A stretch of 53,303 nt of DNA from a virus, in IMG/VR virus record IMGVR_UViG_3300044613_003466, positions 1 to 53,303 of that record; one strand, given 5' to 3'. The notes beneath the pieces were generated by a model. That model saw only the letters and a program-made list of their open reading frames with translations. It had not been told where the DNA came from and did no database searches. Every line of letters starts with the position of its first letter. Positions within the stretch are counted from its first letter, which is position 1. The position numbers and the translations under genes are program-made. Positions 1 to 53,303 of this stretch are shown one piece after another.

Positions 1-127
1 CCACCGTGCCATGGGTGAAGTTGAGCGCACCATTGGTAGAAGCTACTGCTATCGCGTAGAAATCCTTGCTGCTTAGCAGATCCGGCCTTTGCAGCTTAAG
101 GGATCCCGTGATTACACGATCCACGAT
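1..127. repeat. Exact 127-base direct repeat, left copy
   Basis: Identical base by base to 46690-46816; the first mismatch is at base 128 (T versus C at 46817). The remaining overlap to 1365 is ungapped and about 95% identical. A sharp 127-base exact start is what a graph assembler with k=127 leaves at a branch point. It supports circular permutation of the genome with a strain fork here. Confidence 0.9.
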
Positions 128-790
128 TTGAAAATTAGGAGCGCAGCCCATTCGATCATAAAATTCTACAGTGTTATCACATTTCAGCGAAAAATCAATA
201 ATGCAACAGCTATAACCATGAAGGCTAAACGTTGGCGTATTGACAGAATTGCAAGCTACGGGAGCGGCCATAGCGCTATAAGTTGGCGTTAGGGATGCCG
301 CATCGACCGGAGGCACGTAAATGCCAGGGATGTCAAACGAAAACAGCGGCACTTCGCCGGCCTGCATCTTCAGCTCCCAGCTCTTGGTTCGGGCACCTAT
401 CCCTAGGTGCTTGTTGCCGTCCCAATCGTGATAAAAGACCAGAGAATCAGCCCCGCCCGTCACGAATGAGTAGGTGTTGCTGGTGGTGGCAACCGTTGCC
501 AGGTTCATCCCTGCTGCACGCAAGAAGATCCCGTAGGCGGGGGGAGTGCCGGCGGTGCCAGAGCCAACAGCTTCAACGTCAAACCCAACGCCGTTTTTCA
601 GCTCGGCCATCACGTCCGGCAATGCCTCGCCGAACTGCCCGTCTAGGCTGGGGCGAGCAATAGCAGTGGCGTCAAGGGCTGTTAACTTCGGGTCCCTGAC
701 CCGGATCGCGTTCACCCCCGTCGGGGCTGCTGACGTTGCGTAGTTCGTCTCCAATGCTGCCATCAGAAACTGAGACTTGTTGCGGGCCAT
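1..790 (-). CDS. Tail tube protein (copy 1, cut by window start)
   Basis: Major tail tube subunit that would polymerise into the siphovirus tail tube. It starts at the ATG at 790 (protein begins MARN) and runs off the left edge, so the C-terminal part is missing. It aligns without gaps to the complete copy at 46541-47479 (constant offset of 46689). The first 127 bases are exactly identical and the rest is roughly 95% identical by eye. The family call comes from the N-terminal pattern typical of phage tail tube proteins and from its place between the terminator-like gene and, in copy 2, the tail chaperones. I see no Shine-Dalgarno before the start. The truncation is a window or contig end, not a biological deletion. 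Confidence 0.8.
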   Translation of the reverse strand, partial: MARNKSQFLMAALETNYATSAAPTGVNAIRVRDPKLTALDATAIARPSLDGQFGEALPDVMAELKNGVGFDVEAVGSGTAGTPPAYGIFLRAAGMNLATVATTSNTYSFVTGGADSLVFYHDWDGNKHLGIGARTKSWELKMQAGEVPLFSFDIPGIYVPPVDAASLTPTYSAMAAPVACNSVNTPTFSLHGYSCCIIDFSLKCDNTVEFYDRMGCAPNFQIVDRVITGSLKLQRPDLLSSKDFYAIAVASTNGALNFTHGTV

Positions 791-908
791 CGGCTTTGGG
801 GGGTTGGGTTACGGATTCGAGGATCCACTCGTTGTTGGTGAGCAGATAGGCGCCAGGGCCAGAAGGCAACGGCGGCGTAGGCGGCTGCTCAGGCGTTGCC
901 TTCTTCAT
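672..908 (-). CDS. Small protein overlapping the tail tube start (copy 1)
   Basis: 78-residue hypothetical protein beginning MKKATPEQ with a Pro-rich N-terminus. Its 3' third lies over the 5' end of the tail tube gene in another frame (119 bases). The same gene, same length and with few changes, is at 47361-47597. The N-terminal 45 residues are the most gene-like. The remainder may be only a read-through into the tail tube frame. The tail tube gene has no visible ribosome site of its own, so this short gene could serve translational coupling. Function unknown. Confidence 0.5.
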   Translation of the reverse strand: MKKATPEQPPTPPLPSGPGAYLLTNNEWILESVTQPPKADGPQQVSVSDGSIGDELRNVSSPDGGERDPGQGPEVNSP

Positions 909-1365
909 GCAATGTGATGTTGGAGATGGCCGTGTAATAGGTCACAGTGTAAATCATTTTGATCTCGCACGCTTGCAGGTTGGGCTCATGGATCCGGCCA
1001 CGGGATTCGATGTCAATGCACAGCCCCCCCAGGTCTCGCCTTCCAGCCATGATGCGTGCATGGACCGCCGCGCAAAACGGGCCCAGGATTCGCCAGTTTG
1101 GGGACTCCCCTGGCTTTCGGGGCTTGGTGATGGTGATAACGACCGGAAGGGTTGAGACCACACGGCACGCGCTTAGGACCCTGTCGAGGGCTTCCCCCTC
1201 CTGATCCAGCTTGATCACCACGCCATCGGGCTCAGATGCCACCCTGGCTGCATCGAGAAACAAGGCCCCAACCCCAGCAATATCGCTCCGGTCCTCGGTG
1301 GCCGCCGCGCCCTGCAGCAGATCAGCCAGGGCATCCATGATCTGGGCGTCGATGGGGAGGGTCAT
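889..1365 (-). CDS. Tail terminator-like protein (copy 1)
   Basis: 158-residue protein (begins MTLPIDAQ) directly upstream of the tail tube gene, the usual position for the tail terminator or completion protein that caps the tube. No decisive motif is visible, so the role is inferred from position, length and the alpha/beta-looking sequence. It ends in the same frame and length as its partner at 47578-48054 (about 95% identical). Its start codon region marks the end of the near-identical block between the two structural modules: upstream of it the two copies diverge abruptly. Confidence 0.6.
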   Translation of the reverse strand: MTLPIDAQIMDALADLLQGAAATEDRSDIAGVGALFLDAARVASEPDGVVIKLDQEGEALDRVLSACRVVSTLPVVITITKPRKPGESPNWRILGPFCAAVHARIMAGRRDLGGLCIDIESRGRIHEPNLQACEIKMIYTVTYYTAISNITLHEEGNA

Positions 1366-1595
1366 GGTTTAGGGGTGCGGTCCTGTTGGGATTCGGTCTG
1401 CGGATCGTCCAGCTTTGCCAGCAGGGTGGCACCCAGGCCGGCCGCCGCGAGCGTTCCGGAGCCGGCCGCTGTCCATCCCTGAAGGCAGTCGTCCGGGTGC
1501 AACTGGCAGACGTGGTACGCCCCCCCGGCCCCGATAAACGGGGAGGAAAGAAGGCACAATGCAATGGCTCTGGTAATAGCGTCTCTGGCGTTCAT
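1362..1595 (-). CDS. Small membrane protein, possible lysis component (copy 1)
   Basis: 77 residues with a hydrophobic N-terminal segment (about residues 8-25) and a second weakly hydrophobic Ala/Gly segment (about 48-62). The C-terminal tail (QQDRTPKP) is nearly the same as that of the unrelated-looking protein at 48051-48275. It overlaps the next gene by ATGA. Its position between a coiled-coil membrane protein and tail genes makes a holin or spanin-like role possible, but nothing in the sequence proves it. Confidence 0.5.
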   Translation of the reverse strand: MNARDAITRAIALCLLSSPFIGAGGAYHVCQLHPDDCLQGWTAAGSGTLAAAGLGATLLAKLDDPQTESQQDRTPKP

Positions 1596-2077
1596 CTCAT
1601 TCCCTTCGCCAGTGCTGGGGGCATGATAAGGCCCGCCTTGCTTGAGCCATGGGGCAGCTTGTCATACAGCGCGATGCCTTGCGTCACCAACCAAATCACC
1701 ACGCTTACACCGCCTGCAACTGCGGCGATCTTGATAACGATGCCATTCATATCGCTTTGCAATTTTTCAACAGATTTTTCTAATTGCCCTGCTTCTTTCA
1801 TTAATGCTTCAACAGCGCTTGAGAGTTTTATGATGTCCCTATCATGCGCATTCATGTCTTTAACTGCGGCTTTATGGTCCGTTTGAATATCTGATATTGC
1901 TGTCTCCATCCGAGTTAGTCCTGAGCATAAGAGCTTTAGATCTCCCTGTATGGAAGTAACTTCTTGAAGCTGATCTTTAACACCGGACAATTCACCACAT
2001 GCTCTATTGAGCATGTCAAACAAGCCTCTTAGGTCACTAAGCGGAACTTGTGAAACTTGACTAAAATTTTCACTCAC
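1592..2077 (-). CDS. Coiled-coil protein with C-terminal membrane helix (XhlA/holin-like, copy 1)
   Basis: 161 residues from a GTG start. Residues about 15-110 are heptad-like and charged, predicting a long coiled coil. Residues about 115-137 form a hydrophobic helix (IKIAAVAGGVSVVIWLV) followed by a short tail. This layout resembles haemolysin XhlA-type proteins that accompany holins, but a tail-associated role is also possible. The homologue at 48272-48766 has the same layout and conserved starts of each block (LDMLNRAC) but is strongly diverged. Confidence 0.6.
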   Translation of the reverse strand: MSENFSQVSQVPLSDLRGLFDMLNRACGELSGVKDQLQEVTSIQGDLKLLCSGLTRMETAISDIQTDHKAAVKDMNAHDRDIIKLSSAVEALMKEAGQLEKSVEKLQSDMNGIVIKIAAVAGGVSVVIWLVTQGIALYDKLPHGSSKAGLIMPPALAKGMR

Positions 2078-2201
2078 GATCCAACCTCCCGCGCAGCCAG
2101 CGCCGCACGGTTGGTATTGCGGTCAAGATACCCCAAGCAGCAGGGAAAAGCACCAGATGCCACAACGTCATAGATACTAGCTCGTTTGGAATTAGCATCA
2201 T
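2070..2201 (-). CDS. 43-residue membrane peptide (copy 1)
   Basis: Short gene read from the reverse strand: starts at an ATG-ATG pair at 2201 and stops at 2070, overlapping the GTG start of the coiled-coil gene by 8 bases. It has one hydrophobic segment (MTLWHLVLFPAAWGILTA) followed by a basic tail (RRWLRGRLDRE). The copy-2 equivalent at 48763-48885 has the same pattern (MTALHLALFLPAWWVLTA, RRWLAERLK). Conservation of pattern despite divergence supports a real small membrane protein, perhaps a holin or antiholin partner. Confidence 0.6.
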   Translation of the reverse strand: MMLIPNELVSMTLWHLVLFPAAWGILTAIPTVRRWLRGRLDRE

Positions 2202-2281
2202 TCCGGTGGTGGCGCTGCTGGCATTATAGCTTCTTGGAAGGCATTTATGATGGCGGTGCCGGTGATGATTGCGTAAGTCAT
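2198..2281 (-). CDS. 27-residue peptide, likely remnant of an adhesin-associated gene
   Basis: ATG at 2281 and TGA overlapping the next ATG at 2201, so it fits the chain of coupled genes. Its sequence (INAFQEAIMPAAPPPE) looks like the last residues of the 170-residue protein at 48888-49400 (ITALNEAIIAMTPPSA). That gene sits at the same relative place in copy 2. I infer that the adhesin exchange removed all but the 3' end of that gene. It may still be translated. Confidence 0.4.
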   Translation of the reverse strand: MTYAIITGTAIINAFQEAIMPAAPPPE

Positions 2282-2333
2282 GGGATGGCGACGGCGTAGG
2301 CGTTGATTAGGGTGGTGGCATCGCGCAGCACAA

Positions 2334-3035
2334 TTAGGCATTAGGGAACGGGAACGGAGGCAAGGTTATGGTAGAGCCTATAAGATACTCTCTGGCTACT
2401 CCTAGCGTTACCCTTAGTTCGTCAACATTGCCGTTCGCTAAATAGGCAGAACTACCTGAAGAATTACCGCCAATAGTAATTGTGCTTGCATCTGTAAGGT
2501 TGTTGGTAAATGATGCGCTTGACAACCTAGTAGTGTTTCGGTAAACGGATAACACTCCAGAGCGCCGCACCCAGGCAACGTACGTCAGTTGGTTTAACGT
2601 TATCCCCATAGAGCCTGCTCCGCCGACCCATCCGCCAGAAAAGGCTTTCGCGCTAGGTTCATTTCCAACGAGAAAAATTATACCAGTCGCAAGTGCATGG
2701 TTGCCTATTTCAAGTAAGCTCGAATACACATTAAGGCCTGCCAGATTGACAAGGCCTTCAACAGTAAAGTCATCGGTGCCTAATGCAATACCTGAACTAG
2801 GCGACACAGTTAGCCTACTGCCGCTTGTATTTGGAAAAAGTATTGAGCTGCCGTCGTTGTAACCTCTCGTTGCACTAATGCTCGGGGGGGTTGATCCCAG
2901 GGCAGTAATAGTACGCGCCGCGCCGCTGCTTTCAGGGGTTAATGTAGCCCCGTGATGTAACAGGACAACGTTTGAAAAGTGGGGGTCAGTAGGGCCGCCC
3001 CCGCTGGGGGGCTTTTGCCGATTCATAAAAATCAT
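2334..3035 (-). CDS. LamG/concanavalin-like adhesin candidate
   Basis: About 233 residues. Residues about 40-215 follow the laminin-G-3 / ConA-like pattern seen in phage receptor-binding and tail-decoration proteins (FTVEGLVNLA, WVRRSGVLSVYRN, VDELRVTLGVARE). I chose the ATG at 3035 because a strong GGGAGGT lies 7-8 bases upstream. An open frame extends up to 3161 inside the preceding gene, but no comparable signal precedes those starts. It is present only in the left structural module; copy 2 has an LRR protein instead. Probable role is glycan or surface binding at the tail. Confidence 0.65.
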   Translation of the reverse strand: MIFMNRQKPPSGGGPTDPHFSNVVLLHHGATLTPESSGAARTITALGSTPPSISATRGYNDGSSILFPNTSGSRLTVSPSSGIALGTDDFTVEGLVNLAGLNVYSSLLEIGNHALATGIIFLVGNEPSAKAFSGGWVGGAGSMGITLNQLTYVAWVRRSGVLSVYRNTTRLSSASFTNNLTDASTITIGGNSSGSSAYLANGNVDELRVTLGVAREYLIGSTITLPPFPFPNA

Positions 3036-3102
3036 CGGCTGCACCTCCCGATCCGGCATCCCGGTAGCGGGGCTGATCCATGGCGGAGAAAGGCGTAATC
3101 CA

Positions 3103-3993
3103 TCATTCCGCGATACCATTAACCCAGCCCTCTGGAAACTCTTCAGTTGCCATTTGACCAACGATAAAATCCATGGCAGGGGTCACCACACCAGCGGTAA
3201 CAGCAGCCGTGGCGATAACGGAGCCGGTCAAGTCGTAAGACAGCGTAAACGGGCTAGAAGTGGTCACCGAAGCCACCACGAACGAACCGTTCAGCCCAGC
3301 AAAAGAGGCGGGTAGATCCTTCACCACAATCCGTTTGCCTACCGTGATGCCGTGAACAGCGCCAAAGCTCAGCGTCGCGGTTGTAGCAGTAGCGGCGGCA
3401 TTGGTGATTGCCTTGTCTCCAGATGCTTCAATCTCGGCGTAGAGCTGGGCTAGGCGGGCGTCGTTGTGGAACGATGCCTGGAGTAGCGCCTCGTGCCGCG
3501 CAATTAAATGCGTGAATTGCGGCAAAAGGTTATTAATTTGTACCTGTTCCTTTGCATACTGCAGTTTTTCGGTATAGCCATTTTCTTGCGGCCATAGATG
3601 TGCGTTGTAGCGATCGGCGTAGCCTTTGGCCAGCGCCTTCAGTTCAGCCACGCTGCGGCGCTTGATGGTTTCGGTGTATTTGTATTTTCCCTTGGGATGA
3701 CCATCAGGTACAGCCACGAACTCGCCCTGAGCATTGCGAGCAGGGTGCAGCCCCCAGCCGCTATTCTGGCTATCAACAATAAACAGCTCGGGGTCATAGG
3801 GGGCCGACTCGAACGGCACCAACTCAAAATAGTCGTAAGGTTTCGTATGAACGCCGCCTTCGTTGTATGGCCAAGAGCCGCCGCTTGGGTTGCGAACAGT
3901 TCCGCCAGGTTCTACGGCAACATATTTTTTAGTGCTGTTTCCGGTGATGTCGTCGTACTCGACGCCAGTGATGGGGTTGGTGACAATAGCCAT
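3103..3993 (-). CDS. Tail-associated protein, fibre/chaperone-like N-part with Ig-like C-part
   Basis: 296 residues. The middle (about 110-195) is helical and charged, with Tyr/Glu/Lys-rich stretches. Residues about 200-270 are Ala/Thr-rich beta-type sequence resembling bacterial Ig-like modules in fibres. It lies 2 bases after the fibre stop and is replaced in copy 2 by an LRR protein that carries a comparable beta module. I do not recognise the family. A role in fibre assembly or as an adhesin adaptor is inferred from position only. Confidence 0.6.
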   Translation of the reverse strand: MAIVTNPITGVEYDDITGNSTKKYVAVEPGGTVRNPSGGSWPYNEGGVHTKPYDYFELVPFESAPYDPELFIVDSQNSGWGLHPARNAQGEFVAVPDGHPKGKYKYTETIKRRSVAELKALAKGYADRYNAHLWPQENGYTEKLQYAKEQVQINNLLPQFTHLIARHEALLQASFHNDARLAQLYAEIEASGDKAITNAAATATTATLSFGAVHGITVGKRIVVKDLPASFAGLNGSFVVASVTTSSPFTLSYDLTGSVIATAAVTAGVVTPAMDFIVGQMATEEFPEGWVNGIAE

Positions 3994-3995
3994 GA

Positions 3996-5696
3996 TCAGG
4001 AGTAGCGAAGAACGTAGGTGAGCGTGTGGCCAGATGATCCGGTCCCTAAAGACATCAGATCAACCCCGAGCCAATCCCCGGCAGACCCAGAATAGGTGCC
4101 GCCGCTGATGCTTGAAGTTGCATTTACGGTGTGAACCGAAGCTGCCAGGGAAGCAATATTGTTGGCAGTGGTGAGGAGGTTTGTCTTAGTGCCAACTGAA
4201 GTAGTGCCAGCACTTGTGCGGATATAAGGCCGTGCATCGCTTGTGCTTGCGCTGCCCATTGCCGTGGGATGGCAATTCCATGTTATGCCAACCACTACAA
4301 AGGCTCGATCTATTCGAGCTTCACTTTTGAAGTTACCGGTTGTTATCTCGGTTTGCCCTATATCAGAAACCACCAGCTTGACAATCTCGCCAGGCACCAG
4401 AAAACCGCCGACGAGCACCAGGCCGCCGGATGTGCTGAGCTCCTCCACCGGTCCATCCCCAGCCGTGCTGCGGCCAGCAAGGCGATTGGTGGCCATGGTC
4501 AGACCGCTGGATCCGATCGCGCCAGACCCGGCGGCGCCCAGGTTGCTGCGTGCCGTCGCCGCGTTGGTCAGGTCGCTCAGGTTGTTAGCCCTGGCCGCCA
4601 GTCCCGATAGATCCTGGTCCCCCGTGTTGGTGCCGCTGCTGGTGCCGCTGAAGGTGCCGTTTTGCGAGGCAAGAGTGCCGAGGCCCGAAACCTGGCCTGC
4701 CGGGATCGTCGGAATGTCGCCAGCCACTAGGGACCGAAACGCTGGGGCTGCTGCTGTACCTGTAGTCGGGCCGGCCCATACCAAGTTGGCAGACTGGGCC
4801 GCCAGGATCACTGGGGCCCCAACGGTGCCGACGTTGATTGCTAGGGCTGTGGGTATTCCGGTCCCCAGGCCAGAAATCGTGCTGAGCGCCTGCGTGCCGG
4901 TGTGGCTGGATCGATCGCGGAGCTGTGCGTCCGTGGCGTTGGCCGTGGCGCTGGCCGCGATCCCATCGAGCTTGGCCTTAAATTCCGACGCGGCCCACCA
5001 TGCAGCGATGCCCTGGAACATCCGCAAGGGGTTGTAGGCCACCCTGGTTGTGCTGGTGCCTGCCTCGGCTGCGGACTGGCTGACGGTGGCGGCGCTCCAT
5101 TCGCGGGAGTCGGTCAACCGTATATCACCTTCCTGGACCGCCGTGCCGGCCAGCGCCGCCCCTGTCGTCCATGTCGCCTGGGTCGCGTTGCTCGGCAGGC
5201 TGAATCCTGACGGCAGCCCCAGGGTGAGAGTGACACCGCCGCCCGTGTTGGTACTGCTGGTAGTCCAACCGCTAGGAACCGACAGCGCAACCGACTGCAC
5301 AGGGGCAACTGCCGCCGCCTCTTGCGGGGTGGTGTATCCAGGATGAGAGTCTGCTGCTGCTGCGTGCGCCGCTACTGCGGCGGCAGCCGTTCCAGCAGGG
5401 TCGCCTCCCAGCAACGTTGCCACCGCCGACAGCGGCGCATCCCCGGTATTGATCGGCCCCGCCGTGCCGGTGCCAGTGCCTGCACCAGTGGCTACAAAAT
5501 AAGCGCCAACTGTATTTGATTCGGCGCCAATTGCTGTGAAAGAAGTATTACCTACGCTGATAATTTGATACGACTGCCCAACAACAAATGCCCCGGCCGT
5601 TACCGCCGCGCCGATGCGGTCCAACACCAGGCGGTCGCTGCCCTGGACGCTGCCCAGGTCTGGCAGTTGGGAGATCGTGATCGGCGTTTGAGTCAT
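3996..5696 (-). CDS. Tail fibre (copy 1)
   Basis: 566 residues, Gly/Ala/Thr/Ser-rich and low in charge, with repeated fibre motifs such as GTFSGTSSGTNTGDQD and SDLTNAATARSNLGAA, typical of long trimeric phage fibres. The N-terminal ~95 residues (MTQTPITISQLPDLG onward) are almost identical to the fibre at 50797-52344, as expected for a conserved attachment domain. The middle is a mosaic of shared and private segments, and the C-terminal ~170 residues are unique. That part probably carries the receptor-contacting domain. Confidence 0.75.
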   Translation of the reverse strand: MTQTPITISQLPDLGSVQGSDRLVLDRIGAAVTAGAFVVGQSYQIISVGNTSFTAIGAESNTVGAYFVATGAGTGTGTAGPINTGDAPLSAVATLLGGDPAGTAAAAVAAHAAAADSHPGYTTPQEAAAVAPVQSVALSVPSGWTTSSTNTGGGVTLTLGLPSGFSLPSNATQATWTTGAALAGTAVQEGDIRLTDSREWSAATVSQSAAEAGTSTTRVAYNPLRMFQGIAAWWAASEFKAKLDGIAASATANATDAQLRDRSSHTGTQALSTISGLGTGIPTALAINVGTVGAPVILAAQSANLVWAGPTTGTAAAPAFRSLVAGDIPTIPAGQVSGLGTLASQNGTFSGTSSGTNTGDQDLSGLAARANNLSDLTNAATARSNLGAAGSGAIGSSGLTMATNRLAGRSTAGDGPVEELSTSGGLVLVGGFLVPGEIVKLVVSDIGQTEITTGNFKSEARIDRAFVVVGITWNCHPTAMGSASTSDARPYIRTSAGTTSVGTKTNLLTTANNIASLAASVHTVNATSSISGGTYSGSAGDWLGVDLMSLGTGSSGHTLTYVLRYS

Positions 5697-5699
5697 GGC

Positions 5700-6110
5700 T
5701 TAGGACGGCTGGGTTTGCAGCGAACGGCCGGAGCCGGTGACCAACAACTGGCCGGAGCCGGTGCGGAGCAGGCGGGAGACTAGGGGGATGGCTATGGCGG
5801 TGGTGCGGGCTAACCTCACCATGCTCCAGCTCAGCGCCCTAGGCTCGCTACCGGGGAGTGGCTCGGGCGCCCTTGTTGCCTTAAATGCCATGCCATCAAC
5901 TACAAGCGAATGGTTGTAATCAAGATGGCCAAATTCTGCGGTTCTGATCTTCAGCAGCCATGGGACAATTTCCACTCCATCATCAAAGACCAGCTCTTTG
6001 TTTTCCTCCAAAAAACCACGGCCAGAAACGGCGCCAGCAATTACGCTGACGCCGCCCATGAAATCCAGGGCCGCCCGATCTGCATCAGCCGATAGGCGGG
6101 CCCAACTCAT
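5700..6110 (-). CDS. Head-tail connector/completion protein (copy 1)
   Basis: 136 residues between the decoration protein and the fibre. The C-terminal ~37 residues (LARTTAIAIPLVSRLL and onward) are almost identical to the protein at 52348-52731, while the N-terminal ~100 are only weakly similar. The nucleotide identity stops sharply at 5813, inside this gene, marking a recombination junction between head module and fibre. Connector role is inferred from position after capsid genes and from lengths typical of head-completion proteins. Confidence 0.5.
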   Translation of the reverse strand: MSWARLSADADRAALDFMGGVSVIAGAVSGRGFLEENKELVFDDGVEIVPWLLKIRTAEFGHLDYNHSLVVDGMAFKATRAPEPLPGSEPRALSWSMVRLARTTAIAIPLVSRLLRTGSGQLLVTGSGRSLQTQPS

Positions 6111-6457
6111 CAGAAGGCGCCGCTGAGGCGGACGTGAGCCAACGTAGCGCCAGAAGCGTAAGCAGCAGACTGAGATCCAATTGGCACAAACACACCGATA
6201 AGGGTGTTGCCGCTGGCAGATGCCGTCACGTTCTTGTTGGTGTCATTCCAGTACGCCTTGGCGTAAAGGCTGGCAGTGGCGCCAGTGGCCTTAGGGAGTT
6301 CGTGGACTCCTTCAAGCATGAAACTGCCAACCTCTCCACTGGCTAGAGCGGTTACGGCAACACCAAACAAAGCGCCAACCAACGCGCCGCCACCAGATGC
6401 GACAACATAAGGGGCAGCAATGGATAGGATTTTTCCTTCTTGAATAGGGCCGTGCAT
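6110..6457 (-). CDS. Capsid decoration/cement protein (DUF2190-like)
   Basis: 115 residues, small beta-rich Gly/Ala protein. The pattern (an N-terminal VVASGGGALVGALFGVAV segment, then FMLEGVHELPKATG and a C-terminal IGVFVPIG segment) matches the DUF2190 capsid-cement family that trimerises on the head surface. It sits directly downstream of the capsid gene as is usual and ends with an ATGA overlap into the connector gene. The right-hand head module lacks it and has a 58-residue protein in that place. Confidence 0.75.
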   Translation of the reverse strand: MHGPIQEGKILSIAAPYVVASGGGALVGALFGVAVTALASGEVGSFMLEGVHELPKATGATASLYAKAYWNDTNKNVTASASGNTLIGVFVPIGSQSAAYASGATLAHVRLSGAF

Positions 6458-6513
6458 TGTTTTAATGGAATTGGGGAAAGTTAAACATTAAGGCTAAAGC
6501 GCAATGGTTAAAA

Positions 6514-8622
6514 TCATGCGCCAGAGCTGCGATAAATAAAACGAAAATCCTCAATGGCGCAACCAAAATCAGAACGGGCTAGCAGCTTCAAACCATCAGG
6601 ATCCCTTTCGGGCTCTGATGTAATGGTAGGCCCGGGCTCGTCTGCCAGGTAACCCCACACCATGCCAGGCGTTCTAGTTGGGCCAGCGGCTGTATACCAT
6701 TGCGTTGCGGAACCGTCAAGCCGTGGCTCAACTATTAAATTCATCCCCCTTGCGTAGGGATTGGGCCCAGAGTTTCCAGTCAACGCATTAGGAGCGTAAC
6801 CATCAGGATAAAGAAATTGCAAAGCAGTTCCTTCCAAATCTGTTGGAACAATCATAAATTCAGGGGTCAAATTAACCGTAACGTTGCTAATATCTTTTTG
6901 CTTTCGCATTGCCTTTCTGGCTGCGTTGACACCGGCAATACCAATGGCACCCGTGCCCGTGTTGTTGTGAGCTGCATTAAACAACGCAAGACCATCTGCC
7001 GATACAGTGGCATCGCCAGTGATCATTGCCCATATAAGATTGGATTCCAAGCGACGGAACCCACGGCCTAAAAATTCAGGAGTTCGCTCCAAGGCAGACA
7101 GATCATCATTGATAATTGCTTGCCGAGAAATTACAATTTTTTTGGTATATGTAAACAGCTTCCAAGTACTTTGCGCTTCCTTAAGAGTGCCTGTCTTGTA
7201 CTCGCCGCCTTCGGGCGTAAGCTCTGGCGTGAGATCAGCAGCAATAGTCAAATCGCTGGAATTCTTAAAATCTGGTAAATTTCGTTGACGTGCAAGCCCC
7301 TTCCAGGTATGAGGCTCTTCTTCGTAGAATTGGGTTAAGGATTTCCCTGCTAGATTAGAAAACAGCAATGGAAAATCGCTAGTGCTGTGCATGGCCATAG
7401 CCACTAGGTCATTTTTAGACCTACCCACAGTGCTTATGCCCCGCGAGTTGGCATAAGCCCTTATACATTCCATCAAGGAATAACCTCGATACTCTTGGCC
7501 AACGTCAGAGATCTGGGCCAGAGGATTGATCCGGGCGTACAGCATGTCCCCAATGCCGGCCATCACAGTGTCTCCCGCATCGCGGGTTACCTGGAGGCGG
7601 GCAGGGTGGCCTGCCTTGCTGGCGACAGTTTCAAGCGGGCCGGCGTGGGCCTTCACAATTTCCAGGGCAACATCAGCGAACGGCTTGCCGCTGTCAACCA
7701 TGGCTTGCACCGCGATAGGAGCAATATTGGCCTCAGCCGCGCAACGGCGGATTTCAATTTCGCGCTGTGCATTGGCAAGGGCCACGGAATCCGCAACAGC
7801 GGTCGAGGTAACGGGACCGACGGCGGCCTGCACTACTGCAGGAGCAGCAAGGGCAATGGGGGCAGCTTCGGTAGAAGCGACCACGGGAGGCGCTTCGGTG
7901 ACGGCGGCCGGTGCGCTCCCGGCCTGATCTTGCGTGGGCATCTGTTCAGCTCGGGAGTGTTCAGGGTGATCTCCTGATTCTATTCTAACCATTGACGCCA
8001 GGGCCTTAGACACCCACCCTGGAGGGTCAGGAAATCGCCCCGCAGGCAACGGCGGGACACTGGCCCGCACGTCTACCGGGTCGATCACTGCATCGATCAG
8101 ACCAGCCGCCAGGGCTGCTTCGGCGGTGAACCAGGTACCACCCCCCTGGGCAGCGCCCATCCACTCCAAGATCTGCTCAACCGATTGGCCCGATGCCTTG
8201 GCATAGGTGGTGGAATAAACCTGAGAGTGAACGCGCAGCATGGCCGCCGCGGCATCCATTGAATCGGCGTCTCCAACCGATCCGCCCCAACAGTTGTGGA
8301 TCATCAGCAGGGCGTTGCTTGGCATCAAGCGGCGATCACCCTTGGCCTTGCTGATGGCCATTGGGACAATCGAGCCGGCAGATGCCACCAAGCCATCTAC
8401 CACGTAGTCCTTCCTGCCTTTGTAGGCCGCCAACACGTTATGGATTGCAATCCCTTCGGCTGCCGCACCGCCAGGCGAAAACAGGTGAATCCTCACATCA
8501 CGCCCCCCTGCAGCGTCCAGCGCTCGGGCCACGTCGTCAACCAACACATCAACCCCGACTTCGCCATAGAGCCGCAACACTGGGGCAGTGGCGGCGGCTT
8601 TAACGGTTACTCCTGGGGCCAT
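6514..8622 (-). CDS. ClpP-type prohead protease fused to Mu gpT-like major capsid protein
   Basis: 702 residues. Residues about 15-185 are a ClpP/S14-like protease: Ser81 in VASAG, His109 in MIHN, and an acidic residue in GLIDAV complete the expected triad. Residues about 225-330 are an Ala/Pro/Val-rich scaffold-like linker. Residues about 345-702 look like Mu-type major head subunit (FEEE-type loop near YEEEPHTWKGL, VISRQAIINDDL, YARGMNLIVEPRLDG). Such fusions are known in phages with lambda-type portals and undergo self-processing. An internal ATG at the linker start could give a protease-free form, but no clear ribosome site precedes it. Confidence 0.85.
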   Translation of the reverse strand: MAPGVTVKAAATAPVLRLYGEVGVDVLVDDVARALDAAGGRDVRIHLFSPGGAAAEGIAIHNVLAAYKGRKDYVVDGLVASAGSIVPMAISKAKGDRRLMPSNALLMIHNCWGGSVGDADSMDAAAAMLRVHSQVYSTTYAKASGQSVEQILEWMGAAQGGGTWFTAEAALAAGLIDAVIDPVDVRASVPPLPAGRFPDPPGWVSKALASMVRIESGDHPEHSRAEQMPTQDQAGSAPAAVTEAPPVVASTEAAPIALAAPAVVQAAVGPVTSTAVADSVALANAQREIEIRRCAAEANIAPIAVQAMVDSGKPFADVALEIVKAHAGPLETVASKAGHPARLQVTRDAGDTVMAGIGDMLYARINPLAQISDVGQEYRGYSLMECIRAYANSRGISTVGRSKNDLVAMAMHSTSDFPLLFSNLAGKSLTQFYEEEPHTWKGLARQRNLPDFKNSSDLTIAADLTPELTPEGGEYKTGTLKEAQSTWKLFTYTKKIVISRQAIINDDLSALERTPEFLGRGFRRLESNLIWAMITGDATVSADGLALFNAAHNNTGTGAIGIAGVNAARKAMRKQKDISNVTVNLTPEFMIVPTDLEGTALQFLYPDGYAPNALTGNSGPNPYARGMNLIVEPRLDGSATQWYTAAGPTRTPGMVWGYLADEPGPTITSEPERDPDGLKLLARSDFGCAIEDFRFIYRSSGA

Positions 8623-8663
8623 TGATGCTCAGATGCTGAGGGTAGTTTAAGCGGTCAGCGCCA

Positions 8664-10169
8664 TCAGTCCGGCGGGTCGCTGCCGTCCTCGTCTGCGCCA
8701 GGATCAGGCGCTGAGTTGGTGAATGCAGATCCTGCCGGGCGAGCCTGAGTTACGCCAGCATTGGAAACCAGCGCGGCATCTGTACTCAGGATCAGGCTGG
8801 CATCCCTGGCTCTTTGCATGTCTCTGCTCAGCTCTTCAATTACACCCTCTGGTACATAGCCAAATGATAGCTGTACTTCTGACAGGCTCATAAACCCAGC
8901 CCTTACCGCCAAGATCAGCGCTGGAATTTCCTTAGTTGGGTCGATCATCTCCCGACGCGGCGGGGTATGAGCCCAACTCATTGGCCCTTTGAGCAGGCCA
9001 ACCATTCTGGCTAGCTCGTCATGCCACTCACACACCGGCGCCAGCATTCCGGGGATGCAAACCTTTCCTCGCAGGTAAGCAATCCGCCTACTGAACTCAA
9101 GCCATCCGCCCCTAAAGCTCGAATAATTAACGTCTGACAAATCACCCGTCAGTGATTCGTAAGTAATCTCGTAGGCCGCTGCTACGGCGTGAGCGTACTC
9201 ACGATGGGTGCTAACAAAATCACCGGAGCTTGGCGGGGTGAATGCTTTAAAGTCTCGACCCGGTGGGAGATGCTCAATTGCGCCAGGCTCAATTTCATCA
9301 AAATTAACTCCGATTATTTGGTTACCATCTTCATCAAGGAGTTTATCTGCATTAACATCAGAGTCGTAGCTAACCCCAAAAAAGCAAGCTGAAATTTTAT
9401 CTTTCATCTGCTGGGCCGCCCTGATGTCGCCCATATCTCGCAGAGTCAAAATCGCTGCCGTGCCAAACGGGAGCCCCATTCGCTGGCCCGCCCGCCTGCA
9501 GTCAAAATGTAAACTTATCTCTTCTTTTGGCACAAAGGTACTTTGCACCCTGACGCCAATGCCTAGCGAAGTTTCGCCAGGGTGGCTGTCTCTAATCCAG
9601 TAACCCATCAAACGGCCTGCGCTATCAAACTGCTGGCCAAATAAAATGTCTTGAGAATTGTCTTTATTGAAATCTAACCAATCAGGCTCAAGCATTTGCA
9701 CTTGCAAAGGCACTATTCCGTAGCGCTCAAACAGTTCGGGATATATCCGTTTTCGCACTAGCACGGCGCCGCGTACCGCTGTAGTCCTGGCCCCAACGGA
9801 TTGATTGCCGTACCAATCATGGGTGCCGTAAAAATCGCTATGTCGTGATTCTGCCCAGGTATTATAGCTTGATTTATATTTGCTAGTTGCGCCTATGGGA
9901 GTGCTCATAATCCCATCGCCAATCCAATTATTTACAATCACGCCAATCGCTCTGGATGCGTAGGCATCGTTATCGGCAAGATCCTGGTGCCGTTTGACCA
10001 GCCAGTAGTACGCCTGACGCAGATCGCTATTGGGGCCGCTGTTATTTGTCCACCATCCAGAGGTCCGACGGGTGTCCTCTGCAGCCTCAAACCGGGCCAG
10101 GGTGCGGCGGGCAAATTCCTGGTCATCCCGGAGCCGCTTGCCTTTTGCCTTGCTCTTACCCTTGCCCAT
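8664..10169 (-). CDS. Portal protein (lambda gpB family)
   Basis: 501 residues, the usual length for the lambda B portal family. Recognisable blocks include the N-terminal region with WWTNNSGPNSD, RTTAVRGAVLVRKR, the LQVQMLEPDWLD segment, and YEITYESLTGDLSDVNYSS with SSFRGGWLEF, which is highly characteristic. It forms the dodecameric DNA entry ring. Its start overlaps the gpW-like stop (ATGA at 10169), and the capsid fusion gene follows after 41 bases. Confidence 0.9.
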   Translation of the reverse strand: MGKGKSKAKGKRLRDDQEFARRTLARFEAAEDTRRTSGWWTNNSGPNSDLRQAYYWLVKRHQDLADNDAYASRAIGVIVNNWIGDGIMSTPIGATSKYKSSYNTWAESRHSDFYGTHDWYGNQSVGARTTAVRGAVLVRKRIYPELFERYGIVPLQVQMLEPDWLDFNKDNSQDILFGQQFDSAGRLMGYWIRDSHPGETSLGIGVRVQSTFVPKEEISLHFDCRRAGQRMGLPFGTAAILTLRDMGDIRAAQQMKDKISACFFGVSYDSDVNADKLLDEDGNQIIGVNFDEIEPGAIEHLPPGRDFKAFTPPSSGDFVSTHREYAHAVAAAYEITYESLTGDLSDVNYSSFRGGWLEFSRRIAYLRGKVCIPGMLAPVCEWHDELARMVGLLKGPMSWAHTPPRREMIDPTKEIPALILAVRAGFMSLSEVQLSFGYVPEGVIEELSRDMQRARDASLILSTDAALVSNAGVTQARPAGSAFTNSAPDPGADEDGSDPPD

Positions 10170-10387
10170 CAGGTTGGCCGAGACATGCTGAAGTAGGTGC
10201 GGCGAACCCGGCGCGAGGCGGTCGGCGCCACCTCTGCGGCCATGGATTGTTCGATCCGGCGCATTTCGTCCAGGCTTCGATAGGTGATCTCCCGGCCGTC
10301 GCTGAATCGAGCTTTTAAGACGCCCTGATTGATCTTGCTGCGCAGCTCAGCAAGATCAGCAGCAACATCCTCAGAGGTATAGGCCAT
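10169..10387 (-). CDS. gpW-like head-tail joining protein
   Basis: 72 residues, the size of lambda gpW. It has an N-terminal helical DLAELRSKINQGVLKARF segment, a beta hairpin (DGREITYRS) and a second helix (DEMRRIEQSMAAE), which is the gpW fold order. It lies between large terminase and portal exactly as in lambda and overlaps the portal start. It would attach under the portal to stabilise packaged DNA and prepare tail joining. Confidence 0.85.
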   Translation of the reverse strand: MAYTSEDVAADLAELRSKINQGVLKARFSDGREITYRSLDEMRRIEQSMAAEVAPTASRRVRRTYFSMSRPT

Positions 10388-10396
10388 GGCCCCATC

Positions 10397-12394
10397 TTAC
10401 CTCTTTAGCCAACCTTTGCGCATGTCCGGGCCGCCTGTGCTGGAGCTTTTCAGCCAGCCCGATCGCTGGGGGTTTCGGGCTGGGGGCGCCACCCCTCCCC
10501 CTCCTGCCCCCGACGCCTGGGTGCCCAGGGTGCGGGCGAGCTGGGCCCACATGGTGCCCGGGGTGTAGCGACGGGTCACCAGCTGCAGCACTGCATAGGC
10601 ATAGCGGGTGCAGTCGCCCCCCTCATCTCGCGCCCCAGTTGGTGCCTCCCAGTGATAGCTGATCTGGCCCCTGCTCCGCCGCGGCATCCGCCTCCAAGGG
10701 AACAGCTCCGCCAAGAATTGATCAGTTGAGCACAGGCCAAAATGCAAGTAGCCAGGGCCCACGGTCTCAACTCCCAACCGATACTGCAGTGACTTGACGC
10801 TTTCGTCATAACCCACAAAGTACAGGTTAACCCCGTTCTTTACTATCGGCTTGTTTTTGCGGTTGATACTCACCGGCACGCCCCGGCCTAACAGCGGTTT
10901 GCCCTTTTGCGGAGCCCCTCGAACTGGCACCCAAACATCTTTACGGGTTGAGCAAAACTCGCGGACCGCTTGGCAACTGGTTGCATCGCCACCTTCATCA
11001 ATGCCGCCCCGCGCCAACTTGAGCACGGTCCCATCTTCTCGAATCCATTTGGTTTCGGCGATCCGGTCCAGTTGCGCCAGCGTGTTTTTGTCCTGCGGGT
11101 CGCCATCGATGTCCCAATGGCCAAGATGCCAGCCCTCCTCCCCAACGCCCCAGCCCCAGACGGTGGCAACCAGTCGCTCGTTTGCCGTGCCCCCCCCGCC
11201 CTGGGTGTCTACTCCAGCGGTGATCAACAACACGCCATTGGGCACGCCAGTCAGAGTGAAGTCTTCGCCAAGGATCGAATAGCCGTTGCCCAGCTCCGTA
11301 GATTGCCGGCGCTTGGCCAGGTTGTCGGCCGAAACCTTGCCAGCCTGCGAGTCCTCCCAACCTTCGCCAAGCACCGTATTTTTGAAGGTCTGCATTGGCT
11401 CTGGGTCGCCTTTGCGCAACGACTCCAGTGCCTCTTTGTATTCACGAACCAGAATCGACCAGTCCGCCGCCGGTGAATAGCTGTAGGCCGCCCACACATG
11501 GAACCCAATTAGGCCGGGGACCTGAGCAACAGCGGTCGGGCGATCCTCACAGCGCTCTACCATCCAGCGTTTTTTGCTGTGCGGGATTGGCGTTTTGCAA
11601 TTTTCGCATTCGTAATGGGCGGTAAATTCGCCTTCTTTTATCATTTGATCCCATCGCAAAACTTGATAGTGATTACAAAATGGGCAAGGAACAAAGAACT
11701 TGCGCTGATCTGATTTCTTGTATAATTCCTCTGTTCGCCCATCCTTAAATATCGGCGTACTACCTACGCCTATTTTGCGGTCCCAGTAATAGTCGGCACG
11801 GTTGCGACCTAGCTTGTAAACATCACCTTCGTCAATTCTGCGATAAGCGTCAAACTCATCAAAGAGAACAATCTTTCTAGACTTGCGTCGAAAGGCCCGC
11901 CCACTGGCAGCGTTTACTATATCTATTAAACCACCATTGCTAAGCTGCTTCAGTAGGATCGTATTACTGCTGGTATTGCGTGCTTTGGACTCAGTTATCA
12001 GTCCCTGCAGCGCTGGCGTATCCTCAAATAATGGCTTGATTTCTTCCTTGCTATACCCTTCAGCGTCCTCCTTAACCGGCTGCACAATCATGATCGGGCA
12101 TGGATCATGGTGCGAGAAATACTGAACAACAACGCCCAGAATCTTTGTCCAGCCTACGCGAGCCGACTTCAGGCAGACCACCGTTTCAACATTGGGATTG
12201 GTGAACGCATCCAGAATTGGGCGCTGATACGGCAGCGTCCGCCACTGGCCCTTCTCTGCTGCGTTGCCGGTCATCACCGCGCCGCCATCAACGGTGGCCG
12301 GCTGGTCGGCATATTCCGATAGCCGCAGCTTCGGAGGTGGCTTAAAGCCGTTCAGGATCCGCCGCGTCAGCACCTGCACCGCCGGCAGCGTCAA
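10397..12394 (-). CDS. terL: Large terminase subunit (lambda gpA family)
   Basis: 665 residues. ATPase signature: Walker-A-like CLKSARVGWTK at about 74-84 and Walker B KIVLFDEFDA at about 174-183. A zinc knuckle pair (CPFC 237-240, CENC 263-266) lies between the ATPase and nuclease parts, and the nuclease begins near AGVDTQ. This is the gpA-type packaging motor that cleaves concatemers at cos sites, so cohesive-end or related packaging is expected. Small terminase overlaps upstream by ATGA. The C-terminal ~50 residues are Gly/Ala-rich and probably flexible. Confidence 0.95.
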   Translation of the reverse strand: MTLPAVQVLTRRILNGFKPPPKLRLSEYADQPATVDGGAVMTGNAAEKGQWRTLPYQRPILDAFTNPNVETVVCLKSARVGWTKILGVVVQYFSHHDPCPIMIVQPVKEDAEGYSKEEIKPLFEDTPALQGLITESKARNTSSNTILLKQLSNGGLIDIVNAASGRAFRRKSRKIVLFDEFDAYRRIDEGDVYKLGRNRADYYWDRKIGVGSTPIFKDGRTEELYKKSDQRKFFVPCPFCNHYQVLRWDQMIKEGEFTAHYECENCKTPIPHSKKRWMVERCEDRPTAVAQVPGLIGFHVWAAYSYSPAADWSILVREYKEALESLRKGDPEPMQTFKNTVLGEGWEDSQAGKVSADNLAKRRQSTELGNGYSILGEDFTLTGVPNGVLLITAGVDTQGGGGTANERLVATVWGWGVGEEGWHLGHWDIDGDPQDKNTLAQLDRIAETKWIREDGTVLKLARGGIDEGGDATSCQAVREFCSTRKDVWVPVRGAPQKGKPLLGRGVPVSINRKNKPIVKNGVNLYFVGYDESVKSLQYRLGVETVGPGYLHFGLCSTDQFLAELFPWRRMPRRSRGQISYHWEAPTGARDEGGDCTRYAYAVLQLVTRRYTPGTMWAQLARTLGTQASGAGGGGVAPPARNPQRSGWLKSSSTGGPDMRKGWLKR

Positions 12395-13035
12395 GGCTCA
12401 ACCTCTGGGTAGATCTCCATTACGTCGCCCGCAGCGAGACCACTCAGGGCCTCGCGTATCAGGTCCATCAACACCGCCACCTCGTCGGGTGTCAGGTGCG
12501 GGATCCTTTGCTTTGCCTTGCTTGGCACCCCCAGCATCACGGTGCGGGTGATATTGACCGCTGCATCCCAGGCCTGCCCTACTTCCTCGCGGGGGAGCAG
12601 CATGTTCGCCTTGGCTTTGCGATCCATTTCCAGGATATTGGCCTTCTCGAATTCGGATCGAGCCCGACTGTCGTTGTAGCTGGGGATTTCTTCAGGCTCT
12701 GGAAAATCGTCGGCGAGGGCCTGGGCGGGGGGACGCGATGGCCTGGTCTTTGCAGGCTGCTGAGCCCGCTTGGCCGTGGGCGTCTGGCCTCCCGGCGCGG
12801 CAACTTTCGGTCTGGGCCCCTGACCTTGGCTGGCATTGGTCCCACGGGGCGCCGGGTCGGTGGCCTGAGCCCACTGCTCATCAGCAAGAGCCGGGTCAAT
12901 CTCCCAGCCACTCCCTTGACGCTCAACCGCTGGGGGCTGCAGCCGACCCGCCTTAATTGCCCTGAGCACCGACACATGGGTGGCCCCCCGAAGGCCCTGG
13001 GCCTTGCGGTGATCGGCGTACTGCTGGAGGTTCAC
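12391..13035 (-). CDS. terS: Small terminase subunit (Nu1-like)
   Basis: 214 residues from a GTG at 13035. The N-terminal ~60 residues form a winged-helix/MerR-like DNA-binding pattern (LRGATHVSVLRAIKAGRLQPPAV), followed by a Pro/Ala-rich basic linker. A C-terminal helical part (RTVMLGVPSKAKQRIPHL) is shared by Nu1-like phage small terminases. It recognises the packaging site and recruits TerL, which overlaps its stop. A strong palindrome lies upstream in the 224-base gap. Confidence 0.8.
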   Translation of the reverse strand: MNLQQYADHRKAQGLRGATHVSVLRAIKAGRLQPPAVERQGSGWEIDPALADEQWAQATDPAPRGTNASQGQGPRPKVAAPGGQTPTAKRAQQPAKTRPSRPPAQALADDFPEPEEIPSYNDSRARSEFEKANILEMDRKAKANMLLPREEVGQAWDAAVNITRTVMLGVPSKAKQRIPHLTPDEVAVLMDLIREALSGLAAGDVMEIYPEVEP

Positions 13036-13074
13036 TTTGCCCGCGGGACCAGCATCGGATTTGTACCCTTGTGC

Positions 13075-13100
13075 ATTTTGTACTTAGCTACGTACAAAAT
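13075..13100. promoter_or_regulatory. 26-base palindrome upstream of terminase operon
   Basis: Inverted repeat with 9-bp perfect arms ATTTTGTAC and GTACAAAAT around an 8-base core that is itself nearly symmetrical. Overall 12 of 13 base pairs match. It lies about 40 bases upstream of the small terminase start in an AT-richer gap (13036-13259). Further TTGTAC half-sites occur near 13060 and 13157, and GTTACAA near 13104. It is likely an operator for late transcription control, or part of a cos/packaging recognition region. I see no convincing sigma-70 promoter that would decide between these. Confidence 0.5.
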
Positions 13101-13259
13101 AGGTTACAACCTTGTGATCCCAAGCGATTAGACCGGTTACAGGCTGGCCTTGGCAAGGTTGTACCTTTATTGAGAAGCGTTATCAACAGAAAGACCGGGC
13201 GCGAGTCTACCCACGGCTAAGACCCCTGTCGGAGGACCCAAGCCATGGGGGGGGGTGCC

Positions 13260-13913
13260 TCACCGCGCCGTCTTCAGCGCCTCGGTCACATATCGCTGCA
13301 GTGCGGGCCCCCAAGTCCTGCTCACGCTGTCTTGGGTAACTTGACGGATCGGCCAGCGCTTGGGGATGTTGGGCAGCTGGTTGAAGAGCAGGAGCGACTC
13401 GACCCGATACCTGCGCATCCTGCCTGAGCCGATGCGACGGTAAACGCCAGGCCGGAGCTTGCCGCGCCGCTTGCCGAGCATGAAGGTGTCAGGCCCACCC
13501 TTGAGAGCCTTGACCGCCGCGGCCTTGCTCATGTTGCCGGATGCATTGAGCCGTGCCCCGCGCCCAGGGCGCCATGCTGGGGCAGCCGTAAGGCGCCGCT
13601 CTGATGGCCTTTGGGGCCTAACGCCACCCTGGATGGATGGCAGAAGGTAACGCTCCTGGATCTGTTGTGGTGCGAGTTCGGCTGTCAGGTTGCGCTTAGT
13701 GCTAAACCTGGAGACCTTGTAGGCCCGTTGGGTGAACTGGGTGGGCCTGTCGAAGTATTTGTTGGTCGATTCGTTGAGATCCTTAACACCGCCTTTGGCT
13801 ACCTCATTAAGTGCCCTTGATGCTGCGAAAGGCATCTGGTTCTGAATCCCTGCCAGCCATGCCTGAGCCTTGCTTAAGCCGCTGCTGTCAATGTCTAGGC
13901 GGACGTTGGGCAT
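13260..13913 (-). CDS. Minor tail protein Z-like (tail completion)
   Basis: 217 residues beginning MPNVRLDIDSSGL. The N-terminal helical region (WLAGIQNQMPFAASRALNEVA) and the pattern KYFDRPTQFTQRAY are typical of lambda-Z-like minor tail proteins that help join tail to head. The C-terminal half is very basic. Its place upstream of the terminase, rather than among the tail genes, is unusual. It abuts the nuclease-like gene (13914). Confidence 0.65.
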   Translation of the reverse strand: MPNVRLDIDSSGLSKAQAWLAGIQNQMPFAASRALNEVAKGGVKDLNESTNKYFDRPTQFTQRAYKVSRFSTKRNLTAELAPQQIQERYLLPSIQGGVRPQRPSERRLTAAPAWRPGRGARLNASGNMSKAAAVKALKGGPDTFMLGKRRGKLRPGVYRRIGSGRMRRYRVESLLLFNQLPNIPKRWPIRQVTQDSVSRTWGPALQRYVTEALKTAR

Positions 13914-14258
13914 CTATCCCTCCACCAGCCCCATGGCCCGCAAGTAGCGCGTCCACTGCTCCACTGTCAGCACAACGCGGAAAGTACCGCCTCTGAATCG
14001 AATAATGCTGGCGGCATGGGCCTCGCTGGCGTTAATCCGCTGTTGCTCTGCGGCGGTGGGCTTGACCCTGGCGGCTGCGGCGGTGTCTTCCCAGTTGGCG
14101 ATTTGCACAACATGGCCTGGAACGCCGTCCAGGTCGCCGGTGTCATCGGCCCGACCTGCCCCTAGTTTGCGTCGAATGGGCAAGCCAAGGGCTTTGGTGA
14201 GGATTGCAGCGGCTTGCAATTCGCCTCGATCACCTTTGCGTTTTGGTCGGTTCGCCAT
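13914..14258 (-). CDS. PD-(D/E)XK nuclease-like protein (Holliday-junction-resolvase type)
   Basis: 114 residues. KRKGDRGELQAAAIL near the N-terminus has the basic-GE pattern of resolvase-like nucleases. GDLDG followed by HVVQIANW places an acidic pair and a strand where the D...(E/Q)xK core would be, although the usual lysine is not obvious (QIANW). Many phages carry such small nucleases beside packaging genes to resolve branched DNA. The missing lysine leaves activity uncertain. Confidence 0.5.
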   Translation of the reverse strand: MANRPKRKGDRGELQAAAILTKALGLPIRRKLGAGRADDTGDLDGVPGHVVQIANWEDTAAAARVKPTAAEQQRINASEAHAASIIRFRGGTFRVVLTVEQWTRYLRAMGLVEG

Positions 14259-14272
14259 GCCCCAACCCTACT

Positions 14273-14899
14273 TCAAACCCGCTTTGCCGGTTCAACCACG
14301 CGCCGGTAGTGAAGGCCGCAAGCTGCGGTTCCGTGGGTGACTGAATTCCAAATGTTTTTTTTGTGAGTAAATACTTCTCTAGCCGCTGCAGCAATTGAAG
14401 GGTATCGGCGTCCAGTTTCAACGCATTCTATAACATAAGATTTAGTTAATCTTGGCAATTGCATTTTCGTAATCTTAAAAGCAATAATCTCGGAGTCAAA
14501 AAGTTGAGTAAGCTCTGATTGTGCAATACCGCCAAACTGTTGCGGGTGTTTTGTAGCAAATTTTCTAAGGTGCATACGTGCGATAAAGCGAGGGCTATTT
14601 TTTGCATTTGATCGCGCAACAGCGGGAAGGCCGATTTTAATCCAATTATAAATCTTTTCATAACTATAGCCTGTAAGTGTTCTGATGTCTCCGATAGATA
14701 TAAATTCTCCTTGAGGTTGCATTGAGAGGCCTAGCTGCTCGGCTTTTTGCTGCATGGCCATGGGCGTTCTGGCTGGCCGGCGTTGGTTGAAGCGCTTGGC
14801 GACCAGCTGCCAGGGCAGCTCCCCAGCAAGGTCGGACAGCACCTCCAGGTCTTCAAGTGTCCATCGCCTCGATTGGCGCTTGGGTGCTGGCTTGGTCAT
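14273..14899 (-). CDS. DNA-binding protein with SANT/Myb-like and NUMOD-like parts
   Basis: 208 residues. Residues about 10-55 (RRWTLEDLEVLSDLAG, then WQLVAKRFNQRR) resemble a SANT/Myb-type helix-turn-helix. Residues about 68-115 (ISIGDIRTLTGYSYEKIYNWIKIG) look like a second HTH. The C-terminal 50 (CVETGRRYPSIAAAAREV) have the NUMOD1-like DNA-binding pattern usually attached to homing endonucleases, but no nuclease domain is seen. It is adjacent to the iteron region, so it could be the initiator or regulator that binds there. Confidence 0.6.
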   Translation of the reverse strand: MTKPAPKRQSRRWTLEDLEVLSDLAGELPWQLVAKRFNQRRPARTPMAMQQKAEQLGLSMQPQGEFISIGDIRTLTGYSYEKIYNWIKIGLPAVARSNAKNSPRFIARMHLRKFATKHPQQFGGIAQSELTQLFDSEIIAFKITKMQLPRLTKSYVIECVETGRRYPSIAAAAREVFTHKKNIWNSVTHGTAACGLHYRRVVEPAKRV

Positions 14900-15243
14900 G
14901 GCTGATGAGTGGGGCTCTTCGTGGTGGGGCTCTTCGTGGTGGGGGGGGGGATGTGCTGGTCTGAATGTTGGTCGCTAGGTCGAATGTTGGCGGGTGCAGC
15001 CAACATTGAGATTCTTTCCAGCGCAAAGGATCTCAAGGAATTTTGGCCCAATGTTGGCATGTTGGTCTGTTGGTCGTTCCCCGTGTCCGTTTTCGTGAAA
15101 AAAGGGGTAAGAAAAAAAGGAAGCCCAAAAGGACCAACATACCAACATAGATACATATATATATCTATATCCCTTATGGGGACTACGTTTTTGAATGTTG
15201 GTCGATGACCAACATTGGACCAACAGACCAACATTCGCGGAGG
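14900..15243. other. Iteron-rich putative replication origin
   Basis: Gene-free 344 bases. A 15-base direct repeat containing GGGGCTCTTCGTGG occurs twice (14911-14940). Then follow 12 copies of a TGTTGG core, best form AATGTTGGTC, in both orientations: 14964, 14983, 15000, 15050, 15059, 15068, 15132, 15141, 15194, 15207, 15218 and 15226. Two facing copies at 15194-15216 form 10-bp perfect arms with a 3-base spacer. An alternating AT stretch (about 15149-15172) and a purine run (15098-15122) lie between the clusters. Iterons plus an AT-rich unwinding element beside primase-helicase and HTH genes indicate an origin. Open frames crossing it are made of the repeats and are not believed. Confidence 0.7.
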
Positions 15244-17904
15244 TCATGGCAGGCTCCCGGTCGCCTGGTAGGTCCAGGCCCCTCTTGAGCCAGTCCCTGC
15301 CGTGCCCATGCCCATGGCAGCAAGGGCTTCAACCGCCGTGGCCGCCGCTCCGCTGTCGATGTCCCGCCTCTGCGACCTGGTGAGCCTCTGGGCAACGTCA
15401 CGCCACGCAATGGGCCCCTCGCTGGCCTCTGCCAGCTTGTGGATCATCCTCATCAGTTCCGAGGCCTCACCGGCCTCTGCAACGCTCTCGTGAATGCCAA
15501 CGGTCCATTGGTTGATCGCTTCCACCAGCAGGATCGCCCGCTTAACCACGCCAATGCTGACCGGTGCGGAAGGGGGGCTGCCAAGTTCCCAGGACCAAAG
15601 GAGATGCAACAGGCCAGCGATCCGGAGCACCTTGCCTGCGGCCTTGCCCATCAAGGCCCCATAGGCCGGCAGGGTGGCCCTGAGAGCATGTTCCTGGGCC
15701 TCAAACTCGTAGTCCATAAAAAGGCGCCTGGCGTCGCCGTCCATGGTCAGGCTGGTGATGGGCAGGCAATAGAGAAATCTGCAGGCCGCCGCCAATAACT
15801 CTGCGGCCGCGTTGGTGGCGTCAACCTCCAACTGGGTTTCGTCGTCGGCAATTCGGACGGCTCGGGGGGGTAGGGGCACAAAGCCAAATCGCGCCCAAAG
15901 CCCAGAGGCATCGCCGCTGGCTACGAGGCCTTGCAATATTTCGGGCTGGATGGTGCCCCAGATGCTCAGGTGACAGCGTTCGTAGCTGCGGCCTCCGTTA
16001 GCTGCGGCCACCCGCAGCGATCGAAAACCAGTCCCGTCATAGGTTTCGAGCAGCTGTTCGGAGTCCGCCCCTCTGCCGCCCGTGTAGCGGCCAAAACTGC
16101 CAAACAGCCCCGCCAGCTCGTCGCGATGAATTGACAGCGCCGCTTTGCGAATTTCGTGAACTTGCAACTGCGAGGCCAAGGCCTCGGCGGTGTAATCGCT
16201 GGTTGAGATAAAAACCGGTGAGGGGGGGTCTGGTCGCTCTGATGGCTTGACCTGTCGGTTTTGCTCGGTCCATTCGGCCATGGCCCTGCTGTGATGTTGT
16301 TTCAGTTCGGCCCTCAAGGCCCTGGTGGGCTCGTCTACAAGTGCCTTGGAAAGTGGCGTTTTTTTGGCCCCGGTTTTGGCGACCAAGGCCACATAAAGGT
16401 TCAACGGGACCCGATAGGCCGCGGCATGGCTGGCCACCAACTCGGTGCCCAACTTGACCACCCCGCTCACGCAAGCCAAAAACGCCATGGTGGCGCTGAG
16501 ATCGTCTGAGGGGAGGTAGCGGGTCCGCGTTGCCAGGGCATCCGCCAGTAGTGGCGGCATGATCTGATCAAGGCGAATGCAGGAATTGCCATCGGCCCGC
16601 GTGATCGCCTTGGCCAGGCGCTGCGCTTCCTGCGCCACCTGAACGCCCGACTCCTCCTCTCGCTGAATGGCATTGAGCAGATCGCGCAGGGTGGACGCCG
16701 GAATTTTGCTTGCGTCGGAGAGGCGGATACGTTCGGCCTCTAGGTCCTGGCGCGAGGCCCCGCCCTGGACCGCGTACCTGAACTGCTCGCGCACCTCGTC
16801 CAGAGTGAGAGGCGGGGGCTCGACGGGGTGGGGTGTGCGGTGCTGGTCGGGGGGTGTTCGATTGGGCCGCTGGTTGCCGAGGCCCTGGCCATTACGGCCC
16901 AGGTCATGGCGTCGGATGTCGACCCCCCATTGGTCGCGCAGGTAAGGCCAGATGCTGCCCGGGGCGATCTGGTTAGGGGTGCCCTTGAAATATCCCGCCA
17001 AGTCGGTGATTGCCCCGCAGCAGGTTTCCGCCAGTAACTGCTCTGCTGCGGTTGCACCGAGCTCCGCATGCAACCGCAGCGCCAGCCCAATCAGCTGGTC
17101 GTACTGGCCTGCGCCGTGAGCGAATGGCGGGATCTGAGCCAGTGCCTTCCTGAGAGCATCGGCAGGTCTGGGGGGCAGGGCCCCGAGTGACAACGACCAG
17201 CCTCGGGGTGCTTCTGGTGCCGGAGACCTGGCGGCCGGCATCAGACCAGCCTGGCGCAACTGCGCATCCGCCAACCAGTCCTCAACCTCTTCGACGGAGT
17301 AACGGCGATCGGTGCTGGCGTGGATCCTGGACTGGCCGGAGGCGTCGCCATCGGGCCCTATGTAATAGGCCCCAGGCAACCTCATCACCCGGCTTGGGTT
17401 TTTGTTGACCGGATCGGCGCCCGTGACGGAAATTAAGGCCTGCTGGATCGGCCGCCAATGCTCCGGGCTGACCGGCTGATCAAGCACCCAGTAGAGGTGT
17501 GCTGATTTGCCGCCGGTGGTGACGGTGATCGATGGCTCGCCCAGGCCAAACTCTCGCCACCCCTGAAGCTGCCATTCGACGGGTCGGTTGTCCCACTCAA
17601 CCCAGAAAGCCAGGCAGGCGGCAATCCCTGGCTTGTGAACACCCTTGACGACAGCGGATTCGTCGCGGTCCCCTCCGTCATTGATCACCAAGTAGATCCC
17701 CCGCTCTTCGCGCTGCCAGCGGCTGGCTGTGGCCAGGTCATAGGCCCCTGCTCGGGCCTTGATCCCGTTGGGGTTGGTTTTTGGATCGTGCCGCTTTGGG
17801 TTGAGCCGATGCGGAAAGGCCCGGAGCCTGGCGGTGGACGGGTCCTTACCCAGCAGCTGCAGAAACTGGTCTGCCTGGCTGCAGTCAATAGGTGGAATAT
17901 TCAC
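15244..17904 (-). CDS. Primase-helicase (AEP/PrimPol-like N-part, DUF3987 helicase-like C-part)
   Basis: 886 residues from a GTG that overlaps the preceding TGA. N-terminal archaeo-eukaryotic-primase-like signatures: acidic pair Glu103/Asp105 in FWVEWDN and Ser134-x-His136 in GGKSAHLYW. From about 440 to 800 the sequence matches DUF3987-type helicases, with Walker-A-like AKTGAKKT at 509-516 and an acidic-rich DETQLEVDATNAA region further on. It is expected to prime and unwind phage DNA at the adjacent iteron origin (14900-15243). The operon order is RHH protein, 83-residue protein, then this gene. Confidence 0.8.
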   Translation of the reverse strand: MNIPPIDCSQADQFLQLLGKDPSTARLRAFPHRLNPKRHDPKTNPNGIKARAGAYDLATASRWQREERGIYLVINDGGDRDESAVVKGVHKPGIAACLAFWVEWDNRPVEWQLQGWREFGLGEPSITVTTGGKSAHLYWVLDQPVSPEHWRPIQQALISVTGADPVNKNPSRVMRLPGAYYIGPDGDASGQSRIHASTDRRYSVEEVEDWLADAQLRQAGLMPAARSPAPEAPRGWSLSLGALPPRPADALRKALAQIPPFAHGAGQYDQLIGLALRLHAELGATAAEQLLAETCCGAITDLAGYFKGTPNQIAPGSIWPYLRDQWGVDIRRHDLGRNGQGLGNQRPNRTPPDQHRTPHPVEPPPLTLDEVREQFRYAVQGGASRQDLEAERIRLSDASKIPASTLRDLLNAIQREEESGVQVAQEAQRLAKAITRADGNSCIRLDQIMPPLLADALATRTRYLPSDDLSATMAFLACVSGVVKLGTELVASHAAAYRVPLNLYVALVAKTGAKKTPLSKALVDEPTRALRAELKQHHSRAMAEWTEQNRQVKPSERPDPPSPVFISTSDYTAEALASQLQVHEIRKAALSIHRDELAGLFGSFGRYTGGRGADSEQLLETYDGTGFRSLRVAAANGGRSYERCHLSIWGTIQPEILQGLVASGDASGLWARFGFVPLPPRAVRIADDETQLEVDATNAAAELLAAACRFLYCLPITSLTMDGDARRLFMDYEFEAQEHALRATLPAYGALMGKAAGKVLRIAGLLHLLWSWELGSPPSAPVSIGVVKRAILLVEAINQWTVGIHESVAEAGEASELMRMIHKLAEASEGPIAWRDVAQRLTRSQRRDIDSGAAATAVEALAAMGMGTAGTGSRGAWTYQATGSLP

Positions 17905-18152
17905 AGAATCTGAAGCTGGCTTGCTGGGGGTGTGTGCTTGTTCGCCTGGCGCCGATTGGCCTTGGTTTCGCTCCTGGGTCGTTGGCGGTTGAGGGCAATC
18001 TGCTCAGCCGTTGGCCAGTGTTCAGCCAGGTAGGCCTCAAGGTCAGCCGTAAACCACTCGTCCATCATTTCTTCGTATCTGGCCTGCAGCCACTGGGCCC
18101 CGGTGAGACGCCCCCAGCGAGTGAGGATGGTGGGCTCCTCAGGGCTTTGCAT
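17901..18152 (-). CDS. Small protein coupled to primase-helicase
   Basis: About 83 residues. I chose the ATG at 18152 because GAGGGG lies 6 bases upstream; a GTG at 18158 is the alternative. It has a helical acidic N-half (WLQARYEEMMDEWFTADLEAYL) and a basic C-terminal tail. It overlaps the RHH gene by 14 bases and the primase GTG by 4 bases, so it is translationally coupled on both sides. No recognised family. A loader or regulator of replication is possible from context only. Confidence 0.6.
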   Translation of the reverse strand: MQSPEEPTILTRWGRLTGAQWLQARYEEMMDEWFTADLEAYLAEHWPTAEQIALNRQRPRSETKANRRQANKHTPPASQLQIL

Positions 18153-18285
18153 TGCCACCCCTCATCGCCTGCTCAAGCAACAGCTGCACCACGGTGGTTT
18201 TGGGAATGCCACGCTCCTTGGATTCGGCCTCAAGCCATTGGCGGATTCGGGGGGGGCACTTGAAGGTGAAGTTCGAGCCTGGCAT
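18139..18285 (-). CDS. Ribbon-helix-helix regulator
   Basis: 48 residues starting at ATG 18285 and ending at 18139. A basic beta strand (NFTFKCPPRIRQWL) is followed by two helices split by a GIPKTT turn (EAESKERGIPKTTVVQLLLEQAM), which is the Arc/CopG layout. It heads the replication operon. Upstream are two tandem AGATCCGCGT repeats with an 11-base period, a plausible autoregulatory operator in the divergent promoter region shared with the plus-strand genes. Confidence 0.7.
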   Translation of the reverse strand: MPGSNFTFKCPPRIRQWLEAESKERGIPKTTVVQLLLEQAMRGGNAKP

Positions 18286-18315
18286 CTGCGGCAGCGTGTT
18301 GGATCACTTTACAGC

Positions 18316-18336
18316 AGATCCGCGTAAGATCCGCGT
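18316..18336. promoter_or_regulatory. Tandem AGATCCGCGT operator candidate
   Basis: Two direct copies of AGATCCGCGT spaced by 11 bases, close to one DNA turn, in the divergent intergenic region between the RHH regulator (minus) and the first plus-strand gene. Tandem short repeats upstream of an RHH gene are the usual arrangement of an autoregulated operator. No clear -35/-10 pair could be assigned. Confidence 0.45.
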
Positions 18337-18412
18337 CAGGGGTGCTATGGTCCACCCATGGCCGCCGCACCATGACCTGGCAGCCAGCCATCCCTCGTTT
18401 AACATCTGCCCC

Positions 18413-18745
18413 ATGAATGACACCCCTTATTCATCACTTGAAATCAACGGCGTCAGGTACGTGCCTGAATATTACGCCGGCCCTGCTGCGTTGCCCGTAG
18501 GCGACAGAGCTGTTTTTGTTATTGATCGCGGATTTATTTATGCCGGCGACTGGTCTTTATCTAATGGCGAGTATACGTTAGCCAACGCGGTTAACCTGCG
18601 ACGATTCGAATCTATTGGCTTTGAAGGGGTCCTTGCTGACCCAAAATCAAGCAAGGCAACAATCGTAGCCATGCCTTATCCTGTAATTGTGCCAGCTGGT
18701 TCTGTGCTGTTCAGGGTACCCGTTCCAGCCGGGTGGGGGCTGTGA
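18413..18745 (+). CDS. Hypothetical protein
   Basis: 110 residues from ATG 18413 (MNDTPYSSLEINGVRYVPE). It looks globular and beta-rich (AVFVIDRGFIYAGDWSLSNGEYTLANAVNLRRF; segment shown only in outline). No known domain recognised. First gene of the leftward-facing divergent pair, so probably early. Its stop overlaps the start of the Gly-repeat gene. The frame is open further upstream to 18152, but that part lies over the RHH gene and is antisense. Confidence 0.6.
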   Translation: MNDTPYSSLEINGVRYVPEYYAGPAALPVGDRAVFVIDRGFIYAGDWSLSNGEYTLANAVNLRRFESIGFEGVLADPKSSKATIVAMPYPVIVPAGSVLFRVPVPAGWGL

Positions 18746-18927
18746 TTGCCTTAAGTCCGGTTGCTAGGCCAGTTGGCAATGGCAATGGCGATGGCTATGG
18801 CAATGGCAATGGCTATGGCGATGGCTATGGCTATGGCTATGGCTATGGCAATGGCGATGGCTATGGCTATGGCTATGGCTATGGCGATGGCGATGGCACT
18901 ATTTCAACCGTAACCAGAAGGCGATGA
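18742..18927 (+). CDS. Gly-Asn/Asp/Tyr repeat protein
   Basis: About 61 residues from GTG 18742 (a GTG at 18733 is possible). The core is some 20 units of Gly-X with X being Asn, Asp or Tyr, encoded by a 6-base tandem repeat GGC-NAT. It ends with TVTRRR. Such a sequence would be disordered or form a sticky Gly-Tyr phase. It overlaps the preceding stop by 4 bases, which supports translation. Expressed function unknown; the repeat could also expand or contract by slippage. Confidence 0.45.
   Translation: MIALSPVARPVGNGNGDGYGNGNGYGDGYGYGYGYGNGDGYGYGYGYGDGDGTISTVTRRR
18775..18894 (+). repeat. Hexanucleotide tandem repeat (GGC NAT) x 20
   Basis: Twenty consecutive 6-base units GGC-AAT, GGC-GAT or GGC-TAT, followed by GGC-ACT. 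Only the first base of the second codon varies, and it is A, G or T but never C, so only Asn, Asp and Tyr are encoded. Unit number changes of any size preserve the frame, so copy-number variation would alter protein length without frameshift. Confidence 0.9.
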
Positions 18928-18958
18928 TTTTTTTATTCACCCCCTAACCCCACGGGGC

Positions 18959-19117
18959 ATGGCGGGCAGTTCATGGCCCGGATATGCGCTCCCTGGCAAT
19001 ACCGTCTACTGCCCGGCCCTGGTGGTAGCAAGCAACGGCCTCTTGCCTGCAACGGGACCCGTCGAGGTTTACCGCTGGCGCCAGCCGTCACTGGAGGTGG
19101 GCGGTAACAAGCGCTGA
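18959..19117 (+). CDS. Possible 52-residue protein
   Basis: Open frame from ATG 18959 to TGA 19117 (MAGSSWPGYALPGNT start; ends VYRWRQPSLEVGGNKR). It lies in the gap between the Gly-repeat gene and the next clear gene, on the same strand. No Shine-Dalgarno is visible and an opposite-strand frame also exists here, so this is a weak call. Confidence 0.3.
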   Translation: MAGSSWPGYALPGNTVYCPALVVASNGLLPATGPVEVYRWRQPSLEVGGNKR

Positions 19118-19165
19118 CCTGTAAGGCCCCTTTTTCTCTGCACAATTTCTCCTCGAGGTTAGGCC

Positions 19166-19600
19166 ATGATTTTCTGCATCGACTCTGACGGCGGCCGAAT
19201 CGGTCGATTCTGGTGGGACAACAGCGGCATGGGCGGTATTTTTGCCAGTGCCGGCCAATTCAATACCATTTTCCGTCCTGGCCGTTGTGGCTGGCGTGAA
19301 TCCTGGCCCGACGTAACTGCATCTTGGCCGGTTTCCCCATGGGGAAAGGGTGATTCTGCCGATGACTACTTTCGCGACTTTGCTGCCTTTGAACCGTGGT
19401 TTGATCGCATGACCGAAAACTGCAGTCTGGATAAAATTGATTTTACAATTATGGATATAACTGAAATGTATTCTTTGTTTGTTTATGTTTTTAACGCTGG
19501 CTTAGAAGCCGGCCAAAATCCGTGGCGATGGGCTAAAGATGTGGAAGCTAAATTGCTATGCCAGGCTGTTGAGCCGGTGGACCGGGAGGTTAGGCCATGA
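19166..19600 (+). CDS. Hypothetical acidic protein
   Basis: 144 residues, acidic and rich in Trp/Phe (RFWWDNSG, WRESWPD, FEPWFDRM). It is preceded by CTCGAGGTTAGGCC before the ATG. The same GAGGTTAGGCC precedes the next gene, so this is probably a duplicated ribosome site. It overlaps the next start by ATGA. No family recognised. Context is a chain of small early genes. Confidence 0.65.
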   Translation: MIFCIDSDGGRIGRFWWDNSGMGGIFASAGQFNTIFRPGRCGWRESWPDVTASWPVSPWGKGDSADDYFRDFAAFEPWFDRMTENCSLDKIDFTIMDITEMYSLFVYVFNAGLEAGQNPWRWAKDVEAKLLCQAVEPVDREVRP

Positions 19601-19959
19601 GCACCCTTGCCTCCTTGCTACACCCGGCCTACGAACTCGCTACGAATTCTGGTGAGGAAATTGCAGACGGCGCCCAGCTGGTTAACGGCGAGTGGTGGCA
19701 TCCGCAGTTCGGCTGTGATTCGTTGCAGCGTGTGGTGGACAACGCCCGCGAGGCCCTGGTCCCAGATTTCGCCGTCCCCCGCGAGCGGTATCACGAGGAC
19801 GACGGCCCGGTCCTCTGGTGGCGGTTCCCGGTCATGGACGGAAAGCAACCATGGGTTGGCACGCCCAACGATTCCGACTGGCCTGGCTACCACACTCACT
19901 TCACCCCGCTGCCGCCCGCCCCGGTGGCGCCGACCCCATCACTTAACGAGGCCCCATGA
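19597..19959 (+). CDS. Hypothetical protein
   Basis: 120 residues (MSTLASLLHPAYELATN), with a Trp-containing centre (NGEWWHPQFGCDSLQRVVDNAREAL, outline) and a Pro-rich tail. Short proteins of this style (query of an ordered N-part plus variable tail) recur in cyanobacterial siphoviruses, but I cannot name the family. Coupled by ATGA overlaps to both neighbours. Confidence 0.6.
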   Translation: MSTLASLLHPAYELATNSGEEIADGAQLVNGEWWHPQFGCDSLQRVVDNAREALVPDFAVPRERYHEDDGPVLWWRFPVMDGKQPWVGTPNDSDWPGYHTHFTPLPPAPVAPTPSLNEAP

Positions 19960-20192
19960 TTGAACCCAAACCACGAACCGACGCCGCGCAGGCGGTGTAC
20001 GTGGCCGCCCATGAAGCCTGGGTGACAAAGGACGACCCAACCCCTATTGCCTCCGCCGCTCTCCGCGCTGCTGTGGATCATATTGACTTGCTGATCGAGC
20101 GTTGTAGTTCCCCGCAAGAAGCAGAAGGGCGTTTGGCTGTATTAGATGCCTTTCTTGCCATCGCCACCGAACTGGAAGGGCACAATGGCTAA
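19956..20192 (+). CDS. Small helical protein, paralogue 1
   Basis: 78 residues (MIEPKPRTDAAQAVYVAAHEAW). It is clearly related to the protein at 20487-20726: both have a KP...AQ-V N-terminus, an Ala-rich centre (ALRAAVDHI versus AFRAAAAQI) and the same ending (LAIATELEG-NG). The ending also encodes the overlap with the next gene's start. Function unknown; the duplication suggests a repeated two-gene unit. Confidence 0.65.
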   Translation: MIEPKPRTDAAQAVYVAAHEAWVTKDDPTPIASAALRAAVDHIDLLIERCSSPQEAEGRLAVLDAFLAIATELEGHNG

Positions 20193-20490
20193 TCACCTGC
20201 TCGGATTCATGGCCGGCTCCGGCTTGACATGGGTCGTTATGTCTCTCCGTCGCGATGGCTACTGGCGCGAGTTCAACGCTCGCCGCCGTAGCAGCAGTCC
20301 GACGTTGCCAACCGACGCGGTACCTATGGAACGGCTCGATTCGCAAGCGTTGGCAGTCCAGTTAGAGGAAGACGGCAAATACTTGCTGGCATCTGCCAGG
20401 GCCAATGAATGCCCCAAAACACGCGATCTGGCCGTTCGGGTGATCCGCGCTGCCTTTTTGTTGGCTGGTGGCTGGGGAGGTAAGCAATGA
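20185..20490 (+). CDS. Small membrane-anchored protein
   Basis: 101 residues from ATG 20185, overlapping the preceding gene by 8 bases. N-terminal hydrophobic stretch (LLGFMAGSGLTWVVMSL) followed by Arg-rich residues suggests one membrane helix with the rest cytoplasmic. The C-part (DSQALAVQLEEDGKYLLASARANE) is helical. No family recognised. Confidence 0.6.
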   Translation: MANHLLGFMAGSGLTWVVMSLRRDGYWREFNARRRSSSPTLPTDAVPMERLDSQALAVQLEEDGKYLLASARANECPKTRDLAVRVIRAAFLLAGGWGGKQ

Positions 20491-20726
20491 CCACCCCCAA
20501 GCCACTAAGCCCCGCAGCGCAAACGGTACTGGATGCTTTTTGGAAGCAACCTGGCGACCGCTCAGCCTTGGCCGCTGCGTTTCGCGCCGCTGCAGCGCAA
20601 ATTGCCGCAGAGGAGGTCCCGCCCCATCTAACGGGCGATGTTTATTGGCCGTGGCGAAACGGTCGCGCTACGGCCGAGGAACATTTGCTCGCCATCGCCA
20701 CCGAACTGGAGGGGGCTAATGGCTGA
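20487..20726 (+). CDS. Small helical protein, paralogue 2
   Basis: 79 residues (MTTPKPLSPAAQTVLDAFWKQP). Paralogue of 19956-20192 with the shared ending LAIATELEGANG. It overlaps the neighbour on each side. Similar short Ala-rich proteins are common among Synechococcus-type phage and prophage genes, but no function is known to me. Confidence 0.65.
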   Translation: MTTPKPLSPAAQTVLDAFWKQPGDRSALAAAFRAAAAQIAAEEVPPHLTGDVYWPWRNGRATAEEHLLAIATELEGANG

Positions 20727-21186
20727 CCCCACCTTCTCGGACCGCCTGGCCCTGGCTGCGTGCCCCGTATCAATGGCTCAATCGAACCTCACAACTGCCA
20801 CCCCAATGTCAAACTCTAAACCCCCCGAATGGGATGAACTAAGCCAAGACACTCTTGACGTGATGAAAGATCTTGGCGAATTTCAGCCGACTTTAGATCC
20901 TGTCAAAAAAATGGTTAAAGGCTATACATACGACTCCGAATGTGGGCATTTCATAAAAACCTACTGGGATAGCAATTTCTTGCGTGCTATAGCAGCGGCA
21001 TGTCTTCAAGTTGCTGACTGGCTTGATGCGGTCGGGTGCCACCAGCCCGACACCGAGCCGTCTATCCAGGCCGGATGGAAAGCCCTGAAGTGTGAGCAAG
21101 ACCCGCGAATGTGGCCACCGATTGATCCAGGGAAGGTGGCGGCCGCGCTGGCCGTTGGCCGTGAGCTAAGGAGGCCCGATGCCTGA
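20719..21186 (+). CDS. Hypothetical protein
   Basis: 155 residues from ATG 20719, overlapping the upstream stop by 8 bases in the same manner as the 20185 gene after paralogue 1. A downstream in-frame Met (MSNSKPPEWDEL) is an alternative start. The C-half has several Trp/Cys and looks globular (AACLQVADWLDAVGCH). No recognised domain. Confidence 0.6.
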   Translation: MADPTFSDRLALAACPVSMAQSNLTTATPMSNSKPPEWDELSQDTLDVMKDLGEFQPTLDPVKKMVKGYTYDSECGHFIKTYWDSNFLRAIAAACLQVADWLDAVGCHQPDTEPSIQAGWKALKCEQDPRMWPPIDPGKVAAALAVGRELRRPDA

Positions 21187-21457
21187 CCCCATTTCAAACG
21201 ATGAGCTGGACTGGCTGATCTGGCGCGCCCTGCGGGATCGGAGCGACCGCGACGGGCACCCGACAAATGACAGCGATCTGGTGGCCGCCGCTGGGGGCAA
21301 CTGGCGCCGCATCGATTCCAGAATCCAGGCCATGCGCAAAGCAGGCCGGATCCGGTTCTGGAGGCACCCTCTTGCAGGTCAGGGCTTCAAGCCTCACGGC
21401 TGGGAAGTGCTCGGCTGCCCTGGTGCCGGCGGCAGCGAGGATGGGCAATGGCATTAG
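21179..21457 (+). CDS. Possible winged-helix small protein
   Basis: 92 residues. NDELDWLIWRALRDRSDRDG, then NDSDLVAAAGGNWRRID and IQAMRKAGRIRFW give helix-helix-helix-hairpin order resembling a winged helix, with a basic recognition part. DNA binding is an inference from this pattern. It overlaps the preceding gene by 8 bases and is the last of the tightly overlapped chain. Confidence 0.5.
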   Translation: MPDPISNDELDWLIWRALRDRSDRDGHPTNDSDLVAAAGGNWRRIDSRIQAMRKAGRIRFWRHPLAGQGFKPHGWEVLGCPGAGGSEDGQWH

Positions 21458-21557
21458 CGCGAGGGCTGCGCTGACTGCCTGCGCCGCGTTAGGCCGGATC
21501 CCGCTGATGGGGTGATCGAACCGCCTCCCATCATTGCTTTTGAGTGTGAGTTGAGGA

Positions 21558-22091
21558 TTGAGCCCAGCACCTAACACAAAACGCCCCGGCCGCCCTCGCA
21601 AGCCCGCCACCCTTAGGGCCACGCCAGAGCCCCCAGACACCACCCCGCCCGCTCCGCCACCTCCTAGCGGGGATGCAGTGGCAGCGGCTCTGATCGCCGT
21701 AGCGTCAGGCGCCGTGCCGGTTGAAGCCTGGCCCGTGCGAGCTGACGAGCCCCTCGACCGGCAGCAGGTCTGGGCCGGCAACGGCTGGCGGTTTGCGTTC
21801 TGGTGGCAGCTGGGGGTGCTCCACCGCCTGGCTGTGGCGCTGGCCCCTGGTGGCGGCCGGTGGGAATACGGCTGCGGCCGGTGGCCTGATTGGACGGCGG
21901 GCCCCGATGCCGTGGTGCTCGATCCGATTCATCACCTGCTGACCCCGGAGCAGCATGCCCAGCTGCAGGCACGGCTGCTGGAGTGCCCACAACGGCTGCG
22001 CCCTGCGGTGCCTGAGTATTTCCTGCGCCCTTGGCCATCGCTCAATGAGACGTTTCCGCCTGATGAGGACTGGCTGGAGCGGGCGAGCTGA
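21558..22091 (+). CDS. AT-hook-like N-terminus hypothetical protein
   Basis: 177 residues from a TTG at 21558, the only start in the frame (a stop precedes it closely). The N-terminus carries KRPGRPRKP, an AT-hook-like minor-groove motif, then a Pro-rich linker and a Trp-rich globular part (WPVRADEPLDRQQVWAGNGW). The C-part is compositionally normal. Start choice is uncertain because the GAGG is very close to the TTG. Function unknown; DNA association is possible. Confidence 0.5.
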   Translation: MSPAPNTKRPGRPRKPATLRATPEPPDTTPPAPPPPSGDAVAAALIAVASGAVPVEAWPVRADEPLDRQQVWAGNGWRFAFWWQLGVLHRLAVALAPGGGRWEYGCGRWPDWTAGPDAVVLDPIHHLLTPEQHAQLQARLLECPQRLRPAVPEYFLRPWPSLNETFPPDEDWLERAS

Positions 22092-22152
22092 GGGCCCAAC
22101 AGTTCAGTTGTCCGGAAATTCCGGATGGCTGAATTTGATGCGGCCATGAAAA

Positions 22153-22168
22153 GCCCCCGGATGGGGGC
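22153..22168 (-). terminator. Rho-independent terminator for the minus-strand cluster
   Basis: Read on the minus strand: GCCCCC-ATCC-GGGGGC hairpin followed by TTTTC, 7 bases after the last minus-strand gene of this cluster (22176-22370). It separates that cluster from the plus-strand genes ending at 22091. A second palindrome with 7-bp arms (TCCGGAA/TTCCGGA) is at 22111-22125 without a T run. Confidence 0.7.
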
Positions 22169-22175
22169 GGTGGGG

Positions 22176-22370
22176 TCAGTCGTCGTCTTTGGAGTGATCG
22201 CGGTGCCTGTCCCGCGCTTCGGCCTCCTGCTGCCAGCGCCTCAGATCGTGGCTGCGTCGCCGCGCAGCATCCCTCTCCCAGTTCTGCGATGCCTCCATGT
22301 CGTCGGCTGCGGTGACGCCGTGGGCCAAGCTGGTTACCTCGTGGGCGGAAACGATGACTAGGTGATTCAT
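22176..22370 (-). CDS. Small charged protein
   Basis: 64 residues. The N-half is ordinary and hydrophobic (MNHLVIVSAHEVTSLAHG); the C-half is a highly charged helix (RRRSHDLRRWQQEAEARDRHRD). It is the last gene of the minus-strand cluster and is followed at once by a terminator. No recognised family. Confidence 0.55.
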   Translation of the reverse strand: MNHLVIVSAHEVTSLAHGVTAADDMEASQNWERDAARRRSHDLRRWQQEAEARDRHRDHSKDDD

Positions 22371-22420
22371 TGCCAGGGTGCTGGGTTGTTGGCTGGTTGG
22401 ATGGTGGCGGGAAAGGTGAT

Positions 22421-22449
22421 GGGTTGCCGGGATAGGCTCCCGGCGACCC
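22421..22449 (-). repeat. Intergenic hairpin, member of a repeated family
   Basis: Stem GCCGGGA/TCCCGGC with flanking GGGT/ACCC that extend it, in the gap after the 22462-22764 gene. The GTTGCCGG...CCGGC core is shared with the hairpins at 24257-24289 and 24608-24640. Each lies between two minus-strand genes. It may act as an RNA processing, stabilising or attenuating element. Confidence 0.5.
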
Positions 22450-22461
22450 GCAGGGGGGAGA

Positions 22462-22764
22462 TCAGTAGATCAGCTCAATATCTGGGCTGTAACCTTGCTT
22501 GAGTACGCTTGCGTATTGCCTGCGGGCACATGGCTTGAGCGATGTGCGGCGTTGACCGTCATAGCTGGATTCAAAGGTGTGGCCATTGGCCAGCACAAAC
22601 AAAGTTTTGCCAACAATACTTACAGCTTCTTGTTGATCGGTAGCTTCAAAGATCACTACATCTTGAGTTGTAGTGCCTTCGTTGTTGATTTCTGGCTTAC
22701 ATGCCAGCACGGCACGGGTGACATTGTAAGAGCCGTAGTTGCTGCGAAAGGTGGTGACTGTCAT
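22462..22764 (-). CDS. Hypothetical protein behind repeated leader
   Basis: 100 residues from ATG 22764 (MTVTTFRSNYGSYNVTRAVL). It appears globular and beta-rich and contains two Cys. The frame stays open upstream to 22971, but that part crosses the conserved 58-base leader (22813-22870) and lacks a start signal, so I take the shorter version. The leader shared with 25419-25476 suggests joint regulation with the 25199-25372 gene. Confidence 0.6.
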   Translation of the reverse strand: MTVTTFRSNYGSYNVTRAVLACKPEINNEGTTTQDVVIFEATDQQEAVSIVGKTLFVLANGHTFESSYDGQRRTSLKPCARRQYASVLKQGYSPDIELIY

Positions 22765-22812
22765 GACTGGAGGTTGGGTGAGCGGCTCGGGTCCCCCCTC
22801 GCCTGTCTCCAT

Positions 22813-22870
22813 AATGTAACGCCTAGATAACGCCTTAGCCGTAACCAAGTGTGACGCTTCACAAATTGTC
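22813..22870 (-). promoter_or_regulatory. Conserved 58-base leader with TGTGA-N4-TCACA palindrome, copy 1
   Basis: 58 bases about three-quarters identical to 25419-25476. It contains the inverted repeat TGTGACGCTTCACA (22850-22863) and, nearer the gene, two GCGTTA blocks (minus strand: GGCGTTATCT and CGTTACATT). It lies about 50 bases before the 22764 start. This is likely a promoter with an operator for a common regulator. The half-sites resemble CRP-type TGTGA/TCACA but with a 4-base spacer. Confidence 0.55.
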
Positions 22871-23107
22871 GCGTTTAGCTTTGGCCTGGCGGTGCAGGAA
22901 TACGCGCTCAGCAACCGCCATTTTCCCCTCCGGCGTGAATCGCTCCCAGCATCGAGAACACAGCTTCCCATATTTGCCGGTATGGCGCCGGGGGCAGCTC
23001 TCGCACGGGATCCGCCGGCTACCTGGTGCCAGGCTCGCCTTGCGCTGGCGGTAGAGGCGCTGGCGTTGGGCTGCAGGGCTGGGGTCTGGGGTGTTGGGGT
23101 CAGGCAT
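22859..23107 (-). CDS. Zinc-finger small protein
   Basis: 82 residues with IPCESC and LCSRC pairs about 17 residues apart (CxxC...CxxC), indicating one zinc site, in a very basic protein (RQRLYRQRK). Possibly a nucleic-acid-binding regulator. It starts MPDPNTPDP, a beginning shared with its two upstream neighbours, because the overlaps use the same ATGCCTGACCC sequence. Its stop codon is inside the TGTGA palindrome. Confidence 0.65.
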   Translation of the reverse strand: MPDPNTPDPSPAAQRQRLYRQRKASLAPGSRRIPCESCPRRHTGKYGKLCSRCWERFTPEGKMAVAERVFLHRQAKAKRDNL

Positions 23108-23270
23108 TGGATCGCTTGATCAATATGTCCCGTACAGCAGCGCTGGCATTGGAAGCACGGCGATAGGCACTGCTCTGGCCTTTAGTCCTTCGGATGTGAT
23201 CTGCAGATTCGATGAGGGCAAAATGGGCAGCTCGCAGTGCGGTTTGCAGTTCAGTAGTGGGGTCAGGCAT
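23100..23270 (-). CDS. Small helical protein
   Basis: 56 residues from ATG 23270 (MPDPTTELQTALRAAHFAL). Helical, basic C-half. I prefer this start over an upstream Met because it overlaps the preceding stop by 8 bases exactly as the other MPDP starts do. No recognised family. Confidence 0.55.
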   Translation of the reverse strand: MPDPTTELQTALRAAHFALIESADHIRRTKGQSSAYRRASNASAAVRDILIKRSNA

Positions 23271-23511
23271 CGGGCAGGGGAGGTAATCGATAATCGCCAT
23301 CGAGCCGAGGCCCTAGACAAATGTCGCCAGGGCGATGGCGGAATCCATGGTCCAGATCGACCACAACGTTGGGGCTACGGAGATCCACTCCGTACAGCCG
23401 TGCCAGCTTGGGGCTGCTGATGAAATGCTCTTGTCCGTCGTTGGCGCTGGTCACATAGCCAGGGCGCAACACGTAGCGGGGGCAACTGATTGCGCCGTTG
23501 GGGTCAGGCAT
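23263..23511 (-). CDS. Conserved small phage protein (LARLYGV type)
   Basis: 82 residues from ATG 23511. The sequence pattern (YVLRPGYVTSANDG, HFISSPKLARLYGVDL, DICLGPRLDGDYRLP) belongs to a short family found in many phages as a gene of unknown function. Overlaps its neighbours on both sides. I recall no demonstrated activity. Confidence 0.7.
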   Translation of the reverse strand: MPDPNGAISCPRYVLRPGYVTSANDGQEHFISSPKLARLYGVDLRSPNVVVDLDHGFRHRPGDICLGPRLDGDYRLPPLPDA

Positions 23512-23956
23512 TGATGTCACGGGTTATGCCGCATGTGTAACGGCGTTGGAGCAGCTCTGCTACCACAGGTCGCAGCAGCTCTTGCAATTCCAGGTTGTAG
23601 GCGCTGGCAATGTCCGCCAGCCGGTCTCGCCGTCTCCGCTCTGCTCGGGCCATGGTGCCCCGATCCACCAGCCCCCAGGCGGCGGCGATGGTGGCAGTGA
23701 TCGGCGCCACCGCCGCAACCGGTTGACTGGGGAGCCGCCGCGCTGAGTCAGCAGCCAAAGCCTCGACCTGCTGCCGGCCCCAGGCCACGGCTGAGTAGGT
23801 GTTGACCGCTGCTGCGACCAGCGCCGCGCCGATCTGCTGGCGATGGCGCCAGATCCAGAGGCCCCCGGCTGCAATGGCCAGGGCTGCCAGTTGCAGCAGG
23901 AGTGGGGCGATGCGTGCCGCCGCTGCAGTGGGGTGAAGGGTTCGAGATTTGGTCAT
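23504..23956 (-). CDS. Membrane protein with long charged helix
   Basis: 150 residues. A hydrophobic helix at about 14-35 (IAPLLLQLAALAIAAGGLWIW) is followed by amphipathic Ala-rich helices and a basic patch (RAERRRRDRLADIASAYNLE). The ATG at 23956 overlaps the preceding stop by ATGA, which decides the start over an upstream Met. Unknown function; a phage membrane-associated host-takeover protein is possible. Confidence 0.6.
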   Translation of the reverse strand: MTKSRTLHPTAAAARIAPLLLQLAALAIAAGGLWIWRHRQQIGAALVAAAVNTYSAVAWGRQQVEALAADSARRLPSQPVAAVAPITATIAAAWGLVDRGTMARAERRRRDRLADIASAYNLELQELLRPVVAELLQRRYTCGITRDINA

Positions 23957-24243
23957 GGGATTGGGGGCGCTGGGGGCGCTGGGGCGCTGGGCTGTTGGTT
24001 GGCTTGAAAGGATGTCAGGCATGGGGGAAGATTGGTAACAATGATCGGCTGTTGCGGCATTTTTCTGAAGCTTTCAATTAGTTGCTCTGTTAACCGTTTG
24101 CGGTCTTCAAGCAGCACATGAATTAGCTCGGCTTCTGTTATGCCAGCGTGCAACGCATTGCAAGCTATCACGTCATACAGCACCCAATTGCCAAGCGATT
24201 CTCTACTGACTGGGTAAGACGGCGGCTTGTGATTTTTGTTCAT
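23953..24243 (-). CDS. Hypothetical protein
   Basis: 96 residues (MNKNHKPPSYPVSRESLGNW). Central helices (YDVIACNALHAGITEAELIHVLLEDRKRL; shown in outline) and a Pro/Ala-rich tail. No recognised family. Coupled downstream to the membrane protein by ATGA. Confidence 0.6.
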   Translation of the reverse strand: MNKNHKPPSYPVSRESLGNWVLYDVIACNALHAGITEAELIHVLLEDRKRLTEQLIESFRKMPQQPIIVTNLPPCLTSFQANQQPSAPAPPAPPIP

Positions 24244-24256
24244 GGTGTGTCAACGC

Positions 24257-24289
24257 AAGGTGAATGTGTTGCCGGGAAGCCCCGGCGGG
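24257..24289 (-). repeat. Intergenic hairpin repeat, copy A of a near-identical pair
   Basis: 33 bases almost identical to 24608-24640 (2-3 mismatches). They contain GCCGGG-AAGC-CCCGGC, a strong stem, preceded by AAGGTGAATGTGTT. It lies between the stop of the 24299-24595 gene and the start of the 23953-24243 gene. The paired copies flank the 24299-24595 gene. Confidence 0.6.
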
Positions 24290-24298
24290 CTGAGGGAG

Positions 24299-24595
24299 TC
24301 AGGCCCCGATCCTGCGAGTAGCTTGATAGAACAAGCACACCAGCAAATAAGCTGGCCAGAGCACACCGGCGGAGGTGGCAATAAGGCGCAAAATGTCAGT
24401 TTTCTCTATCTGCAAGTTCCAACCATTGGAACTTGCAGATCCAGATAGATTCATTATTTTAAAGCGTTTAACCAGGTGGTTGGGCAACAGGGGGGGATGA
24501 GTGCTTTGCGTTTTTGACCAATAACCTGTTGCTACGCCAATGGCGGCGCCTGCGTAGGCGAGGGCGGCAAAAGTAAAGGTGGTTGTTGAATCCAT
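24299..24595 (-). CDS. Small two-helix membrane protein
   Basis: 98 residues with an N-terminal hydrophobic segment (TFAALAYAGAAIGVATGYW) and a C-terminal one (LIATSAGVLWPAYLLVCLFY) around a soluble middle. The middle coding part contains a perfect 15-bp stem (24408-24440). It is flanked by near-identical hairpin repeats, which could allow its loss or gain by recombination. Unknown function. Confidence 0.65.
   Translation of the reverse strand: MDSTTTFTFAALAYAGAAIGVATGYWSKTQSTHPPLLPNHLVKRFKIMNLSGSASSNGWNLQIEKTDILRLIATSAGVLWPAYLLVCLFYQATRRIGA
24408..24440. repeat. 15-bp perfect inverted repeat inside a coding region
   Basis: Arms ATCTGCAAGTTCCAA and TTGGAACTTGCAGAT with a 3-base loop. The outer sequence TCTATCTG can alternatively pair with CAGATAGA at 24442-24449. 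Such a strong stem within a gene (encoding the stretch NGWNLQIEK) is not explained by protein coding. It could be an RNA element, protein-binding site or recombination site. Confidence 0.7.
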
Positions 24596-24607
24596 GGCGG
24601 AAAAGTA

Positions 24608-24640
24608 AAGGTGAATGTGTTGCCGGCAAGCCCCGGCAGG
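24608..24640 (-). repeat. Intergenic hairpin repeat, copy B
   Basis: Partner of 24257-24289: AAGGTGAATGTGTT followed by a GCCGG...CCGGC stem. Located between the stop of the 24644-25066 gene and the start of the 24299-24595 gene. Confidence 0.6.
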
Positions 24641-24643
24641 GGG

Positions 24644-25066
24644 TTAGGGTTCGCTGTGGTCATAGGCGTCAGGGTCTGCATTGGGATGAAAGCCATAAGG
24701 CCCGTAGTTGTTCCACCCGCTCATTTTTTGCATCCACCATTGGAATGCAGTTCTCCTGGTCGGATCGGCGTTTGGGGCGTAAATAATCCGTATACCCTCT
24801 TCTTCATTTTCGTTGGCTTTGAAGCGCTCTGTAGCGCAAAAGCCTGCGTAAGTTTGCCATCCGTCATAAGGGATGCCAGCGTTTTCGCAAACAGCCAGCT
24901 GCCATTGCAGTTCCAATTGCGCCATTGCATCCCGGTAACAGTAATCATCCATAGCCGCAAACCGAGCAAACTCGGCGTGGGCGGCTTCAGAAGATCCGAA
25001 GCGTTCGGCAAGCCAATCTTCAAAAACATGAATATTTCGAAGGCTGACGACTGAGGTTGTTGTCAT
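24644..25066 (-). CDS. Hypothetical protein
   Basis: 140 residues (MTTTSVVSLRNIHVFEDWLAE). Aromatic-rich and acidic with a soluble globular appearance (CENAGIPYDGWQTYAGF, QWWMQKMSGWNNYGPYGFH). No recognised domain. First clear long gene of the downstream part of the cluster. A 132-base gap separates it from the 25199-25372 gene; I see nothing specific in that gap. Confidence 0.65.
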   Translation of the reverse strand: MTTTSVVSLRNIHVFEDWLAERFGSSEAAHAEFARFAAMDDYCYRDAMAQLELQWQLAVCENAGIPYDGWQTYAGFCATERFKANENEEEGIRIIYAPNADPTRRTAFQWWMQKMSGWNNYGPYGFHPNADPDAYDHSEP

Positions 25067-25198
25067 GGCTGGCGGTTGGGTGGCGGAGGTGGTTGGTTGC
25101 CCCCGGACTACTGGGGGCGGTTCGGCTCGGTTTAACGCCTATAGCCGGCTGGCGATCTGGATTTCGGAAGCGCTGGGGAGGCCCGGCGCTGGTGGCGA

Positions 25199-25372
25199 TC
25201 AGACGATGTCGGCGGCCTCCATGGTCCCGGCCATGGTGCGCAGGATGGCGTGCGCTTTGCAGAGTTCGACCTGGACATCGGCTGGCAGCTCCAGCCAAAA
25301 GTCCGTGCATTGGAGTCCTTCCAGTTCGTTGGCTGCGTTGGTGGCGTGTGCGTGAGGCAGTTCGTAGTCCAT
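25199..25372 (-). CDS. Small acidic protein behind repeated leader
   Basis: 57 residues from ATG 25372 (MDYELPHAHATNAANELEGL). Helical and acidic. The frame continues upstream to 25468, over the regulatory repeat 25419-25476, so I take the shorter start, which lies at a similar distance from the repeat as the 22764 start does from its copy. First gene of the minus-strand cluster. Confidence 0.5.
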   Translation of the reverse strand: MDYELPHAHATNAANELEGLQCTDFWLELPADVQVELCKAHAILRTMAGTMEAADIV

Positions 25373-25418
25373 GGTGCGGGTGGCGATTGGATCCGGGGAT
25401 TTCCGCCCCGGTGAACTG

Positions 25419-25476
25419 AATGTAACGACCAGATAACGCCATAGGGCCCCAGGGGTGTGACGGTTCACAGATTGTC
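25419..25476 (-). promoter_or_regulatory. Conserved 58-base leader with TGTGA-N4-TCACA palindrome, copy 2
   Basis: Partner of 22813-22870. The palindrome TGTGACGGTTCACA is at 25456-25469, and the GCGTTATCT and CGTTACATT blocks are conserved. It lies in the divergent region between this minus-strand cluster and the early plus-strand operon beginning at 25572, so one regulator may control both sides. Confidence 0.55.
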
Positions 25477-25493
25477 ATGGGTTGGGGTTGTTT

Positions 25494-25523
25494 CGTGGCA
25501 AACCGTGGCAAACCGTGGCAAAC
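25494..25523 (+). promoter_or_regulatory. Three tandem 10-bp repeats CGTGGCAAAC
   Basis: Exact copies at 25494, 25504 and 25514 with a 10-base period (one helical turn) and a degenerate fourth at 25524. They stand about 50 bases upstream of the first gene of the plus-strand early operon. This arrangement suits cooperative binding of a regulator or polymerase-associated factor to one DNA face. Confidence 0.55.
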
Positions 25524-25571
25524 CATGGTAGGTTCTGGAGACGCGCCACCCCCGTGCGCTCCCCCATCCCC

Positions 25572-25820
25572 ATGATCACTGACCCCCGGCACCGCGAGCT
25601 ACTGCAACGGGCAATCGATGCCCAAACCTTGGTGGCTGACGAACTTCAGTCCGCTTTTAATGCCCGAATGGCCCTGCCAACTGGGGACCCTCAACGGCTT
25701 GAAACACGAGACCTGTTTCGCGATATCAAGGCGCTGGAGGCCTTGATCTCTCGCGCCCATGACCTGCTGACCGGCAAGGCCATCGCCGTCACAACGCTGC
25801 ATGGAGGTGCGCAGCCATGA
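25572..25820 (+). CDS. Small helical protein, first gene of recombination operon
   Basis: 82 residues from ATG 25572 (MITDPRHRELLQRAIDAQTL). Almost wholly helical (ETRDLFRDIKALEALISRAHDLL). I chose the ATG after the tandem repeats; the frame is open upstream only through the repeats. No recognised family. Overlaps the next gene by ATGA. Confidence 0.6.
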   Translation: MITDPRHRELLQRAIDAQTLVADELQSAFNARMALPTGDPQRLETRDLFRDIKALEALISRAHDLLTGKAIAVTTLHGGAQP

Positions 25821-25963
25821 CATTGCCATTTACCGGGGGAGTGTTCCTCGCCGGCGTGGTCTGCATCGCCTGGATCAGCGCAACCCTTCGAGCCCCCCAG
25901 GCTATGGCCCCGTTGCCCCAGCCTTTGCTGTTCGAGCAGCCTCAGCCAGTAAGGTATCCATGA
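25817..25963 (+). CDS. 48-residue membrane peptide
   Basis: Starts ATG 25817 within the preceding stop and ends at TGA 25963, overlapping the next ATG. N-terminal hydrophobic helix (GGVFLAGVVCIAWISATL) followed by a Pro/Gln-rich tail. Both ATGA junctions support translation. Unknown function. Confidence 0.6.
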   Translation: MTLPFTGGVFLAGVVCIAWISATLRAPQAMAPLPQPLLFEQPQPVRYP

Positions 25964-26301
25964 GCAAACAGACCCCAAAGCCCCGCCCCGGCCCTGGCAA
26001 GCGGGTTGCTGGCGCCATTTATGACGCCGCCGGTTATTCAGTCGTTGTGAACGCTTACCTGCCTGCAGACGCATACGAACAGGTAAAGCGGCTGCAAGAG
26101 CAGACCAGCGCCACTCAAGCGGCTGCCTTTCGCTTGCTGATTTTTCAGGGCGCCACGTCGCTTGGGTTTAAGGATTCGGTTTCTGCCGTAGAAGCCGTAG
26201 CCGCTGCCAATGGCGGGGCCAGCGAGGCCAGGGCCGTGCATCACCTGATCCGGCTCGGCGCCGGACTCAGCCCAATTCTTTCCAATCCTCCAACGCCATG
26301 A
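25960..26301 (+). CDS. Possible RHH-type small protein
   Basis: 113 residues (MSKQTPKPRPGPGKRVAG). A strand-helix-helix pattern in VVVNAYLPADAYEQVKRL and QEQTSATQAAAFRLLIFQGA looks like a ribbon-helix-helix domain with a basic N-terminal extension. A second helical part follows. A DNA-binding regulator of the operon is plausible. Coupled by ATGA on both sides. Confidence 0.5.
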   Translation: MSKQTPKPRPGPGKRVAGAIYDAAGYSVVVNAYLPADAYEQVKRLQEQTSATQAAAFRLLIFQGATSLGFKDSVSAVEAVAAANGGASEARAVHHLIRLGAGLSPILSNPPTP

Positions 26302-26657
26302 ATCAACCATCTGATTGTGTGTCAGTGGCTGAGTTCCTGGACGCCAAACGCATTGACGCGACGATTTGCCACCTGGGAGGCCTGCGTGCATCCTGGAAGG
26401 CCATGGCCAGGCCCCAGCGGATTGATGCACTGCGGGTTGCAGCTCTAAGCCTGGGGAACATTGCTGATCGGCAGCTCCCGTTTGATCAGCGCCGCACCCG
26501 ATGCCAAGTCGCTGGATCTGAAAACTGCATCTTGATGGGAGTACTCGCCCTGATTGCCTCCGCCCTGGCCTACACGGTAGGGGTTGAGCAAGGCCTCGCA
26601 CGGTGCACGCAGGGAAGGGCTGTGGGAAGTGCTGTGGCTCCGACGGTGGTGCGATGA
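26298..26657 (+). CDS. Hypothetical protein with C-terminal membrane helix
   Basis: 119 residues. The N-part is soluble and basic (WKAMARPQRIDALRVAALSL). A hydrophobic segment (ILMGVLALIASALAYTVG) at about residues 77-94 suggests a membrane anchor. Overlaps the exonuclease start by ATGA. No recognised family. Confidence 0.55.
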   Translation: MNQPSDCVSVAEFLDAKRIDATICHLGGLRASWKAMARPQRIDALRVAALSLGNIADRQLPFDQRRTRCQVAGSENCILMGVLALIASALAYTVGVEQGLARCTQGRAVGSAVAPTVVR

Positions 26658-27472
26658 AAATCGCCGACTACCACCGCCACCCAGCCTGGTCCCCAACGGC
26701 GCTCAAATGCGCCGCGACCGAAACCATGGCGGTATTCAATCACCGGTTTGGCCCTGGTGCCGCGCCGTTTGTTCCGTCCGATGACATGAATAAAGGCAGT
26801 TTGGTTGACTGCTTGCTAACGCCTCCATTTTGCATTGACGAGATGTTTGCTGTCTACGAAAATGTAGACAAGCGCACCAAAGAAGGGAAGGCTAACTGTG
26901 CCGAAGCCGCAGAAAAAGGGCTTACCGTTATCAGCTTAGCATGGCTTGCAAATGCCGAAGCAATTGTCAAAGTTCTCAAAGCTGATCCTGACATCGGCCC
27001 GGTCCTGGACAAACTAACCAAAGCGGCCTGCCAAGTTCCACACTTTTGGAACGATGAGGCCGGCCGCCCTTGTCGGATGCTGCCTGACATCATAACGATT
27101 GACGGCTGTCTTTATGATGTCAAAAAAAGCCGATCTGCCAAGCAAAAAAAATTCTATTGGCAGGCTATGGATCTTGGATATGACTTACAAATGTCACACC
27201 TTGATCTCGGCTTTAAGGATAAATACGGTCGCCCCCCCGAAGAGATTGGCGTCATTGCTTTCGAGTGGGAAACCCCGCATGATTGCACCTTGCTAATTCT
27301 TGATCAAGACGACATCGCCCTAGGTCTTGAAAAACGCGAGGGAGCCTTCCGCCGTATTGCTGAATGCCAGGCTTCTGGCATCTGGCCCAGCTATGGGCGG
27401 CAATCTTTCCGACCGGAACGCGCCAGCGTTGCGCCATTAACCATTGATCCCGATTCTATTGAGCTTTTCTGA
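26654..27472 (+). CDS. RecE/YqaJ-like PD-(D/E)XK exonuclease (DUF3799 type)
   Basis: 272 residues from ATG 26654. It has a nuclease core with Asp145 in MLPDIITID and Asp155-Val-Lys157 in LYDVKK (the D...DxK signature), an upstream helix with WSPTALKCA and an aromatic YWQAMDLGYDLQM block after it. It degrades double-stranded DNA ends for annealing by the next gene product, RecT (TGATG overlap). The pair forms the phage recombination system. Confidence 0.8.
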   Translation: MKIADYHRHPAWSPTALKCAATETMAVFNHRFGPGAAPFVPSDDMNKGSLVDCLLTPPFCIDEMFAVYENVDKRTKEGKANCAEAAEKGLTVISLAWLANAEAIVKVLKADPDIGPVLDKLTKAACQVPHFWNDEAGRPCRMLPDIITIDGCLYDVKKSRSAKQKKFYWQAMDLGYDLQMSHLDLGFKDKYGRPPEEIGVIAFEWETPHDCTLLILDQDDIALGLEKREGAFRRIAECQASGIWPSYGRQSFRPERASVAPLTIDPDSIELF

Positions 27473-28449
27473 TGACTTCCTCAGCACTTGCAACACGCGA
27501 CGACAGCGACGACCTTAGGGTATTTTCCCTGGATGGATTTGAAATGGCCCAAAGAATGGCCAAGTCTTTGGCGTCTTCTACTTTGGTGCCGAAAATATAC
27601 CAGGGACAGGACGGCCTGGCCAACTGCCTGATTGCATTAGAGCTTGCCAGCAGGCTAAAAGTTTCTCCAATGGTGGTCATGCAAAACATGGTTCCCATTT
27701 ATGGCCGACCATCATGGAGTAGCCAGTTCTTGATTGGCACGGTAAACGCTTGCGGCAGGTTCTCGCCGTTGCGTTATATCTTCGACAATGAAGATGAGCC
27801 TACTTCTTGCTATTGCGAGGCTAAAGATCTTGCTTCTGGCGAAGTCCTGAGAGGTGAAAAAATCACCATTGCCATGGCCAAGGCTCAGGGTTGGTGGAGC
27901 CGCAAAGACTCAAAAACAGGCGCAGAAACCAGCAAATGGCCCACTATGACCGGCCAGATGTTGCGGTTTCGCGCTGCATCGTGGTGGGTGCGGGTGTTCT
28001 GCCCTGAGATTTCCCTGGGCCTTGGCACACAGGAGGAAGCCATCGACGTAGAGGCGGTCGCCGTGGCTGAAGTGCCAGCGGCAGCTATTGCCCCTGCAGT
28101 CCCCGCCCCCCTGACGCACCGGGCCGAGGAAGTGGTTGAAGCCCTCACCCCTGAACCAGAGCCCCAGGCCCCAAATTCCGAAGCGCCGCACAGCTCCCCG
28201 AACTTAGGGCCCAGCTCCTTGACTTTGGAAGCCACCAGCACTTCAGAGCAGCCCGCCCCGGCCACCGAACCTGGCACGGCTCAGCGGCTGCCGGTGGGGC
28301 GAACCATCGTGGCTGCCGATCCCCAGTCAGCACCCGCGCCCACCACTGCAGCACCTGCAGCTGGCCGTCGGTCCGCCCCTGCCCCGGTCCGCAGGTCCGC
28401 CCCTGGTGCTGCGCCTGCTGCTGACGCCCCGATCCCTGGCCTGGATTGA
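27472..28449 (+). CDS. recT: RecT-family single-strand annealing protein
   Basis: 325 residues. Residues about 15-175 match RecT (IYQGQDGLANCLIALELASR, VMQNMVPIYGRPSWSS, AQGWWSRKDSKTGAETSKW, MLRFRAASWWVR). The C-terminal ~130 residues are low-complexity Pro/Ala/Glu sequence, likely flexible. Partner of the exonuclease immediately upstream and of SSB downstream. Catalyses annealing of complementary strands during phage recombination. Confidence 0.85.
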   Translation: MTSSALATRDDSDDLRVFSLDGFEMAQRMAKSLASSTLVPKIYQGQDGLANCLIALELASRLKVSPMVVMQNMVPIYGRPSWSSQFLIGTVNACGRFSPLRYIFDNEDEPTSCYCEAKDLASGEVLRGEKITIAMAKAQGWWSRKDSKTGAETSKWPTMTGQMLRFRAASWWVRVFCPEISLGLGTQEEAIDVEAVAVAEVPAAAIAPAVPAPLTHRAEEVVEALTPEPEPQAPNSEAPHSSPNLGPSSLTLEATSTSEQPAPATEPGTAQRLPVGRTIVAADPQSAPAPTTAAPAAGRRSAPAPVRRSAPGAAPAADAPIPGLD

Positions 28450-28488
28450 TCACTGTCCCATCCCGTCGAATCCCATCGAATCCCCCCT

Positions 28489-29175
28489 ATGAATCGGCTC
28501 ACTTTGCTGGCCTACATCACGTCGCCGCCGGCACTCTCTACCCCTCCCGCTGGTGGCCAACGCCAGGCATCCTTCACCGTTGAGATCACCCCCTATAAAC
28601 AAACAGACCCCCCGATGCCGCTGCAAGTGACGGCCTGGGGCGAGCGTGCGCCCGACGTGATGGCAAACCTCACGCAGGACTCCTGGGCGATCGTCGCCGG
28701 CCGGCTCAGGATCGAGCAGCGCAAGCCGCCGGAGTTTCAGCTAGAGGACTTCTATCGGGTCGCCATGCCCCTCGATCGCCCCGGCGTTAATTCCGTTGCC
28801 CTGGCAGGCAGGGCCGGCCGCGACCCTGAGGTCAGCTACTTTGAGTCGGGCGTCATGGTTGCCAAATTCACCCTGGCCGTAAACCGCCGCAGCCGGGACG
28901 ATAAGCCCGACTGGTTTCCGCTAGAGATCTGGGGCCAGCAAGCCCAGGTCGCTGCCGACTACGTGCGCAAGGGCTCATTGCTGGGCATCACCGGATCGTT
29001 CAAGCTCGACCGCTGGATCGACCGCACCACCGGAGAGGAGCGCAGCAAGCCGGTGATCACAGTTGACCGTCTGGAGCTGCTGGGCAGCAAACGCGACGCC
29101 GAAGGTGGAGCCGGGGCAGGTGGGTATTCGGCCCCTGGTTACGGCGGCCAATCAGACGAGGAGGTCCCTTTCTGA
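28489..29175 (+). CDS. ssb: Single-stranded DNA-binding protein with two OB-like parts
   Basis: 228 residues. The second OB domain (about 100-190) is typical SSB: VNSVALAGRAGRDPEVSYF, VAKFTLAVNRR, PDWFPLEIWGQQAQVA. The N-terminal ~95 residues have a comparable order and probably form a first OB fold. A Gly-rich linker ends in the acidic tip DEEVPF, the partner-binding tail of bacterial SSBs. Start ATG 28489 lies behind a C-rich leader with no Shine-Dalgarno. Confidence 0.85.
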   Translation: MNRLTLLAYITSPPALSTPPAGGQRQASFTVEITPYKQTDPPMPLQVTAWGERAPDVMANLTQDSWAIVAGRLRIEQRKPPEFQLEDFYRVAMPLDRPGVNSVALAGRAGRDPEVSYFESGVMVAKFTLAVNRRSRDDKPDWFPLEIWGQQAQVAADYVRKGSLLGITGSFKLDRWIDRTTGEERSKPVITVDRLELLGSKRDAEGGAGAGGYSAPGYGGQSDEEVPF

Positions 29176-29819
29176 TGGGACTCTTCACCTGGATCAACGG
29201 GCTTTTACAGCCCCAGAAAGGCACGATCAGGGTCAATGGCGGCTACCAGCCTTGCTCCCACGGGGGCACGCCGAACCCGCCCTCCAGCGATTTTGACGAC
29301 CATCTTGACCGCGAGATCACTCGCCGCCGGGGTTTCAACCCTCCCTGCGGAGGTGGTGAGATCACGAGGGCTCAGTGGGAAGCCATGCGCACGACTTTCA
29401 CTGAAGGCGCCGTGCAACGAGGCAACGGCAACGGCGGCCCTGTCACCCCCAAGCCGCCGATCAAACCCCAGCCCACTGGTGGGCGGCTGATTTATGTCGA
29501 CCGCGATCCTGGCCCGGCTGAGATGCCGAGCGACGAGCTGATGGAGCGATGGAAGCGGGCTGCGATTGCTAAGTACCTGAACGACGGCGAGCACATCTGG
29601 CGCACGGCCGCCCTGCTGGCCTTTGCCGAGGGCCGGCGCCAGGCTCAATCCCTCCAGCTCCCACCGCCTGGCACCGATCCGGTGGCGACGGATGAGAAGC
29701 TGATGGATGTGTGGCAGCAGGGGGCCCTCTCGTTTAACGACGCACGCCGCGCCATATACGACCGTGGCCGTGCAGACGAGCGCACCGCCATTCTTCGGGC
29801 GCTGGGGGTGAAGCCATGA
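29175..29819 (+). CDS. Hypothetical protein
   Basis: 214 residues starting within the SSB stop (TGATG). It has a Gly/Pro-rich N-half with scattered Cys/His (GYQPCSHGG, RGFNPPCGGGEITRAQW) and a helical C-half (ADERTAILRALGVKP). The ending resembles that of the next protein (ALLAALGVDP), so the C-terminal helix may be a repeated element. No recognised family. Confidence 0.55.
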   Translation: MGLFTWINGLLQPQKGTIRVNGGYQPCSHGGTPNPPSSDFDDHLDREITRRRGFNPPCGGGEITRAQWEAMRTTFTEGAVQRGNGNGGPVTPKPPIKPQPTGGRLIYVDRDPGPAEMPSDELMERWKRAAIAKYLNDGEHIWRTAALLAFAEGRRQAQSLQLPPPGTDPVATDEKLMDVWQQGALSFNDARRAIYDRGRADERTAILRALGVKP

Positions 29820-30130
29820 AAGCCGCTGAGTTTGCTTGTTGCGCCGATCAAGCCCGCGAGTTGGGGCTGACGGTAGGTGACACAATTCAAGGCCGCCAGG
29901 ATGTTGGCGAAGGCTGGAGCGAGGCCCGAATCACACTGCTTTGGTTGGGCACGACCCAAGCAGTGTGGATTGTCAGCGGTCGCACAAGCCGTAACCGTTC
30001 AAGATTCGAGCGCGGCTGGTCATCTCCCCATGAGTCCGCAAACTGGGATTTGCACTGCCGAGATTGGAAGCGGGTTGCTACTCCGCCGGAGCACGCCGTC
30101 TTACTAGCGGCGCTGGGGGTGGATCCGTGA
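29816..30130 (+). CDS. Hypothetical protein
   Basis: 104 residues (MKAAEFACCADQARELGLTV). Beta-rich centre (GDTIQGRQDVGEGWSEARIT, outline) and a Trp-rich second half, typical of small single-domain proteins such as those with an SH3-like barrel, but no family is recognised. ATGA overlap upstream and GTGA overlap downstream. Confidence 0.55.
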   Translation: MKAAEFACCADQARELGLTVGDTIQGRQDVGEGWSEARITLLWLGTTQAVWIVSGRTSRNRSRFERGWSSPHESANWDLHCRDWKRVATPPEHAVLLAALGVDP

Positions 30131-30327
30131 CCGGCTCCTTCTACCTCCCCCGACCACTCCGGCAGGGGGGCAATGTCTCCATCGTCATGCAGCACGACCC
30201 TGCTCACCTTCCGCATTGGCCAGGCATCGTGGCAACGCCAACCAAGGGACGCTTTGGTCGTCTGTGCTGGTTTAACTCGGAGCCATCGGAGCAGTCTTGG
30301 GGTCGCATTTGGTGGAGCAACCGATGA
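30127..30327 (+). CDS. Hypothetical small protein
   Basis: 66 residues from GTG 30127, chosen because it overlaps the previous TGA (GTGA). Basic and Trp/Phe-containing beta-like sequence (VSIVMQHDPAHLPHWPG, FGRLCWFNSEPSEQSW). It resembles the previous protein in style (short beta-barrel-like) but not clearly in sequence. Confidence 0.5.
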   Translation: MTGSFYLPRPLRQGGNVSIVMQHDPAHLPHWPGIVATPTKGRFGRLCWFNSEPSEQSWGRIWWSNR

Positions 30328-30539
30328 CCCCAACCCTTCGCACCCTCACTCGCTGGCTGACCCTTCGACCACTAAGGCCACCAGTCCCGAGCAACCCCTA
30401 TCTAAACGCCATGAGCGGCGGCAGCCTGATTGCCGGGGTTGCTTTTGTTTTTGATGCCAATGCGATTGGATTTGTTTTTGGCATTTTGACCTGCATTTGC
30501 GCTGCTCTGACTATTTATCACGCGAGGTTTCAACCATGA
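30324..30539 (+). CDS. Small two-helix membrane protein
   Basis: 71 residues starting ATG 30324 within the previous stop. Basic N-terminus (MTPTLRTLTRWLTLRPLRP), then hydrophobic stretches (SLIAGVAFVFDANAIGF and VFGILTCICAALTIYHA) giving one or two membrane helices. Overlaps the FGE-sulfatase gene start by ATGA. Unknown function. Confidence 0.6.
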   Translation: MTPTLRTLTRWLTLRPLRPPVPSNPYLNAMSGGSLIAGVAFVFDANAIGFVFGILTCICAALTIYHARFQP

Positions 30540-31555
30540 CCACTTTTGATTCCAGTCAAGCCGGCTTTGAGTTTGCTGTGAAGTTTGTCCGCGCTCAAAA
30601 CAAACGGGCCCTATTCGATAGTGCCACAGTCGCATTAGCCGAGCTGGCAAGGATTGACGCCCAGCCTCCAGCAACTGCAGCAGCTAAACCGACAGCAGAC
30701 CTAATCCCGCTGGCGTTTATTCCTGCCGGCAGTTTTCTGATGGGTTCGCCCGAGCACGAGCCTCACCGATTAAACACTGAAGGCCCCCAGCATGAGGTAA
30801 CACTGGCCGCCTTCTGGATGGCCCAGACACCGATTACTCAGGCACAGTGGCGCACGGTTGCAAGTTGGCCACGGGTCGAACGCGACCTAGGCCTTGATCC
30901 CTCGCGCTTTAAGGGCGATAATCGTCCAGTGGAGCAGGTGAGCTGGCACGATGCAATGGAATTTTGCTATCGCCTCAGCCAGGGCACCGGCAATAACTAC
31001 ACCCTGCCAAGCGAAGCCCAGTGGGAGTACGCCTGCCGAGCTGGCAGCACCACATCGTTTCATTTTGGGCCCACGATTAGCACGGAGGTGGCAAATTACG
31101 ACGGTAAATACATCTATGGCCAGGGCTCGAGGGGCATCTACCGCCAGCAGACCATCGATGTAGCCAGCTTCCCGCCCAATGCCTGGGACCTGCAGGACAT
31201 GCACGGCAATGTCTGGGAGTGGTGCCTTGATGGATGGCACGACAGCTACGGGGGGGCGCCAGTGGACGGTAGCGCCTGGATGGAGGGCGACAGCCTGGGA
31301 AAGCGCTGCGCGGCGGGTCGTGGATCAACAAACCCGCGAGCTGCCGCTCGGCCTCCCGCCTCAACAACCACCCGGACTCCCGCTACTCCAACATCGGTTT
31401 CCGCGTCTGTTGCCTCCCCTAAGCGCCGGCTGCTGCGCGGCGGGTCGTGGTCCGACGGCCCCGCCGACTGCCGCTCGGCCTTCCGCTTCGGCGTCCGCCC
31501 GGTCGCCCGCAGCAGCTTCATCGGTTTCCGCGTCTGTTGCCTCCCCCAGGGCTAA
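30536..31555 (+). CDS. FGE-sulfatase/C-type-lectin-fold protein with DGR-type variable tail
   Basis: 339 residues. Residues about 55-255 form an FGE-sulfatase (formylglycine-generating-like) domain: FIPAGSFLMGSPE, PVEQVSWHDAMEFCYRL, YTLPSEAQWEYACRAG, and GNVWEWC at 224-230. In cyanobacteria, proteins of this type are frequent targets of diversity-generating retroelements. The C-terminus (299-339: LLRGGSW...CRSAFRFG...IGFRVCC) is the lectin-fold variable repeat B. Between them, residues about 257-295 read the first repeat out of frame as an Ala/Thr/Pro/Ser-rich linker. A 7-base difference at 31305 decides which repeat is in frame. It may bind cell-surface or host ligands. Its location in the early operon is unusual for an adhesin. 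Confidence 0.85.
   Translation: MTTFDSSQAGFEFAVKFVRAQNKRALFDSATVALAELARIDAQPPATAAAKPTADLIPLAFIPAGSFLMGSPEHEPHRLNTEGPQHEVTLAAFWMAQTPITQAQWRTVASWPRVERDLGLDPSRFKGDNRPVEQVSWHDAMEFCYRLSQGTGNNYTLPSEAQWEYACRAGSTTSFHFGPTISTEVANYDGKYIYGQGSRGIYRQQTIDVASFPPNAWDLQDMHGNVWEWCLDGWHDSYGGAPVDGSAWMEGDSLGKRCAAGRGSTNPRAAARPPASTTTRTPATPTSVSASVASPKRRLLRGGSWSDGPADCRSAFRFGVRPVARSSFIGFRVCCLPQG
31306..31419 (+). repeat. Variable repeat A (DGR-type), out of frame with upstream domain
   Basis: 114 bases, equal in length to repeat B at 31433-31546. The first 18 bases and the last 27 (ATCGGTTTCCGCGTCTGTT and onward) are identical between the two, and 24 differences are all confined to the central 69 bases (31324-31392). 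Read in the repeat's own frame it encodes RGGSW...CRSASRLNNHPDSR...NIGFRVCCLP and stops at TAA 31420-31422. The FGE gene enters it in another frame because 7 bases found before repeat B (CCGGCTG) are absent here. Confidence 0.85.
31433..31546 (+). repeat. Variable repeat B (DGR-type), in frame with upstream domain
   Basis: Second copy, 127 bases downstream of repeat A. It differs from A at 24 positions. At 15 of these A has adenine and at 3 B has adenine, mostly first or second codon positions of AAY-like codons. This is the pattern of two products mutated from one adenine-rich template. Preceded by CGCCGGCTGCTGCGC (RRLLRGG), the normal entry to such a repeat. The conserved 3' end would serve as the homing-initiation region. 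Confidence 0.85.
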
Positions 31556-31601
31556 TTCTTTACCCTTTCACCCTTTAATTCTTTGTCCTTGGCTGTTGAT
31601 T

Positions 31602-32162
31602 ATGAGTCCCCTTCCTCTTCCTTTCCAAACCTTAGACTGGCTCAACCATGCCGCCGATGCCGGTCAGCGTGACGCTCAGGTGCTACTGCACCTGATCGAC
31701 CGCGTCGATAAGCACGATCAAGATGTTGCAGTATTCGTGGACAGCTACTCCAAAACCATCGCCGCGCTCTGCCGCAGGCTGGATGCCCTGGAGCGTGGGG
31801 CCAACGATCTAACAGCAGCACCCGACCCTGTTGAGCCGGAAATCGAAATATGCGAAACATGCGACGGCGAAGGCACGATTGATGAACGCCTCGGCGGCAT
31901 TTCAACCTCAAACCCAGCCGCAACCTGCCCAGATTGTGATGGCGTTGGCAAGCCGCGCCGTTTTCATCGCCAACCACCAGCCGCACCAACGCCCCCGCCC
32001 ACTGAGCTGGTGGAAGTCGTCGGCAATGAACTCCCGTTACTGCCAGACGGGAGAGTTGACGAAGCTCGCACACGCGCCGCGATCAGGAAAATGGCGGACT
32101 GGCTCGACACGCAGGGGCACTATGCCAGCGCCAATGTTGTCCGCCGAGATCTTGACCGATGA
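31602..32162 (+). CDS. DnaJ-type zinc-ribbon protein
   Basis: 186 residues from ATG 31602. Two CxxCxGxG motifs (CETCDGEG at 84-91 and CPDCDGVG at 109-116) form one zinc site of the DnaJ cysteine-rich type, preceded by a coiled-coil-like helix (about 20-66) and followed by a Pro-rich linker and a C-terminal helical part. No J domain. Could be a chaperone-like or nucleic-acid-binding protein. The open frame extends upstream through the variable repeats but has no start signal there. Confidence 0.65.
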   Translation: MSPLPLPFQTLDWLNHAADAGQRDAQVLLHLIDRVDKHDQDVAVFVDSYSKTIAALCRRLDALERGANDLTAAPDPVEPEIEICETCDGEGTIDERLGGISTSNPAATCPDCDGVGKPRRFHRQPPAAPTPPPTELVEVVGNELPLLPDGRVDEARTRAAIRKMADWLDTQGHYASANVVRRDLDR

Positions 32163-33733
32163 CCATGCCCGATCGAAACCAAATCACCCATCAACCCAGA
32201 ACCATGACCACTGATTCCGCTGACCGTGCATTGTCCCAACCCTTACCAGAAATTTCCGCAACCGGGGCGTTGACGGACATTCTGCGGGGGGCTCCAGCGC
32301 CTTCTGCACCCGCCGCCCCGCCATCCCCGGAGCCTAGGGAGGTGGCGGAGGTGGCCCAGTGGTTGCTCTCGATGCGCGAATTGGCCGGTGAGCACAACCC
32401 CGAGGAGCGGCGCCAATTCACCCGCGCCGCTACCCTGCTCCAGCGCTTGGCATTCCCTGCCTACTTGTTGGTGGTCGGTCGCCCGCCTGAGGGGGGTTTA
32501 GATCTGCTCAAGTCGCAGCCGGGCGATGTTCAGGTTTGCACTGCCGGGGTCAGCATTGAACCGCTGGGGGATGCGGCCCACCCCACATACCTAGACGCCA
32601 TTCGCCTAGCCCAGGGCTGCCACGATTACTCAGGCGGCCATAGCGGGACAGAGGGGGAGGCCTGGCATGGCGCCATTGATTTGGTTGTGGACGTGCTCAA
32701 GCGAGCGGCGGTTGGGCCCTGGGACGGCCAACTCAAGGCGGTGTATGGCGTTGGGATGGAGGCTCAGGCTGAGAAGGTGGAGGAGCTGGAGCCGGTGGCC
32801 GAGCTTGACGACCAACACCGCGAGGCGGTCCACCAAGCCGTAGCCGAGGCACTGGGCAGCGGAGCCTATGACTGCCTGCGCGTATGGGAGGCATGGGGCG
32901 TCGGGACCATGGGCCCAGATGATTTTGTGCCGGTGGCCGAAGACAGCGACCGCGTGGCTGAGATTGCAGATGCGGCCATTGAAGCGATCCGGGCGATCCC
33001 CCTGCCAGCGCCGGAGGTGGGGGAGACGGGGGAAGTAGCGGAGTTGGTGGCTTTACTGAAAATTGCGGGCCGATGGGCTACTTCTACCGGCGTGCATCTT
33101 GACCGCTTTGCCGCATTGTTCGATCAGCAGGAGGCCGAGCTGGCCGCCCTGCGGGCCGTGCCGGTGGCGGTGAGCGAGCGGCTGCGGGTTGTTAAAGCCG
33201 GCATCAGCGCCGGCTACAACCTGGGCCACCACCACACCGTTGAGGGCAGCTGGGGTGATCCTGATGATGTGGCCGACGACATTGCGCAAGAAACTCTCAA
33301 TGACATTGGCCTACCCCCAGCGCCTCAGTGCCTTATCGCCCGCATGGCTGCTGAGCTGGACCATTTACAGCCACTGCCAGCCTTCCCGCCCATCACATCC
33401 CACCCCCTCGCCATAGAGGCCCGCGCACTGCTGAGGGGCGGCCCTACCACTATTCCAGCGCCCCAGGCTGGGGAGGGGGCCGTGGCGGAGCCGGTGGCTG
33501 AATGCCCACATTGCGGCTATGAGGGCGAGATGGTGCCAGCGCCCCAGGCTGGGGATGTGGCGTTAGCGGGCGACCGGCGATCAGCGGAATCGCTGCAGCT
33601 AGCCCACGAAAGTTGCCGTTCACACGGCGACTGCCCAGATAGTGAAATCTGTTGGCTGGATATGCTGCCCTGTTCTCATTACGAAAACTGTGCCACCCCG
33701 CCAGCGCCCCAGGCTGGGGAGGTGGAGGCGTGA
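32159..33733 (+). CDS. Large acidic modular hypothetical protein
   Basis: 524 residues, ATGA overlap at the start (an ATG at 32204 is also possible). It contains several similar helical modules beginning with VAEVAQWLL, VAEIADAAIEAIR, VAELVALLK and VSERLRVVK, separated by Pro/Ala-rich PAPQAGE-type linkers at about residues 284, 435, 462 and 516. The C-terminal ~60 residues contain several Cys (CPHCGYEGE, CRSHGDCPDSEICW) that may bind zinc. It looks assembled from repeated small units like the genes that follow. Function unknown. Confidence 0.6.
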   Translation: MTMPDRNQITHQPRTMTTDSADRALSQPLPEISATGALTDILRGAPAPSAPAAPPSPEPREVAEVAQWLLSMRELAGEHNPEERRQFTRAATLLQRLAFPAYLLVVGRPPEGGLDLLKSQPGDVQVCTAGVSIEPLGDAAHPTYLDAIRLAQGCHDYSGGHSGTEGEAWHGAIDLVVDVLKRAAVGPWDGQLKAVYGVGMEAQAEKVEELEPVAELDDQHREAVHQAVAEALGSGAYDCLRVWEAWGVGTMGPDDFVPVAEDSDRVAEIADAAIEAIRAIPLPAPEVGETGEVAELVALLKIAGRWATSTGVHLDRFAALFDQQEAELAALRAVPVAVSERLRVVKAGISAGYNLGHHHTVEGSWGDPDDVADDIAQETLNDIGLPPAPQCLIARMAAELDHLQPLPAFPPITSHPLAIEARALLRGGPTTIPAPQAGEGAVAEPVAECPHCGYEGEMVPAPQAGDVALAGDRRSAESLQLAHESCRSHGDCPDSEICWLDMLPCSHYENCATPPAPQAGEVEA

Positions 33734-33999
33734 TGTTAGTTCAAATTCCAACACTGGCCGACGCTTATTTTTCAATCGCAAAATGGGCTTATTGGCGTTA
33801 CGCAAGGGGAATGGTGGCCAGCAATAGAAAGCCGGTCGGCGTGCCAGGCAACCGGGACCCAGACAGCCCCTGCCCGGCATTTGAGCCCCGACCCCGCAAG
33901 CTGGAAGACTTTGCCGATTGCGAAACAGATGGACATTACCTGTGCTCTGAGTGCTGCCACAGAATGTCAGCGCCGGTATGGGGGGAGGTGGAGGCGTGA
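33730..33999 (+). CDS. Small Cys-rich protein ending in GEVEA
   Basis: 89 residues. Starts at GTG 33730 (or the adjacent ATG 33733) behind GGAGGTGGAGGC, the sequence that also encodes the preceding protein's GEVEA tail. C-half contains CETDGHYLCSECCHR, a likely zinc site. Ends again in GEVEA, so the same coding-plus-ribosome-site cassette starts the next gene. Confidence 0.6.
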   Translation: MMLVQIPTLADAYFSIAKWAYWRYARGMVASNRKPVGVPGNRDPDSPCPAFEPRPRKLEDFADCETDGHYLCSECCHRMSAPVWGEVEA

Positions 34000-34397
34000 G
34001 CTGCGATTGCGACTGTGAACAACCCGCCGTTTACCGACCGAACATCCAACGCGCCAGGAAAGCTCACGCCTGTTACGAGTGCTCTGGCCCGATTACCCCT
34101 GGCGATTCTCACGAGTACGTCTTCGGCGTTTGGGACGGTGAACCCGGATCGTTCAGAACATGCTGCCATTGCCTGGAGCTGCGTGCGTGGGTCACCGAAG
34201 CGGCCGACTGCTGGGCCTGCCACAGCGAGCTAGTCGAAATTGCCAGGGAAGAACTGCGCAACATGAGCGGTCCCAGGACTCCCGAAGTGCGTCAACAATG
34301 GTGGCAAGGCGCGCGGCTTTTCATCCAGGCCAGGCGACGGATGGAGACTTCCAGGGAGGCTCGGCGGCTGCGAAAGGCTGGGGAGGTGGAGGCGTGA
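33996..34397 (+). CDS. Zinc-binding small protein (CxC...CxxC...CWAC)
   Basis: 133 residues from GTG 33996 (GTGA overlap). Cys clusters CDCDC near the N-terminus, CYECSG, CCHCLELRAW and CWACHSE suggest two zinc sites of a treble-clef or RING-like kind. C-terminal basic helix (QARRRMETSREARRLRKAGE). Ends in GEVEA. Could be a nucleic-acid-binding or adaptor protein. Confidence 0.6.
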   Translation: MSCDCDCEQPAVYRPNIQRARKAHACYECSGPITPGDSHEYVFGVWDGEPGSFRTCCHCLELRAWVTEAADCWACHSELVEIAREELRNMSGPRTPEVRQQWWQGARLFIQARRRMETSREARRLRKAGEVEA

Positions 34398-34663
34398 TCG
34401 TCCCAACTGCCGTTGCGGTTTTGCGCGAAATTGCGGCGATGCACTCCGAAGGTGTGGCGACGTTGCGGGCCAACACCCTCGCCGAGCGGCTTTGGCCTGA
34501 GGGTCGTCGCCAAAATTCCAAGGGCCAGGTGTTTCACTTGGGCGCCAGTGTGGCGGCGCAGTTGTTGCGAAGGTGCCCGGCTGTACGCGAAAAAGAGTCA
34601 AGGCTGTGGGAAATCCTGCCCCACAGGCTGCCAGCGCCCCAGGTCAAGGAGGTGGAGGCGTGA
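34394..34663 (+). CDS. Winged-helix-like small protein
   Basis: 89 residues from GTG 34394. The order VLREIAAMHSEGVATLRANTL, LAERLWPEGR, HLGASVAAQLLRRCPAVRE and RLWEIL resembles a winged-helix fold. Ends in PAPQVKEVEA, a variant of the shared tail that carries the ribosome site for the next gene. DNA-binding role inferred. Confidence 0.55.
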   Translation: MIVPTAVAVLREIAAMHSEGVATLRANTLAERLWPEGRRQNSKGQVFHLGASVAAQLLRRCPAVREKESRLWEILPHRLPAPQVKEVEA

Positions 34664-34848
34664 AAACCAAGGAACAAAAACTCAGGACCGCGATGAAAGC
34701 AGCCCGTGAATTTATCAACCGGAGCGAGCTTCTGTTGGCCTATTGGGAAGCAGGCGGCGCAAGCCTGACCGGCACGGCCCCATCTGGTGCTGTTCGACGT
34801 GCATCTATGGAGCTGACCAGATCGCTCTCTGAATACAGGAAACCTTGA
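34660..34848 (+). CDS. Small helical protein
   Basis: 62 residues from GTG 34660 (GTGA overlap, GGAGGTGGAGGC ahead). Basic, helical (KTKEQKLRTAMKAAREFI) with no motif. It is the last in the series joined by the GEVEA-type junction; its own end lacks that tail. Confidence 0.5.
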   Translation: MKTKEQKLRTAMKAAREFINRSELLLAYWEAGGASLTGTAPSGAVRRASMELTRSLSEYRKP

Positions 34849-34882
34849 GCACCCCCAAGACCACCCTCACCCCTGACCCCCA

Positions 34883-35488
34883 ATGCTGAAAAACGACAGA
34901 TGGATCAAAGCCCAAGCCGCCGCCGGCATGATCGAGCCCTTTCAGGCGAAGCTGGTGAGGCAGGTGCTCACCAACGACTTTGATGGCGACCCAATTCGCC
35001 GCGTTCTTTCCTATGGCACCAGCAGCTACGGCTATGACATTCGCCTCTCCGCCGCCCAGTTCCGGATCTTTCGCCATGTGCCGGGCACGGTGATGAACCC
35101 CAAGCGGTTCAATCCCGCCAACCTGGAGCCGGCCGCCCTGCACCAGGACGAAGACGGCCGATTTTTCATCCTGCCGGGCCACACCTACGGCCTGGGGGTG
35201 GCGCTCGAAAAGCTGCTGGTGCCGCCGAATATCACCGTGATCTGCCTAGGCAAAAGCACCTATGCCAGGTTGGGAATCATCGTCAACACCACGCCGGCAG
35301 AGGCCGCATGGGAGGGGCATCTGACCCTTGAGTTCAGCAACTCATCCGGGGCCGACTGCCGCATTTATGCGGAGGAGGGGATCTGCCAGCTGCTCTTTTT
35401 TGAGGGGGATCCCTGCGAGACGACCTATGCCGATCGGGCTGGGAAATATCAGAACCAGCCTGAGCGGGTGGTGGTGGCCAGGGTATGA
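34883..35488 (+). CDS. dcd: dCTP deaminase
   Basis: 201 residues, close to the bacterial length. Core signatures: YGTSSYGYDIRL, VPGTVMNPKRFNP, SYARLGI-type KSTYARLGIIVNTTP, WEGHLTLEFSNSS, and C-terminal YADRAGKYQNQP. It deaminates dCTP to dUTP for thymidylate synthesis. The sequence style is that of cyanobacterial Dcd, so it was probably acquired from the host. Overlaps tmk by ATGA; together they would raise the dTMP-to-dTDP supply for phage DNA. No Shine-Dalgarno is seen before the ATG. Confidence 0.9.
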   Translation: MLKNDRWIKAQAAAGMIEPFQAKLVRQVLTNDFDGDPIRRVLSYGTSSYGYDIRLSAAQFRIFRHVPGTVMNPKRFNPANLEPAALHQDEDGRFFILPGHTYGLGVALEKLLVPPNITVICLGKSTYARLGIIVNTTPAEAAWEGHLTLEFSNSSGADCRIYAEEGICQLLFFEGDPCETTYADRAGKYQNQPERVVVARV

Positions 35489-36147
35489 GAGACATCACCC
35501 CAACCCCGCCCCGTGGCCGCTTCGTCGTCCTAGAGGGCATCGACGGCAGCGGCAAGACCACCCAACTGGAGGCCCTGCGCCAATGGTTGCCCACCAGCGG
35601 CCTGCTGCCCCCCGGCGCCCGCGTGGTCGTGAGCCGAGAGCCTGGGGGAACCGCCCTGGGTCAGGCGTTGCGGTATCTGCTGCTGGACCCTCCTGGGGAA
35701 GCGGCCCCGGTGCCCCGTGCCGAGCTGCTGCTGTATGCGGCCGACCGTGCCCAGCACGTGGAAACCGTTCTACGGCCAGCGCTGGAGCGGGGGGATTGGG
35801 TGCTGTGTGATCGCTTCACCGGATCAACCGCCGCCTATCAGGGCTATGGCAGGGGCTGGCCCCTTGGCCTGATTGACACACTGTCAGACATCGCCACGGG
35901 CGGTCTGAGTGCCGATCTGACCCTCTGGCTAGACGTGCCCCTGGCCGAGTCCTGCCGGCGCCGTGGTGGCCAATTAGCCGACCGCCTTGAGGGGGAGGGG
36001 GTGGCGTTTTTGGGTCGCGTTGCCGATGGGTTCCTGGAGCTGGCCGTGCAACGGGGCTGGGTACGCATCGCTGCTGGCCGTCTCGTAGTTGCCGTGACGG
36101 GGGACTGTTGCCGCGCCATGGTCCGCAGCCTTGGGGGGGTCCAATGA
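35485..36147 (+). CDS. tmk: Thymidylate kinase
   Basis: 220 residues. P-loop EGIDGSGKTT at 17-26, SREPGGTALGQALRYLLL, the DRF motif (CDRFTGSTAAYQGYGRG) and DLTLWLDVPLAES complete the dTMP kinase pattern. Converts dTMP to dTDP. Begins within the dcd stop and ends 4 bases into the methyltransferase start. Sequence resembles cyanobacterial Tmk. No thymidylate synthase is found in the window, so dUMP methylation would rely on the host. Confidence 0.9.
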   Translation: MRDITPTPPRGRFVVLEGIDGSGKTTQLEALRQWLPTSGLLPPGARVVVSREPGGTALGQALRYLLLDPPGEAAPVPRAELLLYAADRAQHVETVLRPALERGDWVLCDRFTGSTAAYQGYGRGWPLGLIDTLSDIATGGLSADLTLWLDVPLAESCRRRGGQLADRLEGEGVAFLGRVADGFLELAVQRGWVRIAAGRLVVAVTGDCCRAMVRSLGGVQ

Positions 36148-37013
36148 ATGAGTTGGCACTTTTCGCAGGCCATGGAGGCGGCATTCTCGGAGGCCTCCTG
36201 TTGGGATGGCGAACCATCTGCGCCGTCGAAATTGACGAGGCAGCCAGACGACGACTCATTGCCCGCCAAGACGACGGCACTCTGCAACCCTTCCCCATCT
36301 GGGACGACATCCGCACCTTTGACGGCAAACCCTGGGCTGGCCTCGTGGATGTCATCTCTGGCGGCTTCCCGTGCCAGGACATCAGCATTGCCGGAAAGGG
36401 GGCAGGGATTACCGGCGAGCGATCAGGGCTCTGGCGTGAATTTGCTCGGATCATTTGCGAGGTTCGACCCCGCTACGTCCTCGTGGAAAACTCCCCAGCT
36501 CTCGTTGCTCGGGGGCTCGGAACAGTTCTCGGAGACCTGGCCACGCTGGGGTTTGATGCGCGCTGGGGTGTGTTTGGAGCAGATGAAGCCGCCCTCGCGA
36601 CTCATTGCGGAGAGATCCCGCTCATCCACAACCGCGATCGAATCTGGATCGTGGGTTGCCGACAGGGCACCAACCCCGACGGTCTGCGGGAACAACAACA
36701 GGAAAGGATCCAGTCCGACCAGTGGAGACGGGCTGGCGACGTGGGTAAAACGACGACTGGCGACGCCCAGGGTTCACGACTCCAAAGCCATGGGGCCATC
36801 GGAGCTGAATCGAAAATCACCATGCCTTGCGGCAATCCAGCAACCTGGTGGTCCACTGAACCCGACGTGGATCGAGTGGTTCATGGGGTGGCCAATCGGG
36901 TGGACCGCCTTAGAGGGCTTGGAAACGGGCAGGTTCCAGCAGTGGTGGCACTTGCATGGGAGACGCTGACCACCCAACCCGACCTATTCGCCTCAGCGGG
37001 GCCGGTGGCATGA
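36144..37013 (+). CDS. C5-cytosine DNA methyltransferase
   Basis: 289 residues. Motif I LFAGHGGGILGG, motif II region AVEIDEAARRR, catalytic Cys77 in GFPCQDIS, motif VI VENSPAL (Glu115), motif VIII RDRIWIVG, and C-terminal motif IX/X region RLRGLGNGQVPAVVAL. The target-recognition part between VIII and IX is short. It would modify phage DNA against host restriction. A second conserved frame runs through nearly all of the gene (36148-36969), and the ORF start overlaps tmk by ATGA. Confidence 0.9.
   Translation: MNELALFAGHGGGILGGLLLGWRTICAVEIDEAARRRLIARQDDGTLQPFPIWDDIRTFDGKPWAGLVDVISGGFPCQDISIAGKGAGITGERSGLWREFARIICEVRPRYVLVENSPALVARGLGTVLGDLATLGFDARWGVFGADEAALATHCGEIPLIHNRDRIWIVGCRQGTNPDGLREQQQERIQSDQWRRAGDVGKTTTGDAQGSRLQSHGAIGAESKITMPCGNPATWWSTEPDVDRVVHGVANRVDRLRGLGNGQVPAVVALAWETLTTQPDLFASAGPVA
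36148..36969 (+). CDS. Overlapping +1-frame protein (MSWHFS family)
   Basis: 273 residues starting 4 bases after the methyltransferase ATG, in the next frame. It carries recognisable family blocks: MSWHFSQAMEAAF, DGEPSAPS, FDPATSSWKTPQLSLLGG, SETWPRWGLM and LNPTWIEWFMGWPIGW. Proteins with these blocks are widely annotated in phages near cytosine methyltransferases. Here both families occupy the same 822 bases. I do not know whether both are translated. The conserved non-repetitive blocks argue against chance. Confidence 0.5.
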   Translation: MSWHFSQAMEAAFSEASCWDGEPSAPSKLTRQPDDDSLPAKTTALCNPSPSGTTSAPLTANPGLASWMSSLAASRARTSALPERGQGLPASDQGSGVNLLGSFARFDPATSSWKTPQLSLLGGSEQFSETWPRWGLMRAGVCLEQMKPPSRLIAERSRSSTTAIESGSWVADRAPTPTVCGNNNRKGSSPTSGDGLATWVKRRLATPRVHDSKAMGPSELNRKSPCLAAIQQPGGPLNPTWIEWFMGWPIGWTALEGLETGRFQQWWHLHGRR

Positions 37014-37298
37014 TCACCCCAACCCCTGCAGCACTTCCCTGGCCCACCGCTGGTGTTCATCGCTCGGAGGCTGCAGGGGGCGAGCATCACGGGCCAGGAC
37101 GAGCTCCACCTCCAGGCACCGCACGCGGCCCAGCAGGGAATCGATCAGCGCCTTCTGGCCATAGGCCTGCACAATTAAGCCATCAACCACGATGCTCAGA
37201 TCGTCCCGGCATAGGTGGGCGGCAGTCCGCCGATCCAGGGCACGGCTCAGCTGCGTTTCTAGGCTGAGGGTCGGCACCATCCAACTATTCGAGGCCAT
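37014..37298 (-). CDS. Small helical protein on opposite strand
   Basis: 94 residues (MASNSWMVPTLSLETQLSRAL) ending next to the methyltransferase stop (convergent). Helical with LIVQAYGQKALIDSLLGRV and a Cys. Similar sequences (LETQLSRALDRRTAAHLC) occur as small hypothetical proteins of cyanobacterial viruses by my recollection. Its start at 37298 shares a CCATGG with the plus-strand start at 37297. Confidence 0.5.
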   Translation of the reverse strand: MASNSWMVPTLSLETQLSRALDRRTAAHLCRDDLSIVVDGLIVQAYGQKALIDSLLGRVRCLEVELVLARDARPLQPPSDEHQRWAREVLQGLG

Positions 37299-37557
37299 GG
37301 CAGATCAGGATTTTCAAACGAGGGTAGGAACAGACGCGAGAGATGGCGGCTACTGCCTAGAGGTTTTCATTGATGGGGTTTTGCACCAGGACCGATCACC
37401 CGCCCAGCTCCGCGCCCTGATCGAGCAGCGCCGCGCCCAGCAACCGGCACGGTGGGCCCAGCTAGAACCGATCGAGGGGCTAGACGAGGATGCCGACGCG
37501 GGGCAGGCTGGCTGGGGGGGCATGCTGCAGCACGAGGGGGGATGGCGGGAGGGTTAG
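37297..37557 (+). CDS. Small acidic protein
   Basis: 86 residues from ATG 37297 (MADQDFQTRVGTDARDGGYC). Beta-hairpin-like N-part then helix (SPAQLRALIEQRRAQQPARW) and an acidic Gly-rich end. Shares the CCATGG with the divergent gene at 37298, so the two start codons overlap on opposite strands. Function unknown. Confidence 0.5.
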   Translation: MADQDFQTRVGTDARDGGYCLEVFIDGVLHQDRSPAQLRALIEQRRAQQPARWAQLEPIEGLDEDADAGQAGWGGMLQHEGGWREG

Positions 37558-37650
37558 CGATCTGCAACGATCGCGCTGGCCCAGCTGCGCCGAATCCCGT
37601 TGGCGGTAATAGGGCACGCCGATCAGCGGATTAGGGGGAGCAGCTGTCAT
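37480..37650 (-). pseudogene. Remnant of a C39-like peptidase/endolysin N-terminus
   Basis: Frame from ATG 37650 beginning MTAAPPNPLIGVPYYRQRDSA. This resembles the start of C39-like cysteine peptidase/endolysin domains (VPYYRQRDS followed by a Cys-containing active-site block), but the similarity stops after about 30 residues, before the catalytic Cys context, and the rest lies over the plus-strand gene. A truncated endolysin is the best reading; similarity is recalled, not computed. Confidence 0.3.
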
Positions 37651-37688
37651 GGGCTCGTAGCATAGCGGCAACAATCTAGCCCCGCCCA

Positions 37689-38540
37689 ATGCCCGTTTTC
37701 ACGCTCAGCAACCGGGCCCAGTACAGCCTGACGACCCCTGACATGCCATTAACAGGCACGTTCTACGGTCAATTGATGACCTCTGCTTTTACGTTTAACC
37801 GTGACACCCATGACACGATGGCCGCAATCACCAGCGGCGAGATCACCCCTGTTACCGGCTATTTAGCAGGCGGCAAGCCGTTGGTGCTCAGTAACTCAAT
37901 GAACACCACTACCGGAATCAATGCCCTAGTCATTGACCCGGTTACATGGAATGCCAATATCACGGGCGCCAGTGGGATTCTGATTTATTATCGACCATCA
38001 GCAACACTTTCTCAGCAAATAGTTTTAGGCTACAACCACTTTGGCAGCCCTCAAAGCAGCGTTGGGGGGTTGTTCAGGATTGAGCAAATGCAGATTGAAG
38101 CTGCGCAAACAAACAACAACAATATCATAATTCCTTACGCAACAATTAACGCAATCATAAACAAAACCATAAACCTGAGTGCAGGCAACTTCTACGCCAT
38201 GCTGCTGGGGGCTGGCTACACTCCCAGCGCCGCTCATTCGTTTCGGTCAAATCTGACCAACGAAGTGAGTGGCACTGGCTACACCGCTGGTGGCGTGCCT
38301 GCTCCGCTGACGATCACACGGGATGATGCTGCTGATAAAACCATAGTGCAGGCCAATCAAATTATCCTTACGGGCGCTACAGTTTCGCCTAGATATGTGG
38401 CTTATTATCAAAGCCTTGGCGGGGCGGCTTCTGCTGACCGTGTTTTGATGATTGTAAATTGGGGCATAGACTACCCTGCTAATGGTGCCGCGTATCCGAT
38501 CAATGCCAATACTTTTGATATCACCGGGGTTTACGTTTAA
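37689..38540 (+). CDS. Tail-associated protein with an internal duplication
   Basis: 283 residues. Two halves align in pattern: FYGQLMTSAFTFNRDTHDTM...GYLAGGKPL...NITGASGILIYY and FYAMLLGAGYTPSAAHSFRS...GYTAGGVPA...ILTGATVSPRYVAYY. This domain type recurs near phage tail fibres. Overlaps the next gene by TAATG. It is on the plus strand whereas the other structural genes are on the minus strand, so it is probably transcribed with the early operon or from its own promoter. Confidence 0.6.
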   Translation: MPVFTLSNRAQYSLTTPDMPLTGTFYGQLMTSAFTFNRDTHDTMAAITSGEITPVTGYLAGGKPLVLSNSMNTTTGINALVIDPVTWNANITGASGILIYYRPSATLSQQIVLGYNHFGSPQSSVGGLFRIEQMQIEAAQTNNNNIIIPYATINAIINKTINLSAGNFYAMLLGAGYTPSAAHSFRSNLTNEVSGTGYTAGGVPAPLTITRDDAADKTIVQANQIILTGATVSPRYVAYYQSLGGAASADRVLMIVNWGIDYPANGAAYPINANTFDITGVYV

Positions 38541-38881
38541 TGGATTTCCCTGAATCCTGTCTGCCGATTGGGAGGCCGCATACGTTAGGTGATTTCAATA
38601 TCGCCGCTGAACTTGATCGGCGGTTTTTATTGAGCGACACCCTGGCTGGCCAGACCGTGTCCCTGCCCCTGCCCCTGCTCAGCCCCGCACAGTTCGCCGA
38701 TTTCGTGGAGCACTTCCGAACTGTGGGGCTGCTGGCATCCTGGGAGCTGCCTGCTGCGGTCTGGGTGGGGCGTGCAGTTCCCCCGACGCCGGTTCGATGG
38801 CGCTATGCCTCGGCACCATCGTGGGCTCTGCAGCCTGGCGAGCTGTGGGAGGTTACCGGGGTTGAGCTGCGTGCGGTGTGA
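38540..38881 (+). CDS. Tail-associated hypothetical protein
   Basis: 113 residues (MDFPESCLPIGRPHTLGDFN). Ends with WALQPGELWEVTGVELRAV. The part about 45-110 resembles in outline the N-terminal region of the minus-strand protein at 38886-40157 (FQWAYARPVTQDDVQ...RLAVQFVGVW), a module of tail-tip-attached proteins. Convergent with that gene with only 4 bases between. Confidence 0.5.
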   Translation: MDFPESCLPIGRPHTLGDFNIAAELDRRFLLSDTLAGQTVSLPLPLLSPAQFADFVEHFRTVGLLASWELPAAVWVGRAVPPTPVRWRYASAPSWALQPGELWEVTGVELRAV

Positions 38882-38885
38882 GCTG

Positions 38886-40157
38886 CTAGAAGATCGGCAG
38901 CGGCCCGGTCGGTACGGTATGTGGCCTGGCGGCTAAGGTGATCTGGAAATCATTGAACCGTCCATTACAGATTTGAGAATCCCCAAAGCGTTTTCCTATG
39001 TCTAAGATTGTTTGCGGGTAATTGCGAATATATGTAGGCACAGGATCGGGAGACACTGGAGTAATAAATGTTTGGCCGCTGACTGTCGAGAACGATGTTC
39101 TTACAAACCCAGCCGCTCTGGTCTGCTGGAAGAAATACCAGCTCCCTGGAGAGACTGCTGCTTGCCCGCTATAATCAGCTTCAAACCCGATCCGGGATCC
39201 AGGGCTATTCAAATTGTCAGCATAGTAAACCCATCCATCTGACTCGCCTACAAAAGCATTCAAAAAGCTAAAATCTGCTGGTAAAGATCCGATACCTCCT
39301 GCTTCATTTGTGATCTGAAACAACTCGTTCCTTGTGGTCAATGTTGTTAGATTAAACCAAAATCTGATTGTGTAATCTCCTGCGCCCAAGGCCTGCGCCA
39401 GTTCTACCGACAGCCAGTCTGGCGTGCTGTCGGCGCTATTCAATAGTGCAGAGCCGGCGCCCCAGCGACCTGCGCTGGCATCGATGCTGATACCGCCTTG
39501 CGTTGTTATTGACCCCGATTGGCCGCTGACATCGGTAAAGCCCTTGTCAGCAGTCAGGGGCAGATGCACCAACACTGACCCGTAAAGAGGGTCGTTCAAT
39601 GGCGTCGATACGAGCCCAGCTGGCGACGTCTTCAGCAACAACAGCGTCGATTGGGACGGCGTGCCCGTAGCTATCCCCGCCGCCGTGGTGGTCAACTGCA
39701 AGATCGTGGATCCGCTGGGGGTGCCCGCCGGCAGGGCCCTGGCCGCTGTGGTGCGGAGCACGATGCGGGTTGATCCGGAGGGGGTGGAGGCCCGTCGAAT
39801 CCAGACCCCGACGAACTGAACGGCCAGGCGGTAGAACCCGCTGCCGACCGCCTGGACGTCGTCCTGAGTAACCGGCCGCGCATACGCCCACTGAAACCCG
39901 GCCGGAGTCAGTGCCGTGGCCAGGGTGGTGGGATGGAACCCAAACGGGCGGCCCCGCTGGGCCCGCTGGTGGTCTGGCACGCTGCGGGCGTCGGCCTCAG
40001 TCAACCCTGCAAATGACATATCCAGAACGTCCCCGGTCGCTACCAGGTCGGCGGTGCTGGCCACGGTGCTGCCGTCGTAGCCAGCCTGCATGGTGGCTGG
40101 GACCGTGCCAGGGGTGATTAAGACGGTGGCAGGGCGAAGGGTCGGGAATGTGGTCAT
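38886..40157 (-). CDS. Tail-tip-associated LamG protein
   Basis: 423 residues from ATG 40157, one base after the previous stop (TAG). N-part about 1-130 shares the tail-tip-type module; Thr/Ser-rich repeats follow (TPSGSTRIVLRTTAA, TPSGSTILQLTTTAA, TPSQSTLLLLKTSPA; three tandem units of about 24 residues). Residues about 185-415 form a LamG/ConA-like domain (VLVHLPLTADKGFTDVSGQS, YTIRFWFNLTTLT, RFNDFQITLAA). Likely a receptor-binding protein at the distal tail. Confidence 0.7.
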   Translation of the reverse strand: MTTFPTLRPATVLITPGTVPATMQAGYDGSTVASTADLVATGDVLDMSFAGLTEADARSVPDHQRAQRGRPFGFHPTTLATALTPAGFQWAYARPVTQDDVQAVGSGFYRLAVQFVGVWIRRASTPSGSTRIVLRTTAARALPAGTPSGSTILQLTTTAAGIATGTPSQSTLLLLKTSPAGLVSTPLNDPLYGSVLVHLPLTADKGFTDVSGQSGSITTQGGISIDASAGRWGAGSALLNSADSTPDWLSVELAQALGAGDYTIRFWFNLTTLTTRNELFQITNEAGGIGSLPADFSFLNAFVGESDGWVYYADNLNSPGSRIGFEADYSGQAAVSPGSWYFFQQTRAAGFVRTSFSTVSGQTFITPVSPDPVPTYIRNYPQTILDIGKRFGDSQICNGRFNDFQITLAARPHTVPTGPLPIF

Positions 40158-40158
40158 G

Positions 40159-42372
40159 CTATACAGGTGGCGAGGCAGGATCGGTTGTTTCCGGGTACGG
40201 TCCTGACAGCACACCTTGATCAAAAATATAAGGCCACGTCTGTTGATAACTGCCGTTTATCAAGTGCTGGTATTGAGTTGGCTGGCCAGTGGTCGTCCCA
40301 TCTGGATTGAATACAGCAACAGAAGTAGACTGCGAGTTTTGCTCTACAATCACTGCCCTTTGGCCTGGGTTAACCTTAATGATTCGATTTTCTATTACAA
40401 TGCCCGCAAATGCCCCAGGGTTTGCTAATGGATAGTCAGAATTTAACGTCCAGCTAAACTGCAGGCTCCACTGGATCAAATCGCCTGCGGGTGGCTCCTT
40501 CGGCGGCACCGGTGGATTTGCTGGCCCCGTTGGCGTGCCTGGCTGGGAGGGGACTCTGGGGGGCTCGACCGGGCCGGTAGGGGGCAGAGGGGTAGGCGGA
40601 GCACCACCACCGCCACCACCGCCCCCACCGCCCCCACCACCGCCTCCACCACCACCGCCGCCGCCCAGGATGAAGCCGCCGTCCGCGTATTCGCCAGAAA
40701 CCGGCCGACGCCCGTAGCGGCCATAGAACCAGACCTCGTCACTGGTCCAGCTCTCCTCGTCGGGCGCGGGGATCGAACAATCGGTCGCCCGGCTGGGGTC
40801 CGCATCGCAGGAGGGGGCGGTGTCACCAGTCAGGAGGGTGATGTTTGCAACCTGAACCGCTGCCACGTCCATGGCAACCAGGGAGCGGCCGAGCCCATCG
40901 ACCGGGCAGTGCTCCAACTGCAGGGTCAGGGTGCCCTCCCGTCCGGTATTGGCAGAGACGATCCAATACCAGGCCACCAGGGGGCTGCTCACCCCATCCA
41001 CGTCCTCGCGCTGCAGCTGCAGGGCGATCAGCTCGCCCTCTCCCAGGGTCGAGTTCCAATAGCCAGCCTTGATCGCCACCGCAGCGGAGTGCGTAATGTG
41101 CCGGCGCTTTGCCTGGCCACACCGGATCGCCCTGGCTGCGTGAATCTCGGTTGTGCAGAACTGGCTCAGATCGTGCTCCTCCGTTGGCGCGGTTTCTGGG
41201 GTGAAGTCATAGGCCACCTCCGTGGTCCGGATCATCCTGGACAATCCGTCGGGGCCCTGCTGGCGCCAGGCCACCACGGCCCGGTAGGGGCGCCTCGCCT
41301 CAGGGCTAACCAGCTGCCAGTTGTAACTCCCATTGACGATCGCCTCGCCATCAAACACCCACGCGGGGCTCAATGGCTCGGTGTCGATAGCCCCAGATGG
41401 CGTAAAGGGCAGCAGTGGCCGCAGGCCATAGCGACCGGCAATCTTTGTTTCGCGCACCATGAAATAGGGCCCAATTTTGCTCATCCAGTCACTGATACTG
41501 GTCGGCTTTGATAGCACCCCATTCCACCAGAAACCGTTGGCATCCATGAACCGAGCTGCTGCGGTAATCGACTCCCGATCAATCCGAACCGGTGCTGTGC
41601 GGCCATCATTGTTCAGTAGGTATAAATAAAGTTCGCCTAAATTGTTGGAGCTGCCGTAGACATTATCCAACAGCCTGACCGATTCGACTCCATTGCGAAT
41701 AAATAGATGAATCTGCCGCTTCCAGTGGCCACGGTCTGGCAGTCCGAATGGAACGCCGCCAGCCTGAAACCCGTTAAAATTTACCGCGCTAAAAGAAACA
41801 GTTGTCAGGTCCTTGTGTGTGCCAACCGTGCCGCATTGCGTGGGCGCCCCTACTTTGTTGGCAACCAGATATTCGCCATTGTAAACATCAACCAGGAAGT
41901 TGCCAGGAGTCCAGGTGCCGGCAGTTTTTGGGCCATAGGACTGGCTGAAGCTCCCGACTCGGCAGCGGCCCTGGAAGACGCCATTGACCGAGATGCCGCC
42001 GAGCTTCCCCTGGGAGACGACCAGTCGCCACTTCACCGCCACGGCATTGGCCACGGGCTGGCCCCCCAGCAGGGGAGTATCAAACCGGCAGGCCGTGGCC
42101 TTCGGGCTGACGATCACCCCGCCGATGCCTGTATCTGATGGGCTGCCGCAGGTGTCGCCGATGCGCCGGCACCAGACGATGGGCGCCCGCTCCAGCAGAG
42201 TCATCGCCTGCTGGTTTGAATTCCATGGGGAGTCAACTTCGGCGCCATTGATGGCCGTAGGACGCGCCGATCCGCCCAGGGCAGTAGTCCGCGCGATTGG
42301 CACTTGGTTGGCCTTAAACGGGACGCTTGATCTGGCTGACGCCCCGTTGCTTGTAAGCGCAGCTGGGATCAT
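40159..42372 (-). CDS. Tail tip/host-specificity protein with poly-Gly hinge
   Basis: 737 residues from ATG 42372 (ATGA overlap). Central part (about 200-560) is of the tip-attachment kind seen in siphoviruses (RFMDANGFWWNGVLSKPT, HSAAVAIKAGYWNSTLGEGE). Residues about 580-600 are a run of 22 Gly followed by a Pro-rich stretch, a flexible hinge, then a C-terminal beta domain. It lies directly downstream of the distal tail protein and tape measure as expected for the baseplate hub. Confidence 0.7.
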   Translation of the reverse strand: MIPAALTSNGASARSSVPFKANQVPIARTTALGGSARPTAINGAEVDSPWNSNQQAMTLLERAPIVWCRRIGDTCGSPSDTGIGGVIVSPKATACRFDTPLLGGQPVANAVAVKWRLVVSQGKLGGISVNGVFQGRCRVGSFSQSYGPKTAGTWTPGNFLVDVYNGEYLVANKVGAPTQCGTVGTHKDLTTVSFSAVNFNGFQAGGVPFGLPDRGHWKRQIHLFIRNGVESVRLLDNVYGSSNNLGELYLYLLNNDGRTAPVRIDRESITAAARFMDANGFWWNGVLSKPTSISDWMSKIGPYFMVRETKIAGRYGLRPLLPFTPSGAIDTEPLSPAWVFDGEAIVNGSYNWQLVSPEARRPYRAVVAWRQQGPDGLSRMIRTTEVAYDFTPETAPTEEHDLSQFCTTEIHAARAIRCGQAKRRHITHSAAVAIKAGYWNSTLGEGELIALQLQREDVDGVSSPLVAWYWIVSANTGREGTLTLQLEHCPVDGLGRSLVAMDVAAVQVANITLLTGDTAPSCDADPSRATDCSIPAPDEESWTSDEVWFYGRYGRRPVSGEYADGGFILGGGGGGGGGGGGGGGGGGGGGAPPTPLPPTGPVEPPRVPSQPGTPTGPANPPVPPKEPPAGDLIQWSLQFSWTLNSDYPLANPGAFAGIVIENRIIKVNPGQRAVIVEQNSQSTSVAVFNPDGTTTGQPTQYQHLINGSYQQTWPYIFDQGVLSGPYPETTDPASPPV

Positions 42373-42851
42373 GTCGAAAAATCCAGCACGCAGGGCGTGC
42401 CTATCAGCTCCTGCGTGAGCACGATTGGCGGGACCGACACTGCAACCGGAGGCGGTGAGATAGTGCCGTTGATCGTGACGCCTGTGAGGGAGCCGCTGGC
42501 GGTGATGCTGCCGACCAGGACCGAACCAACCCGACTGAGCCCGCCCAGGACAACCTCGAACTGAGTCACCTCGATCAGCCATTGGTTAGCGTTCGCATCA
42601 ATCGCCAGGGCCAGAACAGCAGGGGAGTACGCGCACGTGATAGCGACCGATCCCGACACCAGGCCCGAATCAAACCCTGGGCAGTAGAACTCCTGGAACT
42701 CCCAGGACTGCAGCCCGTCGCCGTCGCCAGCGTCAAAGGAAGTGAAGGGGGCGTTGTTGATGTCGAGACGGTGCCACCTGGCCTTGGCGTTGCCGCTAGG
42801 GTCCATCCACTTCAGGGTCTGGGTGTAGACGTGGGGGCCGTAGTCGGGCAT
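42369..42851 (-). CDS. Distal tail protein candidate
   Basis: 160 residues (MPDYGPHVYTQTLKWMDPSG). Beta-rich, with repeated Ser/Val/Gly strands (SGSLTGVTINGTISPPP). It sits between the tape measure and the tip protein, the position of the distal tail or minor tail proteins. ATGA overlap downstream. Family not firmly recognised. Confidence 0.55.
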   Translation of the reverse strand: MPDYGPHVYTQTLKWMDPSGNAKARWHRLDINNAPFTSFDAGDGDGLQSWEFQEFYCPGFDSGLVSGSVAITCAYSPAVLALAIDANANQWLIEVTQFEVVLGGLSRVGSVLVGSITASGSLTGVTINGTISPPPVAVSVPPIVLTQELIGTPCVLDFST

Positions 42852-45682
42852 CAGACAATTCCCAGGGCCTGGCGCCCGTCATACGCCTGGATGTGATTCC
42901 AGAGCTGACCAATCCCATCGCTCACCATGGCCTCGGCATCCTCGCGCCGGATCCATTGCGAGCCGTCGGGTTGCTGCTGGACTGGGCCCGTTTGAATCTG
43001 GATCGTTGGGGCAAAGGTGCCGCCGCCTCTGGAGCCCCCGGCAGCGGCGCCGCTCGTGGCAGTGCGAGGGGCCGACCGATGCAGATCGATGACCTGCTCT
43101 TGAGGATGCAGCATGGCCATGAATCCGCCCCGGCCATCAAGCCCGCCAGACCGGGGGCCGTTGCCGGTGTAGCCGCCGCCGGCAAACTGGGGCACATTCA
43201 CGGGCTGGATCATCCCCAACTGCGGGCCCCGCACAGCAGCGCTCACCGAATTAGCCGCCTGGATGAGGCGGTTGATCTGCTCGATGAAGCTGTTGACCGC
43301 CCGCCCCGCCAGCGACAACGCCGAATTGATCACCCCCCGCACCGTACCAACAATTGATTCCCAGGCGTCGGTAATGGGCTGCACCAGGCCCACGGCATAG
43401 TCCCGCATCCCATCCATGGCCAGATTCCAGGTCTGCCCCAGGCGGGCAATAAGGCCATTCTCTGGGCCGATGATCGTGTCGAAGAATGCTGCAAAGTTGT
43501 CACTGATATTCGGCAGAATGTTGCTGACGTAACTGCTGATGTTGTCCATCATTATGTTCCAGCCGCCGCCGATCATTGCGACGAATCCGGTGGTGGGGTT
43601 GGCGATCAGATCCCAGAGCCCCCGGAAGGCATCGGCGATTTGGTCGCGGAATGAGAAAACGACAACAGCTGTGGCCACGGCTGCCGCGCCGATCAGGATC
43701 GGGGCAGAGACGAAACCGGCGACCAGGGCAGCCAGGCCGGTGGCTACTGATCCGAGGGTGGTGGCGATGCCCGCCAGACCTGCTGTTACCGCCGGCATGG
43801 CCCCAGCCCAGCCGGCCAGCGTGGCGCCTAGGCCAAAGCCGGCAATGGTCTTGAGAGCCATCCCAAGGCCAACCACAACGGGCAGAGCAATGACGGCTGC
43901 TGCTCCAATGGCGCCAATCCCAATTGCTATTTGCGTGAGCAGGGGATTGGTTTGGGCAAGGCCCGAAAGCGCTTGAACTACTGCAATAACACCAGGTACT
44001 AGCTGGTTAATTATAGGTACTATCAAATTGCCTATTTCAATCTGCAGCGCTTCTACGTTGTTTTTCGCTAGCTGCATTTGCGCCGCAGTGGTGCCCATTT
44101 GCACGCCAAGCTCTTTGGCCATCGATCCAGCGTAATTACCTGGACCGGCAACAGCGTCTAAAGACTTTGTCAGGTTATCTACGTTCTGAATTAACGCAGG
44201 CAAAGCCCTTGTCTCGTCACCAAAGAAATCAGAAATTATAGATGCCTGCATTTCTTTAGGCATTGCTTTGATGCGGCCAATAAAGTCTCTAATAGTAGGT
44301 TCGGCGCTCTCTTGCATTGCCCTGGCTAGCTTTAGGCCTGCATCTTTTCCGACAAAGCCTAAGGTCTGCAACGCGGCAACCTGCCGTTCAGTCATTGAAT
44401 TGCCCCGCGTCAGCGCCTTGATCATGTTGTTAAACGAGGTCGCGGCTACTTCCGTATCGGCGCCAGCCGAGATCATGGCCGCGCCAAATGCTACGGTTTT
44501 CTCTGCTGCCAGTCCCGCCTGTTGCCCAACGGCACCAGAGCGCAAGGCAAACTCCACCAGCTGGGAGGCCCTGGCTGCCGTCTGCTGGTCGAGGTAGTTC
44601 ATGGCATCAGCCAACTTCATAACTTCGGGCTGGGTCATGCCGAGGCTGTTGCGCAGCTTCGCTATTGACGTGCCGGCTTGATCAGCAGTCATCTCAAAGG
44701 CCACACTGAGGCCCGCCACGTCCTTGGCAAATGCTTTGACCTCGCTCCTAACGATACCTGAAGCACCGGCAGCAGCGTAAATTTCAGCAAACCCTTTGGC
44801 GGATACGGGCAGCTGCTTGGATAGACCGATGATCTCAGTTGATATTTCCTTGATTGCGGCCGGTGTCTCCAGGCCATCCATCACCTTGCGCACCCTGGAA
44901 AGACTGGTCTCAAAGTCCACGGCCGCTTTGGTGCTGGTCACCAGCGCAACGCCAAAGCCCGCCGCGCCAGCAGCAGCAGCCTGCCAGGATCGGCTGTTGA
45001 GCACAGCATCAAATCCCCGGCTGAAAGATGCGTCGATCCTGTTGAGGCCAGACAGGACCGACTGCAGGCGGGTGGCTTCTACGTGAACCACGCGCAACGA
45101 TTCAGCCTGAGCCTGGGCCGCCCTAAGCTGCGCATCTGCTACTTCTCTTTTTTTGGCAACAATGTTTGTGGTTATTACTAGCTCTTCTTGCGCAATTCGG
45201 TTAGCGGTCCTGGCGGCCTCGGTCTGCCGCAACATCTCTGGCGTGATCTTGCCGTAGGCGCCAGCAGTGGAAACCACCGACTGGGCTCGCTGCAGCTCCA
45301 GTTGGGTGGCCGTCTTTTTTGCCTGGGCCGTCTTCAGCTCGCCGGCTAACTGCTCTTCTGTCTGCTTGCGCCGCAGCTCCGCGCCTTTGACCTCCAGTGC
45401 CGCCATTTGGTTCTGAGCCGCCGCCCGATCCCTGTCGTTATCCAACAGCTTCATCCGCGACGCCAGCACCTGCTTATCGGCGTCCAGAATCTGGATCGAT
45501 GCTGCCGTGGCCGCAGCCATCTGACGTTCTATCCCGTCGGTGCTGAAGACGCGAGCATTCTCCTGGGCCGCCAGCTTGGCCGATTTCGACACATTGATCA
45601 GCGTCTCGGAGAGCTTCGTGACGCTGCCCATCCCTGCGACTTCGGCCCCAATCCTCAGGATCGCGTCAAAATTGACGGCCAT
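42851..45682 (-). CDS. Tail tape measure protein (TP901 family)
   Basis: 943 residues. The TP901-type core (FETSLSRVRKVMDGLETPAA, IYAAAGASGIVRSEVKAFA, FAAAMISAGADTEVA-like GAAMISAGADTEVAATSF) is at about 245-560, preceded by a long coiled-coil region (about 25-230). Hydrophobic segments occur at about 600-690 (VVALPVVVGLGMALKTIAG-type). It sets tail length; at 943 residues a tail of roughly 140 nm would follow from the usual rule of 0.15 nm per residue (inference). Next to the chaperones as usual. Confidence 0.9.
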   Translation of the reverse strand: MAVNFDAILRIGAEVAGMGSVTKLSETLINVSKSAKLAAQENARVFSTDGIERQMAAATAASIQILDADKQVLASRMKLLDNDRDRAAAQNQMAALEVKGAELRRKQTEEQLAGELKTAQAKKTATQLELQRAQSVVSTAGAYGKITPEMLRQTEAARTANRIAQEELVITTNIVAKKREVADAQLRAAQAQAESLRVVHVEATRLQSVLSGLNRIDASFSRGFDAVLNSRSWQAAAAGAAGFGVALVTSTKAAVDFETSLSRVRKVMDGLETPAAIKEISTEIIGLSKQLPVSAKGFAEIYAAAGASGIVRSEVKAFAKDVAGLSVAFEMTADQAGTSIAKLRNSLGMTQPEVMKLADAMNYLDQQTAARASQLVEFALRSGAVGQQAGLAAEKTVAFGAAMISAGADTEVAATSFNNMIKALTRGNSMTERQVAALQTLGFVGKDAGLKLARAMQESAEPTIRDFIGRIKAMPKEMQASIISDFFGDETRALPALIQNVDNLTKSLDAVAGPGNYAGSMAKELGVQMGTTAAQMQLAKNNVEALQIEIGNLIVPIINQLVPGVIAVVQALSGLAQTNPLLTQIAIGIGAIGAAAVIALPVVVGLGMALKTIAGFGLGATLAGWAGAMPAVTAGLAGIATTLGSVATGLAALVAGFVSAPILIGAAAVATAVVVFSFRDQIADAFRGLWDLIANPTTGFVAMIGGGWNIMMDNISSYVSNILPNISDNFAAFFDTIIGPENGLIARLGQTWNLAMDGMRDYAVGLVQPITDAWESIVGTVRGVINSALSLAGRAVNSFIEQINRLIQAANSVSAAVRGPQLGMIQPVNVPQFAGGGYTGNGPRSGGLDGRGGFMAMLHPQEQVIDLHRSAPRTATSGAAAGGSRGGGTFAPTIQIQTGPVQQQPDGSQWIRREDAEAMVSDGIGQLWNHIQAYDGRQALGIV

Positions 45683-46044
45683 CAGGAACCCCTCAGCAGT
45701 GTCAACAGTTCCAACTCGATGACGCGCAGATCATCCAGCAGCGCAGCAACCGCACCACGGCCGCGCCGCAGGCCCGCCAGGGCGATCACCGCCGGATAGT
45801 TGAGCCCGGTGCGCACTCGGTACGGATGCCCCTCTGGGGTGTATTCAGTGGCCCACTGCCATTGGGTTTGGACCTGGCACCAGAGCAAGAAGGCCTCCCA
45901 GTTCTCGGGCCATATCCAGCAAGTGGGCTCAACAGGTTCTGGCCGATCAGAAGGCACAAAGCCGACAATCCCTAGCCGCTTTGCTTCCTGCTCCAGGCGA
46001 GCATTTTCCTGCGACTGGGTTTCAGCGCTGCCGCCGGTGGTCAT
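45682..46044 (-). CDS. Tail assembly chaperone 2 (DUF1799-like)
   Basis: 120 residues with the WPENWEAFLLWCQVQTQW aromatic-rich block and YPAVIALAGLRRG, typical of DUF1799 proteins downstream of tail chaperone 1. The start overlaps the preceding stop by ATGA. No slippery heptamer is visible at the junction, so a lambda-type G/GT frameshift is not supported; re-initiation is more likely. Confidence 0.65.
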   Translation of the reverse strand: MTTGGSAETQSQENARLEQEAKRLGIVGFVPSDRPEPVEPTCWIWPENWEAFLLWCQVQTQWQWATEYTPEGHPYRVRTGLNYPAVIALAGLRRGRGAVAALLDDLRVIELELLTLLRGS

Positions 46045-46496
46045 TTGCCGATGCCATTCCCTCGCGATTTCCCTGAGGTTGGCGGCTTTCCCACTTCAGG
46101 ATCCGTTAGTGTGTTCCATGCGGAAACAAGCGAATTGGCTACCCCAGGAAATTCGATTACTTTTTTCTTGTTTTCAGCAGTGAAAGACATTGGCTCATCA
46201 TTATCGCCGCTAAGCATGTCTTCCCCCCAGCCAACAAGAATCTTGTCAGCGATTGGAAGAAGGCTTTTCCTTTCCAGTCCATCAGCAGCAGACGGCTCCA
46301 GACTGCCAAGCTCAATCGCTCTAATGATTGCAATGTAGGAGCGAAATTCTTCGCGCATATTTTCAATCTCGGTTTGCTGGCCTCTTTCAAAGATTGCCGT
46401 AAATGATCCATGCTCTTGCTTTCCGTCTCCAATCGGGTAGCTAAACTCCACCTTGCCTGTAAAGGTGGTGCCAGCTCTGTCAATGTTGAAAGCCAT
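46041..46496 (-). CDS. Tail assembly chaperone 1
   Basis: 151 residues (MAFNIDRAGTTFTGKVEFSY). An N-terminal beta part (GTFTGKVEFSYPIGDGKQEH region) and helices (NMREEFRSYIAIIRAIELG; ILVGWGEDMLSGDNDEPM) match the small chaperones that coat the tape measure. Located between tail tube and DUF1799-like gene as usual. Confidence 0.65.
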   Translation of the reverse strand: MAFNIDRAGTTFTGKVEFSYPIGDGKQEHGSFTAIFERGQQTEIENMREEFRSYIAIIRAIELGSLEPSAADGLERKSLLPIADKILVGWGEDMLSGDNDEPMSFTAENKKKVIEFPGVANSLVSAWNTLTDPEVGKPPTSGKSRGNGIGK

Positions 46497-46540
46497 GAGA
46501 GAAAATCAGGGGTTAAGGTTAGCGGCTTGGGTGGTCAGTA

Positions 46541-47479
46541 TCAAGTAAACGCCAGCGTGCCGGAGTCGCTGAGGCCTTCAGTGCGCCGCACCGTAAACGG
46601 AATGGTCAGCGCTGCGATGCCGGCATCATCGTCGGGTGCGGGTGCCCCCAGTTGAACCTTGGGCAGGTTGACGACCATGCGATTGCCCGCCACCGTGCCA
46701 TGGGTGAAGTTGAGCGCACCATTGGTAGAAGCTACTGCTATCGCGTAGAAATCCTTGCTGCTTAGCAGATCCGGCCTTTGCAGCTTAAGGGATCCCGTGA
46801 TTACACGATCCACGATCTGAAAATTAGGAGCGCAGCCCATTCGATCGTAAAATTCTACAGTGTTGTCACATTTTAACGAAAAATCAATAATGCAACAGCT
46901 ATAACCATGAAGGCTAAACGTTGGCATATTGGCAGAATTGCAAGCTACGGGAGCGGCCATAGCGCTATAAGTTGGCGTTAGGGATGCCGCATCGACCGGA
47001 GGCACGTAAATGGCAGGAACGTCAAACGAGAACAGCGGCACTTGGCCGACCTGCATCTTCAGCTCCCAGCTCTTGGTTCGGGCACCTATCCCTAGGTGCT
47101 TGTTGCCGTCCCAATCGTGGTACCAGGTCAGAGAATCAGCCCCGCCCGTCACGAATGAGTAGGTGTTGCTGGTGGTGGCAACCGTTGCCAGGTTCATCCC
47201 TGCAGCACGCAGGAAGATCCCGTAGGCGGGGGGAGTGCCGGCGGTGCCAGAGCCGACGGCCTCAATGTCAAAAGCAACGCCGTTTTTCAGCTCGGTCATC
47301 ACGTCCGACAATGCTTCACCGAATTGCCCGTCTAGACTGGGGCGAGCAATAGCAGTAGCGTCAAGGGCTGTCAGCTTCGGGTCCCTGACCCGGATCGCGT
47401 TCACCCCCGTCGGGGCTGCTGACGTTGCGTAGGTCGTCTCCAATGCTGCCATCAGAAACTGAGACTGGTTGCGGGCCAT
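46541..47479 (-). CDS. Tail tube protein (complete, copy 2)
   Basis: 312 residues (MARNQSQFLMAALETTYATS). Complete version of the truncated gene at 1-790. N-terminal motif and C-terminal Ig-like ending (LTIPFTVRRTEGLSDSGTLAF) are typical of phage tail tube proteins of this type. Stop at 46541. First 127 bases shared with the left end correspond to 46690-46816 inside this gene. Confidence 0.8.
   Translation of the reverse strand: MARNQSQFLMAALETTYATSAAPTGVNAIRVRDPKLTALDATAIARPSLDGQFGEALSDVMTELKNGVAFDIEAVGSGTAGTPPAYGIFLRAAGMNLATVATTSNTYSFVTGGADSLTWYHDWDGNKHLGIGARTKSWELKMQVGQVPLFSFDVPAIYVPPVDAASLTPTYSAMAAPVACNSANMPTFSLHGYSCCIIDFSLKCDNTVEFYDRMGCAPNFQIVDRVITGSLKLQRPDLLSSKDFYAIAVASTNGALNFTHGTVAGNRMVVNLPKVQLGAPAPDDDAGIAALTIPFTVRRTEGLSDSGTLAFT
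46690..46816. repeat. Exact 127-base direct repeat, right copy
   Basis: Partner of 1-127, inside the tail tube gene. The distance between copies is 46,689 bases, which would be the unit length if the genome is circular. Confidence 0.9.
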
Positions 47480-47597
47480 CGGCTTGGGGGGGTTGGGTTA
47501 CGGATTCGAGGATCCACTCGTTGTTGGTGAGCAGATAGGCGCCAGGGCCAGAAGGCAACGGCGGTGTAGGGGGCTGCTCAGGCGCTGCCTTCTTCAT
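47361..47597 (-). CDS. Small protein overlapping the tail tube start (copy 2)
   Basis: 78 residues, near-identical to 672-908 (MKKAAPEQPPTPPLPS). Same overlap with the tail tube start. Retention of length and frame in both diverged copies is modest support for its reality, though the surrounding sequence is also conserved for other reasons. Confidence 0.5.
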   Translation of the reverse strand: MKKAAPEQPPTPPLPSGPGAYLLTNNEWILESVTQPPQADGPQPVSVSDGSIGDDLRNVSSPDGGERDPGQGPEADSP

Positions 47598-48054
47598 GCA
47601 ATGTGATGTTGGAGATGGCCGTGTAATAGGTCACATTGTAAATCATTCTGACTTCGCACGCTTGCAGGTTGGGCTCATGGATCCGACCACGGGATTCGAT
47701 GTCAATGCACAGCCCCCCCAGATCCCGCCTTCCGGCCATGATGCGTGCATGGACCGCCGCGCAAAACGGGCCCAGGATTCGCCAGTTTGGGGGCTCCCCT
47801 GGCGTTCGGGGCTTGGTGATGGTGATGACGACCGGAAGGGTTGAGACCACTTGGCACGCGCTCAGGACCCTGTCAAGGGCCTCGCCTTCCTGATCCAGTT
47901 TGATCACCACGCCATCGGGCTCAGATGCCACCCTGGCTGCATCGAGAAACAAGGCCCCAACCCCAGCAATATCGCTCCGGTCCTCGGTGGCCGCTGCGCC
48001 CTGCAGCAGTGCCGCCAGGGCATCCATGATCTGGGCGTCGATGGGGAGGGTCAT
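47578..48054 (-). CDS. Tail terminator-like protein (copy 2)
   Basis: 158 residues, partner of 889-1365. Same position before the tail tube. Differences from copy 1 are mostly conservative (D-to-A at residue 15 region, C-T changes). Ends with ITLHEEGSA. Confidence 0.6.
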   Translation of the reverse strand: MTLPIDAQIMDALAALLQGAAATEDRSDIAGVGALFLDAARVASEPDGVVIKLDQEGEALDRVLSACQVVSTLPVVITITKPRTPGEPPNWRILGPFCAAVHARIMAGRRDLGGLCIDIESRGRIHEPNLQACEVRMIYNVTYYTAISNITLHEEGSA

Positions 48055-48275
48055 GGGTTGGGGGTGCGGTCCTGCTGGGGATCGGCATGGGCGTCATGTC
48101 GCCGCCGGCCGCGCAGCAGGTTGCCAACCGCAGGGATGGCCCCCTGGATAGGGCTTGGCACCAGCACACCTAGGGCCCAGTTCCAGCGGCTCTCGCAGGC
48201 CTGGAACGGGCTCGGGACCCTGGCCTCACAGACCCCGATGTAGCCAGTGATCAGCAGGGCGGTAAACCAGTTCAT
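48051..48275 (-). CDS. Small membrane protein, possible lysis component (copy 2)
   Basis: 74 residues with an N-terminal hydrophobic helix (MNWFTALLITGYIGVCEARV) and a second hydrophobic stretch (ALGVLVPSPIQGAIPAVG). Takes the place of the unlike protein at 1362-1595 but keeps the DPQQDRTPNP-type end. Overlaps the terminator start by ATGG/ATGA-like junction. Function unknown; holin-like is one option. Confidence 0.5.
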   Translation of the reverse strand: MNWFTALLITGYIGVCEARVPSPFQACESRWNWALGVLVPSPIQGAIPAVGNLLRGRRRHDAHADPQQDRTPNP

Positions 48276-48766
48276 ACTTGTTCCTTCGGCATGGTTATAG
48301 GTGGCAGGCTGGCGGTTTTGGGGTGAGGCATTTTATCCCAAATGGCTATCGCCTGCATTATCAGCCAGCCAGCCAGCAACGCCCCGCCACTACAAAAAGC
48401 CATTTTGATAAATATGCCGCTCATGTTATCCTGTAAACCCTTAACGGCGGTTAACATGTCCTTGTTACTCTGTTGACAGGCGTCTACATCTTTCTGAAGC
48501 GAAAGAATTTGTAAGTCATGCCCTTTTAATCCTTGAGCGTGTTCTTTTTTGGAGTCCTCATGCTCTCTTTTGATTTCTAATATTGCAGACTCCGTCCGTT
48601 TTTGGCTTTCGCGTACGCTTGCTAAATCGTGTTTTATAGACGTAACTTCCTTGAGTTCTTTCTTGACTTCTGAAAATTCATTACAAGCCCGATTTAACAT
48701 ATCAAGCAAACCGCTAATCGCGCTTAGCGGAATGTATCCGTCAGGACTGGGGTGCTCTTCGCTCAT
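48272..48766 (-). CDS. Coiled-coil protein with C-terminal membrane helix (copy 2)
   Basis: 164 residues. Heptad-rich region about 20-110, then a hydrophobic segment (IKMAFCSGGALLAGWLIMQAI). Homologue of 1592-2077 with shared LLDMLNRACNEF and EVTSI blocks. The C-terminal tail is different. Same XhlA-like interpretation. Confidence 0.6.
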   Translation of the reverse strand: MSEEHPSPDGYIPLSAISGLLDMLNRACNEFSEVKKELKEVTSIKHDLASVRESQKRTESAILEIKREHEDSKKEHAQGLKGHDLQILSLQKDVDACQQSNKDMLTAVKGLQDNMSGIFIKMAFCSGGALLAGWLIMQAIAIWDKMPHPKTASLPPITMPKEQV

Positions 48767-48885
48767 GGCTTCAGCCTCTCAGCCAGCCAGCGGCGCATAG
48801 CGGGATCCGCAGTCAGCACCCACCACGCCGGCAGGAACAGGGCCAGGTGCAGCGCCGTCATGGCAACGACATCCCATAAATCCAT
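48763..48885 (-). CDS. 40-residue membrane peptide (copy 2)
   Basis: ATG 48885 to TGA 48763 (ATGA overlap with the coiled-coil gene). One hydrophobic helix (TALHLALFLPAWWVLTA) and a basic tail (MRRWLAERLKP). Homologue of 2070-2201. Also in the same relative place after the adhesin cassette. Confidence 0.6.
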   Translation of the reverse strand: MDLWDVVAMTALHLALFLPAWWVLTADPAMRRWLAERLKP

Positions 48886-48887
48886 GG

Positions 48888-49400
48888 CTAGGCGCTAGGC
48901 GGAGTCATGGCGATTATAGCCTCATTCAGGGCAGTTATGAATGCCGTTGGTAGATTGCACCGCACGGCCAAGTCTAGAAATTCCTGAATTAAAGGCCCTT
49001 TCTCTTGCTCGGGCTGTACCGAAACGATTAGAACTAAGCCCTGTAAATATTCGGCAAAATCTCCTTTGTCTTGAAACCGATCCAGGCGAGACAGCGAAAA
49101 CGTCACCGCAGCCCAGGCGGCGTCGTCCTGGGAGTCTCGGGCGCGTGCCATTGCGGCCAAGTACCCGTTCTCGGTCAGGATCGCCTGCCGGAATCCTGGC
49201 CAGTCCGTGTTACTAGCCCCGTTCAGCCCAAAGTAACTCTCAGCAGCTTCATAAGAATCAAAGTAGCGCCATCCTTCGACTGGATAAGTGTAGCTGGCGT
49301 GATCAGCTGCAATTAAAGTAAAGTTGGGAGCATGTACTGAGGTAGGAGCGTACCTCAGCTCGTTGGCTGTAAATTTGTAGAATCCCGCTGTGTTGGTCAT
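48888..49400 (-). CDS. Adhesin-associated hypothetical protein
   Basis: 170 residues (MTNTAGFYKFTANELRYAPT). Tyr/Phe/Ala-rich, globular (FDSYEAAESYFGLNGASNTD, AILTENGYLAAMARARDS) with an alpha-helical C-half. Sits after the LRR protein with an ATGA overlap. Only its last residues have a counterpart in the left module (2198-2281). Possibly a fibre chaperone or adhesin cap. Confidence 0.55.
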   Translation of the reverse strand: MTNTAGFYKFTANELRYAPTSVHAPNFTLIAADHASYTYPVEGWRYFDSYEAAESYFGLNGASNTDWPGFRQAILTENGYLAAMARARDSQDDAAWAAVTFSLSRLDRFQDKGDFAEYLQGLVLIVSVQPEQEKGPLIQEFLDLAVRCNLPTAFITALNEAIIAMTPPSA

Positions 49401-50797
49401 GCTGTCACCGTCCAGCCCTTGGCTGTAGCAATGGACGCACTATAGCCCGCTTGATTGATTCCGTAATTGCCCGTCACAGTGATGGTTTGCCCTGTCACGG
49501 TCGGCAGTCCTGTGAAAACTTCATTTAACGCTACTGCCGAAAGTTTGCGGCTTGATATATTAAACGAAAACCGCATACCAGAAATAGCGGCACGGCTTAG
49601 CGATACGCAGCCATCTACAAAATTACTGGCATTGCTAGAGATGCTTACACCAGACATATTATGAACTGGCAGCACCTGAAGCAAAGCGCAACCGCCATAC
49701 ATGCTGCTAAGATTTGTAATTTGCGCAGTTGTCGGGAGGTCGGGCAGCTCTCTTGCCGACTGGCAATTCAGATACATTGAAGACGTGTTTAACAATGCAG
49801 CAGTTGAAACCGGAAGTGTCGGGAAATCTTCGCCGGACTGACAGCCTGAGTATTTCAACGCAGTTGTAGTCAGTGATGCAGCCGAACCCGTATAAGGGGG
49901 AAAGCGCTTTAATCCAACACAGTTCTGATATTTACTGGCCATTGTTGTAACGCCAGATATTGAGCTTGGAAACGGGGCAACGCTAGCTAAAGCAATAAAA
50001 CCATTATACATATTTGCCATAGTTGACAAAGCGCCGCAAGCAATAACGTTTACACGCTGCGCAAGTCGGTGGCCCACAGCAGTTCCCCCTAGCACAAAAC
50101 TGCTGCCAGTAACATTAGGAACGGAAATAGCAAGCTCAAGCCAGCCAGTAGTATAACTTTGAAGATTAGTTGTAGGATTTTTTGCCTGAAAATTTACAAC
50201 TGTTAAATTCTGGCCAGCTTGAGGGGTGATAGTGACAACCGCCACTTTATACGGCAACAATGTGGCGCTACCGTCATTGGTCAAAGCAATAGGGCTACCC
50301 CCTAATGTAGCTGATATCTGAAATGAATTAGCGGATGGATTGACAACATAATAGCGGCGATTTTTTACAACCCCAGTCGTTGAAACTATATTGTAAAATT
50401 GTGTTATAGCTCCAGCGGGAAATCCATGGCCAGTAAAGTTTATCGCGTTGGTGGCTGCTGTGAAAGTTACCGGCTTGTCAGTTCCCGCCAATGCCGCATT
50501 GTTAAAATCAAATTCATAGTTTGCCTGCGTATTACTTGCAAAATTTGTAGTGGTGCCATCGCCAAAGTTTATCGTATATGCGCCTTGTGCATTAAATGCA
50601 AAAAAGTTCCCGCCAGTTCCCGTGCCATCACCGGGCCAGACAGCATAAATGCCGACAATTTTTTGCTCACTGGCCAAAACCGTTGGCATGGTCGGCCAGG
50701 CGATCGGCCGCACCCAGTCGTCTACGGGTACGGGAGTAGTTCCGCCGCCACTGCCAACATCAACGAAAACGCCAGCTTCCTTTACTTTTAGCCCCAT
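49397..50797 (-). CDS. LRR (BspA-like) receptor-binding candidate
   Basis: 466 residues. N-part about 1-100 with PKD/Ig-like YTINFGDGTTTNF; a beta module about 100-190 (GHGFPAGAITQFYNIVSTTG); then at about 260-400 several units of a BspA/Mycoplasma-type leucine-rich repeat (MYNGFIALASVAPFP, KYQNCVGLKRFPPY, MYLNCQSARELPDLP, MYGGCALLQVLPVHN). Residues about 430-466 form a C-terminal beta tail. A protein-contacting receptor-binding role is inferred. This replaces the LamG protein of the left module. Confidence 0.7.
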   Translation of the reverse strand: MGLKVKEAGVFVDVGSGGGTTPVPVDDWVRPIAWPTMPTVLASEQKIVGIYAVWPGDGTGTGGNFFAFNAQGAYTINFGDGTTTNFASNTQANYEFDFNNAALAGTDKPVTFTAATNAINFTGHGFPAGAITQFYNIVSTTGVVKNRRYYVVNPSANSFQISATLGGSPIALTNDGSATLLPYKVAVVTITPQAGQNLTVVNFQAKNPTTNLQSYTTGWLELAISVPNVTGSSFVLGGTAVGHRLAQRVNVIACGALSTMANMYNGFIALASVAPFPSSISGVTTMASKYQNCVGLKRFPPYTGSAASLTTTALKYSGCQSGEDFPTLPVSTAALLNTSSMYLNCQSARELPDLPTTAQITNLSSMYGGCALLQVLPVHNMSGVSISSNASNFVDGCVSLSRAAISGMRFSFNISSRKLSAVALNEVFTGLPTVTGQTITVTGNYGINQAGYSASIATAKGWTVTA

Positions 50798-52344
50798 CAG
50801 ATGTCACCTATCCAGAGATCGCCGTTCACAGCATTAACAGGCTCTACTGTCCCAATCCAGTAAACCGCCGTCACTCCTGACGGTCGCGCCGTACTGGCGT
50901 TAGATCCGTGGGCGACAGCGGTCACAGCGTCAGCGGCAGCAGCAGCGCCCAGGTTAGCCCTCGCGGTTGTTGTGTTGACCAGGTCGCTCAGGTTGTTGGC
51001 TTTGACCGCCAGCCCCGATAGGTCCTGGTCTCCTGTGTTGGTGCCGCTGCTGGTGCCGCTGAAGGTGCCCGATTGGGTGGCCAGGGTGCCCAGACCTGAA
51101 ACCTGGCCAGCCGTGATCGTCGGAATGTCGCCAGCCACCAGGGACCGAAACGCTGGGGCTGCTGCTGTACCGGTCGCGGGACCGGCTAACACCAGGTTTG
51201 CAGACTGGGCCGCCAGCGTGGCGGTCAGGGTGCCGGACGTGGTGACGGGCGACCCGGTAACAGTGAACAGGGCCGGCAAGCTCAGCCCAACACTGGTAAC
51301 AGTGCCGCCATCACCGCCACCATGGCCGCCCGTGACGCTGATTGTTTGGTTGGGCCAGGTGCCGGCAATGCTCACGTGTGTGCCTGCCACCAGCCCAGGG
51401 GTGGCCGTTCCCGTGCCGCCATGGGCGATCGACAGCAGCCCAGACACCCCGGTCGCCAGGGGGAGCCCAGTGGCGTTCAACAGGCCCAGGCTGGAGGGAG
51501 TGCCCCCTGCCCCGTCGAACAGCACGGGGGCCCCCGCAGCGCCGGCGTTCACCGCCAGGGCGTTGGCTATCCCGGTCCCTAGGCCGCTGATGGTGCTCAG
51601 GGGCTGCGTGCCGCTGTGGTTGCCTCGGGCCAGGTAATAGGCCGCGCTGTTTGCCGCCAGGGCCGTCAGGTTTGCGGAGAGAGGCTGATAGCTGCTGGCT
51701 GCGTTGGCTGTGGTCAGGTAGGCAGCAAGCGTTGAGGTCAGCCCTGGAGGCTGCACTGCCGACGCGGCCAGAACCCCTTGGGCAGAGGTAGCAAAATCTC
51801 CTGCTGCCGCCAGCGCCGCAGAGCCGAGCTCTAGACTTGCGCGCCCAGTGGCGGCATTGAGCCCGGTGGCGCCGCCGGTCCACTGCCCGCGCATTGAGTA
51901 GGCCGTATCCCAGTTGGCCTGACTCGCGTTGCTCGGCAGGCTGAAACCGGTCGGCAAGGCCAGTGTGAGCGTGACACCGCCGCCCGTGTTGGTAGTGCTG
52001 GTACTCCAACCACTAGGAACCGACAGCGCAACCGACTGCACAGGGGCAGCTGCCGCCGCTAACGCCACCACCGCCGACAGTGGCGCATCCCCGGTATCGA
52101 TCGGCCCCGCCGTGCCGGTGCCAGTGCCCGCACCAGTGGCTACAAAATAAGCACCAACTGTATTTGATTCGGCGCCAATTGCTGTGAAAGAGGTATTGCC
52201 TACGCTGATAATTTGATAAGCTTGCCCAACAACAAACGCCCCGGCCGTTACCGCCGCGCCGATGCGGTCCAACACCAGGCGGTCGCTGCCCTGGACGCTG
52301 CCCAGGTCCGGCAGTTGGGAAATCGTGATCGGTGTTTGGGTCAT
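50797..52344 (-). CDS. Tail fibre (copy 2)
   Basis: 515 residues. Shares the first ~95 residues with the fibre at 3996-5696 and scattered repeats (GTFSGTSSGTNTGDQDLSGL), but its middle and C-terminus (ADAVTAVAHGSNASTARPSG, WIGTVEPVNAVNGDLW) are its own. Rich in Gly/Ala/Ser/Thr. TGATG overlap with the LRR gene start. Confidence 0.75.
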   Translation of the reverse strand: MTQTPITISQLPDLGSVQGSDRLVLDRIGAAVTAGAFVVGQAYQIISVGNTSFTAIGAESNTVGAYFVATGAGTGTGTAGPIDTGDAPLSAVVALAAAAAPVQSVALSVPSGWSTSTTNTGGGVTLTLALPTGFSLPSNASQANWDTAYSMRGQWTGGATGLNAATGRASLELGSAALAAAGDFATSAQGVLAASAVQPPGLTSTLAAYLTTANAASSYQPLSANLTALAANSAAYYLARGNHSGTQPLSTISGLGTGIANALAVNAGAAGAPVLFDGAGGTPSSLGLLNATGLPLATGVSGLLSIAHGGTGTATPGLVAGTHVSIAGTWPNQTISVTGGHGGGDGGTVTSVGLSLPALFTVTGSPVTTSGTLTATLAAQSANLVLAGPATGTAAAPAFRSLVAGDIPTITAGQVSGLGTLATQSGTFSGTSSGTNTGDQDLSGLAVKANNLSDLVNTTTARANLGAAAAADAVTAVAHGSNASTARPSGVTAVYWIGTVEPVNAVNGDLWIGDI

Positions 52345-52347
52345 GGC

Positions 52348-52731
52348 TTAGGACGGCTGGGTTTGCAGCGAACGGCCGGAGCCGGTAACCAGCAACTGGC
52401 CGGGGCCGGTGCGGAGGAGGCGGGAGACTAAGGGGATGGCTATGGCTGTGGTGCGGGCTAATGGAATCTTGCAAAACGCGCCATCATTGAAGCGCTGGGG
52501 CTGCATCTCAACTTTGTAGGTTTGGCCGTCTACCGTAATTGGGCTCCCATAATTTAAGCTGCCAAATAAATCAGTTTTTGCAGTCAGCAAATAATCAATT
52601 ACCGTAGCGCCTTCATCAAAAATAATTTCACTGTTCAAGTCAAGATAGCCAAGGCCTGTTACAGCCCCGGCTATCACGGGAACAGCGCCCATGTCCAAAT
52701 CCAGAAAATCATCTAGATCGTCAAACGCCAT
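52348..52731 (-). CDS. Head-tail connector/completion protein (copy 2)
   Basis: 127 residues. C-terminal ~37 residues match those of 5700-6110; N-terminal ~90 residues (MAFDDLDDFLDLDMGAVPVI) are distinct but keep AGAVTGLGYLD and IIFDEG-like blocks. The nucleotide match ends at 52461, the recombination junction. ATGA overlap with the upstream 58-residue gene. Confidence 0.55.
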   Translation of the reverse strand: MAFDDLDDFLDLDMGAVPVIAGAVTGLGYLDLNSEIIFDEGATVIDYLLTAKTDLFGSLNYGSPITVDGQTYKVEMQPQRFNDGAFCKIPLARTTAIAIPLVSRLLRTGPGQLLVTGSGRSLQTQPS

Positions 52732-52907
52732 CAGTCGCCAGGCTCTGCAGCCTTAGCCTTCTTGCCGCCTTCGGGCGTGGCACCGATAACCCCAAAGGCC
52801 ACCAGGGTGGCGGCTTCTTCGGCGGTTAGCCGGGGGATCTCGGCGCCATCTTCATAGCGGGCCCCGTCGTGGTCAACGGGGCCATTGAGAACGGTGTAGG
52901 AAGGCAT
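52731..52907 (-). CDS. 58-residue capsid-adjacent protein
   Basis: ATG 52907 to TGA 52731. Sequence MPSYTVLNGPVDHDGARYED then GAEIPRLTAEEAATLVAFGV, Lys/Ala-rich end. Small proteins with this YxVxxxxxHDGxxYxxGxxxxLxxEEA pattern follow capsid genes in several phage types and may be a head-associated factor. It has no counterpart in the left module. Confidence 0.6.
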   Translation of the reverse strand: MPSYTVLNGPVDHDGARYEDGAEIPRLTAEEAATLVAFGVIGATPEGGKKAKAAEPGD

Positions 52908-52909
52908 GA

Positions 52910-53303
52910 TCAGGCGACAACGTTTTGGAAAAAGTAGCCAACATCAGAAGCGCAAATGAGTTCATTCACGCTTTCGCCCACCCGCACCCGTTGAGCGCCG
53001 CGCAGGCCGGTCTTAGGCTCTGGGATACTGCCGCTCACCCGATTGCCGTATTCAGCGGTAAAGCCAAATGTGATGGCATTACCACGAATAGAGGCCAATG
53101 GGTTGTTGTGGAACAAAGCCATGTGCTTGCCCCACACCCTGACCAGCGTTGGAGTTTGACCGGGCTTAGCAGTGTTGATCCAGCTTTCGCCAATCAGCAA
53201 CCGATCCAGCTCAAGCAATTCGGCAACGGCTTGCACAGATGCCGGAGCGCCATTTGCGTTGCTGGTGCCAGTGTTTCCAGTGCTGGACGGGGCCAGGGCC
53301 GCT
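52910..53303 (-). CDS. Major capsid protein of an unrelated family (cut by window end)
   Basis: Open frame runs to the edge; about 131 residues of the C-terminus are present. Blocks such as NPLASIRGNAITFGFTAEY and GNRVSGSIPEPKTGLRG, with VRVGESVNELICASDVGYFF, fit a phage major capsid family of HK97-like type without a fused protease. It is unlike the capsid at 6514-8622. This makes the right-hand head module a different type. The truncation is a window or contig end. Confidence 0.6.
   Translation of the reverse strand, partial: AALAPSSTGNTGTSNANGAPASVQAVAELLELDRLLIGESWINTAKPGQTPTLVRVWGKHMALFHNNPLASIRGNAITFGFTAEYGNRVSGSIPEPKTGLRGAQRVRVGESVNELICASDVGYFFQNVVA

Follow-up and report, generated by a model that had tools for sequence, protein, structure and literature searches.

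Tandem variable repeats in two reading frames behind candidate -1 frameshift sites in a phage gene of the diversity-generating retroelement type

Results

A target gene with two variable repeats

The DNA analyzed here is the whole 53,303-nucleotide stretch of IMG/VR record IMGVR_UViG_3300044613_003466, hereafter the window. It carries terminase, portal, head protease, tape-measure and tail-chaperone genes and belongs to a long-tailed phage. On the plus strand, an open reading frame at 30,536–31,555 (ATG at 30,536, TAA at 31,553–31,555) encodes a protein of 339 aa with an FGE-sulfatase domain (PF03781, Pfam E = 1.9e-48), in agreement with a preliminary description of the sequence that had placed the repeats discussed below on such a domain. 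The gene, supported by ORF, Pfam match and alignment, is a target of the diversity-generating retroelement (DGR) type. Its variable domain is of the C-type-lectin/FGE fold type, as indicated by the Pfam match and by the sequence resemblance of a relative with a single variable repeat (VR), L008, to TvpA (PDB 2y3c); an AlphaFold model built from 17 aligned rows had a mean pLDDT of 40, too low for use. Among named phages, only distant relatives of the target gene were found. Two cultured Microcystis phages, MaMV-CH01 (L201:6929-7729) and Ma-LMM01 (L202:4899-5729), encode an FGE protein with a VR-like C-terminus, which diverges far more between the isolates than does the rest of the gene.

The 3′ part of the gene consists of two direct repeats of 115 nt, VR1 (31,305–31,419) and VR2 (31,432–31,546), which are 79% identical, are spaced by 127 nt and form the sole long repeat family between 29 and 34 kb. 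The preliminary description, which gave the repeats as 114 nt, had counted 24 differences confined to a core, with adenine in copy 1 at 15 of them, in copy 2 at 3 and in neither at 6; we find the same 24, all central, and the same classes. It had also treated both repeats as lying in one reading frame, and here it was wrong. Because a spacing of 127 equals 1 mod 3, the repeats are read in different frames (VR1 in -1 and VR2 in 0 relative to the FGE ORF), which rules out their use in a single frame.

Only in the -1 frame does VR1 read LRGGSWINKPASCRSASRLNNHPDSRYSNIGFRVCCLP and then stop, showing the pattern LRGGSW...CRSAS...IGFRVCCLP; its own TAA (31,420–31,422) directly follows the repeat. Judged from the sequence, the -1 frame makes VR1 a genuine C-terminus that ends in a stop of its own, and the predicted frameshift product has 295 aa. 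In the 0 frame, VR1 reads CAAGRGSTNPRAAARPPASTTTRTPATPTSVSASVAS, a linker rich in Ser, Thr, Pro and Ala that is an insert relative to single-VR proteins in the protein alignment, and the 0-frame product ends in VR2. The genetic code accounts for this composition: wherever VR codons have the form NNC, C becomes the middle base of the 0-frame codons, which can then specify only Ser, Pro, Thr or Ala, never a stop. The linkers seen fit that expectation.

Probable diversification from a host template

The preliminary description had read the repeats as DGR products of an adenine-rich template and had proposed looking for a homolog of their core beside a reverse transcriptase (RT). Both proposals hold. 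We predicted the template from a profile of 39 VRs, which is bimodal, with approximately 25 columns containing all four bases and the others nearly fixed. A pattern search for an AAC-rich template found none in the viral contigs and 201 genomes; a nucleotide query with the predicted template found a 97% match, built of AAC codons, in the picocyanobacterial genome G269, beside an RT, Avd and an FGE-VR gene. G269 belongs to the family of the Cyanobium MAG G020. Its RT is intact and carries RYVDD, and its Avd matches NF033474 above the cut-off of that model. A second genome, G304, also has a matching template, RT, Avd and FGE-VR gene. Mismatches are concentrated at template adenines: over 54 VRs the rate is 55% at A versus 6–10% at C, G and T, and in the window template A accounts for 11/17 mismatches of VR1 and 21/27 of VR2. 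The window VRs share a few fixed differences from the template that was found and were therefore probably copied from a sister allele of it.

Two loci of Cyanobium-family genomes (L083, L084) are complete DGRs with template, RT, Avd and FGE target; a survey of cyanobacteria, in the passages cited here, reported no DGRs in Synechococcus and Prochlorococcus (PMC7517822). At a further locus (L038:9179-10006), a DGR RT gene breaks off at RYV and is followed by the end of a template repeat, reflecting either a deletion or an assembly collapse.

No RVT_1 match was found in the window, where the preliminary description had seen no RT, or in 27 related phage records, many of which are perhaps fragments. 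With 28 phage records lacking RVT_1, supply by the host in trans is the best account, and the VRs, whose 3′ end is common to phage and hosts, are likely diversified by host machinery acting in trans. In a close pair, the window and L001 (94% flank identity), VR1 is unchanged, whereas VR2 differs at 21 sites, of which 18 are template A.

A slippery site precedes VR1

Immediately upstream of VR1 is the slippery heptamer G_GGA_AAG (31,297–31,303, plus strand), in phase with the FGE ORF (0 frame CTG GGA AAG). The predicted trans-frame peptide at the junction is ...SLGKALRGGSW..., and the predicted 0-frame peptide is ...VASPKRRLLRGGSW. A Shine-Dalgarno-like GGAGGG (31,282–31,287, plus strand) ends 9 nt before the slip site, with an anti-SD duplex energy of -9.8 kcal/mol; across the genes, a GGAGG-like element about 10 nt 5′ of the slip site gives -6.3 to -10.2 kcal/mol and is strong in most of them, but it is weak in L048 (-3.8 to -6.2 kcal/mol). 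Beginning 6 nt past the slip site, a possible stimulatory hairpin (31,310–31,347, plus strand) would pair GCGGCGG (31,310–31,316) with CTGCCGC (31,341–31,347), both arms being template-fixed VR bases. Its z-scores are -2.4 and -3.3 in two computations, and those of relatives lie mostly between 0 and -2.5; because most z-scores are weak, we set RNA structure aside as main evidence.

A separate start for VR1 is ruled out in the window, where the -1 frame has no ATG, GTG or TTG before the repeat; the same is true of L003, L019 and L020. As far as the sequence goes, use of VR1 in the window requires a -1 frameshift at the slippery site just before it. It is very improbable that VR1 is reached otherwise, by RNA polymerase slippage on G/A runs or by an internal start in the -1 frame. 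A G5 run occurs in six genes, and in several relatives the -1 frame contains an ATG or GTG 5′ of VR1; however, the G/A runs are short, the four genes just named offer no start, and an internal start would drop nearly all of the FGE domain.

The same phage provides a comparison site. Its tail-assembly chaperone G/T pair (45,682–46,496, minus strand; G at 46,041–46,496, T at 45,682–46,044), directly upstream of the tape-measure gene, has an in-phase G_GGA_AAG in G (46,092–46,086, minus strand), from which the -1 frame opens into T. The L001 genome has A_AAA_AAG at the same place. These chaperone heptamers, GGGAAAG and AAAAAAG, are the two canonical ones seen before VR1. G_GGA_AAG is the lambda gpG-GT site, and both it and A_AAA_AAG are highly shift-prone in E. 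coli (PMC5009743, PMC7618472).

The layout recurs in related phage genes

Scans of viral contigs added 14 phage genes with tandem VRs to that of the window, and all 15 place their first VR in -1 and a later one in 0. Paired genes have VR spacings of 124, 127 or 130, each 1 mod 3, and a -1 frame stop 2–4 codons after GFRV despite their different linkers. The codons before VR1 are CTG GGA AAG in the window, L001, L004 (twice), L005, L031, L032, L048 and L016; GCA AAA AAG (A_AAA_AAG) in L019; and CTG GGG GAG (GGGGGAG) in L003, L007, L013, L020, L033 and L035. On GGGGGAG, we infer that a slipped tRNA-Gly could pair perfectly with GGG, and a slipped tRNA-Glu with GGA at the cost of one G-U pair.

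Of the genes with a first VR in -1, 16/16 have an in-phase slip site, versus 0/31 of the others (Fisher 7e-13), a count in which the non-canonical GGGGGAG (6/16 genes) joined the list of slip sites after it had been seen; canonical X_XXY_YYZ heptamers alone occur in 10/16 versus 0/31 (Fisher 1.5e-6). Both Fisher values overstate independence, since the genes are related and the FGE-domain tree does not force more than one origin. The tree has just one starred pair, too few for a test by phylogenetically independent pairs. For reference, 0.17% of the codons of these phages carry an in-phase canonical heptamer (slip sites before VR1 counted), and GGA makes up 11% of glycine codons. A loose scan for a slip site followed by a VR pattern returned mostly unrelated contigs among the matches listed.

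The window and L001, which have GGGAAAG, fall among GGGGGAG genes on the tree, and L016 (GGGAAAG) forms a pair with L033 (GGGGGAG); the type of slip site has therefore changed within a constant layout. Among the matches listed, host and phage genes with a single VR have it in frame 0, except for L016 and L059. L016 (minus strand, VR at about 9860-9985) has a single VR in -1 behind GGGAAAG, with a VR2 tail, and is plausibly a VR1–VR2 recombinant; if frameshifting works there, it is the sole way to that VR. L059 has an A-rich, template-like VR copy in an odd frame. In L042, a single VR lies in frame 0 and the slip site is destroyed (CTG AGA AAG). Tandem VRs in one frame occur in L012 and L041, which have other architectures. 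L012 (6668-7862) has four in-frame VRs followed by an FGE domain whose end falls just where a VR would usually start, an arrangement that looks like a circular permutation.

The multi-cassette gene L048 contains five successive -1 VRs, each behind an in-phase CTG GGA AAG and each with its own TGA, followed by a 0-frame VR and, farther downstream, one more. In cassettes 2–5, only some 8–9 codons of -1 frame separate the previous stop from the VR, so these VRs are hardly reachable except by frameshifting. We judge L048 the strongest single piece of evidence that frameshifting may be in use. The same locus (L048:1500-3900) also has a VR before the FGE domain, and its seventh downstream VR lies in a further frame, past the gene stop.

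The tandem repeats could in principle be artefactual, had assembly wrongly joined population variants of one VR: such repeats are variable within populations and have common ends, which confuses assemblers, and L005 (10600-10960) and L006 (646-885) are otherwise matching loci that differ by exactly one 127-bp VR unit. The extra copy in L005 ends the 0 frame, and the difference is either a real copy-number change or such an artefact. As an explanation of the layout as a whole we regard this as extremely unlikely, given that it recurs in separate metagenomes (L001/L002, L031/L036, L007/L037) and that in 15 genes the junctions are specific to the lineage, the frames stand in a fixed relation and a linked slip site lies outside the repeat.

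A silent leftover of tandem duplication is the more serious alternative, though still an unlikely one. Only the 0-frame protein would then be made, and GGGAAAG would merely encode Gly-Lys. VR1 could persist as DGR-coded sequence that is stop-free in every frame, its invariance between the window and L001, where VR2 changed at 21 sites, would suit a disused copy, template copying alone could conserve its fixed bases, and one event may be ancestral to all relatives. Against this stand the strict association of slip site and -1 VR, the five in-phase sites of L048, the switching of the site between slip-prone forms on the tree and its loss in L042, and the position of the -1 stop next to VR1 in genes with different linkers. 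Moreover, the VR1s of different phages differ at 15.5/25 template-A sites on average.

Discussion

DGR targets are usually pictured as single genes that express one version of the variable end at any given moment. The source phage described here is a phage of lake cyanobacteria, and its target gene has two tandem DGR-rewritable endings. We think it likely that programmed -1 frameshifting decides which tandem VR forms the C-terminus. Ribosomes remaining in frame would read VR1 as a linker and end in VR2 (339 aa); those slipping by -1 on G_GGA_AAG, aided by the upstream SD-like element and perhaps by the hairpin in the fixed part of VR1, would translate VR1 and terminate immediately behind it (295 aa). 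One mRNA of one gene would thereby give two differently diversified proteins, with a picocyanobacterial host presumably supplying template, RT and Avd. The VRs, the template, the frames and the recurring slip sites are observed, whereas we infer the frameshift and its rate, the supply in trans and any ligand binding by the products from sequence.

Conversion of template AAC codons to NNC would create no stop in the VR frame, and the middle-C codons of the 0 frame would create none either. With both frames stop-free under mutagenesis, VR1 could be rewritten while VR2 stays reachable; the use of AAC codons, which prevents stops in the VR frame, would also keep the other frame open. The reading frame itself appears to serve for storing and expressing two or more diversified ends; if so, the phage gains a standing mixture of specificities.

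With less confidence, we lean toward a two-layer system in which a host retroelement rewrites arrays of cassettes and serial -1 sites act as a translational selector, producing several ends at set ratios. VR1 may then be a slow or archived cassette and VR2 a fast one, and L048 would have up to six alternative ends.

The layout suggests that host machinery diversifies phage genes, and in its DGR part the gene is a remote (trans) target of known kind. Like cyanobacterial DGR proteins, including ‘remote’ targets, as described in the cited passages (PMC7517822), the gene has a C-terminal, adenine-templated VR on a CLec-type domain and a template elsewhere; tandem CLec targets of Thiohalocapsa, as far as the cited passages describe them (PMC10907252), are a near known system with the same CLec-type, template-diversified VR. 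Unlike the targets in those passages, ours is phage-borne and has at least two VRs after one domain, in different frames and with a slippery site first, an arrangement that the passages of neither paper contain. Bordetella phage BPP-1 likewise has a phage gene that is DGR-diversified at its 3′ end, but with its own RT, Avd and template and one VR (PMC3240598), whereas RT, Avd and template were not found in the phage here. In the open-access literature, we found no paper linking DGRs with slippery-site frameshifting, and the DGR papers there that mention frameshifting concern other matters; tandem VRs coupled to frameshift sites appear to be new. In its translational part, the system resembles lambda gpG-gpGT and E. 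coli dnaX (PMC5009743, PMC7618472), with an in-phase G_GGA_AAG or A_AAA_AAG and a -1 ORF and, as in dnaX, an SD-like element upstream of the slip site. Those genes have fixed sequence in both frames, whereas here the VR past the slip site is itself read in two frames and the shift would choose between hypermutated endings.
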